Shown here: one piece after another, positions 1 through 64,000 of the stretch
Layout of the letters: each line of letters opens with the position of its first letter
How positions within the stretch are numbered: position 1 is the stretch's first letter
Assembly (NCBI RefSeq): GCF_009905215.1
Contig: NZ_CP047593.1
Span: 1,368,900 to 1,432,899 of the forward strand
Direction: 5' to 3'
Length of the DNA: 64,000 bases
DNA from: Tichowtungia aerotolerans
GTDB lineage: Bacteria; Verrucomicrobiota; Kiritimatiellia; Kiritimatiellales; Tichowtungiaceae
The notes under the pieces: generated by a model
The model's database searches: none
What the model was told of the DNA's origin: nothing
The model's input: the letters and a program-made list of their open reading frames with translations, nothing else
Made by a program: the position numbers and the translations under genes

Positions 1-492
1 CAGGTTACATTTAAAGGATCACCCGTTCAAACCGTCGGAGAACTTCCCGGCGCAGGAAACCCAGCTCCGGATTTCACGCTGGTCAAACGAGATCTTTCTG
101 AAACCTCATTGTCCAACTACAAAGGTAAAAAACTTGTCCTGAATATTTTCCCGAGCATCGACACCGGCGTTTGCGCCGCTTCTGTGCGGGTGTTCAATTC
201 TCAGGCAACCAACCTGGAAAACACTGCTGTTCTTTGCATTTCAGTCGACCTCCCGTTTGCGCAGGAGCGCTTCTGCGGCGCAGAAGGAATCGAAAACGCA
301 GAAACCGTTTCGGCTTTTCGTTCCGATTTCGGAAGCGCCTACGGCGTAACCATTGCCGACGGGCCGCTGGCCGGGCTATTCTCCCGTGCCGTCGTTGTCA
401 TCGACGAAGATGGAAAAGTGGTCTACACAGAACAGGTTCCGGAAATTGCCCAGGAACCGGACTACGATGCTGCGCTTGCCGCGTTGAAATAA
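1..492 (+). CDS. tpx: Thiol peroxidase Tpx (5' end outside window)
   Basis: Atypical 2-Cys peroxiredoxin that reduces hydroperoxides with electrons from thioredoxin. The reading frame is open from the first base, and by comparison with E. coli Tpx only about three N-terminal residues are missing. The peroxidatic cysteine lies in the motif [13 protein letters not shown] (about residue 58 of the visible part) and the resolving cysteine in RFCGAEG (about residue 92), the usual Tpx spacing. The C-terminus ends [12 protein letters not shown] as in the family. An in-frame TTG at 109 is internal, not the start. The next gene, a glutathione-peroxidase-type enzyme, starts 12 bp downstream, so the two probably form a peroxide-defence operon. 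A thioredoxin reductase gene is present at 47.5 kb. Confidence 0.95.
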
Positions 493-504
493 AAGAGGTG
501 CGCC

Positions 505-1053
505 ATGAAAAAACTGCTGCGACTGTTTGCCGGGGTTACCGCGACCGCCGGAGCGGTCGCAGCCGGTTCGGTGTATGATTTTTCTGCAGAAACCATCACC
601 GGCGAACCACAATCACTTGCCCAATACAAAGAGCAGGTGCTGCTGATTGTCAACACCGCCAGCAAATGCGGGTTCACCAAACAATACGCCGGGCTGCAGG
701 ACCTGTATGAGAAATACAAAGACAGCGGTCTCGTCGTACTCGGCTTCCCGGCCAACAACTTCGGCGGACAGGAACCCGGTACCAACCAGGAAATTGCGCA
801 GTTCTGTTCCACGCGCTTCAACGTCACCTTTCCAATGTTTGGAAAAATCTCGGTAAAGGGCGACGATATCGATCCGCTCTATGCCTGGCTGACCGCGCAC
901 CCCAACGGAGCCAAGGTCTCCTGGAACTTCAATAAATTCCTGGTCGGCCGCAATGGCGATTTGATTGCGCACTTCGGAAGTCGTACCGCGCCGGATGATC
1001 CCAAACTGACCGAAGCCATCGAAAAAGCCCTCGCAGAACCGGCTCAGAATTAA
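505..1053 (+). CDS. Glutathione peroxidase family protein (thioredoxin-dependent type likely)
   Basis: Gpx/BtuE-type thiol peroxidase of 182 aa. The catalytic tetrad is visible: Cys55 in NTASKCGFT, Gln89 in NNFGGQEPG, and Trp140-Asn141 in VSWNFNKFL. The peroxidatic residue is cysteine, not selenocysteine. The first 20 residues are hydrophobic with a basic start (MKKLLRLFAG), so export or membrane anchoring is possible, although a clear signal-peptidase site is not obvious. GAGG lies upstream of the ATG. It follows tpx by 12 bp. Bacterial Gpx proteins of this kind usually take electrons from thioredoxin; that preference is inferred from the family. Its tail overlaps the tail of the opposite gene by 4 bp. 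Confidence 0.92.
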   Translation: MKKLLRLFAGVTATAGAVAAGSVYDFSAETITGEPQSLAQYKEQVLLIVNTASKCGFTKQYAGLQDLYEKYKDSGLVVLGFPANNFGGQEPGTNQEIAQFCSTRFNVTFPMFGKISVKGDDIDPLYAWLTAHPNGAKVSWNFNKFLVGRNGDLIAHFGSRTAPDDPKLTEAIEKALAEPAQN

Positions 1054-1784
1054 ACAACCGGTTCTGTCAGCCATTTCCAGTAGCGCACCGGCATCCACTG
1101 CCGCTGCAGGCCCGGGTTCATGCGCTCGCGAATGGTCGCGGACCGGAAATAGGTCTGCCAAAGCTGCTGGACTTCATCCTCGTTTTCCGAGGTTTGGAAA
1201 CTCTCCGGCGGAGCCACATAATCCACACTGTCCCGATTCCAACCGATAGCCAGGTTGCGGCGCATATCGTGAATGATTCCGCGCTCGCCGGGCAGCCGGC
1301 GGCGGAAGTGATGCGCCAGCGGCAACAGCACCTGATGGTCGGGCTCGACCGGGGCCCACAGTGTGCCGTCATCCAGCTCGCGGAAACGCAGCAGTCCTTT
1401 CAGCCGATGGATTTCGCCACCGACCTTTTGCGACACATCGTGAACCGCTTTCACCGCCGGGTTGGCGTGCCAGCGATCGACGTCTTTTCCGCGAATCAGG
1501 CCTTCGCGCAGATAAAAGTAGAGCGAAAGGTCCAGATTCGGCAGGTCTGAGAGCAGGACATACATCACATGCCGAACAGCTTGAGACGAAATATCCTCAC
1601 GTATCCGCCGCATGAGCTTACGGGCCGCAGCGTCATCGCTTTCAACCAGCACATCGCTTCCGAAAAGCGAAACCTGATGTCCCGCTTCCGGCTGAATATC
1701 CTCCGGTGTCAGCGAATCAGCCAGCGCAACCGAAAGAGCACTCAACCGCCCGTCAATGGAACCATTGTGAATATAGGTGATCAC
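1050..1784 (-). CDS. TIGR03915-family putative DNA repair/metabolism protein (DUF4130)
   Basis: A 244-aa protein of the DUF4130/TIGR03915 family, which almost always sits beside a TIGR03916 radical SAM protein and is thought to act with it in DNA modification or repair; the reaction is not established. Recognisable stretches are YLREGLIRGKDV, VGGEIHRLKGLLRF, the WAPVEPDHQVLLPLAHHF block and a C-terminal WQTYFRSATIRERMNPGLQ block. Its start overlaps the stop of the radical SAM gene by 4 bp (ATGA), implying translational coupling. In this family the C-terminal half resembles uracil-DNA glycosylase-like repair proteins; that relation is recalled family knowledge, not shown here. Confidence 0.85.
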   Translation of the reverse strand: MITYIHNGSIDGRLSALSVALADSLTPEDIQPEAGHQVSLFGSDVLVESDDAAARKLMRRIREDISSQAVRHVMYVLLSDLPNLDLSLYFYLREGLIRGKDVDRWHANPAVKAVHDVSQKVGGEIHRLKGLLRFRELDDGTLWAPVEPDHQVLLPLAHHFRRRLPGERGIIHDMRRNLAIGWNRDSVDYVAPPESFQTSENEDEVQQLWQTYFRSATIRERMNPGLQRQWMPVRYWKWLTEPVV

Positions 1785-3016
1785 AACGGCAGCTCCAACT
1801 GGTTCGGGGCCGTCCGGTTGCGAGGGCCAGACGCCATCAGGATTTGGCGAACTGAGGCACGCGGCATACGCAATGCATCCAGCGGATCGCGCCCGGCGCA
1901 GGTAATGAAAAACTGTGCGCGCTTCATGACGACGCCGAATTTGGACAGGTCTTCACGGCGAAGGGCGGCGATGCGGCGCGAGGTTACCATGCGCTGGGCC
2001 GAACGGAATCCGACGCCCGGAATCCGCAGAAGCTCTTCGTAGTCCGCGCGGTTTACATCGATGGGAAAGCGCTCGGGGTGCCGCAGCGCCCAGGCGGTTT
2101 TGGGGTCGAGCTGTTCATCGAGAAACGGTGCATCGGCGGGCAGAATTTCATCGCAGGCGAAACCGTAGAGGCGCATCAGCCAGTCGGCCTGGTACAGCCG
2201 GTGTTCGCGCAGCAGGTGAGGGCGGGTGCCGGTTACGGCCGGGTTGACTGGAATATAAGAGGAAAAATAGACGCGCTTCAGGTCGTAATGACGGTACAGG
2301 CTGTCCGAAAGCGTCAGGATACGTCGGTCGTCTTCCGGAGTTGCCCCAATAATCAGCTGCGTACTTTGTCCGGCCGGAGCAAACATGGGCGCCTTTTTAT
2401 GTTTTTTACGCTCTGCGCGGCTCTCGGTGATTCCTCGGCCGATGCTTCTCATCGGCGTCAGGATGTCGGTTTTGGTTTTCTGCGGTGCCAGTTTTCTGAG
2501 CGAATCTTCCGATGGCAGCTCAATGTTGACGCTGATTCGATCGCAGCAAAGCCCGGCGCGGCGGACCAGCTCATCACTCGCGCCTGGAATCGTTTTTAAA
2601 TGGATGTAGCCGCCAAAGTGCTGTTCGCGGCGGAGCATTTCCACCACTTTGACCAGTCGTTCCATGGTATAATCTGGGCTTTTTTCGACGGCGGAGCTGA
2701 GAAACAGGCCCTCAATGTAGTTGCGGCGATAAAAATTCATGGTCAACTCGACCACTTCCTCCGGCGTAAACGACGCCCGAGGCAGGTCATTGGAGTAGCG
2801 GCTGACACAATAGGCGCAATCGTAGACGCAGCGGTTGGTAAACAGAATTTTGAGCAGCGACACGCAGCGGCCGTCCGGCGTCCAGCTGTGGCAGATACCG
2901 GACGAAGCCGCTTCGCCGGTGCCGCCGCGGTTTTTACGCGACGATCCGCTCGACGAACACGAAGCATCGTATTTCGCCGCATCGGACAGGATGGCGAGCT
3001 TTTGCTGGACAGTCAT
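1781..3016 (-). CDS. TIGR03916-family radical SAM protein, putative DNA modification/repair
   Basis: A 411-aa radical SAM enzyme. The cluster motif CxxxCxxC is in RCVYDCAYCVSRYSND near residue 68. The C-terminal part has a helix-hairpin-helix DNA-binding motif (IPGVGFRSAQRMV, about residue 330), which fits a DNA substrate. The N-terminal DAAKYDASCSSSGS stretch is characteristic of TIGR03916 proteins. It is the first gene of a two-gene operon with the overlapping DUF4130 gene. The substrate is unknown for the family. It is divergent from msrA across a 60-bp gap that must hold both promoters. Confidence 0.88.
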   Translation of the reverse strand: MTVQQKLAILSDAAKYDASCSSSGSSRKNRGGTGEAASSGICHSWTPDGRCVSLLKILFTNRCVYDCAYCVSRYSNDLPRASFTPEEVVELTMNFYRRNYIEGLFLSSAVEKSPDYTMERLVKVVEMLRREQHFGGYIHLKTIPGASDELVRRAGLCCDRISVNIELPSEDSLRKLAPQKTKTDILTPMRSIGRGITESRAERKKHKKAPMFAPAGQSTQLIIGATPEDDRRILTLSDSLYRHYDLKRVYFSSYIPVNPAVTGTRPHLLREHRLYQADWLMRLYGFACDEILPADAPFLDEQLDPKTAWALRHPERFPIDVNRADYEELLRIPGVGFRSAQRMVTSRRIAALRREDLSKFGVVMKRAQFFITCAGRDPLDALRMPRASVRQILMASGPRNRTAPNQLELPL

Positions 3017-3076
3017 GGTACCCTATGAACGTTTTCCGGGGAGAGGAATCCAATTATACAACGGAGGTCAACCGTC

Positions 3077-3619
3077 ATGAAACACGTAATTATATTAACT
3101 GTTTCTATACTGATGATAGGAGGCGTTATGGCTGAGACACAAAAAGCAACCTTTGCCGCCGGCTGTTTCTGGGGCGTGGAATCCGCATTCCGAACCGTGG
3201 ACGGCGTCATCGACACACAAGTCGGCTATTGCGGAGGATCGACCGACAACCCGACCTATAAACAGGTGTGTACCGGCCGAACAGGACACGCTGAAGCGCT
3301 TGAAATCACATTTGATCCAAATGTGATTTCCTACAAACAACTGGTCGAGCTGTTCTGGCGAGTGCACGATCCGACGCAGGTAAACCGCCAGGGACCGGAT
3401 TTCGGTACACAGTACCGCTCGATGATTTTTGTTCATTCGCCGGAACAGAAAGAGATCGCTGAAAAATCAAAAGCAGACCTCGCAGCCTCGGGAAAATACA
3501 GAAAACCGATTGCCACACAGATTGTGCCCGCCGGCACATTCTGGCGCGCCGAAGAATATCACCAGCGCTACTTTGAGAAGAATGGAGGTCCGGTCTGTCA
3601 CTTTTTCAGCGAGCCATAA
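3077..3619 (+). CDS. msrA: Peptide methionine sulfoxide reductase MsrA (secreted form)
   Basis: Reduces the S-epimer of methionine sulfoxide in proteins. The catalytic motif GCFWG places the nucleophile at Cys30; VGYCGG and the [12 protein letters not shown] block are also typical. The first 19 residues form a hydrophobic signal peptide ending near VMA-ET, so this copy probably works in the periplasm. GGAGG lies just upstream of the ATG. The C-terminus ([10 protein letters not shown]) is complete. It lies close to tpx and gpx, suggesting a local cluster for oxidative damage. Confidence 0.94.
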
Positions 3620-3637
3620 TCCAGAGGCAAACCTTTC

Positions 3638-3656
3638 TTTTCCAGACCTTGAAAAA
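3638..3656. repeat. Dispersed TTCCA/TGGAA palindrome, imperfect copy
   Basis: TTTTCCA-GACCT-TG-AAAA; one G is missing from the right arm. It lies 20 bp after msrA and belongs to the intergenic palindrome family described in the findings. Confidence 0.5.
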
Positions 3657-3888
3657 ACCCGCGAACTCTCATAGAATGAATTCCGCCGTTTGGAAACTCC
3701 CTGAAATCCGTGATTCTATCGCCTTGCTTTTCCGGCCCAACAGCGTACATTCGCGCGACTTTTTTGAGAAGCGACAGAGCCGCTTCGGTTATTTGTTATC
3801 GGTTAGTGAAGTTTTGGTAAAGTGCCTGAACCTCCAACCCCGGTTAATTGATAACCGGTAAATGATAACTGTTTTACAAAATAAAAAT

Positions 3889-5688
3889 ATGAGAAACGAA
3901 AACATTCGCAATGTGGCAATTATCGCGCACGTCGACCACGGCAAAACCACGCTGGTCGACCAGATTATCAAACAGGCCCATATCCTGCGCGACAGCGAGT
4001 TTCAGGAGTGCATGCTCGACAGCAACGACCTCGAGCGCGAGCGCGGCATCACCATTCTTTCCAAAAATATCAGTGTTGTTTACAACGGCGTGAAGATCAA
4101 CGTCATCGACACTCCCGGCCATAGCGACTTCGGCGGGCAGGTGGAGCGCGTTCTCAACCTGGCCGACGGCGTGCTGCTGCTGGTCGACTCTGCCGAGGGT
4201 CCGATGCCGCAAACCCGCTTCGTGCTGGATAAAGCGCTGGAACTGAACCTCAAGCCCGTTGTAATCGTCAACAAAGCAGATAAACCGGACGCCCGCTGTG
4301 ATGAAGTTCACGATATGGTTTTCGACCTTTTCTGCGAACTGGAAGCCAATGACGACCAGCTCGACTTCCCCATGCTCTACGCCTCCGGCCGTGACGGCTG
4401 GGCGGTCAAAGACCTTGATGATCCCCGCGATTCCATCAAGCCGATCATGGACGCTATTGTTGAGCATATTCCCGGCCCGCCGGTTCATGAGGGTGCTGTA
4501 CAAATGCAGGCCACCACGCTCGACTATAACGACTATGTCGGCCGTATCGGCATCGGCCGCGTCTACCGCGGTACGCTCGACCTGAAAACTCCGGTTTCCA
4601 TCGTCAAACGCGACGGAACCGTGCGCCCGGTTCAACTCAAGGAAATCCATACATTCGAAGGTCTCGGCCGCGTCAAGAAAGAGTCCATCGAATGCGGCGA
4701 CCTGTGCGCCATTTCCGGAATTGTCGATATCGACATTGGCGACACCATCGCCGACCGCGAACATCCGGAAGCCCTGCCGCTGATCGCGCTTGATGAACCG
4801 ACCCTTTCCATGACCTTCCGCGTCAACGACAGCCCGTTCTTTGGAAAAGACGGAAAATACGTCACCAGTCGTCACATTCGCGAGCGCCTGCTCAAAGAAT
4901 GCGAACGCGACGTGGCTCTGCGCGTTGAAGAAGCCGGCGGAGACAGCTTTATTGTCAGCGGTCGCGGCGTACTTCATCTTTCAATCCTCATCGAAAACAT
5001 GCGCCGCGAGGGCTTTGAACTCACCGTCGCCCAGCCGCAGGTGATCTACCACGAAAAACACGGCAAAAAAGAGGAGCCGATTGAAATTCTCACCGTCGAT
5101 GTCCCTGATGAATTCGCCGGAAAAGCCATTGAGCTGATCGGAACACGACGCGGAGAAATGGTACGCATGGATCAGCATGGAGTCCGCAAAAATATTGTTT
5201 TCCACATTCCGACCCGCGGGCTGATTGGGATTCGAAGCAAACTGATGACCGCATCGGCCGGCGAAGCGGTTGTTTCGCATCGCTTTGTGCACTACGGCCC
5301 CTTCGCCGGAGAAATTGAAACGCGCAACAACGGCGTACTGGTCAGCATGGGCAACGGCGCAGCCGTTGCCTACGCTATTGATGCTCTGCAGCAGCGCGGC
5401 GTCTTCTTCATCGATCCCGGCGAAGAGTGCTACGAGGGAATGATCGTTGCCGAGCACTGCCTGGACAAAGACCTGCCGGTTAACGTGCAGAAAGCCAAGC
5501 AGCTCACCAACGTCCGCGCTTCCGGAACCGACCGCGCAATGAAAATCGCTCCGGCCCAGAAGCAAAGCCTGGAAGAGGCGCTCGAATACATCGCCTCTGA
5601 CGAACTGGTGGAAGTAACACCGAATCATATCCGCCTGCGTAAGCGCTGGCTCACCGAAAACGAGCGCAAACGCATGGCAAAAAAGTAA
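3889..5688 (+). CDS. typA: Translational GTPase TypA/BipA
   Basis: Ribosome-associated GTPase of the EF-G family involved in 50S assembly and stress or cold adaptation. The G1 motif AHVDHGKTT, switch-[10 protein letters not shown]3 [10 protein letters not shown] and G4 NKADKPDAR are all present. The C-terminal TypA-specific domain carries GTRRGEM and [15 protein letters not shown]. About 600 aa, the normal family length. I place the start at the ATG before [17 protein letters not shown] because TypA proteins begin just ahead of that strand; an in-frame ATG at 3862 adds nine residues. Neither start has a strong ribosome-binding site. Confidence 0.95.
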
Positions 5689-5698
5689 GGCGTACTGT

Positions 5699-6919
5699 TT
5701 ATTGTGTATTGTGTGCGGCGTGCATCACTTCTTTCAGTGGCACGCCGCTTTTTTCTGCCAGCGCAACGCAATCGTCGTATTCGGGAGTTGCCGAGCAAAC
5801 TCTTCCATTCAGCGAACTGATTTTGACACGCACTGAGCCCCAAGGAGTTTCGGTGGTTTCTTCGCGACGGTTAAGAGCTGTACGATCCACCGGAAAAGAT
5901 CGGATTCCGATGGAGGTCGTTTCTTCAAAAATGATCCATTCCAGCTCATTTTTGATTAAAATGGGGCACAAAACAGATAATTTAATGCCGGAACGGCCTT
6001 TTTTCATCACAACCGGCGTTTGCCACACATCGAGTGCACCAGCGTCAAAGAGGCGGTCCATTGCATAACTGATGACCTGCGGATTGCAATCATCAATGTT
6101 GGTTTCCAGAACCAGTAAATCTGTTTTTTGCCGGTCCTGTTGGTCACTGCTCTGCATTCGCACAACTTCTCTCGCTTCGCTCGGATCCAAGGTTGGGAAC
6201 CGTCCCAGCTCAGCGCGCAGTACATTCGGAATTTCAAGGTCCCAGCCGCCGGCGCCATAGGCGGTTTTTTCGGTGACAAATCCTTCGGGCCGATCGCCAA
6301 AGCTGTCGCAAAGCGTTGCAATTAAAGCCGCGCCGGTCGGTGTCAGCAGTTCCTTTTCAACACTGCCCTGAGTGTAAGGAATTCCATGCAGAAGTTCAGC
6401 GGTGGCCGGCGCGGGAATCGGCATGGACCCGTGGGCGCATTCAATGAATCCAAACCCTGTGCGCAGGTTTCCGGCAACTATTTTTTCAATGCCGAGAGCT
6501 TCAAGACCGGAAACGGTTCCGACCACATCGATGATGGCGTCCACTGCGCCGACTTCGTGGAAATGGATTTTTTCAACGGTGGTTCCGTGTACTTTTGCTT
6601 CGGCCTCGGCCAGTTTGGTGAAGACAGCAATGCTGCGCTGTTTGACGCGATCGCTCAGGTCAGCTGCTTCTATGATTTCAACGATATGGCGCAGGTGCCG
6701 GTGCGGCTGGTGTTCATGGGGATCGAGTTCGACATCAAAGAGCGTTGCCTCAATTCCCATTTTGACCGTCTTTTCAAATTTTAAGGTATAACCGGAAACG
6801 GGCAGGGCGCTCACGGTTTCGCGCAAAGCCTCTTCGGAGTATCCCGCATCGAGCAGGGCTCCAATAAACATGTTGCCGCTGATTCCTGAATATCCGGACA
6901 GATAAAGAGATTTATTCAT
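5699..6919 (-). CDS. larC: Nickel-pincer cofactor biosynthesis protein LarC
   Basis: LarC inserts nickel into the pincer cofactor precursor made by LarB and LarE (CTP-dependent cyclometallase). The protein starts MNKSLYLSGYSGISGNMFIGALLDAG, typical of the DUF111/LarC family, and contains KIHFHEVGAVDAIIDVVG and LLTPTGAALIA. The LarC1 and LarC2 halves are continuous here, about 406 aa, so the programmed frameshift known from Lactobacillus larC is not needed. The ORF could extend to 7186, but the MNKSLYL start fits the family and overlaps the upstream lipoprotein stop by 8 bp. larB and larE lie upstream on the same strand. Confidence 0.92.
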   Translation of the reverse strand: MNKSLYLSGYSGISGNMFIGALLDAGYSEEALRETVSALPVSGYTLKFEKTVKMGIEATLFDVELDPHEHQPHRHLRHIVEIIEAADLSDRVKQRSIAVFTKLAEAEAKVHGTTVEKIHFHEVGAVDAIIDVVGTVSGLEALGIEKIVAGNLRTGFGFIECAHGSMPIPAPATAELLHGIPYTQGSVEKELLTPTGAALIATLCDSFGDRPEGFVTEKTAYGAGGWDLEIPNVLRAELGRFPTLDPSEAREVVRMQSSDQQDRQKTDLLVLETNIDDCNPQVISYAMDRLFDAGALDVWQTPVVMKKGRSGIKLSVLCPILIKNELEWIIFEETTSIGIRSFPVDRTALNRREETTETPWGSVRVKISSLNGRVCSATPEYDDCVALAEKSGVPLKEVMHAAHNTQ

Positions 6920-7454
6920 TTGCTGTTTCCTTTGGCTGAAGAACCCATTTGCGATTTTCCCAATTGGAATTGAACTTCTTATTTTCTTTTTCGCACAAAC
7001 GGCGACTGAATTCATTGCAAAAACGCTCCATTTCCGGATCATCGATTCTGCGCGGATGCAAGAGGTGTCCGATTTCATGACCGAGCAGATAATAAAACCG
7101 CTCATGAGAGGGAGGAACCCCGACGTAAATACAAAAAACGCCTTTCTCGGCATCAACGATCTCGTTTCGCGAAAAATACTGTCCAACCCGATAGTTCTTC
7201 GCAGTTTCTGTCTTTTTTGAAAACCGAAGCATGACTCGGTTTACCGGAGTTTCCGGGAAACCGTATTCGGTTTGGAGAAAAGCAATTCCGGTATCCCGAA
7301 AACTAAGAGCGTGCGGGTCGGAAATGGTCTGGTAGCACGCATGCCACGGAATATCCGGCGGCTTATCGATCAGTGTTGTGCAGCCGGAGAGCAGAAAAAG
7401 GATCCCGGCTGCTGCCGCTATCCTTTTTCCAACCTTTGGAAAATCAGAACTCAT
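6912..7454 (-). CDS. Lipoprotein with HExxH zinc-peptidase motif
   Basis: A 180-aa protein with a lipoprotein signal (hydrophobic stretch, then LLSGC, lipobox cysteine at 25). It carries HEIGHLLHPRR (residues 126-130 for HExxH) followed by EMERFCNEF, where a downstream acid could be the third zinc ligand, as in small ImmA/IrrE-like or M48-like peptidases. I do not recognise a precise family. The gene overlaps the 3' end of the autotransporter gene by 11 bp and larC by 8 bp, so all three are probably translated from one message. A dispersed palindrome lies in its first codons and encodes DFPKVGK. A role in processing the neighbouring autotransporter is possible but unproven. Confidence 0.75.
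   Translation of the reverse strand: MSSDFPKVGKRIAAAAGILFLLSGCTTLIDKPPDIPWHACYQTISDPHALSFRDTGIAFLQTEYGFPETPVNRVMLRFSKKTETAKNYRVGQYFSRNEIVDAEKGVFCIYVGVPPSHERFYYLLGHEIGHLLHPRRIDDPEMERFCNEFSRRLCEKENKKFNSNWENRKWVLQPKETANE
7425..7443. repeat. Dispersed palindrome, perfect copy inside start of a gene
   Basis: TTTTCCAA-CCT-TTGGAAAA, eight-base perfect arms with a three-base centre. Unusually for this family it lies inside a coding start, between the end of the autotransporter gene and the signal peptide of the lipoprotein gene. Confidence 0.75.
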
Positions 7455-10400
7455 ACTTCAGTGTAAAATCGATCAAGTGGTTCTGCCAGTTGCCGGAAAA
7501 AGAGGGCTCGTAGCCAATGCCGATATGCAATGCATCAGTCAGCCCTAAATCGGCCCGCGCGCCGAGAATCAGCGCAGCCCGATCCGCCTCCGGGCTGGAC
7601 GCACGTTGTCCAACTCCAATGACTTCTGTATTAACCGTTACACTGTTATCCAGCAGCTCGCATTGCACGCCCGCTTTGAGCTCAAGCCGAAGCGGCTTGG
7701 AATTTTCAAGCTCCCACTTGCGACTCAGACGGGCACCGCCTTCGATCTGCCAATTGTCGGTTCCGTTCGCACGGACGGTTAGCGGGGAGGGGCCCCCTTG
7801 ATCCGTGTACTCATCCTGATGTCCGGAAATATAGGTGGAGCGAATATACGGCTCAAGTTCTATGGCTTGGGTTTTGCGGGTCAGCCAACCTGCCTCAATC
7901 CAGCCGCCAAACATGGCCGAATCATAATTTCCGGTGTAATGATCCAGCGCAGTATCAGTACGTTCGGTATCGTTATCGGCTCGTGCGTAAAGAAGACCGA
8001 ATTCGCAATAAGCGTTTTCATTAAACCAGTTTCCGTAAAGCGATGTCATAAACATGTCTGTGGACCCGCCGCCGGAGCCGCGCTTCCCATCCAGATCTGT
8101 CCAGGCCTGGCCGGCACCGAAACCGATGATCAACTGTGGATTAATCCGTTTTTCCACTCCGGCCAGATACCCGGAAGTCTGCCAGTCGAACCCGTCCAGA
8201 GAGCCTTCGGATTTCTGCCCGCCGAAGTCGTTGAATTGGCGCATATAACCGGTCCATTCCCCCGAAGCAAGCAGGGCAGAAGGTCCGGAAGGACCTTCCG
8301 GAGTGCTGCTGTCGGAAGATTGTTCCTCGCGCAGCAGCGTGCGCGCAATGCCGGCATGCTTTGAAACATTGTGCATGACCACATTGGCTGATGCGGCAGA
8401 CGCCTTCGCCACGGAAGGCGTATCTGTTTCCTGAAGCTTCAGTCCGTGAACGGTTGCTAAAACATTCGTTGCCGTTGATGAAAGGCTGAAGTCGTAAACC
8501 GACAAAACATCATTGGTGTCAAACAACCCAAACAGATCTTCAATGCTGCCTGCAGCAATCAGTTCATATTCTGAATATAATTTAAGTGCCTCGGATGACG
8601 TAAGTTTTACCTTTGCTCCTTCATTAATCAGGGTTCCATCCACGGTCATCTTTCCGGTTCCGTCCTCATCGGAAAGTTTAAAGTCAAGCAGAGAGCCGGC
8701 AGCAAAAGTTGCGTCCCCACCGACGTGCAGCTGCGCGCCGCCAGCAAGCGCTACAGTACTGTTCATTCCGGCAAACAGGGATCCACCTATATCAACCACC
8801 CCGGCATGGTCAACGGTTAAATATGCAGGTCCTAGATCAGGAAGCTGTATTGGCCTATTCGTTGGAATGGTTGTCTCGTCGACAGCAGCCAGATAGACAT
8901 CTCCAGCATTTTTCCACATCGATCCGGTTCCGCTTATATGCACCCGGCCGGTTCCGCCGCGCGAGGCAAGGTCGGCATAATCGCTGTAGACCGCGGCACC
9001 ATTCGAAATGATCAAAGAACCCTCTCCCCATGAACCCACTCTCAATGCATACCGGTTGGACCACACTGAGCCGACTCCAATAACATTAACAGTTCCCGCG
9101 GTTCCGTCTCTGCCGATAATCCCTGTATCCGAAAAAACAGACCCGCCGTTTTCAATGGTCATTTCACCGTTGCCCATATGAGCAATGCGAAGCGACTCGG
9201 TATTCCAAACAGAATTGGATCCGGTGATGACAGCAGAGCCGAATGATCCTTTATTAAAGCCCAACATTCCCGCACGCGAGCTGACCACAACACCATTTGT
9301 AATCAACAGCGACCCGTCACCTTTCCATCCGGCTCCCAAAACACCTGTCATATTTTGAGCATCGGTCAGAACCGTGACATCACCAGCCATATTGGTTGCC
9401 AGCGAAGAACCGTCAAACACCACATCCATATCGGAAAGCACGCCGCGAACTGTGACGGTTCCGGTTCCATAAAAATCTTCCGGTGAAAAATAGAGCGTAT
9501 CGGCATCCAGCGATCCCCCGGTGCCGAAATAAACAGACCCATTGTGGTTCGTGAAGTTCATACCAACATATACGACTCCAGCTTCTACCCGGCCGTTATT
9601 CGTAATAACCAGAGAACCATTACCGTAGCGGTCACCGACAAAAAGACCGTCAGAGTACCAGGCCGAATCACTGCCGGTCACCATCACCGACCCGGTCGAT
9701 CCGGCCTGATAACCGATGTATCCGAAATCATTATAAACGGCACCGCCATCAGAAACGGTTAATTGACCCGTCCCGTACCCTCCAACATAAAGATCTGCGG
9801 AGTTGGACCAAATCGAACCGCTTCCGGTGACAACAGCCTGTCCTTCGGCATCTGTATAAAATCCAAGACATCCGTCGCTGTTATAAACCGCACCGCCGTT
9901 TTCAACATTCAGTGTTCCGCTTCCGAAATCGCCCATTCCCAGATACCCGGCGTTCGACCAAACAGATCCCGAACCGGTCACTGTCACCGTACCGGTTGCG
10001 CCTGAATTATACCCAACATATCCTTCACTTGAAAAAACAGTGCCGCCGTTACTGATCACAAGCTCTCCGATGCCGTATTCGCCGACGGAAAGCCAGCTGG
10101 AATTGATCCAGGTCGATCCGTCTCCCGTTACCAATGCTCTTGAGTCTGAATCAAATCCAACATACCCCTCGGTATTGTAAACCGTACCACCGTCCTCAAT
10201 GTTCAGTGTTCCGGAACCTCCCGCTCCAACCAGCAACACGCTGGCATTCAACCAAGCAGAGCCTAAGCCGGTGACTGTTACTGTTCCGGTTCCATAAGGA
10301 GTGTACCCGACATATCCATCATAATTATAAACAGCACCGCCATTCGTGATCATCAGCGTTCCGGTTCCATATTCTCCAACCGAAAGCCAGCTGGAGTTAA

Positions 10401-10812
10401 TCCAGGTTGATCCGGCTCCATCTACAGTCACTTGCCCCGTTGATCCGGGAGCATATCCAACATATCCATCGTAACTATAAGCTGCTCCGCCATCCTTGAT
10501 ATTCAGCGTTCCGGTGCCGTATTCACCAACGGATAGCCAGCTGGAGTTCGACCAAACCGAACCGGCGCCAGTCACAATCACTGTTCCCGCAGCTTGAGGA
10601 GCATATCCAACACATCCCGTATAATCGTGAACCGCACCAGTGTTGGTAATAATCAATTGCCCATTTCCATAATAACCAACAAAGATATTATCTGTTGGTC
10701 CATAAACCGGACCGGAGTCAACGGTCCATTCGCCATCAACATAAATATTTCCGGCCCAGATCTTTGATACCCCGATCAGAATGATAGTTACCGTGATAAT
10801 CAAACGCGCCAT
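7444..10812 (-). CDS. Autotransporter with T5SS/PEP-CTERM-type repeats and C-terminal beta-barrel
   Basis: A 1122-aa secreted protein. Residues 1-20 are a signal peptide (hydrophobic, cut near IWA-GN). From about residue 30 to 480 there are many repeats of roughly 43 residues built around GYVGYxxxxTGxVTVTGxGSxW and SSWLSVGEYGTGTL, the TIGR04393 repeat seen in type V passengers and expected to fold as a beta-helix. A second repeat block follows to about residue 680. The last 270 residues form an autotransporter barrel (from EWTGYMRQFNDFGG) ending in the terminal aromatic KYEF. It therefore exports its own passenger across the outer membrane. It sits between larB and larC in a minus-strand run with short gaps or overlaps. 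Confidence 0.88.
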   Translation of the reverse strand: MARLIITVTIILIGVSKIWAGNIYVDGEWTVDSGPVYGPTDNIFVGYYGNGQLIITNTGAVHDYTGCVGYAPQAAGTVIVTGAGSVWSNSSWLSVGEYGTGTLNIKDGGAAYSYDGYVGYAPGSTGQVTVDGAGSTWINSSWLSVGEYGTGTLMITNGGAVYNYDGYVGYTPYGTGTVTVTGLGSAWLNASVLLVGAGGSGTLNIEDGGTVYNTEGYVGFDSDSRALVTGDGSTWINSSWLSVGEYGIGELVISNGGTVFSSEGYVGYNSGATGTVTVTGSGSVWSNAGYLGMGDFGSGTLNVENGGAVYNSDGCLGFYTDAEGQAVVTGSGSIWSNSADLYVGGYGTGQLTVSDGGAVYNDFGYIGYQAGSTGSVMVTGSDSAWYSDGLFVGDRYGNGSLVITNNGRVEAGVVYVGMNFTNHNGSVYFGTGGSLDADTLYFSPEDFYGTGTVTVRGVLSDMDVVFDGSSLATNMAGDVTVLTDAQNMTGVLGAGWKGDGSLLITNGVVVSSRAGMLGFNKGSFGSAVITGSNSVWNTESLRIAHMGNGEMTIENGGSVFSDTGIIGRDGTAGTVNVIGVGSVWSNRYALRVGSWGEGSLIISNGAAVYSDYADLASRGGTGRVHISGTGSMWKNAGDVYLAAVDETTIPTNRPIQLPDLGPAYLTVDHAGVVDIGGSLFAGMNSTVALAGGAQLHVGGDATFAAGSLLDFKLSDEDGTGKMTVDGTLINEGAKVKLTSSEALKLYSEYELIAAGSIEDLFGLFDTNDVLSVYDFSLSSTATNVLATVHGLKLQETDTPSVAKASAASANVVMHNVSKHAGIARTLLREEQSSDSSTPEGPSGPSALLASGEWTGYMRQFNDFGGQKSEGSLDGFDWQTSGYLAGVEKRINPQLIIGFGAGQAWTDLDGKRGSGGGSTDMFMTSLYGNWFNENAYCEFGLLYARADNDTERTDTALDHYTGNYDSAMFGGWIEAGWLTRKTQAIELEPYIRSTYISGHQDEYTDQGGPSPLTVRANGTDNWQIEGGARLSRKWELENSKPLRLELKAGVQCELLDNSVTVNTEVIGVGQRASSPEADRAALILGARADLGLTDALHIGIGYEPSFSGNWQNHLIDFTLKYEF

Positions 10813-10876
10813 AAGCTCCCTTTATTGAAATGATGACAAATCAATACAACTATTCTTGTACAGATGACAGAGAAAA

Positions 10877-11545
10877 TCAGCGCATCGAATTGATCATTCC
10901 GGCGAGGCGACCGGCGCCGAAACCGTTGTCGATGTTGACGACCGAAACACCGGCAGCGCAGCTGTTGAGCATGCCGAGCAGGGCAGCAATGCCGTTAAAG
11001 CTTGCGCCGTAACCGACACTGGTCGGCACCGCAATCACCGGCTTGGAAACCAGTCCGCCGACCACGCTTGCGAGTGCACCTTCCATGCCGGCGCAAACGA
11101 CCAGAACATTGGCCTGGCTGAGTTTTTCATGTTGAGCAAACAGACGGTGGATGCCCGCAACACCGACATCGAACACGCGATCGACCTTGTGGCCCATCAG
11201 CTCAGCAGTAATCGCGGCTTCTTCAGCCACAGGAATATCACTGGTTCCGGCTGTTACGACAAGAATGACACGGTCCGGATCCGGTTCGATGGTTTCTTTG
11301 CGAACGACAATCAGGCGGGCGGATTCATGATACTCCGCCTCGGGAGTTAATTTCTGAACCGCATCAAATGTTTGCCGAGAAGCACGGGTCGCCAGAATAT
11401 TGCGTTCGCCCTCGTTCATCTTCTGAACGATCTGTGCAACCTGATCCGGCGTTTTTCCCTCGCAGAAAACCGCCTCGGGAAATCCGCGCCGCACCGGACG
11501 GTGGTTGTCAATTTTAGCAAAACCAAGTTCGTCAAATCCGCTCAT
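10877..11545 (-). CDS. larB: Nickel-pincer cofactor biosynthesis protein LarB
   Basis: Carboxylates and hydrolyses nicotinic acid adenine dinucleotide, the first step of nickel-pincer nucleotide synthesis. The 222-aa protein begins with FAKIDNHRPVRRGFPEAVFCEGKT, as LarB does, and its second half is the PurE-like AIR-carboxylase fold with VTAGTSDIPVAEEA, VCAGMEGALASVVGGLV and PVIAVPTSVGYGASF. It lies 36 bp downstream of larE on the same strand. The pathway product is used by LarA-family racemases; no larA gene is visible in this window. Confidence 0.93.
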   Translation of the reverse strand: MSGFDELGFAKIDNHRPVRRGFPEAVFCEGKTPDQVAQIVQKMNEGERNILATRASRQTFDAVQKLTPEAEYHESARLIVVRKETIEPDPDRVILVVTAGTSDIPVAEEAAITAELMGHKVDRVFDVGVAGIHRLFAQHEKLSQANVLVVCAGMEGALASVVGGLVSKPVIAVPTSVGYGASFNGIAALLGMLNSCAAGVSVVNIDNGFGAGRLAGMINSMR

Positions 11546-11581
11546 TTCCTACCTCGCTGCAGAACCGGCTGAAAGCTGAGT

Positions 11582-12394
11582 CTACTTTATTCCCTGATTC
11601 ATACTTCCCATTCTATAGCCGGAAAGATCCAGCGTCACATAATGGAACCCGAGTTTTTTCAATTGGTCGGTAATTGCGACAGCAACTCCCGGAGCCGTAA
11701 GTTTTGGAATGGCAGACGGCTCCACCTCGATACGCGCCAGATTTCCATGATGCCGCACCCGCAACTGGCCTTCGATCATCGGGCGCAGAAATTTCTCCGC
11801 TTCTTCAATCTGTTTTAAACGGGCCGTGGTAATCTGCAGCCCGTACTCCAGACGCGTAGCAAGGCAGGCGTTGCTCATTTTTCCGGCTGTGGAAAGTTTC
11901 CAATCCCTGGAAATTTCACGAATCTCATCTTTTGTCAGGCCGGCCTCCCGGAGCGGACTGCGAACCGCGGCAAGTTCAGCGACAGCCCGGGTTCCGGGAC
12001 GATAATCGCCGTCATCATCCACATTACTTCCCTCAACAACCCACTTTATTCCTCGCGAAGAAGCCCATTGCACCAGGGCATTAAACCGGATTTTTTTACA
12101 GTGATAACAGCGATCCGGCGTATTCGCGGTAAAAGGTTCTGCATCGAATTCATCCGTTTCGATCAAAATGTGTTTAACGCCTATTTTTTCACCCAGCTCC
12201 AGTGCTTCTTCCTTTTCTTCGCTGGTCAGCGTTGCGGAAACCGCCGTAGTGGCCAGTACATTTTCCGTGCCCAGCGATCGCACGGCGGCGGCCAGCAGAA
12301 AGGTGCTATCCACGCCGCCGCTGAACGCCACCACGCATTGTTCTAATTCCTGAAAGATAGTATGGAGTTTCTTAAGCTTGGCTTTTGTTTTCAT
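11582..12394 (-). CDS. larE: Sulfur transferase LarE, three-cysteine type
   Basis: PP-loop enzyme that converts the LarB product to the dithio pincer precursor. The ATP-binding motif SGGVDS is at residues 25-30. Cysteines occur in RCYHCKK (96 and 99) and NACLATR (177). Cys177 corresponds to the sacrificial cysteine of Lactobacillus LarE. The additional CxxC pair matches LarE proteins that bind a [4Fe-4S] cluster and can act catalytically instead of destroying themselves. The 270-aa length is normal. It is transcribed with larB and starts 9 bp after the RF1-like gene. Confidence 0.92.
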   Translation of the reverse strand: MKTKAKLKKLHTIFQELEQCVVAFSGGVDSTFLLAAAVRSLGTENVLATTAVSATLTSEEKEEALELGEKIGVKHILIETDEFDAEPFTANTPDRCYHCKKIRFNALVQWASSRGIKWVVEGSNVDDDGDYRPGTRAVAELAAVRSPLREAGLTKDEIREISRDWKLSTAGKMSNACLATRLEYGLQITTARLKQIEEAEKFLRPMIEGQLRVRHHGNLARIEVEPSAIPKLTAPGVAVAITDQLKKLGFHYVTLDLSGYRMGSMNQGIK

Positions 12395-12403
12395 ATTTTA
12401 TTT

Positions 12404-12805
12404 TTACTCTCCCCGAATCGGCCGGCGAAGTGCTTTTTTTTCAGAGTGTTTATGTTTTTCATCCAGCATTTTGTTTTTGGCCCGGCGGGAACGACGGCGT
12501 TTCTGGCGGCGGATTTTTTCGCGCTCCTGCTGCTTTTTGCTTCTGATGCCCAGAAGCTTTTCCTCGAGTTTATCGCACAAGTCGCGGCGGGCAAAAAAAC
12601 GGTTGGAAGCCTGAAGGCGCGACTGCCGGCATTTAATCTCGATGCCGGTCGGCCTGTGAATCAGCTGCACACAGGAAGAGGTTTTATTGATCTTCTGCCC
12701 GCCTTTACCGGATCCACGGATAAACTGCTCAGACAAATCGGCTTCGCTGATTCCCAGCGCATCCATCCGTTCCTGCAGCTTTTCCCATTTCTCCTGCGTG
12801 ATCAT
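12404..12805 (-). CDS. Stand-alone RF1-domain protein (ArfB/YaeJ-like ribosome-rescue factor)
   Basis: A 133-aa protein containing the release-factor peptidyl-tRNA hydrolase motif GSGKGGQKINKTSSCVQL (GGQ near residue 35) without the codon-recognition domains of RF1/RF2. The C-terminal 50 residues are very basic (KKQQEREKIRRQKRRR and following), like the tail by which ArfB enters the empty mRNA channel. It most likely releases peptides from stalled ribosomes. In other bacteria small RF1-domain proteins of this type are often annotated as peptide chain release factor-like proteins. It heads the minus-strand run that continues into larE. Confidence 0.85.
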   Translation of the reverse strand: MITQEKWEKLQERMDALGISEADLSEQFIRGSGKGGQKINKTSSCVQLIHRPTGIEIKCRQSRLQASNRFFARRDLCDKLEEKLLGIRSKKQQEREKIRRQKRRRSRRAKNKMLDEKHKHSEKKALRRPIRGE

Positions 12806-12906
12806 ATTCAGAGGAAAACACGCCGCACAAAAAAAGAACAGTTACAAAAGTTTAAATTCCGGCTTGCACCAAATTTTTAAATTGGCATATTAGCCAGCCT
12901 TTCGAC

Positions 12907-12981
12907 GCGGGTGTAGCTCAGTGGTAGAGCCTCACGTTGCCAACGTGATTGTCGTCGGTTCGAATCCGATCACCCGCTCCA
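12907..12981 (+). tRNA. tRNA-Gly (GCC)
   Basis: The cloverleaf is complete: acceptor GCGGGTG pairs with CACCCGC, the D-arm is GCTC-AGTGGTA-GAGC, and the anticodon stem TCACG/CGTGA encloses the loop TTGCCAA with anticodon GCC. The T-arm is GTCGG-TTCGAAT-CCGAT. The 3' CCA is encoded (12979-12981). Confidence 0.96.
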
Positions 12982-12986
12982 TTTTT

Positions 12987-13673
12987 TCATTTCACCTCTT
13001 TCACCTCATCAATCCGCAGGGATGCTTTGGCTCCTGTTTCGGGCTGAATGATATCGAGATCTTTCACCATCCACAGATCGTCGAAATTCTTTACGCTGAC
13101 CACCTTGATGACCTTAATCCGGTTTCCGTCAGCATTGCGCTCTTCTGCCTGTACCATTCGACCACTGTCTTTTTCCACCCACAGCTGAAGAACCCGGTTA
13201 TCGGGCCGGGGAATCGAAATCTGATAGCGCTCCTTGCCGAACTTTCTTTCAACCCCGACCGTTTCAGCATTCGGATTCCACAGGAACGCAAACGTCAGGT
13301 CGGCCCAGGTTACGCCGCTGTCTGCAATTTCAGCATTCGGATCAAACGAAGCCTCTTTTCCATTTTCTGTAAAAGACGGATTCATTCCATCAGGACTCAA
13401 CATCAGCTTCAGTTCCTGAACCTGTTTGGCTTTCGAATCTGTGATTTTATAGTCCGCCCGCGGCGCCTGCGCATTCCAGTCGAGCGTCATTTCCACCTTC
13501 AGCGTTTTCCGTACAAACCCGTTCGGGGCCTTTTCCTTGAGCGACCCAGACATAAACACCGGGTAGGGCGGCAGCTGCGCGCGCGCGGCAGCCAGAATCC
13601 GGGGAGCGGGCGGCAAAGATTGCTCAGCCATCACAGACCAAGCAGCGAACAGAACAAAAAAGATGCGTTTCAT
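12987..13673 (-). CDS. LolA-like outer-membrane lipoprotein-sorting family protein
   Basis: A periplasmic protein of about 228 aa with signal peptide MKRIFFVLFAAWSVMA. The body matches the 'outer membrane lipoprotein-sorting protein' family (LolA-like fold): alternating beta-strand segments, a VTWADLTFAFLWNP block, and a C-terminal WMVKDLDIIQPETGAKASLRIDEVK strand. It may carry lipoproteins or lipids to the outer membrane, but these paralogues are not proven LolA equivalents. I start at the ATG at 13673; an upstream ATG at 13730 would add 19 residues ahead of a proper signal peptide. It is divergent from murA. Confidence 0.8.
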   Translation of the reverse strand: MKRIFFVLFAAWSVMAEQSLPPAPRILAAARAQLPPYPVFMSGSLKEKAPNGFVRKTLKVEMTLDWNAQAPRADYKITDSKAKQVQELKLMLSPDGMNPSFTENGKEASFDPNAEIADSGVTWADLTFAFLWNPNAETVGVERKFGKERYQISIPRPDNRVLQLWVEKDSGRMVQAEERNADGNRIKVIKVVSVKNFDDLWMVKDLDIIQPETGAKASLRIDEVKEVK

Positions 13674-13773
13674 AGCGGTCAGTTTACTGATCAGAATAAT
13701 TATGGACAGAATAATTGACGGTTTCGGCATTGTTCAATATCCGGAAAAACTTCCGGGTGCAGGAACTGCCTGC

Positions 13774-13788
13774 TTCCAAGGTTTGGAA
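13774..13788. repeat. Dispersed palindrome, perfect core
   Basis: TTCCAA-GGT-TTGGAA, 23 bp upstream of the murA start, in the gap between the divergent LolA-like gene and murA. The position would allow a regulatory role. Confidence 0.65.
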
Positions 13789-13810
13789 AAACAGGGTAGT
13801 GTGATTTCTT

Positions 13811-15088
13811 ATGGCAAAATTTATTATCAACGGTGGAAATGTAATCGGCGGAAAATTCGCGCCGCGCGGCAATAAAAATGCAGTCCTTCCCATGCTGGCG
13901 GCGGCCACGCTGACCGATCAGCCGGTCGAGTTGAGCAATGTACCCGACATTCAGGATGTGCGTGTGATGCTCGAACTGCTTCAAACGCTCGGCGTATCCG
14001 TTGAAAAAACAGCCGATGGCGTCATTCTCTGCGCAGCCGGGCTGAATACCACGAATCTGGACGAAGAACTCTGTCGTCGTGTGCGCGCCTCGATTCTGCT
14101 GGCTGGACCTCTGTCCGCCCGCCACGGATCGGCCACTGTTCCTGCACCGGGCGGCGATGTCATCGGACGACGCCGGCTCGACACCCATTTTTACGGATTG
14201 CGTGCACTCGGCATCGAGATTACAGAAACCGTTCCATATGAGTTCAGGCGGAAAAAACTGGAAGCAGCCGGGCTCGTTCTGGATGAAGCCAGTGTAACAG
14301 CCACCGAAAACATACTGATGGCCGCCGTGCTGGCCGAAGGGGAAACCACGATTTTCAACGCCGCCTGCGAACCGCATGTGCAGGATCTGGCAAACCTGCT
14401 GGTGAAAATGGGCGCCAACATTTCCGGCATCGGCACCAACCTGCTGAAAATCCGCGGCAAAAAAACACTGGACGGCGCAACGCATACGGTGGCGCCGGAT
14501 TACATTGAAACCGGCAGTTTTCTCACCGCCGCCGCTGTTACCGGCGGATCGCTGGAGATTGAAAATCCCGGCGACAGCCTGACTCTCGGTGTTCTCAAAA
14601 AAGGCTTCGAAAAACTGGGGACCCATTGGGTCGTTTCTGATGGTGTTCTGACCATGAAAAATGAAACGGGTCGAACGACCCTTCCGGACCTTGGAAACTT
14701 TACACCGAAGATTGAGGACGGAATCTGGCCGGCGTTTCCCTCCGACCTGATGAGTGTGATGATTGTGCTCGCCACTCAGACGCAGGGACAAATGCTCTTT
14801 TTTGAAAAACTCTTCGAGAGTCGCATGTACTTCGTAGACAACCTGATGGCCATGGGAGCGAATATTATTCAGTGCGATCCGCACCGCGTTGTTGTCAGCG
14901 GCGCATCCAAACTGAGTGGTGCCCGTCTGAGCAGCCCGGACATCCGCGCCGGAATGGCGATGCTCATTGCGGCCTGCTGCGCCGAAGGACACAGCGAAAT
15001 CGATAACGCCCACGTCATCGACCGCGGCTACGAATCCATCGATGAACGTCTCCGCGCGCTCGGCGCGGATATTGTTAGAGAAGCTTAA
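13811..15088 (+). CDS. murA: UDP-N-acetylglucosamine 1-carboxyvinyltransferase MurA with Asp116
   Basis: Transfers enolpyruvate from PEP to UDP-GlcNAc, the first committed step of peptidoglycan synthesis. The 425-aa protein has the expected RGNKNAVLP (catalytic Lys22), RVRASILLAGPL and DIRAGMAMLIAA motifs. The loop that normally reads PGGC(A/T)IG reads PGGDVIG, so the active-site cysteine is replaced by aspartate (codon GAT at 14156-14158). Mycobacterial and chlamydial MurA enzymes carry the same change and are insensitive to fosfomycin, so this enzyme is predicted to be intrinsically resistant. Starting at 13811 gives the standard MAKFIINGG N-terminus. Confidence 0.95.
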   Translation: MAKFIINGGNVIGGKFAPRGNKNAVLPMLAAATLTDQPVELSNVPDIQDVRVMLELLQTLGVSVEKTADGVILCAAGLNTTNLDEELCRRVRASILLAGPLSARHGSATVPAPGGDVIGRRRLDTHFYGLRALGIEITETVPYEFRRKKLEAAGLVLDEASVTATENILMAAVLAEGETTIFNAACEPHVQDLANLLVKMGANISGIGTNLLKIRGKKTLDGATHTVAPDYIETGSFLTAAAVTGGSLEIENPGDSLTLGVLKKGFEKLGTHWVVSDGVLTMKNETGRTTLPDLGNFTPKIEDGIWPAFPSDLMSVMIVLATQTQGQMLFFEKLFESRMYFVDNLMAMGANIIQCDPHRVVVSGASKLSGARLSSPDIRAGMAMLIAACCAEGHSEIDNAHVIDRGYESIDERLRALGADIVREA

Positions 15089-15117
15089 TAAAAAGAAAGG
15101 CTGAAAGCTTATCTTTT

Positions 15118-15531
15118 TTAACGGGTCCAGAAGAATCCGTGGGTGAGGTGAGGGTGTTCTTTCACTTCAACGGATGAGATTTTGGCGTCATAGTCGGCAC
15201 GGATTTCGTAGCGATACCCTTTTTTCAGTTCCACAGTGAGAGGAAGATCGTTAACGAGTTTGTTCCATGGATATTTGCATTCGCAGACAACAGTAAAGGT
15301 GTGTTCGCCGGGATCGAGCCAGCTTTTGTCGCCAGTCCATATATCGCGTCCCTGATCATCGATAGTTTTAAGTTCCTTTCCATTGTCGATGAAACGGATA
15401 TGCGTTTCGACAAACAGCCGGTTGCAGGTTTCGACATAGCATTTTCCCGGAGAAGGGGACAGTTCGGACCGGTAGGAAGTACAGGCAGCCAAAAGTCCAA
15501 AAATGGCGCAAAGCAAAAACCATTTTTTCAT
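15118..15531 (-). CDS. Small lipoprotein of unknown function
   Basis: A 137-aa protein with a lipoprotein signal peptide ending LLAACTSY (lipobox cysteine near residue 17). The rest is predicted beta-rich, with DPGEHTFTVVCEC and LKKGYRYEIRADYDAKISSVEVKE, suggestive of a small beta-sandwich such as the PEGA-like proteins seen on many bacterial surfaces; this is only a resemblance. It is 2 bp downstream of the M24 peptidase on the same strand, so the two are probably co-transcribed. Confidence 0.72.
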   Translation of the reverse strand: MKKWFLLCAIFGLLAACTSYRSELSPSPGKCYVETCNRLFVETHIRFIDNGKELKTIDDQGRDIWTGDKSWLDPGEHTFTVVCECKYPWNKLVNDLPLTVELKKGYRYEIRADYDAKISSVEVKEHPHLTHGFFWTR

Positions 15532-15533
15532 AA

Positions 15534-16652
15534 TTAAATCTCCAGCTGTTTGATACAGGGGGAGAGCATTCTATATCCGTCAGCTGTAATCGCGACGGTA
15601 TCTTCGATGCGGACGCCGCCGATCCCTGAATAATAGAGTCCGGGCTCAATGGTGACAATATGACCGGCACGAAGTGATTTTTTGTTAGCCGGAGAAACAC
15701 GCGGCATTTCATGGATTTCCAGTCCGACTCCATGCCCGGTACTATGGATAAATCCCTGAGCAACTCCATCAACAGTCCCGGTTTTAAACCCTTTGGACTC
15801 CATAACATCTGCGCCAACCTTATGAACAGAGGATGCTTTTATCCCGGATTTGAGCATTTTAAGCTGCGCAGCCTGAGCCGCTTTGACAGCCAAATACTGT
15901 TTTTTCAGCGCAGCAGGTGCCGGACCGCGGCAGACGGTACGGGTGATGTCTCCCCAATATCCGGTTTTTGCAGACCTTGGAAAAATATCGAGTACGATAG
16001 GCTGACCGGCATAAAGCGACCCACTGCCGCGCTCATGAGGATCTGCTGAAAGCGGTCCACCAGCAACAATGGTTTCTTCGGCAGTACAGTCGTGATCCAG
16101 TAAAGTATGATTAATTGTTGCCCGAACCATTTCTGATGTTAAAACCTGCTTTCCAACCTTCAGTGATCCGTCTTTCATGATTTTTGAGGAGGCAATTTGC
16201 TGAATGGCCGCTTTCATCGCGGCGACGGCTGCACGCTGACTTTGCTGAACTGCTTTAATTTCATCAGCTGCTTTAATTTCCCGCTGCGGGCAGGGAGGCT
16301 TTTCCTGAATTTGAACCTGAATTTTGTTTTTTCTCAGCTGATCCGCAATCCCTACAGGAAAGCCAGAGGGAACATTGACCGAAGTAAGATGGTATTTTTT
16401 CAGCAACGTAAGGACCCACAGGGAAAATGGATCCCTGGATTGAATTCCCAACTGAGCTGGACAGAATACCTTTACCCCCGGGTAAACCGTTCTTCTCAAA
16501 CGGTTATATTCCATCTCGGAAACCAGCAAAATGGTCTGTCGACGGTTTTTAAGCAAAACAGAGGCCTCAGGAGGTTTCACTCCGCACAAATAGTGTATAT
16601 TGGTGTCCTCTACAGAGCTGCTGATAAGTAGAAATACTGATTTATTGTCCAT
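15534..16652 (-). CDS. M24-family metallopeptidase (Xaa-Pro aminopeptidase-like)
   Basis: A 372-aa protein with the creatinase N-terminal domain (to about residue 125) and a pita-bread catalytic domain. Metal-ligand regions are visible: PIVLDIFPRSAKTGYWGDITRTV supplies two aspartates, STGHGVGLEIHEMP a histidine, and VTIEPGLYYSGIGGVRIED two glutamates. It probably removes N-terminal residues ahead of proline; the exact substrate is not predictable. No signal peptide, so cytoplasmic. It is transcribed away from dnaA with a small lipoprotein gene behind it. Confidence 0.87.
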   Translation of the reverse strand: MDNKSVFLLISSSVEDTNIHYLCGVKPPEASVLLKNRRQTILLVSEMEYNRLRRTVYPGVKVFCPAQLGIQSRDPFSLWVLTLLKKYHLTSVNVPSGFPVGIADQLRKNKIQVQIQEKPPCPQREIKAADEIKAVQQSQRAAVAAMKAAIQQIASSKIMKDGSLKVGKQVLTSEMVRATINHTLLDHDCTAEETIVAGGPLSADPHERGSGSLYAGQPIVLDIFPRSAKTGYWGDITRTVCRGPAPAALKKQYLAVKAAQAAQLKMLKSGIKASSVHKVGADVMESKGFKTGTVDGVAQGFIHSTGHGVGLEIHEMPRVSPANKKSLRAGHIVTIEPGLYYSGIGGVRIEDTVAITADGYRMLSPCIKQLEI

Positions 16653-16878
16653 TTTTTGCCTAACATTATTTATACAGCGTGTTTTACGAAAATTTCATAC
16701 AGTTTGTTAGATTTAAATTTCCATCCAGTTAAGTTTATTTAGTGTCTGATTGGAAGAATGGTCCTACATATTGTGTTTTAAAAAATAAATTTCTATCCTT
16801 CGGCTTTGACCTTGTCGGTATGCCGCTCCGTTTATTAGCTTCCCTCTGTCGCGACTGCTTAAGGACTAAGCGGTTGTT

Positions 16879-16910
16879 AACAACCTGTTCACAACCCTCA
16901 CAGGTTTGTT
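16879..16910 (+). promoter_or_regulatory. Inverted repeat in the dnaA leader
   Basis: AACAACCTGT and ACAGGTTTGTT flank an 11-base loop just upstream of dnaA. They could form an mRNA hairpin or an operator. The surrounding 273-bp gap (16653-16925) is AT-rich and holds no gene. Confidence 0.4.
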
Positions 16911-16943
16911 AATTATTTTTATTTTGTGAGTTCGGAATTTACG

Positions 16944-18332
16944 ATGACTGATGAACAGAAAAAGCTTTGGAACGATGCCTGCCAACACCTGAAACAGACT
17001 CTTTCCAAAGATGTTTTTGAAAAATGGATTGCTGTAATCCAGTGCCGGAAGATTGATCACGATCAGGTTATTCTGGTGGTGGGCAATGATTTCTATCAGT
17101 CATGGCTGGAAGAGCATTATCTGCCGCTCATCAAAAATGCACTGGCTCTGGTTTCCGGGCAGACCTATGACATTCAGCTGGTTGTGGACTACAGCCTGGC
17201 TTCCGAACAGGAAGAACAGCCGGACACGGCAGAAAACGTTAAGGAAAAGGTTCGTTCCATTCTTCCGCAAAAACGCGGCACTAAGGAAACTAAAACCAAC
17301 CTGAACAGCAACTACACCTTTGATTCTTTTGTGGTCGGTCCATCCAACCAGTTTGCGCACGCGGCGGCCATGGCTTCGGCCCAGTCTCCTTCCCGCGCAT
17401 ACAACCCTCTCTTTATTTACGGGGGAGTCGGACTTGGAAAAACCCATTTGATGCAGGCAATCGGTAACTTCATCCTTTCTAAAAAAGGAAAAGGAAAAGT
17501 CTGCTACACAACCAGCGAAGCCTTTTTGAATGAATACATTGAAGCACTGCAGACCAATTCCCTGGCGAAATTCCGTAAAAAATACCGGACCGTTGATGCG
17601 CTGCTGATCGATGATATTCATTTTCTGGCCGGTAAAGAACGTCTGCAGGAAGAGTTTTTCCATACCTTTAACGCCATTTTTGAAAATCATAAGCAGATCG
17701 TCATGACTTCCGACCGGCCCGCCGGAGAGCTGGAAGGACTCGCTCCTCGACTCGTCTCCCGATTTGAGTGGGGACTGGTTGTTGAAATGGAAAGCCCGGA
17801 TGTTGAAACGCGGGTTGCCATTCTTCGTAAAAAGAGTGAGCAGCTCAAACTTTCCATCGAGCAGAATCTCCTTTTCTATATCGCAGAACGTATTTCCTCC
17901 AACATCCGTCGTCTGGAAGGTGCACTGATCCGGGTGGCGTCTTACATTTCCCTGACCGGACAATCCATGGATATGGGAAAACTGGAGTACCTTCTTAGAG
18001 ATACACTGGATCAGGAAAAGAAACACGCGATCAGCGTTGAAAACATTCAGAAGACTGTTGCTGAACACTTTGATTTGCGGGTTGGTGATCTGCTGGGACG
18101 CAAGCGAACCCAGAATATTGCCTGGCCGCGGCAGGTGGCTATGTACCTGTCCCGGGACATGACCAACCTTTCTTTCCCAAGCATTGGAGACTCTTTTGGA
18201 CGAAACCATGCCACTGTGGTTCATGCCTGCAAGACCGTGGAAAAGGAACAGACAACAGACCTGAAGCTGCGTCAAACGCTGTCTCTGCTGCGTCAGCGGG
18301 CAGGACATCAGTCCGCTCAAACGGTATCCTGA
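16944..18332 (+). CDS. dnaA: Chromosomal replication initiator DnaA
   Basis: AAA+ initiator that binds DnaA boxes and opens the origin. Counting from an alternative GTG at 16926, the domain I helix motif (KLWNDACQHL) is near residue 15, Walker A GGVGLGKTH at 166-173, Walker B LLIDDIHFLAGKE follows, and the C-terminal DNA-binding domain IV has the signature SFGRNHATVVHACKTVE. Full length is about 462 aa from the ATG at 16944, or 468 aa from the GTG. A hairpin terminator follows, then the probable oriC and dnaN. Confidence 0.96.
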   Translation: MTDEQKKLWNDACQHLKQTLSKDVFEKWIAVIQCRKIDHDQVILVVGNDFYQSWLEEHYLPLIKNALALVSGQTYDIQLVVDYSLASEQEEQPDTAENVKEKVRSILPQKRGTKETKTNLNSNYTFDSFVVGPSNQFAHAAAMASAQSPSRAYNPLFIYGGVGLGKTHLMQAIGNFILSKKGKGKVCYTTSEAFLNEYIEALQTNSLAKFRKKYRTVDALLIDDIHFLAGKERLQEEFFHTFNAIFENHKQIVMTSDRPAGELEGLAPRLVSRFEWGLVVEMESPDVETRVAILRKKSEQLKLSIEQNLLFYIAERISSNIRRLEGALIRVASYISLTGQSMDMGKLEYLLRDTLDQEKKHAISVENIQKTVAEHFDLRVGDLLGRKRTQNIAWPRQVAMYLSRDMTNLSFPSIGDSFGRNHATVVHACKTVEKEQTTDLKLRQTLSLLRQRAGHQSAQTVS

Positions 18333-18356
18333 CAGGATTCCATAGAACAGAATGCA

Positions 18357-18386
18357 AGAGGCAGGTCGTCAGACTGCCTCTTTTTC
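18357..18386 (+). terminator. Rho-independent terminator after dnaA
   Basis: Eight-bp stem AGAGGCAG/CTGCCTCT with a nine-base loop, followed by TTTTCTTT. Confidence 0.8.
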
Positions 18387-18439
18387 TTTGCCTGATGAAA
18401 ACAGGAAGCCACCAACAGGGGTGATGATAAGATGAGGGT

Positions 18440-18640
18440 AAATCTGTTGATAGACTGAGGATAAATTTGACAACTTTGACTTACTGAAAGTCGAGAGGGT
18501 TTATCCTGAGTTTCTCCACAGAACTGTCAACAAAGCTAAATACGCTGACTAGATAGAGATAGGTAAAAAAACAGGCTGACTGATCATTCTATTTACAGTA
18601 CTACTAATACTAAGATTTATATACTAAAGAAGGTTATCTA
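18440..18640 (+). other. Probable replication origin oriC with DnaA boxes and DnaA-trio
   Basis: The dnaA-dnaN gap holds a cluster of DnaA-box-like nonamers relative to TTATCCACA: CTATCAACA (minus, 18445-18453, 7/9), TTATCCTCA (minus, 18456-18464, 8/9), TTATCCTGA (18501-18509, 7/9), TTCTCCACA (18512-18520, 8/9) and a weak CTATTTACA (18589-18597). Directly after the last box is TACTACTAATACTAA (18599-18613), which on the complementary strand reads as 3'-GAT-type triplets, the DnaA-trio pattern of bacterial unwinding elements. It is followed by the AT-rich stretch GATTTATATACTAAAG. The order box, trio, AT-rich tract is the known basal origin layout. Confidence 0.75.
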
Positions 18641-18656
18641 TTACAGGGGGTTGTTA

Positions 18657-19751
18657 ATGAAGCTCACAATTGAAAAATCAGCACTGCTCGATGCTCTGCA
18701 AAAAGTTCAGTCCATCGTTGGTCAGCGCAGCACTCTTCCCATTCTTTCCAACGTTCTTTTAAGAGCGGAAGGAGATCTGGTGTCTTTAACAACGACCGAT
18801 ATGGAGGTTTGCGTTAAAACCAGCGTTGCGGCTGAGATCAGCGATGCAGGGGGCACAACACTGCCGGCTCGCCGTTTCTTCAGCATCTGCCGTGAGCTGC
18901 CGGCCGGACAGGTTGAAATCGAAGTGGACGCCAAGGACGTTGCCACGATCCGCAGCGGTCCGTCTTTCTTCAAGCTGGTCGGTCTTCCGGAAGAGGAGTT
19001 TCCGCCGCTTCCGGAATTCGACGAGAACTCTGTTTACTCTGTCGATCAGGTCGTCTTCCGGGAAATGCTTCAGAAAGTCACATACGCGGCCTCTACGGAC
19101 GAAACACGCTATATCCTGAACGGAGCCCTTCTCAGCTTTAAGGACGAGAAATTGACCGTTGTAGCAACCGATGGGCGTCGACTGGCGATGGTGGAGCAGG
19201 AAATCGAATTTTCTGAAGATGCCCAGGTCGATCTGGTTGTTCCCAGTAAAACCATTAATGAGCTGATCAAGACGCTGGGGGAAGAAGGAGTTCTTCGCAT
19301 CCGGGTGTCCGCAACGCAGGTTGCCTTTGATTTTGATCAGATTCTGGTGATTTCCAAGCTGATTGAAGGAACCTATCCAAACTTCCAGCAGGTGATTCCG
19401 TCGCAGTGCGAAGAGCGGGTGGCGATTGACCGCGAAACCATGCTGCTGGCTGTTCGCCGTGTTTCATTGCTGACTGACGATCAAACTGCTTCAGTCAAAC
19501 TGAACTTCGGCAGCAACAAGCTGGAACTGGTGACCAACAACACGGAAATCGGAGAGGCCCGGGAAACCATTCCGGTCAAATACGAAGGAAAGGAACTTTC
19601 GATTGCCTTTAATCCGGGATTCCTGATGGCGCCGCTGCGTCATCTCGATTCCGATGAGATTTTCTTTGAGCTGTCGGACGAATTAAGTCCTGGAGTGATC
19701 AAAACCAACGTTCCATTCCTGTATGTTTTGATGCCCATTCGGGTTTCATAA
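18657..19751 (+). CDS. dnaN: DNA polymerase III beta sliding clamp DnaN
   Basis: The processivity clamp of DNA polymerase III, about 364 aa in three similar domains. It begins MKLTIEKSALLDALQKVQSIVGQRSTLPILSN and ends in the family-typical VPFLYVLMPIRVS. The ATG at 18657 is preceded at proper distance by AGGGGG, which favours it over the TTG at 18651. dnaA lies upstream across the origin. No recF or gyrB follows: the next items are tRNA-Gln and unrelated genes, so the classical dnaA-dnaN-recF-gyrB order is broken here. Confidence 0.96.
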   Translation: MKLTIEKSALLDALQKVQSIVGQRSTLPILSNVLLRAEGDLVSLTTTDMEVCVKTSVAAEISDAGGTTLPARRFFSICRELPAGQVEIEVDAKDVATIRSGPSFFKLVGLPEEEFPPLPEFDENSVYSVDQVVFREMLQKVTYAASTDETRYILNGALLSFKDEKLTVVATDGRRLAMVEQEIEFSEDAQVDLVVPSKTINELIKTLGEEGVLRIRVSATQVAFDFDQILVISKLIEGTYPNFQQVIPSQCEERVAIDRETMLLAVRRVSLLTDDQTASVKLNFGSNKLELVTNNTEIGEARETIPVKYEGKELSIAFNPGFLMAPLRHLDSDEIFFELSDELSPGVIKTNVPFLYVLMPIRVS

Positions 19752-19760
19752 AGGGGAAGG

Positions 19761-19834
19761 TGGTTGCCCGACTAGGATTTGAACCTAGACAAACAGATTC
19801 AGAGTCTGTCGTGCTACCGTTACACCATCGGGCA
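19761..19834 (-). tRNA. tRNA-Gln (CTG)
   Basis: Reading the minus strand, acceptor TGCCCGA pairs with TCGGGCA, the anticodon stem ACAGA/TCTGT encloses CTCTGAA with anticodon CTG, and the T-arm contains GGTTCAAATCC. An encoded CCA lies at 19761-19763. Confidence 0.95.
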
Positions 19835-19897
19835 GGAAAGAACGCAGAATAAGCCAGAGATTTGGCTTCAGTGCAAGTAGGGAATAAAGAAAAAAGA

Positions 19898-20137
19898 ATG
19901 AACAGGACCGGACAAAGCCGGGTGATCGGACTGCTTGGTGTTGGATTTGACCATCAGGATAAGCATATCCGGATCACTCAGGCTGAGAATTATAAGGTTC
20001 TGATGGGATCGGAAGAGTCTCATCATGAACTGCAGAAAATCTGCGGTGAAATTGAAAAAGCGGTTCAATCGTCCGGTCGCAAGCTGTCCGATTACACGCC
20101 TGAGGAATTTGTCGAACTTCTCGGAAAGATTTACTGA
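19898..20137 (+). CDS. Conserved-looking small protein, function unknown
   Basis: A 79-aa soluble protein. The first 25 residues (RVIGLLGVGFDHQDKHIRIT) resemble a short beta-hairpin; the rest is helical and acidic (SHHELQKICGEIEKAVQSSG, then YTPEEFVELLGKIY). I do not recognise the family. The ATG at 19898 has a purine-rich GGAATAAAGAAAAAAG stretch ahead of it; an in-frame TTG at 19862 would add 12 residues. It lies 13 bp before the glycosyltransferase gene and may be co-transcribed with it. Confidence 0.65.
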   Translation: MNRTGQSRVIGLLGVGFDHQDKHIRITQAENYKVLMGSEESHHELQKICGEIEKAVQSSGRKLSDYTPEEFVELLGKIY

Positions 20138-20150
20138 AACAGGATTCCTG

Positions 20151-21359
20151 ATGAAAATACTGTTTCTAACTCTAAAACTTCCCCATTCCGAAGTCGTTGG
20201 TGGAAACCGTATCGTTTTTCAGCGCATTCGTTATCTTGCTCAACAGGGGCACCAGGTTGGGCTCGTCTCCTATCTCTCAGGAGAAACTGAGAAGCAGATT
20301 GAGGGCCTGAAAGAGTTCGTTTTCGACCTGCACACGATTCAGCAGCCGAATCGCAACCTGCTGTTTCGGATTTTTCATGATTACCTTTGGGCCCATTCCC
20401 GTCCGGCATTGATCTGGAAGCTTTACTCCAAAGCAATGATGGATGAGGTCGCGAATGCGGTGGAACTGCAGCACTACGACCTGGTGATTGCTGAATTTTC
20501 TGAGATGGGGCAGTTCTTATACAAAAATCCTTCTCTGTCTGCGGTTCACACTGTCATTTCCTGTCATCGGTGCATGACCGCATCCTATGAGAAGTACCAG
20601 GAAATGGAGGAAGTGCGCTGGCGACTGTACTGTAAAAGCCTGCCCCAGCTGCGCGGACTTCGTAAATATGAGTTTGATATGTACCGCAGCGCCGACCGCA
20701 TTCTGGTGCTGACGCCGCAGGACCGGTTCACAATGCAGTACTATGCTCCGGATCTCGCGGTTTCTGTTGCTCCGACCGGAGTGGATATCGAAGAGCTTCA
20801 AAAACATCCGCCGGTTCCCAAAGAACCGATCATTCTGATGACCGGCTATATGCAGGATCCGGCCAACGAAGATGGCGTTAAATGGTTCGTGCACCATGTT
20901 TGGCCGGCACTGCGCGATCATCATCCGGAAGTCAAATTTTACATCGTTGGAGCTGATCCGAGTCCGCGCATCAAAAGACTGGTCGCCGGAGACCGGCGAA
21001 TCATCGTTACCGGAAAGGTGAAGGATCTTCGTCCCTACCGCAACCGGGCCCGGGTACTGGTTTCTCCGGTTCGCCTTGGCTCCGGCATGCGAACCAAAGT
21101 GCTGGAAGCTATGGCCGCCGGCCTGCCCGTTGTATCCACGTCGCTCGGGATGGCCGGGATAGAAGCCCAAACCGGTATGAATTGTTTTGTAGCCGATACA
21201 CCGGCTCTTTTTGAGCGCAGTGTGGACTGGCTGTTGACAGACCGTTCACTCAGTGCCCGGATGGCTCATGCTGCCCGTAAACTGATCGAAGAAAAGTACG
21301 GACTCGAAATCGGTCTTCATCAGTTCGAAAATATTTTAAAATCAGTTGTGGAAGGGTAA
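20151..21359 (+). CDS. GT4-type glycosyltransferase
   Basis: A 402-aa GT-B-fold glycosyltransferase. The N-terminal acceptor domain begins KILFLTLKLPHSEVVGGN, and the C-terminal nucleotide-sugar domain shows GYMQDPANEDGVKWFVHHVWPAL, FYIVGADPSPRIKRL, VTGKVKDLRPY and SPVRLGSGMRTKVLEAMAAGLPVVST with the EX7E-like sugar-nucleotide motif. This resembles the TIGR03087/stp1-like exopolysaccharide sugar transferases. Donor and acceptor are unknown. The ATG at 20151 is chosen because the family starts at MKILFL; the ORF extends further upstream through the preceding gene. Confidence 0.85.
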   Translation: MKILFLTLKLPHSEVVGGNRIVFQRIRYLAQQGHQVGLVSYLSGETEKQIEGLKEFVFDLHTIQQPNRNLLFRIFHDYLWAHSRPALIWKLYSKAMMDEVANAVELQHYDLVIAEFSEMGQFLYKNPSLSAVHTVISCHRCMTASYEKYQEMEEVRWRLYCKSLPQLRGLRKYEFDMYRSADRILVLTPQDRFTMQYYAPDLAVSVAPTGVDIEELQKHPPVPKEPIILMTGYMQDPANEDGVKWFVHHVWPALRDHHPEVKFYIVGADPSPRIKRLVAGDRRIIVTGKVKDLRPYRNRARVLVSPVRLGSGMRTKVLEAMAAGLPVVSTSLGMAGIEAQTGMNCFVADTPALFERSVDWLLTDRSLSARMAHAARKLIEEKYGLEIGLHQFENILKSVVEG

Positions 21360-21363
21360 GAAA

Positions 21364-22479
21364 ATGGAAAAAACAGTCTGGGTTTCTTTTGATCAGCTCG
21401 AAGCATTCATGGTGGATGTCTTTAAATCGATCGGAGTGCCGTCGGAAGATGCCGAGATCTGTGCTGATGTGCTGATCACATCTGATAAACGCGGAATTGA
21501 TTCCCATGGTGTGGGACGCCTTAAGCCCATTTACTACGATCGGATTGTCAGTAAAAAAATTCAGCGGCCAGTCACTGATTTTGAAATTGTCCGCGACCGG
21601 GCTGCAACTGCCGTTGTAGACGGACATCACGGAATGGGGATGGTGATTGCAAAACGCTGTATGGAAATGGCCATTGAAAAAGCGCGTACCTACGGCCTCG
21701 GAATGGTTGCGGTCCGCAACTCAACCCATTACGGCTTTGCTGCATACTATCCAATGATGGCCTGCGATGCCGGTATGATCGGGCTCACCGGAACCAATGC
21801 CCGCCCATCCATTGCTCCCACTCACGGCGTCGAAAATATGCTGGGTACCAACCCGCTGGTTTTCGGCATGCCCACCGATGAAGGGTTTCCGTTTACCAAC
21901 GATTACGCAACTTCGATCATGCAGCGCGGTAAAATTGAACAGTATGCCCGGGAAGGAAAGGATTGTCCGCCCGGACTCATTATTGACCGGGCAGGAAACA
22001 CCCAAACGGATTCGGTCCGGATTTTGAAAGATCTGGTCAATGGACAGGCGGCTCTGGCCCCCATCGGCGGCCTTGAAGAAGAAACCGGCGGGCACAAAGG
22101 CTACGGCTTTGCAACAGTGGTTGAGCTGCTTTCCGCCGCACTGCAGCAGGGTTCCTACCTCAAAATGCTCAGTGGACTCGCTGATGACGGAAGTCCAAAA
22201 CCTTATGCGCTCGGCCATTTCTTCATGGCTATCGACATTGAACACTTCTGCGATCTCGCTGACTTCAAAAAAACCGCCGGCGATATTCTGCGCCAGTTGC
22301 GCGCGTCCCAGAAAGCGCCGGGGAAAGAACGCATCTACACCTGTGGCGAAAAAGAACATATTGCCGGTATCGACCGCAAGGATAAAGGGGCTCCGATCAA
22401 TGACGCTCTCCAGAAACAGCTCATCGATATGCGCAATGAGCAGGGTCTGATCCAGTATCGCTTCCCATTTGAAGCGTAA
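21364..22479 (+). CDS. Ldh2/malate-L-lactate dehydrogenase family oxidoreductase
   Basis: NAD(P)-dependent 2-hydroxyacid dehydrogenase of the Ldh_2 (YlbC/DpkA/malate dehydrogenase type 2) family, about 371 aa. Diagnostic motifs are ADVLITSDKRGIDSHGVGRL, VVDGHHGMGMVIA, VRNSTHYGFAAYY and GTNPLVFGMPTDEGFPFTND. Substrates in this family range from malate and lactate to ureidoglycolate and imino acids, so specificity is open. GGAAGGG lies upstream of the ATG at 21364. It starts 4 bp after the glycosyltransferase stop. Confidence 0.85.
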   Translation: MEKTVWVSFDQLEAFMVDVFKSIGVPSEDAEICADVLITSDKRGIDSHGVGRLKPIYYDRIVSKKIQRPVTDFEIVRDRAATAVVDGHHGMGMVIAKRCMEMAIEKARTYGLGMVAVRNSTHYGFAAYYPMMACDAGMIGLTGTNARPSIAPTHGVENMLGTNPLVFGMPTDEGFPFTNDYATSIMQRGKIEQYAREGKDCPPGLIIDRAGNTQTDSVRILKDLVNGQAALAPIGGLEEETGGHKGYGFATVVELLSAALQQGSYLKMLSGLADDGSPKPYALGHFFMAIDIEHFCDLADFKKTAGDILRQLRASQKAPGKERIYTCGEKEHIAGIDRKDKGAPINDALQKQLIDMRNEQGLIQYRFPFEA

Positions 22480-22940
22480 GCTGCCTGTCCGGCAAAGCTT
22501 TAGCGAAGGTCGAAGTCTGCAAACCGGAAACTTGATTGGAATTGTTTCCGGCAACGTCTCAAAGTTTGCCAAATAAGCTCTGCCTTCTCGGTGCCTTGAA
22601 TGAGCAACGCGAACGGGCGAAAGAATATTACTCAGATTAATTTGGTATTAAACAGATTTTCCCCTATCTGTGTTATCCGCGCGATTTTCGGTTAGAGCTA
22701 GGTTCACGCGGGTGCTTTTTGAAGCCGTAAACTTGAGAAGGCGCCGAATCCACCCGCAGTAAACCTGCTCTGTGCGGTAGGTGTAATGGTAATAACGCAG
22801 AACCTCCTGGACCTTTTATTCACCAGCTTACTATCGGGATTTGTCTGAAATTTTGGATTATTTTTCACTTTTTCCCTCCCTGTGTCGTCATGTATAAAAT
22901 ATACATTGATATTAAAAGAAAGAGGCGGTGTTTAAAAAAG
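22480..22940. other. Gene-free stretch
   Basis: No convincing coding sequence or RNA gene is visible. The stretch follows the dehydrogenase gene and leads into the repeat-rich and cassette-like region. Confidence 0.4.
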
Positions 22941-23095
22941 TTTTCCATGTTTTCCCCCTTAATATGAGCATAGATGGAAAATTTCAGGGGTAGAGGTCAT
23001 ATGTGGAAAATAAAACCGCCGATTTTCCATTTTTACCCCTTTAATATAAACATAGATGGAAAATCTTTCCATTCCATAGGGGTGATATATGGAAA
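22941..23095. repeat. Two tandem copies of a TTTTCCAT...ATGGAAAA element
   Basis: Copy 1 spans 22941-23010 and copy 2 spans 23023-23095. Each reads TTTTCCAT, a C-rich run, TTAATAT, then CATAGATGGAAAAT, and ends with AGGGG, an AT step and ATATG(T)GGAAA. Each copy therefore contains two nested inverted pairs (TTTTCCAT/ATGGAAAA and CCCC/GGGG). The order is conserved but the spacers differ, which suggests folding RNA or a multi-site protein target. Confidence 0.65.
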
Positions 23096-23202
23096 CTTTT
23101 CCATCTAACCAACTGTTAGAAGGACCGACGGGGTTAAACCTCTGGTGGGGAACCAGTAATGATTGTTAAGGGGCGCACAAGTTGAGTAAAAGTTGTTTGA
23201 GT

Positions 23203-23263
23203 GGTAATCTTAAAATCCCGGCGGCATAACGGAGTTGATGGCGACCGGGATTTTAAGATTACC
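23203..23263. repeat. Perfect 19-bp inverted repeat
   Basis: GGTAATCTTAAAATCCCGG (23203-23221) and its exact complement (23245-23263) flank a 23-base centre. No U-run follows, so it is not a standard terminator. It precedes the first attC-like site. Confidence 0.8.
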
Positions 23264-23388
23264 GCAACGTTGAAAGGTACTAATTGAATTTTTTTGTGCG
23301 GGGCGACTGGAACAGCGTCACGTAGAAACTGTGCGATGCGGGGAAGCACACAATGGAGTCGAACTTGAAGCGCCCCCGTCGCTCCAAG

Positions 23389-23478
23389 TTCTAACAATGG
23401 CATGCAGCTGACCGGGTTGACATTGGATTGATTCAGGCGAAGCTGGCCGCCCGGCAGCTGATGCCTGTTACGTTGGGA
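23389..23478 (+). repeat. attC-like recombination site 1
   Basis: Starts TTCTAAC and ends GTTGGGA, matching the R''/R' pattern of integron attC sites. The arms TAACA-AT-GGCAT-G-CAGCTG-A-CCGGG and CCCGG-CAGCTG-ATGCC-TGTTA pair throughout except for extra bases on one arm, which is the extrahelical-base architecture of attC. The next gene starts 7 bp after the site, as in gene cassettes. Confidence 0.65.
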
Positions 23479-23485
23479 ACAGAAA

Positions 23486-23920
23486 ATGAAACACATAATC
23501 ATAGCGACAATTTTAGCTGTCTCAGGATGCACGCACGGTTCTGCCGAGAACATCTATAAGGACAAGTTTATAACAAAACCTGTTCGGATTATGGTTGAGG
23601 CGTTCCTGAATAATGACTTGTCAGCGTATCGTAATTCCATGGAGCCGCAGTACTTCGAGAGACGAAGTCAAAGCGATGTGAATATTGAGCTGGATGCAGG
23701 AGTACAAACATTTGACCAATGGTTTAAAGGTGCAAAGGTCAGCGATTTTATTTTTACTGTAGAGGATGTCAGGCTTCCTGCTAAACTGAAGCCAAGCTAT
23801 AAAGAGGTTTCATATGGGTTACGTGGCAAAGAAGCCAGACTTCGCTTGTTAGTTCATTTGGAGAACAATGAATGGAAAATAGCGGACCCTACGCATCCCC
23901 ACGAAGCTTACGAAAAATAA
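23486..23920 (+). CDS. Cassette-borne secreted protein, unknown function
   Basis: A 144-aa protein with a short signal peptide (MKHIIIATILAVSGCTHGSA, possibly a lipoprotein with cysteine 15). The body contains VRIMVEAFLNNDLSAYRNSM and ends VHLENNEWKIADPTHPHEAY, which resembles small NTF2-like periplasmic domains, but I cannot assign it. It begins immediately after an attC-like site and ends 8 bp before the group II intron boundary, the layout of a single integron cassette. Confidence 0.7.
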   Translation: MKHIIIATILAVSGCTHGSAENIYKDKFITKPVRIMVEAFLNNDLSAYRNSMEPQYFERRSQSDVNIELDAGVQTFDQWFKGAKVSDFIFTVEDVRLPAKLKPSYKEVSYGLRGKEARLRLLVHLENNEWKIADPTHPHEAYEK

Positions 23921-23965
23921 ATCCCCAAATCGGGTAAAGGGGAGTGTCTAGCTCCCCCTCCCCAC

Positions 23966-23997
23966 ACCACCGGACATGCGGGTCCGCATCCGGCGGT
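23966..23997 (-). ncRNA. Group II intron domain V
   Basis: On the minus strand, ACCGCCGGA pairs with TCCGGTGGT around an inner GCGGACCCGC hairpin, followed by the G-rich domain VI. The triad CGC in the stem, instead of AGC, is the mark of class C introns. Confidence 0.72.
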
Positions 23998-24074
23998 TCG
24001 AAAGGCATCGGCCGACTCTATTGAGCCGGATAATGTATCCGAGACCATTGTTCGTGAACCGCTCCCTTCGGTCA

Positions 24075-25706
24075 CTATTTCCTTCGGAAATTATCTTCGC
24101 TGCGCTTCGGGAGACTGATTAACCCTTGCTCGGCAAGCCAGTCGTTTCCCATACCCATATTGGTTGCCAGCGTGCGTGCCAGCTTCCAATACGCCTTGCG
24201 GCTGCTAACGACCATTTTGATCTGCCGAATATTAACGTTCAGCTTGAGCAGTTCGCGGAACCGCTTTGCAGGTCGCTTCCACATCTTCCAGTAGCACATC
24301 CGCACGCGGCGGCGTATCCATTGGTCGAGCAGTGGAATGGGTTGGTAGTATTCGCTGATACCGAAGTATCCGATCCAGCCGCGCATATACTGCCGCAGTT
24401 TCTTCAGTCGGTACGCCATCGAAACACCCCAGCTTCGGCCGGTGAGTTCCTTGATGCGCCGCTTGAACTCCTTTTCGGACTTTTGGCTCCATCGAATCCG
24501 TCCATGTTTGATCTGGAACCCGAGGAATGTGCATTCGTCCAGAGACGCGACTTTGCTTTTGGTCTCATTGACCGTCAGCTTCAGCCTGCGTTCCAGAAAG
24601 TTCCGAACATTGAAAAACACCCGCTCGCCCGCGCGTTGCGATTTCACCAAGATGATGAAGTCGTCGGCGTAGCGCACGAATTTGTGTCCCCGCCGTTCGA
24701 GTTCCTGATCGAGCTCGTCGAGCAGGATGTTTGCTAAGAGCGGAGAAAGGGGGCCGCCCTGCGGCACGCCCTGACGTGTTGGCTCCCAACGCCCGTCATG
24801 CATCACCTCCGCCGTTAGATATTTCCTGATCAGTCTCAACACGCCCTTGTCCTTCACCCGCTTTTCCACGCAGTGCATCAGCACGTCGTGGTTGACGGTG
24901 TCGAAAAACTTCGAGAGGTCGGCATCGACCGCAACCCGGTGTCCTGAGCGGAACAGCTTCTTCACCTGCCGCACCGCGTCGTGCGCGGATCGTCCGGGCC
25001 GAAAGCCGTAGCTCGATTCCGAAAAGTGCGGATCGAAGATCGGGGTCAACACCTGCGCAATCGCCTGTTGGATCAGGCGGTCGAGCACCGTCGGAATTCC
25101 CAGCGGGCGGCGCGTGCCGTCCGGCTTGGGAATCAGCACACGGCGCACCGGGCGCGGGCAGTATCTCCCGTTTTCCAAGGTTGAGCGAATCGCTTCCCAG
25201 TTCCGGCGGATAAACCCGGCCGCGTCAGAAATAGACATGCCGTCCACGCCCGCCGCGCCCTTGTTTGCCTTCACCCGCGCCCATGCTCGCTGCATGTTCT
25301 CACTGCAAAGAATCTGCTCCAGTAGTTCATCTTGCGGGCTCGCTTCGTCCGCTGTGCCGGATGCATCTTCTCCGCCGGACGGCATCATCGAAGGTTCCAG
25401 ATCACAGCGGGGGCTTGCCCGCTCCTTTCGTTCCGGCCTTCCCGACAGGTCATCGGTACTATGCCGTCTGCTGACTCCTGCCGCATCATCGCCGCCATTA
25501 CTGACGCCGACGCTCTCCGTTGCCGAAGCGCATGTGCCGCAGGTCTCCCCGGATAAGAACGCAAACTTCAACTGCACAACCGCCGCATTTACCGTAGAGG
25601 CACTGCCCCGGACTTCGGTTTGCTGGGCAACCTCATCCGCCTCCTCAGCCTTATATGCGATTTCTGTTCGTCGGCTCACAGTCTTGAACTCCATCTTCCT
25701 CCCCAC
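24075..25706 (-). CDS. Group II intron reverse transcriptase/maturase
   Basis: A 543-aa LtrA-type protein. Reverse-transcriptase blocks are clear: VRRVLIPKPDGTRRPLGIP, SSYGFRPGRSAHDAV, VDADLSKFFDTVNHDVL, RQGVPQGGPLSPLLANI and the catalytic RYADDFIIL. The maturase (GIIM) domain follows with MRGWIGYFGISEYYQP. No HNH endonuclease domain is visible, as in class C introns. The first 110 residues are an unusual low-similarity extension (many S, A, E), so the true start may be further inside. It splices and mobilises its host intron. Confidence 0.9.
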   Translation of the reverse strand: MGRKMEFKTVSRRTEIAYKAEEADEVAQQTEVRGSASTVNAAVVQLKFAFLSGETCGTCASATESVGVSNGGDDAAGVSRRHSTDDLSGRPERKERASPRCDLEPSMMPSGGEDASGTADEASPQDELLEQILCSENMQRAWARVKANKGAAGVDGMSISDAAGFIRRNWEAIRSTLENGRYCPRPVRRVLIPKPDGTRRPLGIPTVLDRLIQQAIAQVLTPIFDPHFSESSYGFRPGRSAHDAVRQVKKLFRSGHRVAVDADLSKFFDTVNHDVLMHCVEKRVKDKGVLRLIRKYLTAEVMHDGRWEPTRQGVPQGGPLSPLLANILLDELDQELERRGHKFVRYADDFIILVKSQRAGERVFFNVRNFLERRLKLTVNETKSKVASLDECTFLGFQIKHGRIRWSQKSEKEFKRRIKELTGRSWGVSMAYRLKKLRQYMRGWIGYFGISEYYQPIPLLDQWIRRRVRMCYWKMWKRPAKRFRELLKLNVNIRQIKMVVSSRKAYWKLARTLATNMGMGNDWLAEQGLISLPKRSEDNFRRK

Positions 25707-25843
25707 GACTCCTCACGAAGCCGCAGTTGATTTCGTCTAGCGCTTCAGCTATCGTCAAACTCCGTGAAAGAGATTAACAACAGCCGGGCTACGCGCAGGG
25801 GACTCGAACCCCGTCAGTCTACGCTCATGCCAGGCGTACCCAC

Positions 25844-25902
25844 TGCATTCACTCTATCGCAGGCTCCGCCCGCTCAGAGTGACGCGAAGCGTTACGCTGG
25901 GG
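25844..25902 (+). repeat. attC-like site 2 (right part, split by the intron)
   Basis: TGCATTCACTCT-ATCG and AGAGTGACGCGAAGC-GTTACGCTGGGG flank a GGCTCCGCCCGCTC centre; CACTCT pairs with AGAGTG. With the CCCCAA left at 23923-23928 the outer stem CCCCA/TGGGG is restored. The following gene starts 12 bp after the site. Confidence 0.6.
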
Positions 25903-25914
25903 TCAGCAAGAAAT

Positions 25915-26532
25915 ATGAGAATTGTTTTATTAGTGATAATCGCTCTGTTTAATTCAGGTTGCGCATCAATGATCGTGCATGAATATGGTCGTCAGATTGA
26001 ATTTAAGCGTGCATCTGGGATTGTCTGCTGGGAAAATGGAGACGTCGGCATCCAGGAACAAACAATAAACAGGTGCGATGGATTCATAACACGTGAGCCT
26101 AAAATCATTTCAACTCAGTACTGTTTATTAACAAAGAATGACCTCTCCATATTCAACAGAGAAACGAACAGCTCGGGACGTGTAATCATTTATTTATCAC
26201 CTGAGTTCTCAAAAAACTCTATTAACAACAATTCTGAGCGGGCAACGCAAACAGAACTAGCACTATCAAAAGACAGCTCACAAGAAGTAGCAGGAGTGAC
26301 GCTTGCAGAAAGAAACCTAACAAGACCTATACCATACCCCGACAAGAAATCAGATGTATCCATATCGTTCGAGAAAGCCAGAAGATACGGCAGAGTAAAA
26401 AAAAGAAGTATTGCCGGGAAAATTCAACATCCTATTTTATTTCTACCTGCTCTTGTTACGGATGTTGTTTTGACACCTGTTTATATTATAGCCGTTCCAG
26501 TAACCATAATAACGCAAATGGGTGATGTGTAA
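25915..26532 (+). CDS. Cassette-borne lipoprotein, unknown function
   Basis: A 205-aa protein with lipoprotein signal MRIVLLVIIALFNSGCASM (lipobox cysteine 16). A hydrophobic C-terminal segment (FLPALVTDVVLTPVYIIAVPVTII) resembles small lipoproteins with a terminal membrane hairpin of the YceK type. No enzymatic motif is visible. Codon use and AT content are unlike the core genes, consistent with transfer. It is bracketed by two attC-like sites. An ORF start at 25879 lies inside the attC, so 25915 is preferred. Confidence 0.7.
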   Translation: MRIVLLVIIALFNSGCASMIVHEYGRQIEFKRASGIVCWENGDVGIQEQTINRCDGFITREPKIISTQYCLLTKNDLSIFNRETNSSGRVIIYLSPEFSKNSINNNSERATQTELALSKDSSQEVAGVTLAERNLTRPIPYPDKKSDVSISFEKARRYGRVKKRSIAGKIQHPILFLPALVTDVVLTPVYIIAVPVTIITQMGDV

Positions 26533-26538
26533 AAATCA

Positions 26539-26602
26539 CCCCAACCATCGGCTTCACTCTATCGCCGCCTCCGGCGGCTCAGAGAGAGCCGGGACGTTCA
26601 GC
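26539..26602 (+). repeat. attC-like site 3
   Basis: CCCCAAC at the left and GTTCAGC at the right (AAC/GTT complementary). Inside, CGGCTTCACTCT pairs with AGAGAGAGCCGG and a GCCGCC-TCC-GGCGGC terminal hairpin caps the structure. It starts 7 bp after one gene and ends 16 bp before the next, as attC does. Confidence 0.6.
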
Positions 26603-26618
26603 ACAGAAAGGGAATAAC

Positions 26619-27017
26619 ATGATCGTAAACACACTGTCAGCATGCATCGCCACAGAGAAAGTTGCCGAATCACGTGATTTCTACGTGAAACATTTCGATG
26701 CCAAAGTCACCTTTGACTGTGGGTGGTACGTCAATTTGCAGTTTGGGAAAGAAACCTCCGAGCTTCAGTTTATGGCGCCCCAGGATCCATCACCCCCAGC
26801 CTGCAATCCCGCCGGACTGATTTATAACTTCTCTGTTGATGATGTTGATGCTGAGTACCGGCGTTTGACAAAAGCTGGATTAATCCCGGTTATGCCACTT
26901 GAGGAGCATCCCTGGGGGGATCGTGGTTTTTCGATTCCCGATCCTAATGGGGTCTGCCTCTACATCTATTCCGACAGAGAACCATCCGAAGAATTTAAAC
27001 AGTACTGCAAAAACTAG
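26619..27017 (+). CDS. VOC-family protein (glyoxalase/bleomycin-resistance fold)
   Basis: A 132-aa vicinal-oxygen-chelate protein: ACIATEKVAESRDFYVKHFDAKVTF forms the first beta-alpha-beta unit, YNFSVDDVDAEYRRLTKAGL and DRGFSIPDPNGVCLYIYS the second. VOC proteins include antibiotic-binding proteins, glyoxalases and dioxygenases; the specific role cannot be told. Resistance-type VOC proteins are common integron cassettes. AAGGGAATAAC precedes the ATG and an attC-like site lies just upstream. Confidence 0.82.
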   Translation: MIVNTLSACIATEKVAESRDFYVKHFDAKVTFDCGWYVNLQFGKETSELQFMAPQDPSPPACNPAGLIYNFSVDDVDAEYRRLTKAGLIPVMPLEEHPWGDRGFSIPDPNGVCLYIYSDREPSEEFKQYCKN

Positions 27018-27113
27018 CCGAGCCAGCGCGTGAACCCTGGTCGGAAAGGTGCACCATCTTTTTATTTCCCGAGCGGGTAACACATAACTTTCTGCTGAGA
27101 AAAAGTATATTAA

Positions 27114-27185
27114 ATGGAAATAGTAGCACTGTTATTGGCCATTGTCGGATGGAGCGCCAGCCTGGTTGGAGGTATTTGGTTCTGA
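27114..27185 (+). CDS. Candidate 23-aa membrane microprotein
   Basis: ATG-initiated ORF encoding MEIVALLLAIVGWSASLVGG plus three more residues, a single hydrophobic helix with Glu2 and two tryptophans. It lies in the otherwise empty 223-bp gap between the VOC and nucleotidyltransferase-like genes. The ribosome-binding site is weak (GCTGAGAAAAAG), so expression is uncertain. Confidence 0.35.
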   Translation: MEIVALLLAIVGWSASLVGGIWF

Positions 27186-27240
27186 GTTGAAAGTTTTCGG
27201 AAAAGCATCTGGTGGGGACAGGGGTGCTTAAGGTCAGGAA

Positions 27241-27852
27241 ATGAAACAAAAGCATCAACAAATAATGTGCAATATATTTGATGCTGCAAAGCAAATGCAG
27301 GAAAAGGCATGGTCTGTCATTGAAGAAACCAGTGTGGTCAATCACTGGTCTTCAATTGGAGCGACGATTAATTTAGTGGGTTCTCTTAAGACCGGGTTGC
27401 TCATAAACAATCGGGATATTGATTTTCACATCTATACGAGTCCTTTCAAGCTTTCCGACAGCTTTCTCGCGATGTCTAAACTCGCAGAAAGCAAGCGAAT
27501 CAAATCTGTTAGCTACTCGAACCTGCTTGAATCCGAAGATAAGTGTATTGAGTGGCATGCAATATATGAAGATCAAGATGGAGATTCTTGGAAAATGGAT
27601 ATGATTCACATTTTAAACGAATCTCCCTTCGCCGGTTATTTTGAAAATGTGGCTGACCGCATTTTGAAGGTTCTGACTCCAGAAACGCGCAAGGCAATTC
27701 TCCGGATAAAAAATGCTGTTCCAGATGATCGAGAAGTGATGTCGATCCAGATATATAAAGCTGTAATTGAAGATGGTATTCGTGATTTAGATTCGTTTTG
27801 GCGGTGGGAAAAAAAGAATCCAAGTGAAGGTATTATCACATGGGTACCGTGA
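27241..27852 (+). CDS. Putative nucleotidyltransferase-fold protein
   Basis: A 203-aa protein. The segment NLVGSLKTGLLINNRDIDFHIYT matches the GS-x-(K/R)...DxDxx core of nucleotidyltransferase-fold enzymes, with GSLKTG near residue 50 and DIDFH near residue 60; a later WKMDMIHI could supply the third acidic residue. Aminoglycoside nucleotidyltransferases and many unknown relatives share this fold. I cannot define the substrate. It lies in the cassette-like region with an attC-like site 6 bp after its stop. Confidence 0.65.
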   Translation: MKQKHQQIMCNIFDAAKQMQEKAWSVIEETSVVNHWSSIGATINLVGSLKTGLLINNRDIDFHIYTSPFKLSDSFLAMSKLAESKRIKSVSYSNLLESEDKCIEWHAIYEDQDGDSWKMDMIHILNESPFAGYFENVADRILKVLTPETRKAILRIKNAVPDDREVMSIQIYKAVIEDGIRDLDSFWRWEKKNPSEGIITWVP

Positions 27853-27858
27853 AAAAAG

Positions 27859-27922
27859 GCTTAATCCGCGCGCATACGCTATCGAGGACTCCGCTCACTT
27901 AGAGTAACGTGAATCGTTGGCA
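27859..27922 (+). repeat. attC-like site 4 (degenerate)
   Basis: GCTTAAT at the left and GTTGGCA at the right, with arms CGCATACGCTA and TAGAGTAACGTG that pair imperfectly. The central TATCGAGGACTCCGCTCAC and AGAGTAACGTGAATCGTT resemble site 2 (TATCGCAGGCTCCGCCCGCTC, AGAGTGACGCGAAGCGTT). Confidence 0.5.
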
Positions 27923-27945
27923 CCACAATACAGGGGAGTGGTCTT

Positions 27946-28437
27946 TTGAGAAAAGTATTAATGAGTGCCTGCCTTCTAGGGAAAAAGGTTCGATACGATG
28001 GCGGGAGCCTTTCAGTGAATAATCAGGTTTTAGAGAGGTGGATATCTGAAGGCCGGATTGTTTCCGTTTGCCCCGAAGTTGAAGCGGGAATGAGCATTCC
28101 AAGGAAACCTGCGGAGATTGTTGATGGAAGCGGGAACAGGGTATTAGACGGCAAAACCGATGTTGTTGAAAAGGGCGGCAATATGGTGAGCGATGGTTTT
28201 ATTGCAGGTGCTTCTGTTGCCCTGGAATTGTGCAAAAAGTTTAATATTGAAATAGCAATACTGGCCGAGTCGAGTCCTTCTTGTGGAAGTTCATTGATCT
28301 ATGACGGTAGCTTTTCAGGTCACCGAATTCCCGGCATGGGCGTTACAGCAGCGTTACTGCGCAGGCATGGTATTCAAGTGTTTAACCAGTATGAGATAGC
28401 AGATGCTAACAAGGCCATCCATGCGACAAGTGCGTAA
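27946..28437 (+). CDS. DUF523 family protein
   Basis: A 163-aa protein of the DUF523 family: SACLLGKKVRYDG at the N-terminus, VSVCPEVEAGMSIPRKPAEI and AESSPSCGSSLIYDG. Conserved cysteines in these motifs suggest a metal or iron-sulfur site, but the function of the family is not established. The TTG start at 27946 is supported by AGGGGAG at correct spacing; an ATG at 27961 would shorten it by five residues. The stop overlaps the start of the next gene (TAATG). Confidence 0.8.
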   Translation: MRKVLMSACLLGKKVRYDGGSLSVNNQVLERWISEGRIVSVCPEVEAGMSIPRKPAEIVDGSGNRVLDGKTDVVEKGGNMVSDGFIAGASVALELCKKFNIEIAILAESSPSCGSSLIYDGSFSGHRIPGMGVTAALLRRHGIQVFNQYEIADANKAIHATSA

Positions 28438-28790
28438 TGGTGCTATCTGGCATCGAAAATATGGATCAAATAGAAAACATTTTAATCGGCAGTTTATTCC
28501 TGACAGTCTACGGCTGGCGGATTGCCAGACCGTATCTGTTTTACCGAGATGTTGTGTCTGGAGCCATAACCTGTGATGCCACCGGATATATCCTGACTCA
28601 GGGAGTCATCAGTGGTGGAGTTGCGATCTACTGGATCTCCCAAATCGGATTGATTTCAGTTGCAGACTGGCTGATCATGTTTGCCTTTTTATCGATGGCG
28701 GTCCTTTCATTTTACTTTGGTATCAAAGCTTGGTGGTGGAATAAAAATAAAATGAAAATCGAACCAGGCAATCGAGAGATACGGGCTTAA
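28437..28790 (+). CDS. Small integral membrane protein
   Basis: A 117-aa protein with three probable membrane helices (ILIGSLFLTVYGW, YILTQGVISGGVAIYWISQIG, WLIMFAFLSMAVLSFYF) and a basic C-terminal tail. Function unknown. The ATG overlaps the preceding stop, so it is coupled to the DUF523 gene; an internal ATG at 28461 is an alternative start. Confidence 0.6.
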   Translation: MVLSGIENMDQIENILIGSLFLTVYGWRIARPYLFYRDVVSGAITCDATGYILTQGVISGGVAIYWISQIGLISVADWLIMFAFLSMAVLSFYFGIKAWWWNKNKMKIEPGNREIRA

Positions 28791-28942
28791 GCGCAGCCAA
28801 ATAATTTCCGAAGGAAATAACGAAGAGGTTCAACCCCGGCGGAAAAATCAACCGGGAACTGCTCTTCAAAAAAAGGGGGCATCGAGTGCGGTAATCAAAC
28901 GGCGCTCATCATCGAAAAAAAGTCGGAACGTATCCGGTTTTC

Positions 28943-29974
28943 TTAATGTTGAGGTTCGCTGCAGCATTTCTTTTTTCGAGGTAAAACAGACCGAATCAGA
29001 AGCGCAGTAAGAAATGCAGCACAGATGTGCTCAAAGATCCCGGCGCTGGTTGCGTGATGCTCAACATGATCAACGACCATATCGATGGATAAGATTCGAT
29101 TGAGCAGCCATCCGGCAATCAAGGAGCATCCTGCCAGTGTGGTCAGATAGATGATGACTGCTTTTTTTCCCATGGATTTAAAAACTGTGGTGATAGTGGC
29201 GGCATTGGTCGCCGGTCCGGTGATGAGAAAAACCAATCCTGCCCCCGGAGAAAGACCGGCTCCGATCATTGCTAATGCTATAGGAATCGATCCGGTGGAG
29301 CAGACATAAAGCGGAATGCCGAGTCCCATCACAGCCAGCATGGAAAGCCATTCCGAGTTCAGATAGCGGGTGAACAGATCTTCCGGGACCAGTGCACCCA
29401 GCAGGCCGGAAACCAGAATTCCGATCAGCAGTGCGCGTCCGATATCGCGCGGGAGCGTTCCAAACCCGTATGTAAACACCTGTTTCCAGCGAACCGTTTT
29501 GGGAACTGGATTGCAGGATGGGCAATGTTCATCGCAGGCCTCATGAGGAGATTCGTCCTGTGCAGATGAAAAAGCCTCGACGGAAGCTCCGCAGATACAT
29601 CCGGTAATAAAAGCGACGACTGTTCGGAAAACGGCAAACAGCGGTCCGAGCAATCCCCATGTGGCGGCAATGCTGTCCACTCCCGTCTGGGGAGTGGAGG
29701 TGAGAAATGAGACCGTCGCCCCGCGGGTTGCACCGTGTTTGCTCAGGGATGCGGAAAGCGGAATCACACTGCAGGAACAGAGAGGAATCGGAACCCCCAG
29801 CAGGGATGCTTTAATGATCTGTTTAAATCCGCGTTTGCCAAGATGGGTTTCAATAAATGTGACCGGCACAAAGGCTGCGAGGATTCCCGCAACCAGGAAT
29901 CCGAGCAGAAGATAAGGGGCCATTATTGCCATGACAGCCCAAGACTTAGAGATTATGCTCAGCATCGCTTCCAT
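28943..29974 (-). CDS. DUF318/SO_0444-type permease (putative Cu/Zn efflux)
   Basis: A 343-aa membrane protein of the permease family PF03773. Conserved features are PIPLCSCSVIPLSASLSKHGA and TSTPQTGVDSI in the first half and VCSTGSIPIALAMIGAGLSPGAGLVFLITGPATNAATI in the second. A cysteine/histidine-rich loop (HEACDEHCPSCNP) and the C-terminal KKKCCSEPQH could bind metal. SO_0444-family members have been linked to Cu/Zn efflux and related ArsP proteins to organoarsenicals. It is divergent from hcp and shares the intergenic operator region. Confidence 0.82.
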   Translation of the reverse strand: MEAMLSIISKSWAVMAIMAPYLLLGFLVAGILAAFVPVTFIETHLGKRGFKQIIKASLLGVPIPLCSCSVIPLSASLSKHGATRGATVSFLTSTPQTGVDSIAATWGLLGPLFAVFRTVVAFITGCICGASVEAFSSAQDESPHEACDEHCPSCNPVPKTVRWKQVFTYGFGTLPRDIGRALLIGILVSGLLGALVPEDLFTRYLNSEWLSMLAVMGLGIPLYVCSTGSIPIALAMIGAGLSPGAGLVFLITGPATNAATITTVFKSMGKKAVIIYLTTLAGCSLIAGWLLNRILSIDMVVDHVEHHATSAGIFEHICAAFLTALLIRSVLPRKKKCCSEPQH

Positions 29975-30006
29975 AGGGAGGAGTACCTCAAAAATTTCTG
30001 AATCAC

Positions 30007-30020
30007 TTGACTCAGGTCAA
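30007..30020 (+). promoter_or_regulatory. HcpR/FNR-type operator upstream of hcp
   Basis: TTGAC-TCAG-GTCAA, a perfect inverted repeat of the CRP/FNR-superfamily type. HcpR, the regulator of hcp in many anaerobes, recognises TTGAC-N4-GTCAA-like sites, so this probably links the operon to nitric oxide or nitrite. It lies 70 bp upstream of the hcp start. Confidence 0.72.
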
Positions 30021-30090
30021 TGTTCTCAGTTCAAAAATGAGCATAATCCTCAGCATTGAAAGCGCAAACTATAAATCGAAAGGAAATACG

Positions 30091-31656
30091 ATGAGCATGT
30101 TCTGTTACCAATGTGAACAAACCGCCCAGTGCAGCGGATGCACCAGCTTCGGCGTGTGCGGAAAAGATCCGGAAACCGCCGCGCTTCAGGATCTGCTGGT
30201 CGATGTGTGTAAACAGATCGCCGTCAAGGCACAGGCGGGCGGGCGGAGCCGTGAAGCCGACCTGTTTGTGATGGAAGGGCTTTTCACCACTGTTACCAAT
30301 GTGAACTTTGATCCGGATGATATTGCAATGGTGATCCGCCGCGGCGCGAAGCTGTGCGACTTTGAACCCGCTGCCGACATGGATGGTCTGGTGAAACAGG
30401 GCGAGGCCGTTGGTATTGAAAGCCGCAAGAACACCCTCGGCGATGATATTACCGGTCTGCAGGAACTGATTCTGTACGGTCTCAAAGGGATGGCCGCTTA
30501 TGCCGATCACGCCTACATCCTCGGCAAGGAAGACGACTCTGTGTTCGCGTTTTTCCACGAAGCACTGGCCTCACTCAAACAGGATACTCCGACCGTTGAC
30601 GCGCTGTTCAGCCTCGCCATGAAAGTGGGTGAAGTCAACCTGACCGTCATGGGTCTGCTCGACGAAGCCAACACCGGCACCTACGGCCATCCCGTACCGA
30701 CTCCGGTCAATATCAACGCGGTTAAAGGCAAAGCCATTCTGATTTCCGGCCACGACCTCAAAGATCTGGCCCTGCTGCTGGAGCAGACCGAAGGCAAAGG
30801 CATTAACATCTACACCCACGGTGAAATGCTCCCGTGCCACGGCTATCCGGAACTGAAAAAATACAAGCACCTCGTCGGTAACTACGGCGGTGCCTGGCAG
30901 GATCAGCGCGCTGAATTCGAGGCCTTCCCCGGTGCGATTCTGATGACCACCAACTGCATCCAGAAGCCGAAGGAAAACTACAAAGCCCGCATTTTCACCT
31001 GCGGTCTTGTCCAGTGGCCCGGCGTACAGCACATCGATAACGGCGATTTCTCACCGGTCATCGAAGCCGCGCTGGAAGCCCCCGGATTCCCGGAAACCGA
31101 GCCCGAAAAAAACATCATGGTCGGCTTCGGTCATAATGCGGTAATGAGCGTGGCCCCGACGGTTATCGACGCGGTGAAAAGCGGAGCGCTCAAGCACTTC
31201 TTCCTGATCGGTGGATGCGACGGCGCCAAGAGCGGACGCAACTATTACACCGACTTCGCAGAAGCTGTGCCGGACGACTGCGCAATCCTCACGCTGGCCT
31301 GTGGAAAATACCGTTTCAACAAGCTGGAGTTCGGCGAGATCGGCGGCATTCCGCGCCTGCTCGACATCGGGCAGTGCAACGACGCCTTCAGTGCCATCCA
31401 GATTGCCATCGCACTGGCCGGCGCCTTTGACTGCGGCGTCAACGATCTGCCGCTGTCGATGATCCTGTCGTGGTACGAGCAGAAAGCCATCTGCATCCTG
31501 CTGACGCTGCTGCACCTCGGCATCAAAGACATCAAAGTCGGACCGAGCCTGCCAGCGTTCATTACGCCTCCTGTGCTCAACGTGCTGGTTGAGAAATTCA
31601 ACATCGCACCGACCACCACTGCCGAAGCCGACCTGGCGCAGTGTCTGGGCAACTAA
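30091..31656 (+). CDS. hcp: Hybrid cluster protein Hcp (hydroxylamine/NO reductase)
   Basis: Iron-sulfur-oxo enzyme that removes nitric oxide and hydroxylamine during anaerobic growth. The protein begins MSMFCYQCEQTAQCSGC, with cysteines for the N-terminal Fe-S cluster. Hybrid-cluster ligand regions GHD(L), THGEMLPCHGYPEL, TTNCIQKP, FTCGLVQWPG and GGCDGAKSGRNYYT are visible. About 521 aa. Start at 30091 has GAAAGG upstream; the ORF opens earlier at a TTG inside the operator. It is followed by a nirC-like transporter and nirBD, forming a nitrite/nitrosative-stress unit. Confidence 0.95.
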   Translation: MSMFCYQCEQTAQCSGCTSFGVCGKDPETAALQDLLVDVCKQIAVKAQAGGRSREADLFVMEGLFTTVTNVNFDPDDIAMVIRRGAKLCDFEPAADMDGLVKQGEAVGIESRKNTLGDDITGLQELILYGLKGMAAYADHAYILGKEDDSVFAFFHEALASLKQDTPTVDALFSLAMKVGEVNLTVMGLLDEANTGTYGHPVPTPVNINAVKGKAILISGHDLKDLALLLEQTEGKGINIYTHGEMLPCHGYPELKKYKHLVGNYGGAWQDQRAEFEAFPGAILMTTNCIQKPKENYKARIFTCGLVQWPGVQHIDNGDFSPVIEAALEAPGFPETEPEKNIMVGFGHNAVMSVAPTVIDAVKSGALKHFFLIGGCDGAKSGRNYYTDFAEAVPDDCAILTLACGKYRFNKLEFGEIGGIPRLLDIGQCNDAFSAIQIAIALAGAFDCGVNDLPLSMILSWYEQKAICILLTLLHLGIKDIKVGPSLPAFITPPVLNVLVEKFNIAPTTTAEADLAQCLGN

Positions 31657-31734
31657 AGATTCCGCGCAATGGAAGGACCGGTACAGGGGTGCACTGTCAC
31701 CTCTGTGCCGGGTTTTTTCAAAGGAAAGGCTGAT

Positions 31735-32499
31735 ATGTATCAGGAATCCGTTGACGCAGCTGTCCAGCTCGGTGTGAAAAAGACGGTTTTTTTGAAGAAC
31801 AATCCACTGGGTTACTTTATCGCCTCTATGCTGGCGGGCCTCTATGTGGGCCTCGGCACTATTCTGATTTTTTCGGTCGGAGCACCGTTCGATCAGGCGG
31901 ACAGTCCGGCGGTTAAACTGGTGATGGGGGTCTCGTTCGCAATCGCCTTAACGCTGGTGGTCTTTGCTGGATCGGAACTGTTTACGGGAAATACCATGTA
32001 TCTGACGTTTTCCGGTCTGGCCCGGAAGACCCGCATCCGTGACCTGCTGAACATCTGGACGGTTTCATGGATCGGGAACCTCCTCGGTTCGCTGGCATTG
32101 GCCTGGCTGGTGGTGTTTTCCGGCAGTATCGATCATGCGTTTCCAATGATTGGAAAAGTGACCGCGGCCAAAATGAGTGTGGAACCCGGTGCCCTGGTCG
32201 CGCGCGGCCTGCTGTGCAACCTGCTGGTCTGTCTGGCGCTTTGGACTGCAGGGCGCACGCGTTCAGACGCTGCGAAAATCATGCTGATCGGACTTTGCCT
32301 GTTTGCATTTATCGGATCCGGCTTTGAGCACAGCATCGCCAATATGTCCCTGTTGGCCATGGGGTTATTTGCCCATGCGGGCGATGGCATCAACTGGGGC
32401 GGATATTTTTACAACCTGCTCTGGGTTACGTTCGGGAACATTCTCGGCGGCGCAGTGGTGCTGGCCGGGGCATATCATTTGGCATCACGAAACCGCTGA
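31735..32499 (+). CDS. nirC: Formate/nitrite transporter family protein (NirC-like)
   Basis: A 254-aa membrane protein of the FocA/NirC family with six predicted helices. Typical segments are LAGLYVGLGTILIFSVGAPF, VFAGSELFTGNTMYLTFSGL, IWTVSWIGNLLGSLALAWLV, RGLLCNLLVCLALW, FEHSIANMSLLAMGLF and VTFGNILGGAV. The position between hcp and nirBD indicates nitrite uptake. The ATG at 31735 follows AAGGAAAGG; the longer ORF start at 31669 adds an unlikely N-terminus. Confidence 0.9.
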   Translation: MYQESVDAAVQLGVKKTVFLKNNPLGYFIASMLAGLYVGLGTILIFSVGAPFDQADSPAVKLVMGVSFAIALTLVVFAGSELFTGNTMYLTFSGLARKTRIRDLLNIWTVSWIGNLLGSLALAWLVVFSGSIDHAFPMIGKVTAAKMSVEPGALVARGLLCNLLVCLALWTAGRTRSDAAKIMLIGLCLFAFIGSGFEHSIANMSLLAMGLFAHAGDGINWGGYFYNLLWVTFGNILGGAVVLAGAYHLASRNR

Positions 32500-32519
32500 G
32501 GCACTGAAGGAGACTCACC

Positions 32520-35258
32520 ATGATACAAAAAGAAAAGCTGGTGATCGTAGGCAACGGAATGGCTGCGGGAAAACTAGTCGAAGAAATTTTAAGCCGCTCC
32601 CCGGAGCAATACGCCATCACCGTCATTGGCGATGAACCGTGCGGAAACTACAACCGCATCAAACTGGTCATAAAACTCAAAGAGCCGGATCTGCCGGATT
32701 TCTTTCTGAACACTCCGGAATGGTACGCAGACAACGGGGTCGAAGCGCTGCTCGGACAAGCGGTTTCAGTCATCGACCGCGCCGCAAAATCTGTGACGCT
32801 CGCAGACGGCCGGATCGTCTCCTACGACAAGCTGGTGCTGGCTACCGGTTCTCATCCGTTCATTCCGCCGATGACCGGCCTGGACCTGCCCGGCGTCTTC
32901 GCCCTGCGCAAACTGGAGGATGTCGGTCACATCCGAACTTTTCTGAAAGACAAAAGCCATACCATCGTGCTGGGCGGTGGCCTGCTGGGTCTGGAACTGG
33001 CGCTGATGCTGCGGCTGATTGGCAAGCAGGTGACCGTTTCGCACCTGATGCCGTCATTGATGGAGCTGCAGCTTCCCGAGGAGGCCGGCAACTATCTCAA
33101 GCGTCATCTCGAAGAGCTGGGCGTCAACTTTGTGATGGGCACCTACATCACGGATCTTCTCGGCTCGACGGCCGGGGTGGAGGAAGTCCGCTTTAAAGAC
33201 GGATCGTCTATCAAAACCGACGCCGTCTTTTTCAACTGCGGCATCCGTCCGAACAAGGATTTGGCCGAGCAGGCCGGACTGGTCTTCAACAAAGGAATTG
33301 CGGTCAACGACCGTCTGCAGACCAGCGATCCGTTCATTTACGCTTGCGGCGAGTGCATCGAATTCAAAGGCGAGACGTGGGGACTCGTTGCGCCGGTCTA
33401 TGAACAGTCCCGGACGCTGGCTGCTGTCCTGTGCGGCGAACAGGTCGCTTATGCCCCGTCGGCCCCTGTGCCCGCCCGCCTGAAATCCGACATCCCGGTT
33501 ATCAGCATGGGACGTTTTAAACCCGAACCCGGCGATGAAGTTTCGCACTATACGGACCCGCACGGTGCGGTCTATAAACAGCTCATCATTCAGGACGAAC
33601 GGATCAAAGGAGCGGTACTCGTTGGGGAGGACCTCAACGCGGATGCCATCGAACTGCATTACAGCGCCAAAATTCCCGTTCCCGCCCGCCGCGCCGACCT
33701 GCTCTTTCCCGGAGCCCGCGCCGGTGACGCCATCATGGACGGATCAAATATTCCGGATGACGCGCAGGTCTGCGACTGCAATGGTGTCTGCGCCGGAAAA
33801 ATCCGCAAGGCCATCGCGAACGGCAGCGATACGCTCTATAAGGTAATGCTCAACACCCGGGCCGGCACCGGTTGCGGAAACTGCAAAAACAAGCTCAAGG
33901 CGCTTCTCATCTCCGAAGTGGGCGAGCTTCGGGAAGATCCGGCTGAAAAATATTATGCCGCCGGTGTCCCGATGGATCGTGAGGAACTCACTGCATTTAT
34001 CCGCGCGAACAGCCTGCGCTCCGTGTCGCAGGTGCTGCATTCAGTGCCGAATGCAGTGGACGACTCCAAAACCCGCATGGCGCTCGACTATCTTCTGGAT
34101 TACATCTGGAGCTCCGACTATGTCCTCGAAGAGGATTCGCGCTGTGCCAACGACCGTTACTCCGGAAATATTCAGAAGGACGGCCGCTTCAGCGTCATTC
34201 CCAACATGGCCGGAGGCCAGACGACCAGTGCTCATCTGCGGGCCATTGCTGACGTGGCCGACAAATACGGCGCACTCATCAAAGTCACCGGTGCCGATCG
34301 CATCGGACTCTATTCCGTCGATAAAACCGACCTGAAAAACGTCTGGGACGAGTTGCAGATGGGGTCCGGCCACGCCTTCACCAAATGCTTCCGTGCCTGC
34401 AAAGCCTGCGTGGGTTCCACCCACTGCCGCTTCGGGCTGAAAGACTCCCTTGAACTCGGCCGCGTACTCGGAGAACGCTATCGCGGACTGCGTTCACCCG
34501 CCAAAGTCAAAATGGGTGTTTCCGGCTGTCCGCGCAACTGCTCCGAAGCCACCATCAAAGATTTCGGCGTGGTCGCCGTTGAAGGTGGATGGGATATTTT
34601 CATCGGCGGCAACGGCGGCGCTCAGGTGTACGTCGCGCAGAAAATCGCGCAGGTCAAAACCGACGACGAAGTGATCCGTATCGCCGACCGTTTCTACGAA
34701 TATTACTGCCGGAACGCCAAATACGGAGAACGCAGTGCTCATTTTATCGAGCGGGTCGGTCTTAAAACCGTTGTCGATGCCATCCTCCACGCACCGGAAG
34801 AAGAACTGTGCGAGCTCGAAACCCGTTTTGCACAGCTTCGCGAAAACTACAAGGATCCGTGGGAGAATCTCACAGACACAATGGGAGCAGGTATGGAACC
34901 GATCCAACCGGAAACCGATGATGGATTTACACAAATCGCGCTCGTCGAAGACATGCCGCCCGGCACGTCACAGGAAATCGTGATCAGCAATCATCCGGTC
35001 GCGGTCTTTCATACCCGCGACGACCAGTGGATCGCCACCGACGGACGCTGTCCCCATGAGCAGGGTCCGCTGATCGACTGCATCATCGGTAACGGCCGTC
35101 TCACCTGTCCCATCCACAGCTATTCCTTTGATATTAAAACAGGCGCCTGTGACAACCCCGACATTGATCCGCTCAGAATCTATACCATCGAGTTTCGAAA
35201 TGGCCGGGTTCTGGTGAAGCCGCAAATCGCCGACATAGGAAGAGGGGTTGTGAAATGA
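32520..35258 (+). CDS. nirBD: NADH-dependent nitrite reductase, NirB-NirD fusion
   Basis: Cytoplasmic assimilatory/detoxifying nitrite reductase reducing nitrite to ammonia. Order along 912 aa: FAD/NAD module (VIVGNGMAAGKLVEE; VLGGGLLGLELA), a BFD-like [2Fe-2S] domain near 416-457 (VCDCNGVC, GTGCGNCK), and the sulfite/nitrite reductase core with siroheme/4Fe-4S cysteines in CVGSTHC (about 629) and CPRNC (about 670). From about residue 800 it continues into a Rieske-type NirD domain (CPHEQG near 843, CPIHSYSFD near 862). NirB and NirD are usually separate; here they are one chain. The stop overlaps the next start (ATGA). Confidence 0.93.
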   Translation: MIQKEKLVIVGNGMAAGKLVEEILSRSPEQYAITVIGDEPCGNYNRIKLVIKLKEPDLPDFFLNTPEWYADNGVEALLGQAVSVIDRAAKSVTLADGRIVSYDKLVLATGSHPFIPPMTGLDLPGVFALRKLEDVGHIRTFLKDKSHTIVLGGGLLGLELALMLRLIGKQVTVSHLMPSLMELQLPEEAGNYLKRHLEELGVNFVMGTYITDLLGSTAGVEEVRFKDGSSIKTDAVFFNCGIRPNKDLAEQAGLVFNKGIAVNDRLQTSDPFIYACGECIEFKGETWGLVAPVYEQSRTLAAVLCGEQVAYAPSAPVPARLKSDIPVISMGRFKPEPGDEVSHYTDPHGAVYKQLIIQDERIKGAVLVGEDLNADAIELHYSAKIPVPARRADLLFPGARAGDAIMDGSNIPDDAQVCDCNGVCAGKIRKAIANGSDTLYKVMLNTRAGTGCGNCKNKLKALLISEVGELREDPAEKYYAAGVPMDREELTAFIRANSLRSVSQVLHSVPNAVDDSKTRMALDYLLDYIWSSDYVLEEDSRCANDRYSGNIQKDGRFSVIPNMAGGQTTSAHLRAIADVADKYGALIKVTGADRIGLYSVDKTDLKNVWDELQMGSGHAFTKCFRACKACVGSTHCRFGLKDSLELGRVLGERYRGLRSPAKVKMGVSGCPRNCSEATIKDFGVVAVEGGWDIFIGGNGGAQVYVAQKIAQVKTDDEVIRIADRFYEYYCRNAKYGERSAHFIERVGLKTVVDAILHAPEEELCELETRFAQLRENYKDPWENLTDTMGAGMEPIQPETDDGFTQIALVEDMPPGTSQEIVISNHPVAVFHTRDDQWIATDGRCPHEQGPLIDCIIGNGRLTCPIHSYSFDIKTGACDNPDIDPLRIYTIEFRNGRVLVKPQIADIGRGVVK

Positions 35259-35932
35259 CACCTCTGTCCCGGAGGTGGGAACGGCCGGAGGTGGTGGCTA
35301 CACTCTCTGCGACATCGCCGAATGATAAACTGATGCAGTTTGCGGAGAAGGAGCTCGGTCGAAGCATTGATCCGTGTTTGCTCGATATCGGCTGCGGAGC
35401 AGGGTGTAACGCCGTTCCGCTGGCAGGCCGCGGCTGGAATGTACTTGGGCTTGACCTGTCGGATCCCATGCTCGAAGCGGCGCGGCGGCGTGCACAGCAG
35501 GAGGGTCTGACCGAACGCCTTCGGTTTCAATCGGCTTCTATGGATCGGCTGCCTCTGGCGGATCAGAGCTTCGATTTTATTGTGGCTCACGGGATCTGGA
35601 ACCTGGCCCGTTCCGTCGCTGAGTTTCGGACGGCGGTCAGCGAGGCCGCGCGCGTCGCGCGACCGGGAGCGCCGCTTTTTGTGTTTACGTTCTCCCGCAA
35701 CACACTGCCGGAGGATGCGGAGCCTGTTTTGGGAGAGCAGTTTGTGTTTACCCAGTTTGCCGGCGAACCGCAGTGTTTTTTAACGGAAGCGCAGCTGGTT
35801 GAAGAGTTGGAGGCTGTCGGGTTTATCCGGGAGCCGGGCGAATCGATAACCGAATATAATCGGAGAAAATGCGGTGAATTGCAGTCCGGCGGCGCTCCGG
35901 TTCTGTATGAGGGAATTTTCAGGAGATGTTAA
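35255..35932 (+). CDS. SAM-dependent methyltransferase, coupled to nirBD
   Basis: A 225-aa class I methyltransferase. Motif I is LLDIGCGAGCNAVPLAG, the acidic motif II is VLGLDLSDPML and motif IV is SFDFIVAHGIWN. The start overlaps the nirBD stop by 4 bp, so it belongs to the same transcript. Substrate unknown. Methyltransferases with tellurite-, chalcogen- or small-molecule-directed activity share this simple layout; a link to siroheme or nitrogen metabolism is only suggested by position. Confidence 0.82.
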   Translation: MTPLSRRWERPEVVATLSATSPNDKLMQFAEKELGRSIDPCLLDIGCGAGCNAVPLAGRGWNVLGLDLSDPMLEAARRRAQQEGLTERLRFQSASMDRLPLADQSFDFIVAHGIWNLARSVAEFRTAVSEAARVARPGAPLFVFTFSRNTLPEDAEPVLGEQFVFTQFAGEPQCFLTEAQLVEELEAVGFIREPGESITEYNRRKCGELQSGGAPVLYEGIFRRC

Positions 35933-36273
35933 TCATCAAGCAGGCTTGCGGTTGCTTCGGCGGTTTGTTTGTCGATGCGAATCAGTACGAGGCATTGTTC
36001 CGTCTGTTCGCTTTCGACGGTCGGATCTCCGGCGCAGGCGCAGCCCGGCGTGCGGGAGGTATAAAAAATCTGTGTTTTGATCTCGATAGCTCCGGGAAGT
36101 TCCTGAGTGCTGAGAATCACAGCCTCAATGGAGTCGTCCAGTGCATAGCTGCCGGCCTTCAGACCCTGTTGAAGAGGCAAGGTATTGCTGTCCAGTGCAG
36201 CAATGTTTTTTTTCAGTACTGCAGCGAACTCCGGATGTCCCCATGCTTTTAATACACTTCGGAAATCGGCCAT
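35929..36273 (-). CDS. Small protein of unknown function with CAC motif
   Basis: A 114-aa soluble protein (MADFRSVLKAWGHPEFAAVL at the start). It contains a PGCACAGDPT motif and the C-terminal CLVLIRIDKQTAEATASLL. I do not recognise the family. GGAGA lies at proper distance from the ATG at 36273; an upstream ATG at 36285 overlaps that site and is less likely. Its tail overlaps the methyltransferase tail by 4 bp, convergent. Confidence 0.65.
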   Translation of the reverse strand: MADFRSVLKAWGHPEFAAVLKKNIAALDSNTLPLQQGLKAGSYALDDSIEAVILSTQELPGAIEIKTQIFYTSRTPGCACAGDPTVESEQTEQCLVLIRIDKQTAEATASLLDD

Positions 36274-36523
36274 TTGTGTCTCCATTTACCGGAAGTCAGT
36301 TTCCGTTATTGAAGGGTTTTCTTAGCTCGGGTCAAGGACAGATTGTTTGAGAGGAGATAATGTTCCTTTGTCAATCAGCTTCAACCCCGGTACAAAAGTG
36401 GGTTCGATGGAAAAGACGTGCTGTTCGAAAACAGGATGGTTGCTGATGGCAGGCACGGCCCGTGTCCGCAACGATACAAAAGAGGACTTTTCAGACACAA
36501 ACATGGAAAGGAGGCCAGACGCC

Positions 36524-36616
36524 ATGAATCTCGAGATAACAAAAAGCATCCCGGTCGAAGCTGCGTTGACGAAAGCGTTTGCTGCGCACACGGACGACGA
36601 ACGGGTGGTGGAATGA
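36524..36616 (+). CDS. 30-aa ORF coupled to the DUF488 gene
   Basis: ATG at 36524 preceded by a perfect AAAGGAGG at 9-base spacing, encoding MNLEITKSIPVEAALTKAFA and ten more residues ending DDERVVE. The stop overlaps the DUF488 start (ATGA), which is how translationally coupled leader or partner genes look. No family recognised. A longer in-frame ORF from 36347 exists but lacks such a ribosome-binding site. Confidence 0.5.
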   Translation: MNLEITKSIPVEAALTKAFAAHTDDERVVE

Positions 36617-36969
36617 AGATCAAAATCAAACGTATTTACGAGGAGGCGTCTGCCGCGGACGGCTGGCGCGTTCTCGTAGACCGTCTTTGGCCGCGCGGGG
36701 TGCGCCGGGAGGAGGCGCAGCTGGATGAGTGGGCCAAAGAGGTTACGCCGAGCGATGCCCTGCGCAAATGGTACGGCCACGATCCCGGGAAATGGGACGA
36801 ATTCAGCAAAAAGTATCGCGCGGAACTCGAAGAAAAAACGGATGAGCTTACGAAGCTGCTTGAAAGCTGCCCGGAAAAAACGATGACACTGCTGTTTGCG
36901 GCCAAAGACGAGACGCACAGCCATGCGGTGGTTCTCAAAGAAGTACTGGACGAACAGTTGAAACAATAA
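36613..36969 (+). CDS. DUF488 family protein
   Basis: A 118-aa protein of the DUF488 family (YeaO-like). Diagnostic features are VLVDRLWPRGVRREEAQLDEWAKEVTPS, LRKWYGHDP and KTMTLLFAAKDETHSHAVVL. Function of the family is not established. It is translationally coupled to a 30-aa upstream ORF and lies between the nitrite-reduction region and the lipoprotein cluster. Confidence 0.85.
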   Translation: MKIKIKRIYEEASAADGWRVLVDRLWPRGVRREEAQLDEWAKEVTPSDALRKWYGHDPGKWDEFSKKYRAELEEKTDELTKLLESCPEKTMTLLFAAKDETHSHAVVLKEVLDEQLKQ

Positions 36970-37037
36970 GCTTGTCCATCAGAGCGTACTCAACGTGCGG
37001 AATTCTCATTAAAACCTGTTCAGTTCATGGACACGGA

Positions 37038-38027
37038 TCATTCTTCTGGAGAAGCCAGACGATCCAGTGTTTCGCCGAGTCTGCGCGGAATCTCGGAGGT
37101 GATGGATGTTCGCAGACTCCGCTGTGCGCGAAGAGTTGCCTGCTCAAAATTGATGTGTCCTTCCCGGCGTGAGTCATTGATCGATAGAATCAGGTTTTGT
37201 TTCCGGTCGCGGGCTTCAATCTGATAGCGATAGCGAACAAAAACCAGTGTATCGCGGTGCAGGTCTGTTGGTTGAATATCGACATTTCCGGAAAAAGTCA
37301 AAACGGCCGGATTTACCTCAGAAAATCCCATGCCGGTCAGCGCTTCGCGCAGGGCATCCCCAGCATCGCCGGACAGTTCAACAGAGAATGTTATTTTCTG
37401 CGCGGCGGCAGCGGTTTCTGCATAGAGCGTTTGCGGATCATATCCCAATGAAAACCGGTTTTGCGCACCGGGATTGATGATGTCGAGCTGCGCGAGCATT
37501 CGGTCGTTTTCCAGCGCTTTGCGTACGGCGGCACGCCGGAAGGCGTACGCTCCAACGGGACCCGGGGCCTGGTTGCTCAGGTCGGTCAGCAACTGAACAT
37601 CGGAACTGTTTTCAGCGATTCGCCGGCGATAGATTGCTGAGGTTTCCGGGCGCGGAAGCAGGGCCGCGATATGAACCCGGCCGTTGTGATCCGTGAAGGT
37701 TTCTCCAAACTGGATATTCAGCAGGTTCTGGCTGGATCCGATTTGAACCTGGGTTTTAAGTTCACTGATCCGGGACAGAGATTTTTTGGTCTCTGTGGCG
37801 GTTTCAGAAAGAGACTCATTTGCCTGAATCGCGGATTCAAAAATGCGGGCAAGGCCGGCGCTCGCATTGTTTTCAGCTGCACGGCGCGTATCACCTTCGC
37901 CGATCGCGACCAGATATTGAGCCTGCGGATAAAGTTCCTGCGGTTTCAGCAGCCAGGCCGGCCGATCATTCGGAGCGGTGGCGCATCCGGCCAGCAGGAG
38001 AGCTAGGCTCAATATGCCCTGTTTCAT
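37038..38027 (-). CDS. LPP20-family lipoprotein
   Basis: A 329-aa lipoprotein with signal MKQGILSLALLLAGC (cysteine 15). The N-terminal part (YLVAIGEGDTRRAAENNASAGLARIF) matches the LPP20 domain, named from a Helicobacter outer-membrane antigen. The rest is probably a repeat of the same alpha-beta fold. It is the last gene of a three-gene lipoprotein run with a COG3014-like protein and LpoB, a set that recurs in other bacteria and is tied to the envelope or peptidoglycan synthesis. Confidence 0.85.
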   Translation of the reverse strand: MKQGILSLALLLAGCATAPNDRPAWLLKPQELYPQAQYLVAIGEGDTRRAAENNASAGLARIFESAIQANESLSETATETKKSLSRISELKTQVQIGSSQNLLNIQFGETFTDHNGRVHIAALLPRPETSAIYRRRIAENSSDVQLLTDLSNQAPGPVGAYAFRRAAVRKALENDRMLAQLDIINPGAQNRFSLGYDPQTLYAETAAAAQKITFSVELSGDAGDALREALTGMGFSEVNPAVLTFSGNVDIQPTDLHRDTLVFVRYRYQIEARDRKQNLILSINDSRREGHINFEQATLRAQRSLRTSITSEIPRRLGETLDRLASPEE

Positions 38028-38039
38028 ATTCCGTATCTT

Positions 38040-39482
38040 TCAGTTTAAATAAAATGACTCAATCAGGTTCAGTCCCGATGTATCAATGTTCACCGTGCGA
38101 ACATCGCTGTGCAGAAGCATACCGCCGGATGAAACATACTCAAATTCAATTCGATGCATGCCGGGAGTCAGTTCTGTTTCCGCCACGCAGGCGCGCGCTG
38201 GAAAAAATCTGGAAATGCGAAGGTCGGCATGTTCGGTCACACCGACTCCGGCGCCGGCCAGCAACCCTGTAAACAGGCCGTAAAGCTCACCCCACTGTTC
38301 TTCTGCTGCTCTCTGTGACTGAGCTGCAGCGATGCCTTTGGTGACTGTTCGTGTGATGGTTTTCAGATAAGTCAGGGGCTTGCGGATTTCAAACGTGGCT
38401 TCGGCGGCATTTTCGAGGCTTTCGATCGGCATCAGTGTCGGGCCCTGCTTGCCGTCGATTTTTACCCGGATCGATCCGACATGTGATCCGCGCTTAACCA
38501 GAGTCGGCAATTGAAATTTAAACGTATAGCCGGGCTCGATCCCGGGCCAGAAGAGGGTGTTTGCTCCACCGAAGCTTTGCCCTCCATAACGACGTTCCCG
38601 GGAGCCCGCAATGAAAATCTGATTCTGCTGGGTATGGATCCACAGCGTATCGGCTCGTTTCTCCGGCGACTGGCCAATCAGCCCCAGCAAAGAAACCTTA
38701 ACCGTTCCGCCTGAAGGAACTTTCAGCGCATCTGAGAGGTCCGGCCCGCTGAAATTGTAGATTTCCGGAGCCAGGGCCCGTGCCTGGGCGATTTTTTTAA
38801 GGTCAATTTCTGCTTCATCCGGGCGGCCTTCCGCCCGGTAGATCAGCAGGCTCAGCCAGCGGCCCATCGCTGAATTGCGAAACCGGTTTTTTCCGACGGT
38901 GAACGGCTCTTCGAGCGCGCCGGCTTCCTCATACTCCTGCGCCACTTTCCAGTAGCGGCTTTCGAGCACTTTCAGTTTTTCATCCATGCGTCGGATTTCC
39001 ACAAATGCAGGGTCGAACTGATTGAGTGCCAGATAGTTCAGCGCCTTGAAAACATTTACATAAACGGTTTCATAATCTTCACCGGCATATTCGAGCACAT
39101 TATCGTTCAGCATCATGGATGCGGCAGCGCGTGTGACACTTTTTGTGAATGCCGCATCCATGGCCTGTTCGGCCTTTTCCAGGGAATCGTTGCTGGCTTT
39201 GTAATCGCCAAGATAGTGCTGCAGCATTCCGAGGTCCAGATGGTACAGCGCCCGGTCTTTGCTTTGGTAGTGCGTGAACCGGCTGTTTTCAATCTGCGTT
39301 TGAGCGGCTGAAAAATCGCCCCTCGCGAGCATTTCGTCTGTGCCCGTATACTGCGTTTTGATGGTCCACAGCGTTCCGCAGGAGCAGAAAAGAAAAAAGG
39401 ATGAGATCAGAAAACATTTAGACAGGCTAACAGGATGGCGGGCTCGCCCTGTTGATCCAGTTGTCCTGTCAAAAAAAAGCAT
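38040..39482 (-). CDS. COG3014-like TPR lipoprotein
   Basis: A 480-aa protein with a lipobox (FLFCSCGTLW). TPR-like helices follow (MLARGDFSAAQTQIE, LGMLQHYLGDYKASNDSLEKAEQAM, YVNVFKALNYLALNQFDPAFVEIRRM). The C-terminal half is beta-rich with a hydrophobic hairpin (LFTGLLAGAGVGV). This matches the COG3014 family usually found between LpoB and LPP20 genes. Start uncertain: the ORF opens 32 codons before the lipobox, a long leader, and a shorter start is possible. Confidence 0.78.
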   Translation of the reverse strand: MLFFDRTTGSTGRARHPVSLSKCFLISSFFLFCSCGTLWTIKTQYTGTDEMLARGDFSAAQTQIENSRFTHYQSKDRALYHLDLGMLQHYLGDYKASNDSLEKAEQAMDAAFTKSVTRAAASMMLNDNVLEYAGEDYETVYVNVFKALNYLALNQFDPAFVEIRRMDEKLKVLESRYWKVAQEYEEAGALEEPFTVGKNRFRNSAMGRWLSLLIYRAEGRPDEAEIDLKKIAQARALAPEIYNFSGPDLSDALKVPSGGTVKVSLLGLIGQSPEKRADTLWIHTQQNQIFIAGSRERRYGGQSFGGANTLFWPGIEPGYTFKFQLPTLVKRGSHVGSIRVKIDGKQGPTLMPIESLENAAEATFEIRKPLTYLKTITRTVTKGIAAAQSQRAAEEQWGELYGLFTGLLAGAGVGVTEHADLRISRFFPARACVAETELTPGMHRIEFEYVSSGGMLLHSDVRTVNIDTSGLNLIESFYLN

Positions 39483-39496
39483 CTGGTTTTGGCTGT

Positions 39497-40096
39497 TTAA
39501 ATTTTAAACCGCGGCTTTTTGACAAACTTTTTGATCTTCTTGGTGCCCATCCAGATTTTTTCGTTGCTCTCGATGTGAATCAGCTCCAGATCCGTTTGAT
39601 AGAACTTTACCTGCTCGCGGCCTTCGGAATCGATCTGGGTTTTGATGCTTCCCTTCAACATGTAGTCCGCTCCGGTTTCGGCAGCGAGGCGCTTGGCGGT
39701 TTCTTCCGTGGAAAACTGCTGCTGTTCGACCCGCTCGCGCCGAAGCTCGCCGCGCTCGTCGGAGCTGGCGACAAACTTAACCTTGCCGCTGTTTACCAGT
39801 TCCCGTTCCAGATCTTTGATGAAGACGCCGGTTTCAAGATGTTCAGAAGTCAGGTTGCGAACCGTTCCAACAATCACCACCGGCTTTTTACCATATTTCG
39901 CGGTGTATTCATCGGCCCACGGATGGGCGAAAACATCGGCAATCATCTGTTCGGACACAAGCCGGGAGTCTGAATCGTTCCAGCGCCCGCTGAGATCAAT
40001 GGTTTCATCCACCGAAATACGGTCGACCCTGGTGGCGCATCCGGCAAACCCGATAGTCATGGAAATCAGAATGGCAAAACGAAGCAGTTGTTTCAT
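39497..40096 (-). CDS. lpoB: Penicillin-binding protein activator LpoB-like lipoprotein
   Basis: A 199-aa lipoprotein (signal ending IGFAGCATR, cysteine 20). The body matches the LpoB domain: DLSGRWNDSDSRLVSEQMIAD, PVVIVGTVRNLTSEHLETGVFIKDLERELVNSGKVKFV, GADYMLKGSIKT and the C-terminal EKIWMGTKKIKKFVKK. In E. coli LpoB activates the peptidoglycan synthase PBP1b from the outer membrane. First gene of the LpoB, COG3014, LPP20 run. Confidence 0.88.
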   Translation of the reverse strand: MKQLLRFAILISMTIGFAGCATRVDRISVDETIDLSGRWNDSDSRLVSEQMIADVFAHPWADEYTAKYGKKPVVIVGTVRNLTSEHLETGVFIKDLERELVNSGKVKFVASSDERGELRRERVEQQQFSTEETAKRLAAETGADYMLKGSIKTQIDSEGREQVKFYQTDLELIHIESNEKIWMGTKKIKKFVKKPRFKI

Positions 40097-40153
40097 AAGA
40101 CTCTCCTTTTACTTGCGAAACAGCCTACGCAAAAACAGAAGTAGACGCAATGT

Positions 40154-40168
40154 TTCCAGTGATTGGAA
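40154..40168. repeat. Dispersed palindrome, partial copy
   Basis: TTCCA-GTGAT-TGGAA, between lpoB and the convergent-side MFS gene end. Five-base arms only. Confidence 0.45.
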
Positions 40169-40189
40169 GTCATCAGCTGGACCGATGCA

Positions 40190-41512
40190 CTATTTTCCAA
40201 TGGGTGGGATTTCGCGTTGCCACGGCGGGTGAGCTTTGAATGAGGCGGCAAGCAGCAGCAGCGTAGCGACCAGGCATACCAGCAGGGCAATCTGGTAGCT
40301 GCCGGAAAACTTCAGCGAAAGGCTCAGCATCATTGGGCCGATCGCGCTGCCGAAGACCATCATCGCCATATTCAGTCCGCTGATGGCCCCCAGATGTTTC
40401 CGTCCAAAATATTTTGGCCAGGTAATGCTCATCAGCAGGCCGAACAATCCGCCGGTAATGCCGAACGAAGCAATCAGAAACGGAATGGCGGCCGGACTCA
40501 GCAGGAGCAGACTGGTCATCGACCCGCTCATGGAAAACAGGAACAGAATGTAAAACCAGCGCAGCGCGAGATGATCGCTCAGCCATCCGCCCAGCAATGT
40601 GATGACAATGCTGATGAGAGCGGCGGACGGAAAGATGCTGAATCCGTGCGCACCTTCGAGGCCCGCTTCGGTGAAGATCGATTCGATATGAAACGTCACG
40701 GCAGTAATGTACAGCGACTGCAGCGCCAGCGAGAGACTGAAGACCCAGAAAACCAATGTTTTTCGGGCTTCCGGTAAGGACATGGATCGGGGAGCTTTCT
40801 TCTGCTGCCGGGTCGAAACTTCCTTGATGCTTCCGTCCGGAAGGAGGCCGCAGTCCTCTGGATTGTCGCGGAAAAAAATCAGAATCAGCGGCGTGCAGGC
40901 AAAAATCCAGATCACGCCCATGGTCAGCCAGACACTCGACCAGCCTGTATGCTCAATCCATTTGTGAAGAAGCTGGGGGGTATTTGCGAAACCGTAGCCA
41001 ACCGCCACGCCGCTGATTCCGCTTGCAAGTCCGCGGTGCCGGTTGAACCACTTCATCACCATATTGCGCGAACTGAGCGTCAAAAGGCCCTGTCCGCTGA
41101 AACGAAGCAGGAAAAAGAGCAGGCTCATCGTGGCGATCATCGCTGCGGAAGAGGGAAGAAATCGTGAAACGGCCTGCCCAATGTGATCGGCCGAGCTCAA
41201 AATCCACAGTACGATCCCGAGCATCAGACAGGATGCTGCCGCCATCCAGCGCGAACCGATGCGGTCGTAAAGTTTTCCGGCCGGGGTCAGAATCATCGCG
41301 CTGCAGATCGTTCCGATCATATAAGCGGTGCTGAGCTGGAGTCGGGAGATTCCCAGCGCTCCCAGCAGCGGTTCTGTGAACGCGGAAACGCCGGTGGTTT
41401 GGCCCGGTGCACTGAGAAGAATTCCGACAATTCCCCACAGCAGGATGTTCCAGCCGTAGAAAAACGGCCAGCGTTTCGGATTAAATGGAACAGAGTTGAA
41501 GCGGGCTTTCAT
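40190..41512 (-). CDS. MFS transporter (OFA/MCT-like)
   Basis: A 440-aa major facilitator with twelve predicted helices. Signature-like loops include GKLYDRIGSRW between helices 2 and 3, NRHRGLASGISGVAVGYGF, and WLSDHLALRW in the second half. The pattern resembles OFA/monocarboxylate-type facilitators; the substrate is not predictable. I start at the ATG at 41512; the ORF opens 15 codons upstream. Confidence 0.82.
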   Translation of the reverse strand: MKARFNSVPFNPKRWPFFYGWNILLWGIVGILLSAPGQTTGVSAFTEPLLGALGISRLQLSTAYMIGTICSAMILTPAGKLYDRIGSRWMAAASCLMLGIVLWILSSADHIGQAVSRFLPSSAAMIATMSLLFFLLRFSGQGLLTLSSRNMVMKWFNRHRGLASGISGVAVGYGFANTPQLLHKWIEHTGWSSVWLTMGVIWIFACTPLILIFFRDNPEDCGLLPDGSIKEVSTRQQKKAPRSMSLPEARKTLVFWVFSLSLALQSLYITAVTFHIESIFTEAGLEGAHGFSIFPSAALISIVITLLGGWLSDHLALRWFYILFLFSMSGSMTSLLLLSPAAIPFLIASFGITGGLFGLLMSITWPKYFGRKHLGAISGLNMAMMVFGSAIGPMMLSLSLKFSGSYQIALLVCLVATLLLLAASFKAHPPWQREIPPIGK

Positions 41513-41623
41513 GATAAAAATAAACAGATACTTTGAAGCATCTGTCCGGGGTGTCATACCCTTCTGAGTTCGGAATGCAACCCTGTTTTCAATGTTTGGA
41601 AACCGCGAGTTGTGATGAAGATC

Positions 41624-43963
41624 TCAGTTTTCAGCCTTTGGAACGTCCGTGCGTTTTTCCGGCCAGCAGGTGAGCACGTAGAGGCCGAGCAGGATTTCGA
41701 CAGGGCGCAGGTCGGTTTCGCGGGCCTCGTGGAGGTGCTCGATAATCCAGAGAATCAGACCCGCGGTCCAGTTCTGCGGACTGACGGTTTCTGAGGTGTC
41801 GCTTCCAAAATCTTTGCGGGCAGTCTGCTGCGCAAGAGTGAGCAGGGGGCCGGTGCACTCCGCGCAGGTTCCTTCTTCGTAGGCAGGCTGCAGAATAGCG
41901 AGCTGTTCCGCAGCTTTGGCTTTGTTCCGCCGGCTTTGTCCCGCGTTTCGCATCACTTTTTTATAGAGCCGGTCGATTTCGGAGCCGGGATTCTGCAGCT
42001 CTTTGCTGAAGAGCAGGTAAAATGTGTTGGGCTCGCCGAAAAAAGAGCCGAGTGTGGTGGCGAGGGAACGGCGAAGCACACGGTTTTTGGTGTGTCGCAT
42101 GCGCGGGAAAATTTCGTAAACCGCAACCTGTTCATTCATGCGGGCCAGCGCTTCGCTGGAGTGGCTGATAAGCTTTTCGTCCTGTTCTTCGCGAAGCACT
42201 TTGAGCAGAGGCTCCTTGGCGCGGGTATCGGCGATTTCCCCGAGGGCGCGGACAGATTCGGCTTTGGTTTCGCGGTCATCGCTGTCGAGCTGCCGGGTGA
42301 GGGCATCAACGCTTTTCGGGCTGCGGATGCGGCGCAGGGCGCGGGCAATCTGCGGGGCGAGATCGGCGTGAGCCGGGTCTTCGAGTGTCTGCAGCAGAAT
42401 ATCGAGTGCTTCATTGTCACCGATTTCTCCAAGTGCGGAGACCGCTTCCTCGCGGACATCCGCGGAGGGGTCTTCCAGCAGGGCCGCGAGGTCGGCGTTG
42501 ACCATCGGCGAGCGTGTTTTGCCGAGTTCCTGAACGGCCTGGGCTTTGCGGTGGCGCGGCACGGAGGCCATGGAGATATGGATGTTGTAGATATCGCGAA
42601 CGACTCGCAGCGGATTGGCGAGTACGACGTTTTTAACGGCGCGGCTGACGCCGATGTCGCGGCTGGCGGTTCGGATGCTGATAAACAGCGGCAGGGCGAT
42701 CATCCAGGTAATCAGCAGATGAAGCAGCAGAATGGCGTGGATATAGGAAAACGGCATGCCGCTCGGCAGCTGCAGGCTTGATGGATGGGCGGTGAACCAG
42801 TCCATAATGGCTCCCCCGAGCAGCGGTCCGGCGGCGGAAATGACGCCAACGATGGACCAGTGAACGGCCATGGCCATGGTGCGTCCGGCGGAAGGAGTCA
42901 GAAGCGAGGCGAGATTGAGCTGTGCGATGATGACGCCGGCCACAATTCCTCCGGAGAGCGCGCTGGTGATGCACAGAAGAACTGCCGGCTGCGGCAGGCC
43001 GAAAAGCGTGGTGCCGGGAGTAATAAACAGCCAGACGAAATGGCACAGCGGAACGGTGAGTGCCATCAGCGCGGCGTAAACGCGCGGTCCCATGCGATCC
43101 ATCAGAAACGCGGCGACAAATGAGGCCAGAATGCTGCCTGCAGACGCGAAGATCTGAATATTCGAGATCTGGGAGTAGGGCATATCGAAGACCTGCTTGA
43201 GGTAGACATTGCCGAACTGACCGATCATCGCCAGTCCGAATCCCCAGACCGCCATGGCGGCGGTGAAATATCGGAAATTCCGGTCGCGCAGCGGGGCCAG
43301 TACCCGTTGGAGCGGCGGCGTTGAGCGTTCAATCGGAACCTGGACCGGCTCGGGGACCAGTACGTGCAGAAGAATATCGGCGCATCCGAAAACGGTGGCA
43401 ATGGCGAAAACAACTCCGAATCCGGTCAGATTGCCTTCCGGGAAGCGGTCGAGAACCCATCCGGCTCCGGCCAGCGCAATCAGGAAGGAAATGGTGGTGA
43501 CTCCCTGGCGTTTTCCCCAGAAAGCTCCGCGTTTATTTTCCGGAACCAGATCGGCCATCCAGCTCAGCCATGGCGTCACCGCGATCTGCCCGACAAAGAA
43601 ACCCGCACCCGCCGTTGTCAGCAGGATCGGAATGCCGAATGCACGGTGTTCCGGCGGAAGAAAGGCCGCCAGCACGGGAAAAATATAGATCAGGCGCGAA
43701 AACAGGGCGCAGACAAACCAGACGCCTTTTCGGGATGTACGTTTCTCGACGAAGAATGTGGAGGGGATCTGCACCATCATGGCGATCTGCGGCAGCATGG
43801 CCAGCAGGCCGATTGCCAGACCGCCCGCGCCGAGCGCTTCGAGGTACAGTGCCATCGGGATATTGAGTACGGCGGCGACCCATACCATGCCGAGCGTGCT
43901 GGACAGCACCGAGAAAGCGAGTCCGCGGCGAATCTGTTTGGGAGAAAGGGAGCGGGTTGTCAT
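41624..43963 (-). CDS. MFS transporter fused to HEAT-like repeat domain
   Basis: A 779-aa protein. Residues 1 to about 440 form a twelve-helix MFS domain (WVAAVLNIPMALYLEALGAG; DLVPENKRGAFWGKRQG; VHWSIVGVISAAGPLLGG). From about 460 to 640 there are HEAT/PBS-lyase-like repeats: ADLAALLEDPSADVREEAVSALGEIGD, LDILLQTLEDPAHADLAPQIARAL and VDALTRQLDSDDRETKAESVRALGEIAD. A further helical cytoplasmic segment includes a CAEC pair. The repeats probably form a cytoplasmic protein-interaction platform. I know no function for this fusion; MFS domains with cytosolic regulatory tails exist but are rare. Confidence 0.85.
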   Translation of the reverse strand: MTTRSLSPKQIRRGLAFSVLSSTLGMVWVAAVLNIPMALYLEALGAGGLAIGLLAMLPQIAMMVQIPSTFFVEKRTSRKGVWFVCALFSRLIYIFPVLAAFLPPEHRAFGIPILLTTAGAGFFVGQIAVTPWLSWMADLVPENKRGAFWGKRQGVTTISFLIALAGAGWVLDRFPEGNLTGFGVVFAIATVFGCADILLHVLVPEPVQVPIERSTPPLQRVLAPLRDRNFRYFTAAMAVWGFGLAMIGQFGNVYLKQVFDMPYSQISNIQIFASAGSILASFVAAFLMDRMGPRVYAALMALTVPLCHFVWLFITPGTTLFGLPQPAVLLCITSALSGGIVAGVIIAQLNLASLLTPSAGRTMAMAVHWSIVGVISAAGPLLGGAIMDWFTAHPSSLQLPSGMPFSYIHAILLLHLLITWMIALPLFISIRTASRDIGVSRAVKNVVLANPLRVVRDIYNIHISMASVPRHRKAQAVQELGKTRSPMVNADLAALLEDPSADVREEAVSALGEIGDNEALDILLQTLEDPAHADLAPQIARALRRIRSPKSVDALTRQLDSDDRETKAESVRALGEIADTRAKEPLLKVLREEQDEKLISHSSEALARMNEQVAVYEIFPRMRHTKNRVLRRSLATTLGSFFGEPNTFYLLFSKELQNPGSEIDRLYKKVMRNAGQSRRNKAKAAEQLAILQPAYEEGTCAECTGPLLTLAQQTARKDFGSDTSETVSPQNWTAGLILWIIEHLHEARETDLRPVEILLGLYVLTCWPEKRTDVPKAEN

Positions 43964-44004
43964 TTTCGTTTACATACCCTGCCGGTTGGGAAATGCAACC
44001 CTTG

Positions 44005-44023
44005 TTTTCCAAACATTGGAAAA
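44005..44023. repeat. Dispersed palindrome, perfect copy
   Basis: TTTTCCAA-ACA-TTGGAAAA in the gap between the MFS-HEAT gene and a small divergent lipoprotein gene. Confidence 0.8.
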
Positions 44024-44158
44024 GCCTGCGAGAAGAGTGGACCTTTACGTGTTTTTACTGGATCCTGTTTTTTAATTGCAGTGCCGGTTCATTCAGATAT
44101 TGACCGTCTCGGTCTTCGGGCTGTCTTCTCTCTAAGTGTGAATGCGAAAGGAAGAAAA

Positions 44159-44326
44159 ATGAGTTTAAAAAGCATGTTTGGTCTGGCGGTTCTCCTGCTT
44201 CTTTGCTGTTCCTGCGTCAGCCGGACGATTACGGAGCCGACCGGATTGAACGAGGGCGGACGCCCCAATACCGTCAAAAAAACCAAGCTGATCTGGATTT
44301 GGGACAAGGATTTTAAAAATCCCTGA
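44159..44326 (+). CDS. Very small lipoprotein
   Basis: A 55-aa peptide with lipoprotein signal MSLKSMFGLAVLLLLCCSC and a 36-residue mature part ending LIWIWDKDFKNP. AAAGGAAG lies ahead of the ATG. No family recognised. It sits between two dispersed palindromes. Confidence 0.65.
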   Translation: MSLKSMFGLAVLLLLCCSCVSRTITEPTGLNEGGRPNTVKKTKLIWIWDKDFKNP

Positions 44327-44344
44327 GCGAACAGATGTTGTCTT

Positions 44345-44361
44345 TTTCCAGCCTCTGGAAA
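44345..44361. repeat. Dispersed palindrome copy
   Basis: TTTCCA-GCCTC-TGGAAA, directly abutting the stop codon of the PLD gene. Confidence 0.6.
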
Positions 44362-44883
44362 TCAGTCGCCTTCAATGCGGTCTGTGCAATACTCGGTGCG
44401 GCCGCAGGTCTGGCAGGGTGTTCCAATCCACAGATCGTCGAACTGCTGAACCGCCTGCTCCACCAATGCGGGATCGTCGGTTAACACGCCCGCTTCAAAA
44501 TTACGGCGACGCGGGCTTTTCATTCCGAGTCCGGCTCCGGTGAGGTTGGCGGAGCCGATGTAGGCCGTTTTGCAATCGATAATGATCAGTTTGAAGTGCA
44601 CGCGCGGGCAGAATATTCGCTCAAGGTGCGTGGCCAGCGCCGGAAAGCGATCAAAGTCTTCCCGAAAGCGCGGGCCGGGCTCTTTGGCATGAATCAGCCG
44701 GACTTCGAGGCCGCCCTCAATCCGCTCCGCGAGTGCCTGCAGGAATGGAACGGAGCTGCCGCCGGTTTTGACGTGAAGGTCTTTGAGGTCGGCGGTGCCG
44801 ATCCACAGCGTGCGCCGGGCATCGAGCGCTTTACACAAAACGGCATCGTAATGCGCTTCGTTGGCAATATAGGCGGTTTCCAT
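44362..44883 (-). CDS. PLD-like phosphodiesterase, single HKD motif
   Basis: A 173-aa protein of the phospholipase D superfamily. One HxK(x)4D motif is present (HFKLIIIDCKTAYIGSANLTGAG, about residue 95). One motif per chain suggests action as a dimer, as in Nuc-type endonucleases. No signal peptide. The N-terminus starts METAYIANEAHYDAVLCKALDARRTLWIGTADL. A C-terminal CxxC...C set (TPCQTCGRTEYC) may bind zinc. Nuclease and phospholipase activities are both possible. Confidence 0.82.
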   Translation of the reverse strand: METAYIANEAHYDAVLCKALDARRTLWIGTADLKDLHVKTGGSSVPFLQALAERIEGGLEVRLIHAKEPGPRFREDFDRFPALATHLERIFCPRVHFKLIIIDCKTAYIGSANLTGAGLGMKSPRRRNFEAGVLTDDPALVEQAVQQFDDLWIGTPCQTCGRTEYCTDRIEGD

Positions 44884-44937
44884 GGCAAAGAAAAACCGCC
44901 CATGGAAAAGGGCGGTTTGTAAAAAATCGGGAATGAA

Positions 44938-45543
44938 TTATTGTGCCGAAAACAGGCCCTGCTGCTCTTTTTTGTAGGCCTCGTATTCCTTGATTTCCTT
45001 GTCGAGTTCCTCATAGGCCTTGGAGGCGCGGAAGCGGGTGTAGAGCTGTTCTTCCTTTTCAAACTGGTCGAGGATGATTTTCGGATTGAGCTCCATCAGT
45101 GCGCAGGCGGTAATGGTTTCGCTGCCGGCTTCATATTTCAGTTCTTTGGCTGCGCTGCCGCGAATCTGCTGGCTGGTGATGGATTTTGCGGTGCTGCTGA
45201 ACTGTGACAGGATTTCGGCGTCTGCGGCCAGACCGGTTTCTTCCGTGAAGCTCTTCTGGAGGGATTCAATTTTGGTTTCCAGCATCTGGGCCAGTTCGCG
45301 CCGGGCGTTCATTTTTGCTTTGCTTAAAGCTATTTCGAGACTGCGCGATTCCGCAATGCCGACTGCGGCGATTCCGCCGGATTCCACAATTTTGGCGGAC
45401 TGTTTCTGGAAATCATCAAACAGCGATTTATGCTCTCTGGCGTTTTCAATGCTGTGCTGTTCCGGAGTGTCGGGGGTCGATGCGCAACCGGCGAACAGGA
45501 CTGCAGTCAGAATACTTTCGATAAAGAACAGCGCTTTTTTCAT
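44938..45543 (-). CDS. LPP20-family lipoprotein (second copy)
   Basis: A 201-aa lipoprotein (signal ending VLFAGCAST, cysteine 20). The VESGGIAAVGIAESRSLEIALSKAKMNARRELAQML segment matches the LPP20 domain. The C-terminal third is a charged coiled coil (ASKAYEELDKEIKEYEAYKKEQQG). Divergent from the etf operon. It is shorter than the 37-kb paralogue. Confidence 0.78.
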   Translation of the reverse strand: MKKALFFIESILTAVLFAGCASTPDTPEQHSIENAREHKSLFDDFQKQSAKIVESGGIAAVGIAESRSLEIALSKAKMNARRELAQMLETKIESLQKSFTEETGLAADAEILSQFSSTAKSITSQQIRGSAAKELKYEAGSETITACALMELNPKIILDQFEKEEQLYTRFRASKAYEELDKEIKEYEAYKKEQQGLFSAQ

Positions 45544-45713
45544 AAGAGAAGACTCCTTACATGTTTTTCGTTAAGTCGCATCAGCGGTCTCAACAGGTTG
45601 AAAATAGACCATTTACCGGTGGCGGGCAACCGATAAATAGGGGCTTTCAGCTTGAGAAGGCTGCGCTGGATCATTATAACATCAACTTCTTTATCCAGTT
45701 GAAAGGAAGGTTT

Positions 45714-46499
45714 ATGAACATAGTGGTCTGCATCAAGCAGGTGCCCGATTCGGATAAGGTCACAATTGACCGCGAGACAAACCGTCTCAACCGCGCCGGT
45801 GTACCAAGTATTATCAACCCCTTTGACGAAAATGCCCTGGAAATGGCGTTGCAGCTCAAGGATGCTCATGGCGGAAAAGTCACGGTGATCTCCATGGGAC
45901 CGCCACAGGCCGAAGAAGCACTGCGCACAGCGCTGTCGCTGGGCGCCGATGATGCCATCCTGATCTCCGACCGCAAATTCGGCGGTGCAGACACCTGGGC
46001 CACCTCCTACACCATTTCTCTAGCGATTAAAAAACTGGATGAGCAGCCGGACCTGATTCTGTTCGGTAAACAGGCGATCGACGGAGACACCGCGCAGGTG
46101 GGCCCGGGCGTGGCGCATTTCTGCGATATCCCGATGATCACCTATGCCAAATCATGCGAAGTCATCGACGATGGCTTCAAAGTACAGCAGGTCACCGATC
46201 ACGGATACAATGTCTGGGAAGTTGAAAAACCGGCGGCGCTGACGGTTGTCAAAGAAGCCAACGAGCTGCGTATGCCGAACCTGCGCAAAAAACTGGCCGC
46301 CAAAAAAGCCGAAATTCCCTGCTGGGGCTTTGATGAGCTCAATCCCGATGAAACCAAAATCGGTCTCAACGGTTCTCCGACCAAAGTGAACAAGGTCTTT
46401 GCTCCGCCGGTGAAACTGAACAAGGAAATCCTGTCCGGCGAACCGGAAGACATGGTCAAGGAACTCATTTTCAAACTGCGGGAGAAGAAAGTCATATGA
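45714..46499 (+). CDS. etfB: Electron transfer flavoprotein beta subunit
   Basis: Binds AMP and half of the FAD interface of ETF, which carries electrons from acyl-CoA dehydrogenases. The N-terminus MNIVVCIKQVPDSDKVTIDR and the FGKQAIDGDTAQVGPGVA motif are typical. 261 aa. The ATG at 45714 follows GGAAGG; the ORF opens 51 codons earlier without support. Stop overlaps the etfA start (ATGA). Confidence 0.93.
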   Translation: MNIVVCIKQVPDSDKVTIDRETNRLNRAGVPSIINPFDENALEMALQLKDAHGGKVTVISMGPPQAEEALRTALSLGADDAILISDRKFGGADTWATSYTISLAIKKLDEQPDLILFGKQAIDGDTAQVGPGVAHFCDIPMITYAKSCEVIDDGFKVQQVTDHGYNVWEVEKPAALTVVKEANELRMPNLRKKLAAKKAEIPCWGFDELNPDETKIGLNGSPTKVNKVFAPPVKLNKEILSGEPEDMVKELIFKLREKKVI

Positions 46500-47494
46500 G
46501 CACCAAAAAAGAAATCTGGGTATATGCGGAACAGGAAAACGGCAAGCTGGCCGGAGTCGTGTTCGAACTTCTCTCCGAAGGGCGCAAGCTGGCCGAAAAA
46601 TCGGGTTACACGCTTTGTGCACTGCTGGCTTCCGCCGACGGAAAGCCGATGCATCAGGAGCTGTTCAACTACGGCGCTCAGAAAGTTTACAACGTCGAAG
46701 ACCCCAAACTGGACATCTATCAGAATGATTATGTTGCCAAAGTGGTCGATACGCTGCTCAAATCTGAAGAGCCGGAAATTGTACTCTACGGAGCCACCAC
46801 CATCGGCCGCAGCCTCGCTCCGACCGTCGCTGTAATGGGATGGGCCGGCCTCACCGCCGACTGCACCGAGCTGGACTTCGACACCGAGCGCAACATCCTG
46901 CTCCAGACCCGTCCGGCTTTCGGCGGCAACATCATGGCGACCATCATCTGCCCGGATCATCGTCCGCAGATGTCCACCGTCCGCTCCAACGTCTTCAAAA
47001 AAGAAAAGGTCGGTGAAAGCGAAACCGGGGAAGTGATCGATCTTTCCGTCGATCTTTCCGGAGTGCGCGAGCGCATGAAACGCGTAGAAAGCGTCGTCGA
47101 ACAAGTGAACACCGTTGACCTCAAAGCCGCGGACTTCATCGTTTCCGGAGGACGCGGAATCGGTGACCCCAAAAACTTCGACATCATCGAAAGCCTTGCC
47201 AATACCCTTGGCGGAGCGGTCGGCGCATCGCGCGCCACTGTGGATGCCGGATGGATTTCCCATCACCATCAGGTTGGTCAGACCGGCAAAACCGTCTGTC
47301 CACTGATTTATGTTGCCTGCGGAATTTCCGGCGCGATCCAGCACCTGGCCGGTATGCAGAGCGCCGACCTCATCATCGCAATCAACAAAGATCCCGATGC
47401 TCCGATCTTTGACGTCGCTGATTTCGGCCTCGTCGGTGACCTGCATCAGGTTGTTCCGGAACTTAACAAACAGATTACTGCACTGAAGAGCTAG
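46496..47494 (+). CDS. etfA: Electron transfer flavoprotein alpha subunit
   Basis: FAD-binding ETF subunit of 332 aa. The C-terminal FAD domain shows SGGRGIGDPKNFDIIESLANTLGGAVGASR, HHQVGQTGKTVCPLIYVACGISGAIQH and IAINKDPDAPIFDVADFGLVGDL, all standard. Coupled to etfB by overlap and followed by trxB and an acyl-CoA dehydrogenase in one operon. Confidence 0.94.
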   Translation: MSTKKEIWVYAEQENGKLAGVVFELLSEGRKLAEKSGYTLCALLASADGKPMHQELFNYGAQKVYNVEDPKLDIYQNDYVAKVVDTLLKSEEPEIVLYGATTIGRSLAPTVAVMGWAGLTADCTELDFDTERNILLQTRPAFGGNIMATIICPDHRPQMSTVRSNVFKKEKVGESETGEVIDLSVDLSGVRERMKRVESVVEQVNTVDLKAADFIVSGGRGIGDPKNFDIIESLANTLGGAVGASRATVDAGWISHHHQVGQTGKTVCPLIYVACGISGAIQHLAGMQSADLIIAINKDPDAPIFDVADFGLVGDLHQVVPELNKQITALKS

Positions 47495-47504
47495 GAGGGC
47501 TCTC

Positions 47505-48425
47505 ATGGAAAAGACCATCATCATTGGAACAGGACCGGCGGGATACACCGCTGCAATTTACACGGCGCGCGCCAATCTCGAACCGGTGGTGATTGAAGGC
47601 TTCGAGCCCGGCGGTCAGCTGACGCAGACGACGGACATCGAAAACTTTCCGGGATTTCCGGAAGGCGTTGACGGCAACACGCTGATGATGCAGATGCGCC
47701 AGCAGGCCGAACGCTTCGGTGCAAAATTTATTTCCGGCGAAGTGGTGGAAGCCGATTTTTCCAAGGATCGGAAAACGGTCCGGCTCAGCGGCGGCGAAGA
47801 ACTGGAAGCGCAGACGGTGATTATTGCCACCGGCGCTTCCGCCCGTTATCTCGGCATCGAATCCGAACAGAAGCTGATCGGCCGCGGTGTTTCCGGCTGT
47901 GCCACCTGCGATGGGGCGTTCTATCGCGATGTGCCCATTGCCGTTGTCGGCGGCGGCGATACCGCGCTGGAGGAAGCCCTGTTCCTGACCCGCTTTGCAT
48001 CGAAAGTCACCATCCTCCATCGTCGCGACGAATTTCGCGCTTCTAAAATCATGGCGGATCGAGCATTGGCTCATGAGAAAATCGAAGTGCTGTGGGATTC
48101 GGTGGTTGAAGAGGTTATGGATGTTGAAAAAAACGAAGTGACCGGCCTGAAAATCCGTAATGTCAAAACCGACGAAATCTCGGAACTGCCGGTACATGGA
48201 CTGTTTGTCGCCATCGGCCACAAACCCAACACAGACGCCTTTAAAGGACAGCTTGAAATGAACGAACAGGGCTACCTGATTGCTGAAGGCGTTAAAACAA
48301 AAACAGAAGGTGTTTATGCTGCCGGCGACGTCGCCGATGCTGTGTATCGCCAGGCCGTCACCGCTGCCGGCACGGGCTGCGCCGCCGCGCTGGAGGCCGA
48401 ACGCTACTTAGGAAATATGGAGTAA
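47505..48425 (+). CDS. trxB: Thioredoxin reductase
   Basis: FAD/NADPH enzyme of 306 aa that reduces thioredoxin. FAD motif IIGTGPAGYTAAIYTARANL, redox-active SGCATCDGAFY (CxxC), NADPH-binding VVGGGDTALEEALFL and HRRDEFRAS are clear, plus the C-terminal AAGDVAD. It lies within the etf/acyl-CoA dehydrogenase operon, an unusual position. It could supply reduced thioredoxin to Tpx and Gpx at the left end of the window. Confidence 0.93.
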   Translation: MEKTIIIGTGPAGYTAAIYTARANLEPVVIEGFEPGGQLTQTTDIENFPGFPEGVDGNTLMMQMRQQAERFGAKFISGEVVEADFSKDRKTVRLSGGEELEAQTVIIATGASARYLGIESEQKLIGRGVSGCATCDGAFYRDVPIAVVGGGDTALEEALFLTRFASKVTILHRRDEFRASKIMADRALAHEKIEVLWDSVVEEVMDVEKNEVTGLKIRNVKTDEISELPVHGLFVAIGHKPNTDAFKGQLEMNEQGYLIAEGVKTKTEGVYAAGDVADAVYRQAVTAAGTGCAAALEAERYLGNME

Positions 48426-48444
48426 CCCCCAAGGAGAATAAAAC

Positions 48445-49611
48445 ATGTCGGAAATTAATTATGGACTGACCGAAGAGCAGATTGAAGTGCGCAACATGCT
48501 CGATGAATTCGGACGCGAGCGCATTATTCCGGTACGTGCGGAACTGGACGAAAAAGGGATCTTCCCGACCGACATTCTCAAAGAGCTCGCCCAGATGGAC
48601 ATGATGGGTCTCTATATTGACGAAGCTTACGGCGGGATGGAATTCGGCCACCTCGGATTCTGTGTGGCGATCGAAACCCTCAGTAAATACTGCATCGGGG
48701 TGTCTGTTTCTTTTGCGGCAAACGCCCTCGGCGCCGACCCGATCATCATCGGCGGTTCCGAAGAGCAGAAGAAAAAATATCTGTCTCCGCTGGCTACCGG
48801 TGAAAAATGGGCCGCTTTCGGTCTCACCGAGCCGAACGCCGGATCCGACGCCGGCGGCATCCAGACCACTGCTGTTAAAAAAGGCGACAAATACATCCTC
48901 AACGGAACCAAACAGTGGATCACCAACGGCGGCGAAGCGGATACCTACACCGTGTTTGCTATCACCAACAAATCCAAAGGCGCTCGCGGCGTATCCTGCT
49001 TCATCGTTGAAAAGGACACCCCCGGTTTCACTTTTGGCAAAAAAGAAGACAAGCTCGGGATCCGCGCTTCTGCCACCCGCGAGCTCATTTTCCAGGACTG
49101 CGAAGTTCCTGCTGAAAACCTCATCGGCCGCGAAGGCATGGGCTTCCTGCTCGCCATGAAAACATTTGACGTTTCCCGTCCGGGCATCGCCTCGCAGGGC
49201 GTCGGCCTGGCTCAGGGTGCACTCGACGAAGCCGTCCGCTACGCCAAAGTTCGCGAGCAGTTCGGCAAGCCGATCATCGCCAACCAGGGTCTTCAGTGGA
49301 TGCTCGCCGACATGGCCACCAAGGTTGAAACGGCCCGCGCCATCACCTACGCCGCCTGCCGCACGCTCGAAAGCGGCGTCAAAGACGTCTCCAAAATTTC
49401 GGCCATGTGCAAATACTACGCCGGCGACGTTGCCATGCAGGTAACCACCGATGCGGTTCAGGTCCTCGGCGGATACGGATTCATGAAAGAATACCCGGCT
49501 GAAAAAATGATGCGCGACGCCAAGATCCTCCAGATCTACGAAGGCACCAACCAGATCCAGCGCGACATCGTCGGCGCGGCGCTCATCAAAGAGTACGCCT
49601 CCAAAAAATAG
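48445..49611 (+). CDS. Acyl-CoA dehydrogenase (short/branched-chain type)
   Basis: A 388-aa acyl-CoA dehydrogenase that passes electrons to ETF. Signature GLTEPNAGSDAGGIQTTA, the flavin-contact WITNGGEADTYTVFA, and C-terminal VQVLGGYGFMKEYPAEKMMRDAKILQIYEGTNQIQ with the catalytic glutamate in YEGT. Substrate chain length cannot be fixed from sequence; butyryl-CoA-type is likely given linkage to etfBA. AAGGAG precedes the ATG. Confidence 0.92.
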   Translation: MSEINYGLTEEQIEVRNMLDEFGRERIIPVRAELDEKGIFPTDILKELAQMDMMGLYIDEAYGGMEFGHLGFCVAIETLSKYCIGVSVSFAANALGADPIIIGGSEEQKKKYLSPLATGEKWAAFGLTEPNAGSDAGGIQTTAVKKGDKYILNGTKQWITNGGEADTYTVFAITNKSKGARGVSCFIVEKDTPGFTFGKKEDKLGIRASATRELIFQDCEVPAENLIGREGMGFLLAMKTFDVSRPGIASQGVGLAQGALDEAVRYAKVREQFGKPIIANQGLQWMLADMATKVETARAITYAACRTLESGVKDVSKISAMCKYYAGDVAMQVTTDAVQVLGGYGFMKEYPAEKMMRDAKILQIYEGTNQIQRDIVGAALIKEYASKK

Positions 49612-49636
49612 TCGACTGCATCGACGCACATAAAGG

Positions 49637-49653
49637 TTTCCAGCCCCTGGAAA
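49637..49653. repeat. Dispersed palindrome copy
   Basis: TTTCCA-GCCCC-TGGAAA after the acyl-CoA dehydrogenase gene. A degenerate half (ACAGGGTTGGAAAC) follows about 40 bp later. Confidence 0.6.
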
Positions 49654-49698
49654 GCAGGCGGAGTCTGCATCCAGCTTTTTACAGGGTTGGAAACGCTG

Positions 49699-49727
49699 AA
49701 GCCCGGTCATTTCGGCCGGGCTTTTTT
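49699..49727 (+). terminator. Rho-independent terminator of the etf operon
   Basis: Stem AAGCCCGG/CCGGGCTT with a nine-base loop, followed by TTTT. Confidence 0.88.
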
Positions 49728-49838
49728 GCGGAATAGGCCCTGAAAGATGTGGAGCGGGAGGGCTGATATCCGCTCATTGTCGGTGGATGAACGCGGTTTG
49801 CGACAATTTTTCTCATATTTTGGAAAAAAGGGCTCGCC

Positions 49839-49887
49839 TTTTTCCAATCATTGGAAAAAATGGACTCTATTTTTCCAACGATTGGAA
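49839..49887. repeat. Pair of dispersed palindromes ahead of the SNF2 gene
   Basis: TTTTTCCAA-TCA-TTGGAAAAA (49839-49859) and TTCCAA-CGA-TTGGAA (49873-49887). Centres are 31 bp apart. They lie upstream of the chosen start of the SNF2 gene. Confidence 0.8.
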
Positions 49888-49895
49888 GTCAGGCT

Positions 49896-52800
49896 ATGGC
49901 GCTACCGTTTACACAGAAGATTTTGAAGGACTGGGCAGGGTGGAAGGCTTTTCGTGACGGAAAGCTTCTGTTCGAGCGCGGTGTGGTTGAAAAGGTGGAG
50001 TACGAGCATCCGTTTATTTCCGGCCAGCTGGCGGTTGGGATTCGCGGAATGCGTTCAAAGTTTGAGTTGCTCAGTGACGGATTTGTTGAGAACCACTGCC
50101 CGTGTCGGGATAATCAGGAAAAAGGACTGATTTGTGCCCATTTGGTTGCGCTTGGGCTTGAGGCCATCCGGCTTTACAGCGATCCGAATCGCGAGGCAAA
50201 GGCCGAGAAGGAAAAGCGCCGCGCGCAGCGACAGGAGCAGATGGATGAGTCGCAGTACATCAGGCGTGTTCCGGAAAGCCATCCGGATGGAATTCCAGCC
50301 ACGATTCATATTACTCTGAAGCAGAGCTGGCGCGATCAGGCCCGCGAAGACAACGAAGTCACACTGCGCTGTGCTGCGGAATATCAGGGCAAAAAGGTGT
50401 CGCTGAATGAAGTGCCGAAGGATCTGCCGCTGGCGTTTAACAAGCGCGATGAAAACCTGCTGTTTGTGCTGGAGGATATTGCGGAGGGCCCAGCCAAAGG
50501 CAAGATTACGATCAGTGCCGACGATTTCATCAATATTCTGCGACTGCATCGCGGTCATCCGCTTCATGTAGGCGGAAACGAAAGCGATCTGAAGGTAACG
50601 GCGGGCATTATCCACACCTACATCCGCATGATCCTCGATGAGGAAACCGGCGAGCTGGTTCTTTCGATTCGTCCCCGTGATAATGCATGCGCTGAAACTC
50701 CGCTTTATATCGCCGGCGGCCGTACCGGATGGATGTATGCGGACCACCAGTTTACGCAGCTCGAACAGCTGCTTCCCGGGCCGATGCGCGCTATTTATAA
50801 AAATGAAGTGCGGGTGCCGCGGACGGCGGTGCCGGCGTTCATGGAAAAAGAGTTCCCGCAGCTTCGCGAAGCCATTCATGTGGAAACGCGCATTTATCCA
50901 GATCTGTTTTCTCTGGAACCGGCGACGCCGCGCTTCCGGCTGGTTGTCAGCGGCAGCCGTGCTTCGCTTTCCGCCAAACTGTATGCGGAATATGGAGACG
51001 TGGTTCTGCGTGCCGCCCGCGAAGAAAGCTCCGGCCATTTTGCGATTCCCGATCCCGATGACCTGCTTGGCTACCGCGTTCGAAATATGGACGCCGAAAA
51101 ACAGGCGCTTGAAAAACTGGCGCCGACCGGATTCCGCGGCCATCGCGGCGACCTGCTGACGTCGATCGTCGGCCCGCGCGATGTGCTGAACTTCCTGGGC
51201 GGCAGCGTTCCGAAGCTGCGCCGCTATGGCTGGCGTGTTGAGCTCGAAGGTCGAGTCGCGCCGTTTATGGATGACGTGGATTTCGCCACGACGGTCATTC
51301 ACGTCAACGAATCTGCAGACGAAGGATTTTTTGAAGTCGGCTATGAATATGAAAACACCGGCGGGCAGAGCCTGACCGATGCTGAGATTCAGCGCGCGCT
51401 CAATATGGGCGAGGCGTTCATCGAAAAGAACGGCCGCACGGTTCTGCTCGACATCGATGCGATTGAAACCGCCCGTGAAGTATTCGACGACTGCGCCTTC
51501 GGCGAAGGCTCGGGTGCCGGTAAATTCCGCATGAACGACATCTATGCCGCTTATGTTCAGTCGTCGTTGAATGCGCTCGACGGCGTGGACGTGGAGGCCG
51601 CGCCGGACTGGATGAAAAAGGCGCAGGCCCAGAACCGGACAGAAACGGTGCAAGCGGAATCACTGGGTAAACTCGATCAGGTGTTGCGTTCCTACCAGAA
51701 GGAAGGGGTGTATTGGCTTCGTTTCCTTGAGCGCAGCGGATTTTCCGGAATTCTGGCGGACGAAATGGGGCTGGGAAAGACGCTGCAGACGCTGACGTGG
51801 CTTCAGATGGAACGGAATGACGAATCCGCGCGCGGCAAGCCGTCTCTGATTGTGTGTCCGACCAGCCTGGTGGATAACTGGGGCGACGAGGCTGAGAAAT
51901 TTACGCCGAACCTGCGCGTGTTGAAAATACACGGCGCCGACCGGCATGATAGCTGGGATAAAATCAGCGAAAGCGACCTGATTGTCACCTCGTATGCGCT
52001 GTTGCGCCGTGATCTCGATAAATATCTCGAGCACGAGTTTTCGGTTGCTGTGCTCGACGAGGCGCAGCACATTAAAAACCGCACAACCCGCAATGCAAAG
52101 TCGGCTAAAAAGATTCGCGCTGTTCATAAACTGGTTCTCACCGGTACGCCGATTGAAAACAGCGTGGCGGACCTTTGGTCGATCATGGACTTCCTGATGC
52201 CCGGCTATCTCAGTAATCACAAGGCGTTCAGGGAACACTATGAACTGCCGATCAGCAGGGGCGGTCCCGATGCGGAACTCGCGCAGATTAAACTGCGGCG
52301 CAAACTGAACCCGTTTCTGATGCGGCGCCTGAAACGTGAAGTGGCCAAGGATCTGCCGGAAAAAATTCAGCGCGTGGCGCACTGCACTCTCAGCAAAGAT
52401 CAGCACATGGTCTACAAGCAGCTGCTCGAAAACGCGAAGCGCAAAATCAACGACATGGTTGAGGCGCAGGGCTTCAATAAATCGCGCATGCAGATTTTGA
52501 AAACCCTGCTGCGTTTACGTCAGACCTGCTGCCATCTAGAGTTGCTGAAGCTGGAAAACCTGAACAGTGAATATCCTTCCGCGAAAATGGAGCTGTTCTT
52601 TGAGCTGGTCAATGAAGCGCTTGATGCGCGCCACCGCATTCTTGTGTTCAGCCAGTTTACATCTATGCTCGGAATCCTGCGGCGCGAACTTGAAGAACGC
52701 GGCATGAAATACTGCTATCTCGACGGTGCCACCAAGGACCGGCAGGAGATTGTAAAGCAGTTCAATACGGATCGCTCTATTCCGATTTTCCTCATCAGTC

Positions 52801-53087
52801 TTAAAGCCGGCGGATCCGGCCTTAACCTGACCGGTGCCGATATGGTGATTCACTACGACCCGTGGTGGAATCCGGCTGTGGAGGATCAGGCAACCGACCG
52901 CGCCCATCGTATTGGCCAGAAAAACACGGTGTACAGCGTCAAGCTGATCACGAAGAACTCGGTTGAAGAAAAAGTGCTCCAGATGCAGCAGCGCAAAAAA
53001 GGCGTCATCGACGCCACCCTCGAAAAAGAGGGCGATTTTACCCAGTCACTTTCCTGGGATGATGTTCAGGAGCTGCTGTCGCTTTAA
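49896..53087 (+). CDS. SNF2-family DNA-dependent ATPase with N-terminal SWIM zinc finger
   Basis: A 1063-aa Swi2/Snf2 ATPase. Near residue 75 a SWIM finger reads NHCPCRDNQEKGLICAHLVAL (CxC...CxH). The helicase core begins at about 610 with LRSYQKEGVYWLRFL; Walker A is ADEMGLGKT, the Walker B is DEAQH, motif III LTGTPIEN and motif VI DRAHRIGQ. Such proteins remodel or clear DNA-bound complexes during transcription or repair. Starts at 49851 and 49860 would place two dispersed palindromes inside the coding region, so the ATG at 49896 (GGAAG seven bases upstream) is preferred. Confidence 0.9.
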   Translation: MALPFTQKILKDWAGWKAFRDGKLLFERGVVEKVEYEHPFISGQLAVGIRGMRSKFELLSDGFVENHCPCRDNQEKGLICAHLVALGLEAIRLYSDPNREAKAEKEKRRAQRQEQMDESQYIRRVPESHPDGIPATIHITLKQSWRDQAREDNEVTLRCAAEYQGKKVSLNEVPKDLPLAFNKRDENLLFVLEDIAEGPAKGKITISADDFINILRLHRGHPLHVGGNESDLKVTAGIIHTYIRMILDEETGELVLSIRPRDNACAETPLYIAGGRTGWMYADHQFTQLEQLLPGPMRAIYKNEVRVPRTAVPAFMEKEFPQLREAIHVETRIYPDLFSLEPATPRFRLVVSGSRASLSAKLYAEYGDVVLRAAREESSGHFAIPDPDDLLGYRVRNMDAEKQALEKLAPTGFRGHRGDLLTSIVGPRDVLNFLGGSVPKLRRYGWRVELEGRVAPFMDDVDFATTVIHVNESADEGFFEVGYEYENTGGQSLTDAEIQRALNMGEAFIEKNGRTVLLDIDAIETAREVFDDCAFGEGSGAGKFRMNDIYAAYVQSSLNALDGVDVEAAPDWMKKAQAQNRTETVQAESLGKLDQVLRSYQKEGVYWLRFLERSGFSGILADEMGLGKTLQTLTWLQMERNDESARGKPSLIVCPTSLVDNWGDEAEKFTPNLRVLKIHGADRHDSWDKISESDLIVTSYALLRRDLDKYLEHEFSVAVLDEAQHIKNRTTRNAKSAKKIRAVHKLVLTGTPIENSVADLWSIMDFLMPGYLSNHKAFREHYELPISRGGPDAELAQIKLRRKLNPFLMRRLKREVAKDLPEKIQRVAHCTLSKDQHMVYKQLLENAKRKINDMVEAQGFNKSRMQILKTLLRLRQTCCHLELLKLENLNSEYPSAKMELFFELVNEALDARHRILVFSQFTSMLGILRRELEERGMKYCYLDGATKDRQEIVKQFNTDRSIPIFLISLKAGGSGLNLTGADMVIHYDPWWNPAVEDQATDRAHRIGQKNTVYSVKLITKNSVEEKVLQMQQRKKGVIDATLEKEGDFTQSLSWDDVQELLSL

Positions 53088-53101
53088 GCAGGAGGTGTTT
53101 C

Positions 53102-54205
53102 ATGATTTACCGGACCTATGGAAAAACCGGGAAAGAGGTTTCCGCAATCGGTTTCGGGGGAATGCGGTTTCCCCAGCCGGAAAATATCGAAAAAAATGCA
53201 GAACTGGTGCTGTACGCGCACAGCAAAGGCATTACCTATTTCGACACAGCACCGGGCTACTGCGATGACAGGAGCGAAGAAATCATGGGCGCGGCCTTTC
53301 GGCAGATGGCACCCGGATCATTTGTTGTCTCCACGAAATGCGGAAGCCCGGATGGCGAAGAGCTGCGCAAGTCCCTGGAACGGTCTCTGGAGCGGCTGGG
53401 CGTAGACTGCATCGATTTTTTCAATATCTGGTGTGTGAAGTCGCAGGCTGACTGGGAGAGCCGCAAAAAGGGCGGAGCTGTGGATGCACTGCTGAAAGCC
53501 CGCGATGAAGGGCTGGTGAAGCATGTGGTCTGTTCCACGCATATGACGCGCGACGAAGCCGCGGGCATGTTTGCAGAGAAAAATTTTGAGGGCGTCACGC
53601 TGGGCTACAACGCCGTGAACTTTCCGTTTCGCGAACAGGTGATTTCGGATGCGGCGGCGCATGAGATGGGGGTTGTGGTAATGAACCCGCTCAATGGGGG
53701 ACTGATCCCGCAGCATGCGGCGCGGTTTGATTTCATTCGCGCGGAAAACGATCCCGATGTGGTGCATGCAGGCCTGCGCTTTGTCCTGTCTAATTCTGCG
53801 GTAACCGTTGCGCTGGTCGGGTTCGGCTCAAGAGAAGAGATTGATGCCTCGGTTGCAGTAACAGAAAATTTTGTTCCGCATGATGAAGCACATCATGATG
53901 CACTTAAAAAACAGATTACCGATCGCTTCGATGGGTTCTGTACCGGTTGCGGATATTGTGTGCCGTGTCCGCAGGGTATCCGTATCCCGCGCATGATGGA
54001 TGCCTACAACATGCGAATTCTCGCCGGCCCGCAACCGGAACACATCACGAATCGCCTGAAGTGGCACTGGTCGATGACCGCGAACGAGGCGGAGACCTGT
54101 ACTCAATGCGGCGCCTGCGAAGCCGCCTGCACTCAGCACCTGCCGATTATAGAGCGGCTTAAAGAGATTTCCGCCGCCGGTCGCGAAGCTGCCCAAGCCG
54201 AATAG
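53102..54205 (+). CDS. Aldo/keto reductase with C-terminal ferredoxin-type domain
   Basis: A 367-aa protein. The TIM-barrel aldo/keto reductase part shows IGFGGMRFPQPENIEKNAELV, GITYFDTAPGYC and VVSTKCG. The C-terminal part has two 4Fe-4S clusters: CTGCGYCVPCPQGI (about 280) and CTQCGACEAACTQH (about 332). Iron-sulfur aldo/keto reductases of this layout are common in anaerobes; their substrates are mostly unknown. AGGAGG precedes the ATG. Confidence 0.9.
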   Translation: MIYRTYGKTGKEVSAIGFGGMRFPQPENIEKNAELVLYAHSKGITYFDTAPGYCDDRSEEIMGAAFRQMAPGSFVVSTKCGSPDGEELRKSLERSLERLGVDCIDFFNIWCVKSQADWESRKKGGAVDALLKARDEGLVKHVVCSTHMTRDEAAGMFAEKNFEGVTLGYNAVNFPFREQVISDAAAHEMGVVVMNPLNGGLIPQHAARFDFIRAENDPDVVHAGLRFVLSNSAVTVALVGFGSREEIDASVAVTENFVPHDEAHHDALKKQITDRFDGFCTGCGYCVPCPQGIRIPRMMDAYNMRILAGPQPEHITNRLKWHWSMTANEAETCTQCGACEAACTQHLPIIERLKEISAAGREAAQAE

Positions 54206-54224
54206 TTTTCCAATGTTTGGAAAA
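54206..54224. repeat. Dispersed palindrome, perfect copy
   Basis: TTTTCCAA-TGT-TTGGAAAA, starting immediately after the aldo/keto reductase stop and running into the terminator. Confidence 0.8.
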
Positions 54225-54261
54225 AAGGTTTCGTCCGGGTGAGGGCGAAACCTTTGTCTTT
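54224..54261 (+). terminator. Terminator between convergent genes
   Basis: Stem AAAGGTTTCG/CGAAACCTTT with a 12-base loop, then GTCTTTTTT. The reverse strand also ends near a short T-run, so it may work both ways. Confidence 0.78.
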
Positions 54262-54279
54262 TTTCTGATCGCGGGTCGC

Positions 54280-54975
54280 TTAATGGCCATGTGCCTTTTC
54301 GGGCTTTTCCGGTTTGTCCGGACGCTCCGGTTTTTCGGGCTTCTCAATTCTTTCGGGTTTCTCCGGTTTCTCAGCCTTTTCAACCTTTTGGACCCGTTCC
54401 GCTGTTACGACTTTGGCTTTTTCGTTTCTCATCACATCGCCGACCTTCAGATCGTAGGAGTGGTAGATGTCTCCCCATCCCATGCCGTTGGCACGCATAT
54501 CCAGAATTCCATTGCCGGTTTCGCTGTCATACAGAGCCGTTACGATATCCTGATAACTGGCGTCTTCCGGCAGAGAGGCTTCCGCCAACCCCAGCGCAAG
54601 TTTGATATTTCCGATGCCCATCGGTGCTGATGTGTTTTCAACGATAACGGTTTGTTCAACCAGTTCGGTCTGTTCAACCTGAGTGACGGTTCCATCCGGA
54701 TTGGTGATTTCGATCAGAACCGGGTTTCCATCGGCATCCAGAACCGTTTGTTCCACCTCTATAACGTAACTGATGGAGTCGCCTGTACGCAGAGCGTCCA
54801 CCAATGTTGCCGCATTGTCGCCGAGGAAACCGCTGAATTGCGCGGCGATGTCATCCAGCACTTTTTGTTCGCCGACGCTCAGCGTCGGAGCCGGGTCCTC
54901 TGCGTAAAGAGCCGACGTGAATACGGCCAAACCAGCGAGCCCGGTCATGAGATATGCAAACCGTTTGGTTTTCAT
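54280..54975 (-). CDS. Secreted protein with EKPEKP-repeat tail
   Basis: A 231-aa exported protein (signal MKTKRFAYLMTGLAGLAVFTSALYA). The mature part contains GDNAATLVDALRTGDSISYV and DIVTALYDSETGNGILDMRANGMGWGDIYHSYDLKVGDVM. The last 45 residues are a low-complexity run of EK-P/ER-P units ending HGH. A charged proline-rich tail might bind peptidoglycan or metal. AAGGAG precedes the ATG. It lies 14 bp after the split outer-membrane gene and was probably co-transcribed with it. Confidence 0.75.
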   Translation of the reverse strand: MKTKRFAYLMTGLAGLAVFTSALYAEDPAPTLSVGEQKVLDDIAAQFSGFLGDNAATLVDALRTGDSISYVIEVEQTVLDADGNPVLIEITNPDGTVTQVEQTELVEQTVIVENTSAPMGIGNIKLALGLAEASLPEDASYQDIVTALYDSETGNGILDMRANGMGWGDIYHSYDLKVGDVMRNEKAKVVTAERVQKVEKAEKPEKPERIEKPEKPERPDKPEKPEKAHGH

Positions 54976-55384
54976 GGTTCTCTCCTTTTCTATGGTTTGT
55001 ACACAAACTGGAGGCCCACACCCAGGTCCGGACTGCTGTCACTCAGCCCGAAATACAGATAGGGAGAGAGGCTCCATTGATCGCCTGTTTTATGGTTGAG
55101 GTATGTGAATACCTCCAGTGGGTCATCAACGCCGTCGGTGGATGCCTGCTGGTAATCCAGTGAGGCGCCGATGTGGGTTGTGTCTGAACAACGCCAGTCG
55201 GCGCCGACGGACCAGTAAATCACATTGTTCAAATCATATCCGGAAGGATCGCCTTTGATCTTATAGCCGAGTGTAGCCATGGGGGTCAGCTTTCCTGCGG
55301 CATACATGTAATCGGCCTGCAGGGCATAATCGGTTTTGCCGGTGCCCAGTCCTTTGTTTTCGTCGGCGGTCGGGAATTTAATTT

Positions 55385-56701
55385 GGTTCATGACCCATTT
55401 CCGGGGAACGAGGAGTCATAACGGAATTTTTGGTATCTTGCTTTTGCGAGAAACAACTACCAAAAGGAGATTCCGTTATGACCGCTCAAAAGATACTCAA
55501 AATTCTCGGTGAATGGGAAGGGTTCCGTGTCGGCACAGTGGGGCCGGCCCCAGGGGATCCGTCCGAAGTGTGGATCGAGTTGACAGCAGAAAATGGCTCT
55601 GGCCGTTGCAGTGGTTGCGGGTCGCTATCTCACACGGTCCATGACTCAACCATCCGGTGGATACGTGAACTTCCGGTCTTCGGGAAGACAACATGGCTGA
55701 TGATTACACGACGGCGAATGCTTTGCCCCGCATGTGGCCCCAAGCTGGAAGCGCTCACTTGGCTGGACCCTTATTCGCGCTTTACCCGGCGCTTTGAAGA
55801 GTCCGTGGCTCGGTTATGCAAAGTCGCAACACACAAGCATGTTGCCGCTGAGTATGGGATTAACCGCAAGACGGTTAAAAATATTGAAAAGCGCTATCTG
55901 CAGCGTGAACTGGGGCCGATCAATCTCGCGGGAGTCGAGCTGTTGGCCATGGATGAGTTTGCGATCCAGAAAGGACATCGCTATGCCACGGTCATCGTCG
56001 ATCCGACCTGCAAGAGGGTGCTCTGGATCGGTCGGGGCCGTACTCGTGCAGCAATCCATCCATTCTTCAAGTTGCTTGGCGAAGACGGCTGCAAACAGAT
56101 CAAGGCCGTCGCCATGGACATGAACAGCTCGTATGAGCAGGAAGTTTGGGAGCACTGCCCGGACGCAGATATCGTCTATGACCTGTTCCATGTTGTCGCG
56201 AAGTATGGACGCGAGGTTATCGACCGGGTACGGGTGGATGAAGCCAACCGCCTACGCGATGACAAGCGCGCGCGCAGGGTCGTAAAAGGATCGCGCTGGT
56301 TACTGTTGCGCAATCGAGACAACATTACCAAGCCAAGTGATCAGGTACGTCTGGATGAATTACTGGAAGCCAATCGGAATCTGGCCACCGTATACGTGAT
56401 GAAGGCCGATCTGAAAGAGCTTTGGAGCTTTCGCGATACCCGGCAGGCGCAATCGTTCGGGGATCAGTGGTACGAACGGGCGGTTCAAAGCTCCATCGAG
56501 CCTCTCATAAAGTTCGCGAATCGTCTTGCCGGATACATCAAGGGAATCATCTCCCATGCCCGCTGGCCGTTGCACACCAGCCTGCTCGAAGGTATCAACA
56601 ACAAGATCAAAGTGCTCAAGCGAATGGCCTATGGCTACCGTGATGATGAGTTCTTCTTCTTAAAAATCAGGCAAGCCTTCCCCGGAAATGGGGCATGAAC
56701 C
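55385..56701 (+). mobile_element. ISL3-family insertion sequence with 8-bp target duplication
   Basis: Terminal inverted repeats GGTTCATGACCCATTTCC and GGTTCATGCCCCATTTCC (right, reversed) match at all but one position over 18 bases and continue to about 26. Both sides carry TTTAATTT (55377-55384 and 56702-56709), an 8-bp duplication as expected for ISL3. The identical copies show recent insertion. Confidence 0.9.
55478..56698 (+). CDS. ISL3-family transposase
   Basis: A 406-aa DDE transposase. N-terminal zinc-finger cysteines are CSGCGS and CPACGP; an HTH segment HVAAEYGINRKTVKN follows. Catalytic-core regions are LLAMDEFAIQKGHRYATVIVD, AVAMDMNSSYEQEVWEHCPDADIVYDLFH and LEGINNKIKVLKRMAYGYRD. 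AAAAGGAG precedes the ATG at 55478. The stop lies in the right terminal repeat. Confidence 0.92.
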   Translation: MTAQKILKILGEWEGFRVGTVGPAPGDPSEVWIELTAENGSGRCSGCGSLSHTVHDSTIRWIRELPVFGKTTWLMITRRRMLCPACGPKLEALTWLDPYSRFTRRFEESVARLCKVATHKHVAAEYGINRKTVKNIEKRYLQRELGPINLAGVELLAMDEFAIQKGHRYATVIVDPTCKRVLWIGRGRTRAAIHPFFKLLGEDGCKQIKAVAMDMNSSYEQEVWEHCPDADIVYDLFHVVAKYGREVIDRVRVDEANRLRDDKRARRVVKGSRWLLLRNRDNITKPSDQVRLDELLEANRNLATVYVMKADLKELWSFRDTRQAQSFGDQWYERAVQSSIEPLIKFANRLAGYIKGIISHARWPLHTSLLEGINNKIKVLKRMAYGYRDDEFFFLKIRQAFPGNGA

Positions 56702-57308
56702 TTTAATTTTTCCGGTAAGGTCTAAAAATCCGAATTCAGGCGGAATGGTATCCAGTTCGTAGGTTGCCGCCGCCCAGGTGTCCGCAATGCCGGACTCGGA
56801 CCGGTCTGTTCCGGTGCCCGGCAGGATAACGCCGTCATCGACCAGGTTTCCGGGACCATCGATTGCCAGCCAGCCGGTGATGATTTTACCGCTCCAGTTA
56901 TGATACGCATAACCGATACCGAACGGAACATAGAGCATTGCAGTATCGGAAACATCGCCGTAGTCGCCTGTGCTGTAGTCAATGCCGCTGATAAATTTCC
57001 ATTGGCCTGTTTCGGCGGAGAATGCACAGGAAGAAGCGTACGCCAGAACAAGGGTTGTTATCAGTCCGATTTTTCGGGTTGTTCTCAGGGAGTGCGTGAA
57101 TCGCCTCTGGCAAATCGTCTGCATAAAATCCTCCCCCGCTGCTTGGTGAATGAATGATCTCCCCCTCGACAGGAGGGAGATTACAAACCTGCTTTTATTT
57201 AATCAAGAGTGGTTTGGTCGGATTTCAGGCGACTAAAAGGATCACCTTATAAAGCAATGGGTGGATTTTCGCTCAGGGCCCAGTGGCAGAGCGTTGTTGA
57301 TCAATGGA

Positions 57309-58742
57309 TTATGAATGGGGGCGATCTTTTTTAAGCAGCGTCGCCGGCGTCTCAATCTGCAGGAAATTGGTGTGATGTGAATAAATGTGTCCGCCGCCGA
57401 GGAAGGCAATCAGGTGGTTCGGATCGATTTTTTTCTCCGACAGCAGTTTGTCCAGGCAGGTTTTAACCAGCTCATCTGTTGTGTCGGGGATGTCGATACG
57501 TGAGGCATAAACGCCGTAGCAGAGCGAGAGTTCCCGAACCGTGTGCATATCTTCAGACAGAGCAAAGATCGGCTTTTTGCCGCGGTACGAAGCGCACATG
57601 GCCGCGGTTCCGCCGGAACGGGTGCTCGTAATAATGGCCTGAATCGGCAGCTGGCGAGCGCAGCGTACAGCCGCTTCTGCCAGGTGACTTCCAGGCATTG
57701 GAAGATGATTTTCATTCAGGGCAGAGAATGCCGCGCGCTCCGGCTGTTTCTGTTTTTCGACCGAGTGGGCGATGCTGGACATCGTACGCACGGCCTCGAG
57801 AGGGAATTTTCCGCAGGCGGTTTCGCCACTGAGCATCAGTGTGTCGGTTCCGTCGAGAATGGCATTGGCCACGTCACTTACTTCCGCACGGGTCGGGCGG
57901 GGATTTTCGATCATGGAATGCAGCATCTGGGTCGCGGTGATCACCGGCTTCAGGCGGCGCAGGCAGGTTTTAATGATCTGTTTCTGGATCACCGGAACTT
58001 CTTCCACCGGGATTTCAATGCCGAGATCGCCGCGGGCAACCATGACGGCATAGGCAACATCGAGGATGGAGTCGAGGTTGGAGACCCCTTCACTGTTTTC
58101 GATTTTTGCGATAATTTTGATGGTGCTTTTGCGCATATCCAGAATGCTCTGAATCGCCATCACATCGTCGCGATTGCGGACAAAAGAGTGGGCGATAAAA
58201 TCGATTTCCCGTTTAATGGCCCATTCGATGAACTTACCGTCTTTCTCAGTAAGAGATGGCATACGCAGTTCCGAGCCCGGAACATTCAGGCCTTTTTTGT
58301 CCTTAATAACGCCATCATTGCGGGCTGTGCAGATCAGTTGGGTCTCATCGCTGCTGTCTACGGTCAGCTCGAGATCGCCATCATCGATGAGAACCTGGCT
58401 TCCGGCCTTTATTTCCGGGATAAAGTGTTCGTAGTTCACCTGAAAACTGTTCGGCAGTTCGGACGACTGCGCTGTGACGAATACGCGGTCTCCGGTTTTT
58501 ACAGCAATCGGCTCCGCGATATTGCAGGTGCGCACTTCGGGGCCCTTGGTGTCGATCAGGATGCCGATTCGGTCAGACACCGCGCGTATTTCCTTCACCA
58601 TCAGGTCCGCCTCCTCTGTGGTCAGGTGCGCGGTGTTGAGCCGCACAACATTCATGCCTTCGTCGTAGAGCTCCTTCAGGAGCTCCGGCGTGCATCGGTC
58701 GGGAGAGAGGGTGCAGATAATTTTGGTCTGTTTGCTGTACAT
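57309..58742 (-). CDS. pyk: Pyruvate kinase
   Basis: Last glycolytic enzyme, PEP plus ADP to pyruvate plus ATP. 477 aa. Motifs: TKIICTLSPDRCTPELLKELYDEG, DTKGPEVRT, KIENSEGVSNLDSILDVA with the catalytic region, VARGDLGIEIPVEEVPVIQKQII and MLSGETACGKFPLEAVRTM. The start at 58742 (GGAGAAAT ahead) is preferred over the ORF opening at 59210, which would overlap metA. Confidence 0.94.
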   Translation of the reverse strand: MYSKQTKIICTLSPDRCTPELLKELYDEGMNVVRLNTAHLTTEEADLMVKEIRAVSDRIGILIDTKGPEVRTCNIAEPIAVKTGDRVFVTAQSSELPNSFQVNYEHFIPEIKAGSQVLIDDGDLELTVDSSDETQLICTARNDGVIKDKKGLNVPGSELRMPSLTEKDGKFIEWAIKREIDFIAHSFVRNRDDVMAIQSILDMRKSTIKIIAKIENSEGVSNLDSILDVAYAVMVARGDLGIEIPVEEVPVIQKQIIKTCLRRLKPVITATQMLHSMIENPRPTRAEVSDVANAILDGTDTLMLSGETACGKFPLEAVRTMSSIAHSVEKQKQPERAAFSALNENHLPMPGSHLAEAAVRCARQLPIQAIITSTRSGGTAAMCASYRGKKPIFALSEDMHTVRELSLCYGVYASRIDIPDTTDELVKTCLDKLLSEKKIDPNHLIAFLGGGHIYSHHTNFLQIETPATLLKKDRPHS

Positions 58743-58934
58743 AAAAATTTCTCCGGTAAAAGTCGCGGAGGGTTTTAGCAGATTCTGGAGTTGGGGGTAG
58801 CTTTTTATCCCGTAAATATCCCCGGCGGTCCGTTCAAAGAGGAATTGTGATGGTGCGATGCGCTTGTGCTTTGCGTAAATCGTGCAATAATCAGCGCTCT
58901 GTTCAATGGAACGAAAAAGTAAGGATCTCACGCC

Positions 58935-59906
58935 ATGCCTGTAATTGTAACCAGTGATGCCATTCATCCGTTTCTGCCGTCTCTCGGGTCGTCCAGCGCG
59001 ATTGAGATGACACGTGCCAGTCATCAGGACATCCGGCCGCTGGAAATTCTGATCATCAACCTGATGGCGGATAAGCAGGCGACAGAACGTCAACTGGCGC
59101 AGTGGCTGGGTCATACCCCGCTGCAGATCCGCCTCACATTTGCTGCCACCGATTCCTATATGGAAGCCATTCAGAACGGACGGCGGAGCAAAAACACCAG
59201 TACGGAGCATATTACTAATTTCTACCAGAGCTGGGGATCGCTGAAAGACCGCCGGTTTGATGGAATGATCATTACCGGAGTTAATGCCCTGCAGCCGCGG
59301 GTGGAGGACGAAATCATCTGGCCGGAGGTGAAAGAGATCATGGAATGGTCGAAAACCAACGTGCTTTCTTCACTCTTTCTCTGCTGGGGAGCCAAGGCCG
59401 CGCTGAAATACTTCCATGATATCGACAGCATTCGGCAGGAAACCAAGATTTTCGGACTGTTCGATCATAGTCTGGGGAAAGATTCCACCGGCATCGGCTT
59501 CGGTTTGCCGGACCAGTTTGCCGTGCCGGTGTCTCGCTGGAAATCGCCCGTCCCGGAAGCTATTGATGCCTGCGAAGCGCTGGAGGTGCTCGCGACCGCG
59601 CCGGAAGTGGGGCCCAACATGATCGTTGAGCCGTCGGACGGGCCGGCGCCGTTCCCGCGCCGGGTGTACATTCTGAATCATCCGGAATACGACGCTGATA
59701 CGCTGGGTCGCGAATATCATCGGGATGCGAAAGACAATCCGGATCAGCCGCTTCCAAAGCACTATTTTCCTGGCAATGATCCGTCGCGAACACCGGTCAA
59801 TCTCTGGCGCTACGCCGGATTTATTTATACCAACTGGATTCGCACCATCTACGACGCCACGCCGTACGACATTAATCAGATCAGCAATCTCGCTGCCGCA
59901 AAATAG
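58935..59906 (+). CDS. metA: Homoserine O-acyltransferase-like protein, MetA family
   Basis: A 323-aa glutamine-amidotransferase-fold acyltransferase of the methionine pathway. Catalytic Cys150 sits in LFLCWGAKAAL and the histidine/glutamate in LNHPEYDADTL. Family blocks STEHITNFYQSWGSL and GNDPSRTPVNLWR are also present. The segment that sets acyl-CoA choice reads ITGVNALQPRVEDE in place of the usual ITGAP(V/L)E/G, so succinyl or acetyl use cannot be deduced, and a different acceptor is possible. Confidence 0.85.
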   Translation: MPVIVTSDAIHPFLPSLGSSSAIEMTRASHQDIRPLEILIINLMADKQATERQLAQWLGHTPLQIRLTFAATDSYMEAIQNGRRSKNTSTEHITNFYQSWGSLKDRRFDGMIITGVNALQPRVEDEIIWPEVKEIMEWSKTNVLSSLFLCWGAKAALKYFHDIDSIRQETKIFGLFDHSLGKDSTGIGFGLPDQFAVPVSRWKSPVPEAIDACEALEVLATAPEVGPNMIVEPSDGPAPFPRRVYILNHPEYDADTLGREYHRDAKDNPDQPLPKHYFPGNDPSRTPVNLWRYAGFIYTNWIRTIYDATPYDINQISNLAAAK

Positions 59907-59917
59907 CTGACAGCGGA

Positions 59918-59964
59918 TTTTTCCAGACCTTGGAAAAACAGCGCTGGGTTTCCAACGGCTGGAA
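59918..59964. repeat. Pair of dispersed palindromes after metA
   Basis: TTTTTCCA-GACCT-TGGAAAAA (59918-59938) and TTCCA-ACGGC-TGGAA (59950-59964), centres 29 bp apart. Confidence 0.75.
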
Positions 59965-60380
59965 TTGCTCGATCGTCGCCGGAACGAACGTGCTTGCGTG
60001 CCTCCAAGAAACGGTGGAAGTCACACCGAGCGAAGTCCGTCAACTGGCTGTCTTATGGAAGCAGGAACAAGCCGTAACGCTATTGAGAGAAGGGCGTTTC
60101 TTTGGACGGTTCGACCGGCCGGAGAAGCAGTTGCCGGATTACAGAAATTTCCCAGCCTTTTCGGATGTATAAGTCGTTGATAATCAACGGTCTTTTTCGA
60201 CGAAGAGCGCCTCTGCTGAAAAATAATCGGATTTCGACCATAAGGGCGGGATTTTTGCCGATTTTGGGCCCTTTATTTTCGGGCGTTTCTGTTCTGTTTT
60301 CCGTTTTTTTCGATTTTCAAAACATGGAGGGCAGAAGTGAGTGATGAGTTCTCCCTAGCCTGAAATCGGCCATTTTTGAA
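59965..60380. other. Stretch without a supported gene
   Basis: An 80-codon ORF (59930-60172) starts inside a palindrome and has no ribosome-binding site; I do not support it. The rest grows AT-rich toward the iteron region. Confidence 0.4.
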
Positions 60381-60560
60381 ACTAAAGTAAACTGAACTAC
60401 ACTAAACTATAGCGGTGGATTTCCCTGATTTTCCGGTCTTTTCTCGCGAAAATTATGACCCTAAGTTGTTTATTAATAGTTGTTTATGCAATATTTTCGT
60501 CATTTTATAAGTATAGTCTATTGAAGTGCACTGTAGTGAACTACATTTAATTTAACTCCT
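60381..60560. repeat. Iteron-like repeats upstream of the TubR/TubZ-like genes (tubC-like candidate)
   Basis: Three head-to-tail 10-mers ACTAAAGTAA, ACTGAACTAC, ACTAAACTAT (60381-60410; consensus ACTRAASTAN). The 9-mer TGAACTACA recurs exactly at 60537-60545. AGTTGTTTAT occurs twice (60464-60473 and 60478-60487). The tract is AT-rich and gene-free. In TubZRC partition systems TubR binds such iterons (tubC) upstream of tubR; the analogy is inferred. Confidence 0.6.
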
Positions 60561-60659
60561 ATGTCTCTTGATATTTTCTGAATGGTCGGTACGTTGTTTG
60601 ACTTTCGGATACGAAGCGCGGGTTGAACCGCACATGAAAAGGAGTTCTTGAGACAGGTC

Positions 60660-60986
60660 ATGGATAGTTTGTTTACAGAGCAGTATCGACGGCTGAAGGA
60701 GTGTCATTACCTGATTCTCTACTGGGCTGCTGAAGCAGAGGTGAGGGGATTGAAATACAACATCACCAATGCGTTTGACGACCTGAAAGATCTCGGGATT
60801 ACACGGACCAAACAAAGCGTAATGGCCTATGTGGAATCGTTGTTCATGCTGTGCTTTATCGATGTGAAAGAGGAGCGCAACCGGAAAAATATTTATTTGG
60901 CGGAGTCCGGCGCCCGGGCTTTGGAAGAGCTGGTGAAGAGTGCCGGTTTTAAAACAAAAAAATCCCGATTCATGGAGGGTGTGTAA
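60660..60986 (+). CDS. Small winged-helix protein, TubR-like
   Basis: A 108-aa basic/mixed protein. Helix-turn-helix NAFDDLKDLGITRTKQSVMAYVESLFMLC is followed by a wing (FIDVKEERNRKNIYLAESGARAL), the winged-helix pattern of TubR and related repressors, which are about the same size. AAAAGGAG at 60637-60644 sits 3 bases before an in-frame TTG (60648) and 15 before the ATG at 60660, so the start is undecided. It ends exactly one base before the GTPase start. Iterons lie upstream. A role in binding them and linking DNA to the GTPase filament is inferred. Confidence 0.68.
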   Translation: MDSLFTEQYRRLKECHYLILYWAAEAEVRGLKYNITNAFDDLKDLGITRTKQSVMAYVESLFMLCFIDVKEERNRKNIYLAESGARALEELVKSAGFKTKKSRFMEGV

Positions 60987-62087
60987 ATGAGTATTGGTAT
61001 CGGTGGAGCAGGCAGTAAGCTGGCCTCGTTGATGGATGCGGAACAGGCGACGATTGTGAATGTCTCGCAGTCGGAGCTCGATAAGGTTGAGGCCGGCAGC
61101 AAAATTCTGGCAGTTGCACATTCAACGCGCGGGCAGTTTAACGGAGCGGGTAAAGATCCGAACGTCGGACGCGCCGCTCATGCGTCGATCTGCAACAAAC
61201 TTTGCGAGCTGATTAAAGGCGATATGGTTTTCACCTCCAGCGGCGGCGGAACCGGGAATGGTATTTCCTCCCGGCTGCTCGACAGCGTGGCGGAGCAGGA
61301 TGAGATTTCCCTGAACGATAAAACCGTGTTCGGATTTCTGCTTCCATATGTGGAGCGGGAAAGCTCTGAATTCGTGCAGAACACCGTCGACTTTCTGATG
61401 GGGCCGGTTTCCCGTGCCATTGACTCCGGTAATACCGGAAACATTATGCTGTTCTCCAACAAGCTGAAGTTTGAGGGCCGCATCGCCGAGCACGACTACA
61501 ACACCATGATTGCCGGAAGCCTCAACAATTTCCTTTCGATCCCGCACAAGGGGGACCAGATGGAGCTGATCGACGGACACGTCGACCACGAGGATTTCCG
61601 GGTGTACCTTTCCAAGCCGTACTTCAATCATTTCTGCCAGTTCGAATACTCGGCAGACAAACCCTTCGGTGACCTGCTTAAGGAAAACGTCAGTCAGCTG
61701 CTGCTGCCGCCGGAGCAGCCGATCGAAGCCATGTTCCTTCTCGAAGTCCCCAGCCGTGACGAAGCAACCAGCTTCTACGACATCCTCGATTATTTCGCCG
61801 AGGACCACGTGACGCCTTCATACGGGGTTGTGCTCAACCCGGAGCTCGAAAAGCCCGTACTGACGCTCTCACTGCTTTATTCGCGCAAACCGAAAGAGCT
61901 GGTCGATGACTTCTGCCAGCAGGTGGAACGGATTACGCAGAAAAAACTGAAGAAAACCATCAACCAGTTCGTCACGCTCGAAGAGCGCCGCCTCAACGTC
62001 GAAGAGGAGGTCCGTAAGATCGAAGAGGAAGACGACAGCGGCAGAAGTGTTCTCGAAGTGCTCGGCCGCCTGCAGAAACTCCGCTAG
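60987..62087 (+). CDS. Tubulin/FtsZ-superfamily GTPase, TubZ-like
   Basis: A 366-aa protein of the FtsZ/tubulin superfamily but not FtsZ itself. P-loop-like T1 is GIGGAGSK (4-11), NGAGKDPNVGRAA (52-64) is the T3/A-G box, and the tubulin signature T4 GGGTGNG is at 86-92 in DMVFTSSGGGTGNG. FSNKLKF gives the T6 asparagine (158). The T7 synergy loop candidate VDHED (199-203) retains the acidic pair needed for GTP hydrolysis across the filament interface. The C-terminus is a charged coiled coil (EERRLNVEEEVRKIEEEDD) ending in basic RLQKLR. It is directly coupled to a winged-helix gene. Filament formation is inferred. Confidence 0.8.
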   Translation: MSIGIGGAGSKLASLMDAEQATIVNVSQSELDKVEAGSKILAVAHSTRGQFNGAGKDPNVGRAAHASICNKLCELIKGDMVFTSSGGGTGNGISSRLLDSVAEQDEISLNDKTVFGFLLPYVERESSEFVQNTVDFLMGPVSRAIDSGNTGNIMLFSNKLKFEGRIAEHDYNTMIAGSLNNFLSIPHKGDQMELIDGHVDHEDFRVYLSKPYFNHFCQFEYSADKPFGDLLKENVSQLLLPPEQPIEAMFLLEVPSRDEATSFYDILDYFAEDHVTPSYGVVLNPELEKPVLTLSLLYSRKPKELVDDFCQQVERITQKKLKKTINQFVTLEERRLNVEEEVRKIEEEDDSGRSVLEVLGRLQKLR

Positions 62088-62142
62088 CCCTATACGAAAC
62101 CGCGCGCGTGCCCGGGAAGGGCACGTGCCGGAGCCTGGACTG

Positions 62143-62189
62143 TTCCAAGGTTTGGAATGTTCGGCGTCGTTTTTTCCAAACCCTGGAAA
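62143..62189. repeat. Pair of dispersed palindromes after the GTPase gene
   Basis: TTCCAA-GGT-TTGGAA (62143-62157) and TTTCCA-AACCC-TGGAAA (62173-62189), centres 31 bp apart. Confidence 0.75.
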
Positions 62190-62295
62190 TATCAGAAATC
62201 GAGGGCCCCTTCGTCGGATTCGCGAAAGAAAAAGCCCTGTTCAGAAAGCGGTTTATTCGGTATTATTCTGGTGGAGCAGAGAAAGGAGGGTTTGG

Positions 62296-62559
62296 ATGAA
62301 TACAGATCATAAACCGGTTCGAAAATGCCATGACTGCGGACTGAATCTCTTTGATCATTGCGGCATCTACGACATGCCTCGGGAAATGTGGAAACACCGC
62401 ACCTGCCCCGGATATAAAAATCAGGAATTGCTGGATACCTACAACGAGATACAGGCCCGGTCACAGGTTAACGAACACAAACAGAAGCGTCGCGAAGTCG
62501 CCCGGGCGCGAGCCACCGAACCTCATCATCAGGAGCGACTGCCCCTCGCCAACAGATAG
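62296..62559 (+). CDS. Small cysteine-rich protein, possible zinc finger
   Basis: An 87-aa protein with AAAGGAGG just upstream of the ATG. Conserved-looking ligands are KCHDCGLNLFDHCGIYD and HRTCPGY, four cysteines plus histidines, suggesting one structural zinc. The C-terminal half is a charged helix (HKQKRREVARARATEP). No family recognised. It follows the GTPase gene after two palindromes, so co-regulation is unclear. Confidence 0.65.
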   Translation: MNTDHKPVRKCHDCGLNLFDHCGIYDMPREMWKHRTCPGYKNQELLDTYNEIQARSQVNEHKQKRREVARARATEPHHQERLPLANR

Positions 62560-62600
62560 ATGTAAAGAAGACTCCGCATCTTTACGGTTTCCATGCACTA

Positions 62601-63215
62601 GGGCGTGTTAACACAACGGGAGCATGTTCACGGGTAGTGCGAAGTAAATAAATACGGTAAACATTACATCGAGTTTCTCGAAGCGGCAGAGAAGATCCTG
62701 CGGAACCCCTTAAGTCGGCGAAAGAGGCGTTCACCCGCGTATCTAGGCTTGTACATCTCGCGATCATATTCCCATGGGTTAACTCGGTTGGGGGTAGGGG
62801 GAACAACTGGATTCATTCCAGGACCGAATACGAGCTGTCGGGTCTCATTGTCTTCGCAAGCTCTATCCATGAGCACGGTACAGATTTCTGCCGGCTGGTT
62901 TTCAGCCCAGTTTGCAATCAGCTCTCGCCCGGCGAGAGCATCGCCTGCCTGACCCGGAGGCAGAGAATGCCCACCGGGTCATCCGTGTATAAATGGTGTG
63001 CCAGGTTCCGAAATGAACAGGTAGGCCGCGCCATTTGCATCCATGCTCTGCCACATAGAGAATGGCATTCAAAACATCAATATTTGATAGGGTTACATTG
63101 CCTCGTTGCACTGGCAGCACGCGAGCGATCTTCTTGTATTGAGCTTGTGTCACTTTCGTTAAGAAAGATAATGCAAGTCTTGTTGTATCTGCAGGCGCAT
63201 AGTGTTAACATGCTC
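62601..63215 (-). mobile_element. Decayed IS5-family element
   Basis: Ends GGGCGTGTTAACAC (left) and GAGCATGTTAACAC (right, reversed) are inverted repeats; TA flanks both sides (62599-62600 and 63216-63217), fitting the 2-bp target copy of IS427-type elements. At 615 bp it is shorter than an active IS5 element. The right end meets the ABC-F stop codon. Confidence 0.75.
62664..63153 (-). pseudogene. IS5-type transposase remnant
   Basis: N-terminal fragment (62902-63153) matches the IS5 transposase start: MTQAQYKKIARVLP and LNAILYVAEHGCKWRGLPVHFGTWHTIYTRM. A separate frame (62664-62876) encodes the C-terminal MDRACEDNETRQL, NRVNPWEYDREMYKPRY and RLFRRLKGFRRI. The middle, which would hold much of the DDE core, is missing and the frames differ, so it is inactive. 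Confidence 0.8.
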
Positions 63216-64000
63216 TAGGCGTTTTTCTTCTTTTCGGCTTCGTAGTCGTCGAGGGTGCCGGGGTAGTCGATGATGCCGTCTTCGGTGATTTCGAGGATGC
63301 GCGTGGCAAGTGTTGCGATAAAGCGATGGTCGTGCGAGACGAAGATCAGGGTGTTGGGGAAGAGCGACAGGCTGTAGTTGAGCGCTTCGATTGATTCGAG
63401 GTCCAGATGGTTGGTGGGTTCGTCCAGCGCCAGCACGTTGCCGCCTTCCATCATCATTTTGGAAAGGATCAATCGGGCCTTTTCGCCTCCGCTGAGTACC
63501 TTGATTTCTTTCAGCACGTCCTGACCTTTAAAAAGCATTTTTCCCATAAAGGAGCGCAGATCCACCTCGGGGGTGTCGGCGTCGGAGAAACGGTTGAGCC
63601 ATTCCAGTGCCGGTTTCTTCGGATCCAGCATGGAGGAAGCGTCCTGCGGAAACAGGCTGAACTGAACGGTTTCGCCAAAAATGATCTCTCCGGAATCACT
63701 CTTCAGCTGTCCGCACAGGGTGTTGAGCAGCGTGGTTTTTCCGATGCCGTTTTTGCCGATGATGGCGACGCGTTCCTCCGGACCGATGGTGATGGAGAAA
63801 TCTTTGAAGATGGTTTCGTCGTACGACTTGGAGATCGACGTGGCTTCGATTACTTTGTCGCCTAGTCGCGTTTTCGGATTGAAGCGGATGAAGGGCGAGA
63901 CCCGGCTGCTGGCTTTGAATTTTTTGATTTCGAGTTTATCGAGTGTCTTTTTGCGCGAGGTGGCCTGTTTGGCTTTGGAGGCGTTGGAGCTGAAACGCGA
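63215..64000 (-). CDS. ABC-F ATPase, YbiT-like (5' part outside window)
   Basis: Ribosome-associated ABC-F protein. The visible 261 aa include the end of the linker (SRFSSNASKAKQATSRKK, as in YbiT), then the second ATP-binding domain: Walker A GKNGIGKTT, signature VLSGGEKARL, Walker B LALDEPTNHLDLESIEALN and switch histidine VSHDHRF. It ends TLDDYEAEKKKNA. ABC-F proteins modulate translation at the ribosomal E site. The N-terminal domain is beyond the window edge. Confidence 0.9.
   Translation of the reverse strand, partial: SRFSSNASKAKQATSRKKTLDKLEIKKFKASSRVSPFIRFNPKTRLGDKVIEATSISKSYDETIFKDFSITIGPEERVAIIGKNGIGKTTLLNTLCGQLKSDSGEIIFGETVQFSLFPQDASSMLDPKKPALEWLNRFSDADTPEVDLRSFMGKMLFKGQDVLKEIKVLSGGEKARLILSKMMMEGGNVLALDEPTNHLDLESIEALNYSLSLFPNTLIFVSHDHRFIATLATRILEITEDGIIDYPGTLDDYEAEKKKNA

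Follow-up and report, generated by a model that had tools for sequence, protein, structure and literature searches.

An array of attC-like sites and small cassette genes with no integrase beside it may be a stray cluster of cassettes or the remains of an integron, and this was the question raised by the locus studied here. The window analysed was a 64-kb stretch of DNA from a Kiritimatiellota bacterium, which occupies positions 1,368,900-1,432,899 of a single 3.88 Mb contig. The original prediction described the locus as an array without an integrase, of the CALIN type. CALIN is the IntegronFinder term for a cluster of attC sites lacking an integrase, and such clusters have been proposed to be degraded integrons (PMC9024848). 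In the present study, sequence comparison established the attC family membership of the sites, the homology of an attI site, the borders of one cassette at three loci, an intI pseudogene and the position of an intron. We concluded that the locus is almost certainly a sedentary chromosomal integron that has decayed, and that its attI and attC sites may still be used in trans.

The attC sites and cassettes of the window

To search for attC sites, we trained a covariance model (R1) on seven 64-nt attC sites that lie outside the window, in two other arrays of the genome. The search of the 64-kb window returned exactly four matches, at the same places as the predicted sites, with E-values that are rough owing to a short calibration. 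The attC of cassette A (23389-23478, plus strand, 90 nt) scored 22.4 bits (E 0.0014 in 64 kb), the part of the attC of cassette B left after an intron (25840-25897, plus strand; match at 25834-25897) scored 47.2 bits (E 2.1e-10), the attC of cassette C (26539-26602, plus strand) scored 55.8 bits (E 9.1e-13), and the decayed attC of cassette D (27859-27922, plus strand) scored 28.4 bits (E 3.1e-5). Since a model trained outside the window matched exactly these four, all of the predicted sites were real, with three corrections. The site at 23389, with the lowest R1 score, belonged to another attC type of 90 nt; the site placed at 25844 had its true start at 25840, with its first R'' bases cut off by the intron; and the site at 27859 was decayed. 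Folding of the bottom strands, which had been proposed as a check, was significant against shuffles for attC A (z -3.3) and attC C (z -2.3) and weak for attC B, while attC D folded no better than shuffles.

Throughout the genome, R1 gave 23 matches at E<1 (22 of the 23 at E<0.002), with clusters at 0.54, 0.87, 1.036-1.058 and 1.39 Mb and single sites elsewhere. The absence of covariance-model hits had been named as grounds against the prediction; matches were found in both the window and the genome. The core words shared by the sites, from which one cassette system of a poorly sampled phylum had been proposed, indeed belong to a genome-wide 64-nt attC family. R1 also matched in 32 of the 40 genomes of a set of relatives that included the genome itself, indicating that the attC family belongs to the clade; an integron integrase was found in 21 of the same 40, and in a same-genus genome it was 75% identical to an intact one here. 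A second, small model (R2), built from class 1/mobile-integron and other bacterial attC sites, did not find the attC sites of the window and gave no attC match in the whole-genome search. On selected loci, it found only the 84-89 nt attC type, at four sites in other arrays of the genome.

All cassette borders in the window array were G^TT. According to the cassette rule, R'' is the reverse complement of the start of its own cassette, and intact class 1 cassettes passed this rule in the same test. The agreement was 7/7 for cassette A, 4/7 for C and 5/7 for D, and the R'' of attC B (TCCCCAA|C) was a near match to the expected TCCCAAC, with one inserted C. The status of attC A is proven by its 7/7 agreement together with the copies of cassette A elsewhere. 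As only cassette A followed the rule fully, the distal attC sites may be inactive, and the lower agreement of C and D and the unfolding attC D would be expected for an array without its own integrase. Genes started 13-29 nt past the G^TT crossover, that is, 7-23 nt past the end of R', in good agreement with the predicted spacing of 7-24 bp. A strict search for RYYYAAC/GTTRRRY pairs missed most sites here, because the last six bases of R' come from the next cassette.

Cassette B (23473-25891, plus strand), whose attC is interrupted by the intron, starts at G^TTGGGA and ends at G^TTACGC, and it carries a gene of 144 aa with a lipoprotein-like start (23486-23920, plus strand) and no family match. 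Cassette C (25892-26596, plus strand), bordered by G^TT, carries a gene of 205 aa, also with a lipoprotein-like start (25915-26532, plus strand). Cassette D (26597-27916, plus strand) contains two genes, one glyoxalase-like (26619-27017, plus strand; PF00903, 49.9 bits) and one nucleotidyltransferase-like, the latter with a weak match below the cut-off (27241-27852, plus strand; PF01909, 17.6 bits).

The broken integrase gene, the promoter region and attI

No intact intI adjoined the array within the 64-kb window, where only a frameshifted N-terminal remnant was found. This intI pseudogene (22717-22868, minus strand) has one frameshift, and the remainder of the gene is deleted. PF13495 was matched at 22717-22815 with 31 bits, above the cut-off. 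The remnant reads GTG-KNNPKFQTNPDSKLVNK, followed by the frameshift and VQEVLRYYHYTYRTEQVYCGWIRRLLKF, and ends after about 50 codons. The peptide KVQEVLRYYHYTYRTEQVYCGWIRRLLKF from the shifted frame showed 64-72% identity to the intact IntI of relatives (E down to 3e-12), and its best matches were in genomes of the same order (72% over 29 aa and 64% over 33 aa). The remnant was nearer to these proteins than to the intact IntI of either type in its own genome, so the window platform once had a third integrase type, which is now dead.

Upstream of the pseudogene lies an intI promoter/regulatory region (22869-23102) with repeated TGGAAAA/TTTTCCA motifs, which was 70-75% identical to the intI-attI interval of intact integrons in three relatives. 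The interval 22730-23103 aligned with the intI start, promoter region and attI of one intact integron (G024) at 70% identity over 386 bp (E 8e-38), and shorter parts of it aligned with two others (G036 and G031) at 73-75%. The attI core ATCTAAC-CAACT-G^TTAGAA (23103-23121, plus strand) was aligned to the attI of relatives. The homology stopped at AACTG^TT in the window and at CACTG^TT in the relatives, where the first cassette begins in each, which places the attI crossover at 23115^23116. These results indicated that an intI pseudogene, a promoter region and attI stand in the canonical place, and thus that the locus is an integron in decay, as opposed to a stray attC cluster. The predicted lack of an integrase therefore holds for a working intI but not for its remains.

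The original platform consisted of its own intI transcribed leftwards, a promoter/operator region, attI and a rightward cassette array; intI later suffered a frameshift and a truncation, so that attI and four or more cassettes (A-D) remain. Like the sedentary chromosomal integrons of Vibrio, Xanthomonas and environmental MAGs, the locus has an intI divergent from the array, an attI and tandem attC cassettes with head-to-tail genes of unknown function. Unlike them, its own intI is a pseudogene, its array is small with decaying attC sites, and three intact intI of two types are present elsewhere in the chromosome. The locus resembles a CALIN in having at least two attC sites and no working intI adjoining, whereas the recognisable integrase remnant, promoter region and attI make the route of degradation visible; a program that requires an intact integrase close by would probably list it among the CALINs. 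The locus is ordinary in kind, and its interest lies in the shared cassette and in the presence of several platforms in one genome.

As for the position of the locus, dnaA and dnaN were found at 16926-19751 and the GC skew changed sign near 16 kb, which places the array near the replication origin with the attC bottom strands on the leading-strand template. A separate segment at 55371-56704 (1,334 bp) was 99% identical to L018:14941-16274, an element repeated elsewhere in the genome.

Cassette A and the other platforms of the chromosome

Cassette A (23116-23472, plus strand) is 357 bp long, without an evident plus-strand gene, and has G^TT at both borders. One copy (G000:C1:1059290-1059646) was identical at 357/357 positions and is the first cassette beside the intact integrase IntI-327; another, at 957104-957460, was identical at 356/357 positions (one substitution) and lies inside another array. 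The flanks were unrelated among the three loci, with G^TT at every border, and reverse-complementing G plus the start of the cassette, TTAGAA, yields its R'' (TTCTAAC). The exact borders and unrelated flanks are strong sequence evidence that cassettes have moved between the integron platforms of this genome by IntI. A match of 369 bp linking the window to the 1.06 Mb locus, where it adjoins intI, was considered as a duplicated attI region. This reading was rejected, since the cassette rule, the attI of relatives and the presence of a third copy within another array identified it as a cassette. Cassette A contains a strong hairpin, an imperfect palindrome of 61 bp (23203-23263; RNA fold z -5.0), and is possibly a non-coding RNA or hairpin cassette. 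It was found in none of 57 other related genomes, and a sigma-70 promoter scan around it gave no more hits than in shuffles.

A search for intI elsewhere on the chromosome, which the original prediction had called for, revealed three intact integron integrases of two types as well as further attC arrays. IntI-327 (327 aa, 1.06 Mb) scored 441 bits with TIGR02249, and IntI-462, present as two near-identical copies of 459-462 aa at 0.54 and 2.64 Mb, scored 417 bits (cut-off 265 for both). The tyrosine-recombinase catalytic motifs were present in both types. In the 1.06 Mb array, the cassettes abut and obey the cassette rule, like class 1 arrays in the same test. More than one intI per genome is already known, in 22% of intI-bearing genomes (PMC9024848).

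Several further observations were made on these platforms. A 1,470-bp unit of attI and IntI-462 is duplicated with two mismatches at L019:5157-6626 (2.64 Mb) and L020:6339-7808 (0.54 Mb), in unrelated genome contexts; one end of the homology falls exactly on the attI crossover and the other a short way past the intI stop. Many integron integrases of the clade, including these two, have open frames of 405-480 aa, and in the two copies examined the usual integrase is preceded by an N-terminal extension of some 145 residues, in which no Pfam domain was found. At L114:5360-5701 (0.955 Mb), a 113-aa piece of this extension adjoins an intact-looking attI and an array, and this locus is a second decayed platform of the genome. 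C-terminal integron-integrase fragments were also found directly behind the intact IntI-327 (L017:14754-14906) and alone near a weak attC match (G000:C1:2892489-2892572).

Three other explanations of the locus were weighed against a decayed integron. If the array were a plain CALIN, its cassettes would have been dispersed or inserted off-target at a secondary site that never had an integrase. The lack of an intact intI in the window fits this explanation, as do the lone attC sites without an integrase at 12 kb and 2.77 Mb; however, it is contradicted by the intI pseudogene, promoter region and attI, which follow one another in the canonical order and orientation and share homology with intact platforms, and we consider it very improbable. 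The spread of cassette A by homologous recombination or gene conversion, and not by an integrase, would account for its near-identical copies, but the unrelated flanks leave no flanking homology to recombine and the borders fall exactly at G^TT at three loci, so that this too has very little likelihood. The suggestion that chance hairpins or terminators lie between the small genes and only look like attC sites has the least probability, practically none: although intergenic hairpins are common and the site at 27859 has no significant fold, the suggestion is refuted by the R1 matches, with E down to 9e-13 at four places only in 64 kb.

Under the preferred reading, a decayed integron, the cassettes would have entered, and perhaps still move, by IntI recombination between double-stranded attI and the folded bottom strand of attC, and the window attI would have either captured cassette A or passed it on. 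The intact IntI-327 (1.06 Mb) and IntI-462 (0.54 and 2.64 Mb) would have acted in trans on the window platform. Such use of the window attI is plausible because an unchanged cassette A stands next to a broken intI, yet the break in intI could be recent. It is conceivable, at slightly less than an even chance, that a non-cognate IntI of the chromosome still uses the orphan attI in trans and that the platforms share one cassette pool, including a non-coding hairpin cassette that is first in two of its three arrays.

A group II intron in attC B and the wider meaning of the locus

The array contains a group II intron, which was absent from the original prediction. The intron (about 23929-25839, minus strand, with Rfam group II domains; its exact end bases are inferred) is of the group IIC-attC type and has inserted into the bottom strand of the attC of cassette B. 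It encodes a reverse transcriptase/maturase of about 437 aa with YADD present (24075-25388, minus strand; TIGR04416, 427 bits; RVT_1 and GIIM), which was 47.5% and 45% identical to two integron-borne maturases in pairwise comparison. An intron from a class 1 integron has the same ends, GTACGCC...CCCGAT. Its site lies between AA and C of R'', equal to G|TT of the bottom strand, and joining its flanks restored a normal 64-nt attC. A second copy at L019 (2.64 Mb) is 5'-truncated and IS-interrupted, with its 3' end at the equivalent position of another attC.

Group IIC-attC introns have been reported to occupy R'' on the bottom strand of attC, with the consensus TTGT/T (PMC7923331). As in those introns, the one in the window lies at R'' of the bottom strand, antisense to the cassettes and beside the attC stem-loop. 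It differs in its junction, G|TT here and on the 3' side of the L019 copy, which is one base off TTGT/T, and in its Kiritimatiellota host. Judged from sequence, it would be a group IIC-attC intron or a close relative. Separately, a 31-bp inverted match (94%) was observed between 28789-28819, at the end of the array region, and 24076-24107 in the intron; pieces similar to it near other attC loci (L116 and L138) are perhaps intron remnants.

A search of a collection of open-access papers found none pairing Kiritimatiellota with attC, and the titles returned for 'Kiritimatiell' and 'integron' suggest community surveys or reviews. As the 64-nt family was missed by the small model R2, surveys with standard attC models may undercount integrons in such phyla. 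The present results document well-resolved chromosomal integrons in Kiritimatiellota. The genome is closed and combines three intact integrases with no fewer than two decayed platforms and a cassette present at three loci. It lends itself naturally to the questions of whether several attI sites are served by a single integrase and of how integrons die.

Follow-up and report, generated by a model that had tools for sequence, protein, structure and literature searches.

The window analysed here is a stretch of 64,000 nucleotides from the chromosome of Tichowtungia aerotolerans, whose genome is a single contig of 3.88 Mb. Within it lies an array of cassettes with attC-like sites, headed by a block that holds no open reading frame (ORF). 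The first coding cassette carries a lipoprotein-like ORF, and its attC is interrupted by a complete group IIC intron on the opposite strand; a second cassette and a diverged attC lie beyond. The features are collected in Table 1.

Table 1. Features of the intron and of the cassette array that hosts it, in window coordinates
Feature	Coordinates	Strand	Basis
ORF-less cassette-like block heading the array	23116..23472	+	alignment with integron 1
Cassette 1, R' core GTTGGGAA at its start	23473..23928	+	R'-R'' match of 7/8
Lipoprotein-like ORF of cassette 1	23486-23920	+	ORF list
Left part of interrupted attC: R'' CCCCAA, completed by the C at 25840	23923..23928	+	join, profile and R'-R'' comparison
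First base of the 3' exon (IBS3), T on the intron strand	23928	-	junction reading
Complete group IIC (class C-attC) intron	23929..25839	-	Rfam; 5'-end profile; RF00029 and domain V profile for the 3' end
Domain VI hairpin, predicted bulged A at 23935 (7 nt from the 3' end)	23931..23964	-	fold
Domain V hairpin, CGC triad	23966..23997	-	Rfam and sequence
RT/maturase ORF, 543 aa from GTG, YADD, no endonuclease domain	24075..25706	-	TIGR04416, Pfam-type domain matches
RNA signature of domains I-IV	25435..25722	-	RF02001 and RF01998
EBS1 loop GC-CCAG-CA on a 4-bp stem in domain I	25621..25628	-	alignment with EBS1 loops of relatives; stem from sequence
IBS1, GTGG on the intron strand, last 4 nt of the 5' exon	25840..25843	-	EBS1-IBS1 pairing
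Right part of interrupted attC: spacer, L boxes, inner stem, next R' GCTGGGG	25840..25902	+	covariance model R1
Intact attC of cassette 2 (ORF 25879-26532)	26537..26598	+	alignment and covariance model
Third, diverged attC	27855..27920	+	training member of covariance model

Domains and boundaries of the intron

The intron is 1911 nt long as corrected here and runs from 5' GTACGCC to 3' ACCCGAT. Three Rfam models match its RNA on the minus strand above their curated cut-offs, RF02001 (25558-25722, 122 bits), RF01998 (25435-25512, 64 bits) and RF00029 for domain V/VI (23929-23998, 46 bits). These signatures, together with an RT/maturase bearing YADD in domain IV, mark the element as a group II intron, and the hairpin upstream of a short IBS1, with an EBS1 of 4 nt, marks it as group IIC. 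Computed folding of domains V and VI gives a z of -3.62. The first-pass annotation of this DNA had proposed a group IIC intron with a CGC triad in domain V; the triad is there to be read, and the Rfam domains, the RT/maturase family and the class C clade described below agree with it. A second, different intron on locus L021 has AGC, not CGC, in its domain V.

To place the 5' end we gathered class C introns from GTDB species contigs, plasmid records and whole genomes, and built a profile from their first ~200 nt with the window intron excluded from training. The match of this profile in the window begins at 25839 (E 2e-24), 4 nt inside the end of the extent proposed at first, 23929-25843; at its other end, 23929, that extent stands. 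The alignment shows a GTACGCC start common to the window, L105, L106 and L109. We set the 5' end at 25839 because the start of the profile, the peak of EBS1-IBS1 pairing and the restored attC agree on it. At the corrected site the predicted ligated exons, written on the intron strand, would read GAATGCAGTGG up to the junction and TTGGGGATT from it.

Guide pairing between EBS1 and IBS1

The EBS1 proper occupies 25623-25626 (CCAG) within its 8-nt loop. Over 39 introns, 139 of 156 positions are paired between EBS1 and the final four bases of the exon; L106 was omitted from this count as a second copy of L105, and L058 and L022, with no exon or no EBS1 column, were skipped. Shuffling the partners 20000 times gives a mean of 89.3 (sd 5.0) and never reaches 139, a significance that is overstated since related rows are not independent. 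None of the 12 other offsets between -6 and +6 gives a total above 94. The letters differ among introns while complementarity is kept, e.g. TGGT-ACCA, TGGA-TCCA, TTTA-TAAA, CTTT-AAAG and ACTA-TAGT.

In the window the exon at the corrected junction, GTGG, pairs with EBS1 at 3 of 4 positions, against 1 of 4 for the TGCA of the junction first proposed. L105 and L106, full-length relatives from the same order as the host (DNA 78% identical), have the EBS1 of the window intron and exons reading CTGG^TT, with all four pairs. A second copy in the host genome, L013, has the IBS1 ATGG (3/4), and the exon of L109, with one extra G (CTCTGGG^TT), pairs at 3/4 in the standard register and 4/4 one base earlier. 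L110 has EBS1 ACAA and exon TTGT. EBS1-IBS1 pairings of 3-4 bp are described for class C-attC introns (PMC7923331).

The interrupted attC site

An attC covariance model was built from six attC-like sites of the host genome. Among these sites four stem pairs are changed on both sides, a count that 3 of 500 shuffles reach, and genome-wide the model recovers 21 sites, with both sides of the array in the window among them. Scored with a model not trained on it, the right half of the interrupted attC reaches 52.9 bits (E 1.1e-13). This score and the position within R'' bear out the original claim of an insertion in the bottom strand of an attC. The intron is also confirmed to lie opposite in orientation to the cassettes, as expected for class C-attC introns.

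Joining 23928 to 25840 gives the top strand CCCCAACCACTGCATTCACTC, equal in length to the intact neighbour CCCCAACCATCGGCTTCACTC, and regains CCCCAAC/AAC and the spacing. Removal of the intron thus restores a neighbour-like attC, as had been proposed, at this join; the join put forward originally is 4 nt short and lacks AAC. With a profile of host attC sites not trained on this one, the corrected join scores 55.0 bits, the earlier join 48.1 and the interrupted site 48.6. The corrected join gains nothing from the folding energy of the joined bottom strand, at -15.5 (z -1.78) compared with -16.0 (z -2.36) for the earlier join. The R' and R'' cores of the interrupted cassette match at 7 of 8 positions, a level with a computed expectation of about one occurrence per stretch searched. 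Splice junctions at different positions had been named as grounds for abandoning the first reading; taken literally such a difference was found, 4 nt at the 5' end, and the corrected junction strengthens the attC interpretation.

With the intron in place, R'' is cut off from the remainder of its attC, so that excision of the first coding cassette has probably become impossible at the intron end. A search of 331 other genomes with the cassette protein found no allele of this cassette free of the intron; it returned one distant homologue (41% identity), beside which no attC is visible.

Cut register and fit to the attC sites of the host

The 3' exon starts with TT, corresponding to a G^TT cut, in the window, L013, L105, L106 and L109. 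In the other attC introns with readable 3' exons it is a T followed by another base, with none of 12 starting TT, and the cut in R'' is GT^T. We compared 15 copies that were found by a domain VI pattern or were already in hand: ten have the TT start, and L092, L101, L107, L108 and L110 do not. Support for these registers comes from the R' cores of the cassettes, which match R'' at 8/8 for G^TT in L013, L106 and L109 and at 8/8 for GT^T in L039, L042 and L053; the remaining 14 of 20 loci examined give 7/8 or nothing.

Among the 21 attC matches in the host, whose letters we read with the two interrupted sites completed from their left halves, 11 read AACCA (the TGG^TT form) and 4 read AACAA (the TTGTT form). 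Full pairing with CCAG, that is a CTGG exon, is possible in 5 of the 21, and both occupied sites pair at just 3/4. According to PMC7923331, the target of the majority of class C-attC introns is TTGT/T, which is a majority feature and not a strict condition of the class. The window has GTGG/T in its place, and L105 and L106 have CTGG/T. We file the window intron as a variant of class C-attC because the TTGT/T target is missing.

These observations make it likely, in our view, that a lineage of class C-attC introns within the Kiritimatiellales line has been retargeted to the attC sites of its hosts. CCAG would have replaced ACAA as EBS1, CTGG-like exons would have taken the place of TTGT, and the cut would have moved one base earlier to G^TT. 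G^TT would then be the point of the R'' core that corresponds to cassette joining, at which GTTNNNN is split after the G. If this is correct, a change in the attC family of the host was accompanied by changes in the guide RNA and the landing register.

The intron-encoded protein and its lineage

The ORF matches TIGR04416 at 427 bits (cut-off 300) and contains the domains RVT_1 and GIIM (RT and X). A domain search of the ORF found no endonuclease domain, i.e. the protein is En-minus. Comparison with relatives suggests that the maturase proper starts near the ATG at 25388. Against GsI-IIC RT, a class C enzyme of solved structure, the maturase scores 436 bits, and against the IIA enzyme LtrA 167 bits; its place in class C and its lack of an endonuclease domain both fit group IIC.

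We placed the protein in a tree of 57 intron-encoded proteins (IEPs), with the frames of the relatives taken stop to stop. The tree excludes L032, the duplicates L021, L026, L074, L076 and L090, and rows without a long enough ORF, and its outgroup consists of three long-branch rows only. The window intron groups with L105, L106 and L111 (100/100). The clade around it holds 21 rows (100/99) and includes, on one side of the branch, all 14 rows labelled attC, the labels having been assigned by the author from the 5' exon. Classification of the maturase in such a phylogeny had been suggested as a check at the outset, and the protein falls within the attC clade of class C, not outside the class. 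The plasmid stretches around intron RT genes come from Citrobacter, Klebsiella, Escherichia and Methylocalor, and two of them carry drug-resistance cassettes. The relatives from the order of the host include Kiritimatiellales bacterium OB10, and a search of viral contigs gave no match.

A second copy and other integron features of the host genome

A second copy of the intron lies at 2.63 Mb (L013). It lacks the first ~1220 nt and is identical to the window intron over the shared 693 nt. This copy is opposite to a cassette gene and is flanked by GATGG in the upstream exon and TTCTGAA in the 3' exon. The right half of its attC scores 48.3 bits with the covariance model, and the other end of its cassette carries a matching core, TTCAGAAC (8/8). 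Within another attC, the copy occupies the position that the window intron holds in its own, and it offers indirect support for mobility into attC sites. The loss of the 5' part with the 3' end intact may be the trace of an unfinished reverse transcription. The copy is itself split by a gene for a Mutator-family (IS256-like) transposase (L013:8931-10372), with an 8-bp duplication; this transposase is also present in the array of L015.

A search of the window for integron integrases, with a curated cut-off, found no intI. Elsewhere in the genome three integron-integrase genes score above the cut-off, the nearest ~0.33 Mb away. L013:12233-13612 and L014:9353-10732 each encode an integron integrase of 459 aa. 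The two are near-identical, and the one from L013, which was scanned, has ~145 extra N-terminal residues with no Pfam match.

The block at the head of the window array is identical to L015:7289-7657, beside the intI of integron 1, ~0.33 Mb away, and it heads both arrays. It has an R'' of its own (TTCTAAC) and a 19-bp inverted repeat. We considered whether 23106-23474 is an attI copied from integron 1 and prefer an ORF-less cassette, because the block is bounded on both sides by core-like sites and includes that R''. Just upstream of the array, at 22941-23064, are two 42-bp direct repeats, 88% alike, with the motifs TTTTCCAT and ATGGAAAA.

Discussion

We are confident that the element is a complete group IIC retroelement of the class C-attC lineage, lodged in the bottom strand of the attC of a chromosomal cassette, with a changed EBS1 and with its cut displaced by one nucleotide within R''. 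From this anatomy we infer how the window intron may splice, recognise its hairpin, reverse-splice, be copied and move. The intron RNA would be excised with the help of its En-minus RT/maturase and would recognise the bottom strand of an attC folded as a hairpin. Its EBS1, CCAG, would pair with the end of the 5' exon, whether CTGG, GTGG or ATGG, and the intron would reverse-splice at G^TT inside R'', after which the inserted RNA would be copied into DNA. The changed EBS1 and the displaced cut would suit the attC sites of the host (AACCA on the top strand).

Three other readings deserve to be weighed. One is that no integron is involved and that the intron lies at a transcription terminator or at an inverted repeat arisen by chance. 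This would fit the preference of class C introns for sites behind terminators, as PMC4424553 describes it, and the absence of intI from the window. The hairpin has no adjoining T-run, though, and the genome has three intI genes above the curated cut-off elsewhere. The attC model finds its 21 sites, on both sides of the array among others, and the stem pairs of the six training sites covary to a degree rarely equalled by shuffling. On the covariation and the model matches we reject this reading, which we regard as scarcely credible. It is also very unlikely, if slightly less so, that the intron is the same but is spliced at 25843, as first annotated. That start (GTGGG...) shares GTG, its first three letters, with GUGYG, the commonly quoted consensus start (PMC7923331), and the joined bottom strand folds slightly better there. 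Nevertheless the junction at 25843 leaves only one of four EBS1 positions paired, and a profile that has not seen the window puts the start at 25839, where L105, L106 and L109 align GTACGCC to GTACGCC. The resulting attC, without AAC and 4 nt of spacer, scores 48.1 against 55.0 bits, and by profile, pairing and attC score we reject this junction.

A closer competitor, which we still think unlikely, is an ordinary class C-attC intron that cuts at GT^T, its apparent shift being due to a one-base slip in the assignment of the boundary or to a local mutation of the exon. The shift is, after all, a single nucleotide, and one-base variation exists, as L109 illustrates. Against this, the 3' end CCCGAT is common to the C-attC relatives, and the TT start, absent from all 12 attC-counted relatives, recurs in every one of the window, L013, L105, L106 and L109. 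The R'-R'' identities put GTT at exon position -1 in L013, L106 and L109 and at -2 in L039, L042 and L053, in each case with 8/8, and EBS1 itself is altered, CCAG against ACAA. We retain the reading of a retargeted class C-attC intron with a displaced cut.

The choice of target by class C introns is usually ascribed to a hairpin and a short motif. In the introns compared here, lineages that share the attC context have different 4-nt guides and different cut registers. Because guide and register vary against a constant context, hairpin position and EBS1 pairing should be separable in tests. A natural change of guide of this kind may be useful for IIC targeting tools. The results also add the bacterial group of the host to those with integrons and active-looking C-attC introns; our literature search returned no paper on integron introns of this group or on the G^TT register, though published CTGG/TT targets may exist. 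A paper by Quiroga and Centron (2009) reportedly deals with the diversity of C-attC targets.

Some observations on relatives are recorded here for completeness. L109:781-1540 is an intron of 760 nt with no ORF, which has the EBS1 loop of the window intron and is inserted in an attC-like site, in a genome of the same genus (G003). No IEP was found in G003, and the L109 intron is a candidate for help in trans. At L101:99-100 the 3' end of an intron is joined straight to an intron 5' end (CCCGAT followed by GTACGCC), which may reflect two copies inserted head to tail or an error in the assembly of a multicopy element. The 5'-truncated relatives on L021, L037 and L038 begin beside a recurring GACCCCTTT-like sequence that is not an obvious attC.

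Comparison with known systems

The closest known systems are the ordinary class C-attC introns, e.g. the plasmid copies L039, in a class 1 integron, and L040, beside dfrA12. They share with the window intron the IEP clade, an En-minus RT with an X domain, the CGC triad, insertion in the bottom strand of R'' opposite to the cassettes, the GTACGCC start and the CCCGAT end. They differ from it in guide and register, with EBS1 ACAA and TTGT^T (GT^TRRRY) where the window intron has CCAG and TGG^TT (G^TTNNNN), and in their hosts, which are Proteobacteria and not the Kiritimatiellales line. The class C introns behind intrinsic terminators (L023, L024, L030, L054 and L055) are of the same RNA class, with the same domain V and the same recognition of a hairpin and a 4-nt IBS1. 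Unlike the window intron they mostly start with GTGCGCC, have a T-rich IBS1 and fall outside the attC clade. A further point of comparison is UHB.F1, an intron of a soda-lake metagenome that is of the same IIC-attC lineage and has a Verrucomicrobia RT as its best database match, as reported in PMC7923331. By that description, on which the likeness is drawn, UHB.F1 is 5'-truncated with a broken IEP, whereas the window intron is complete.
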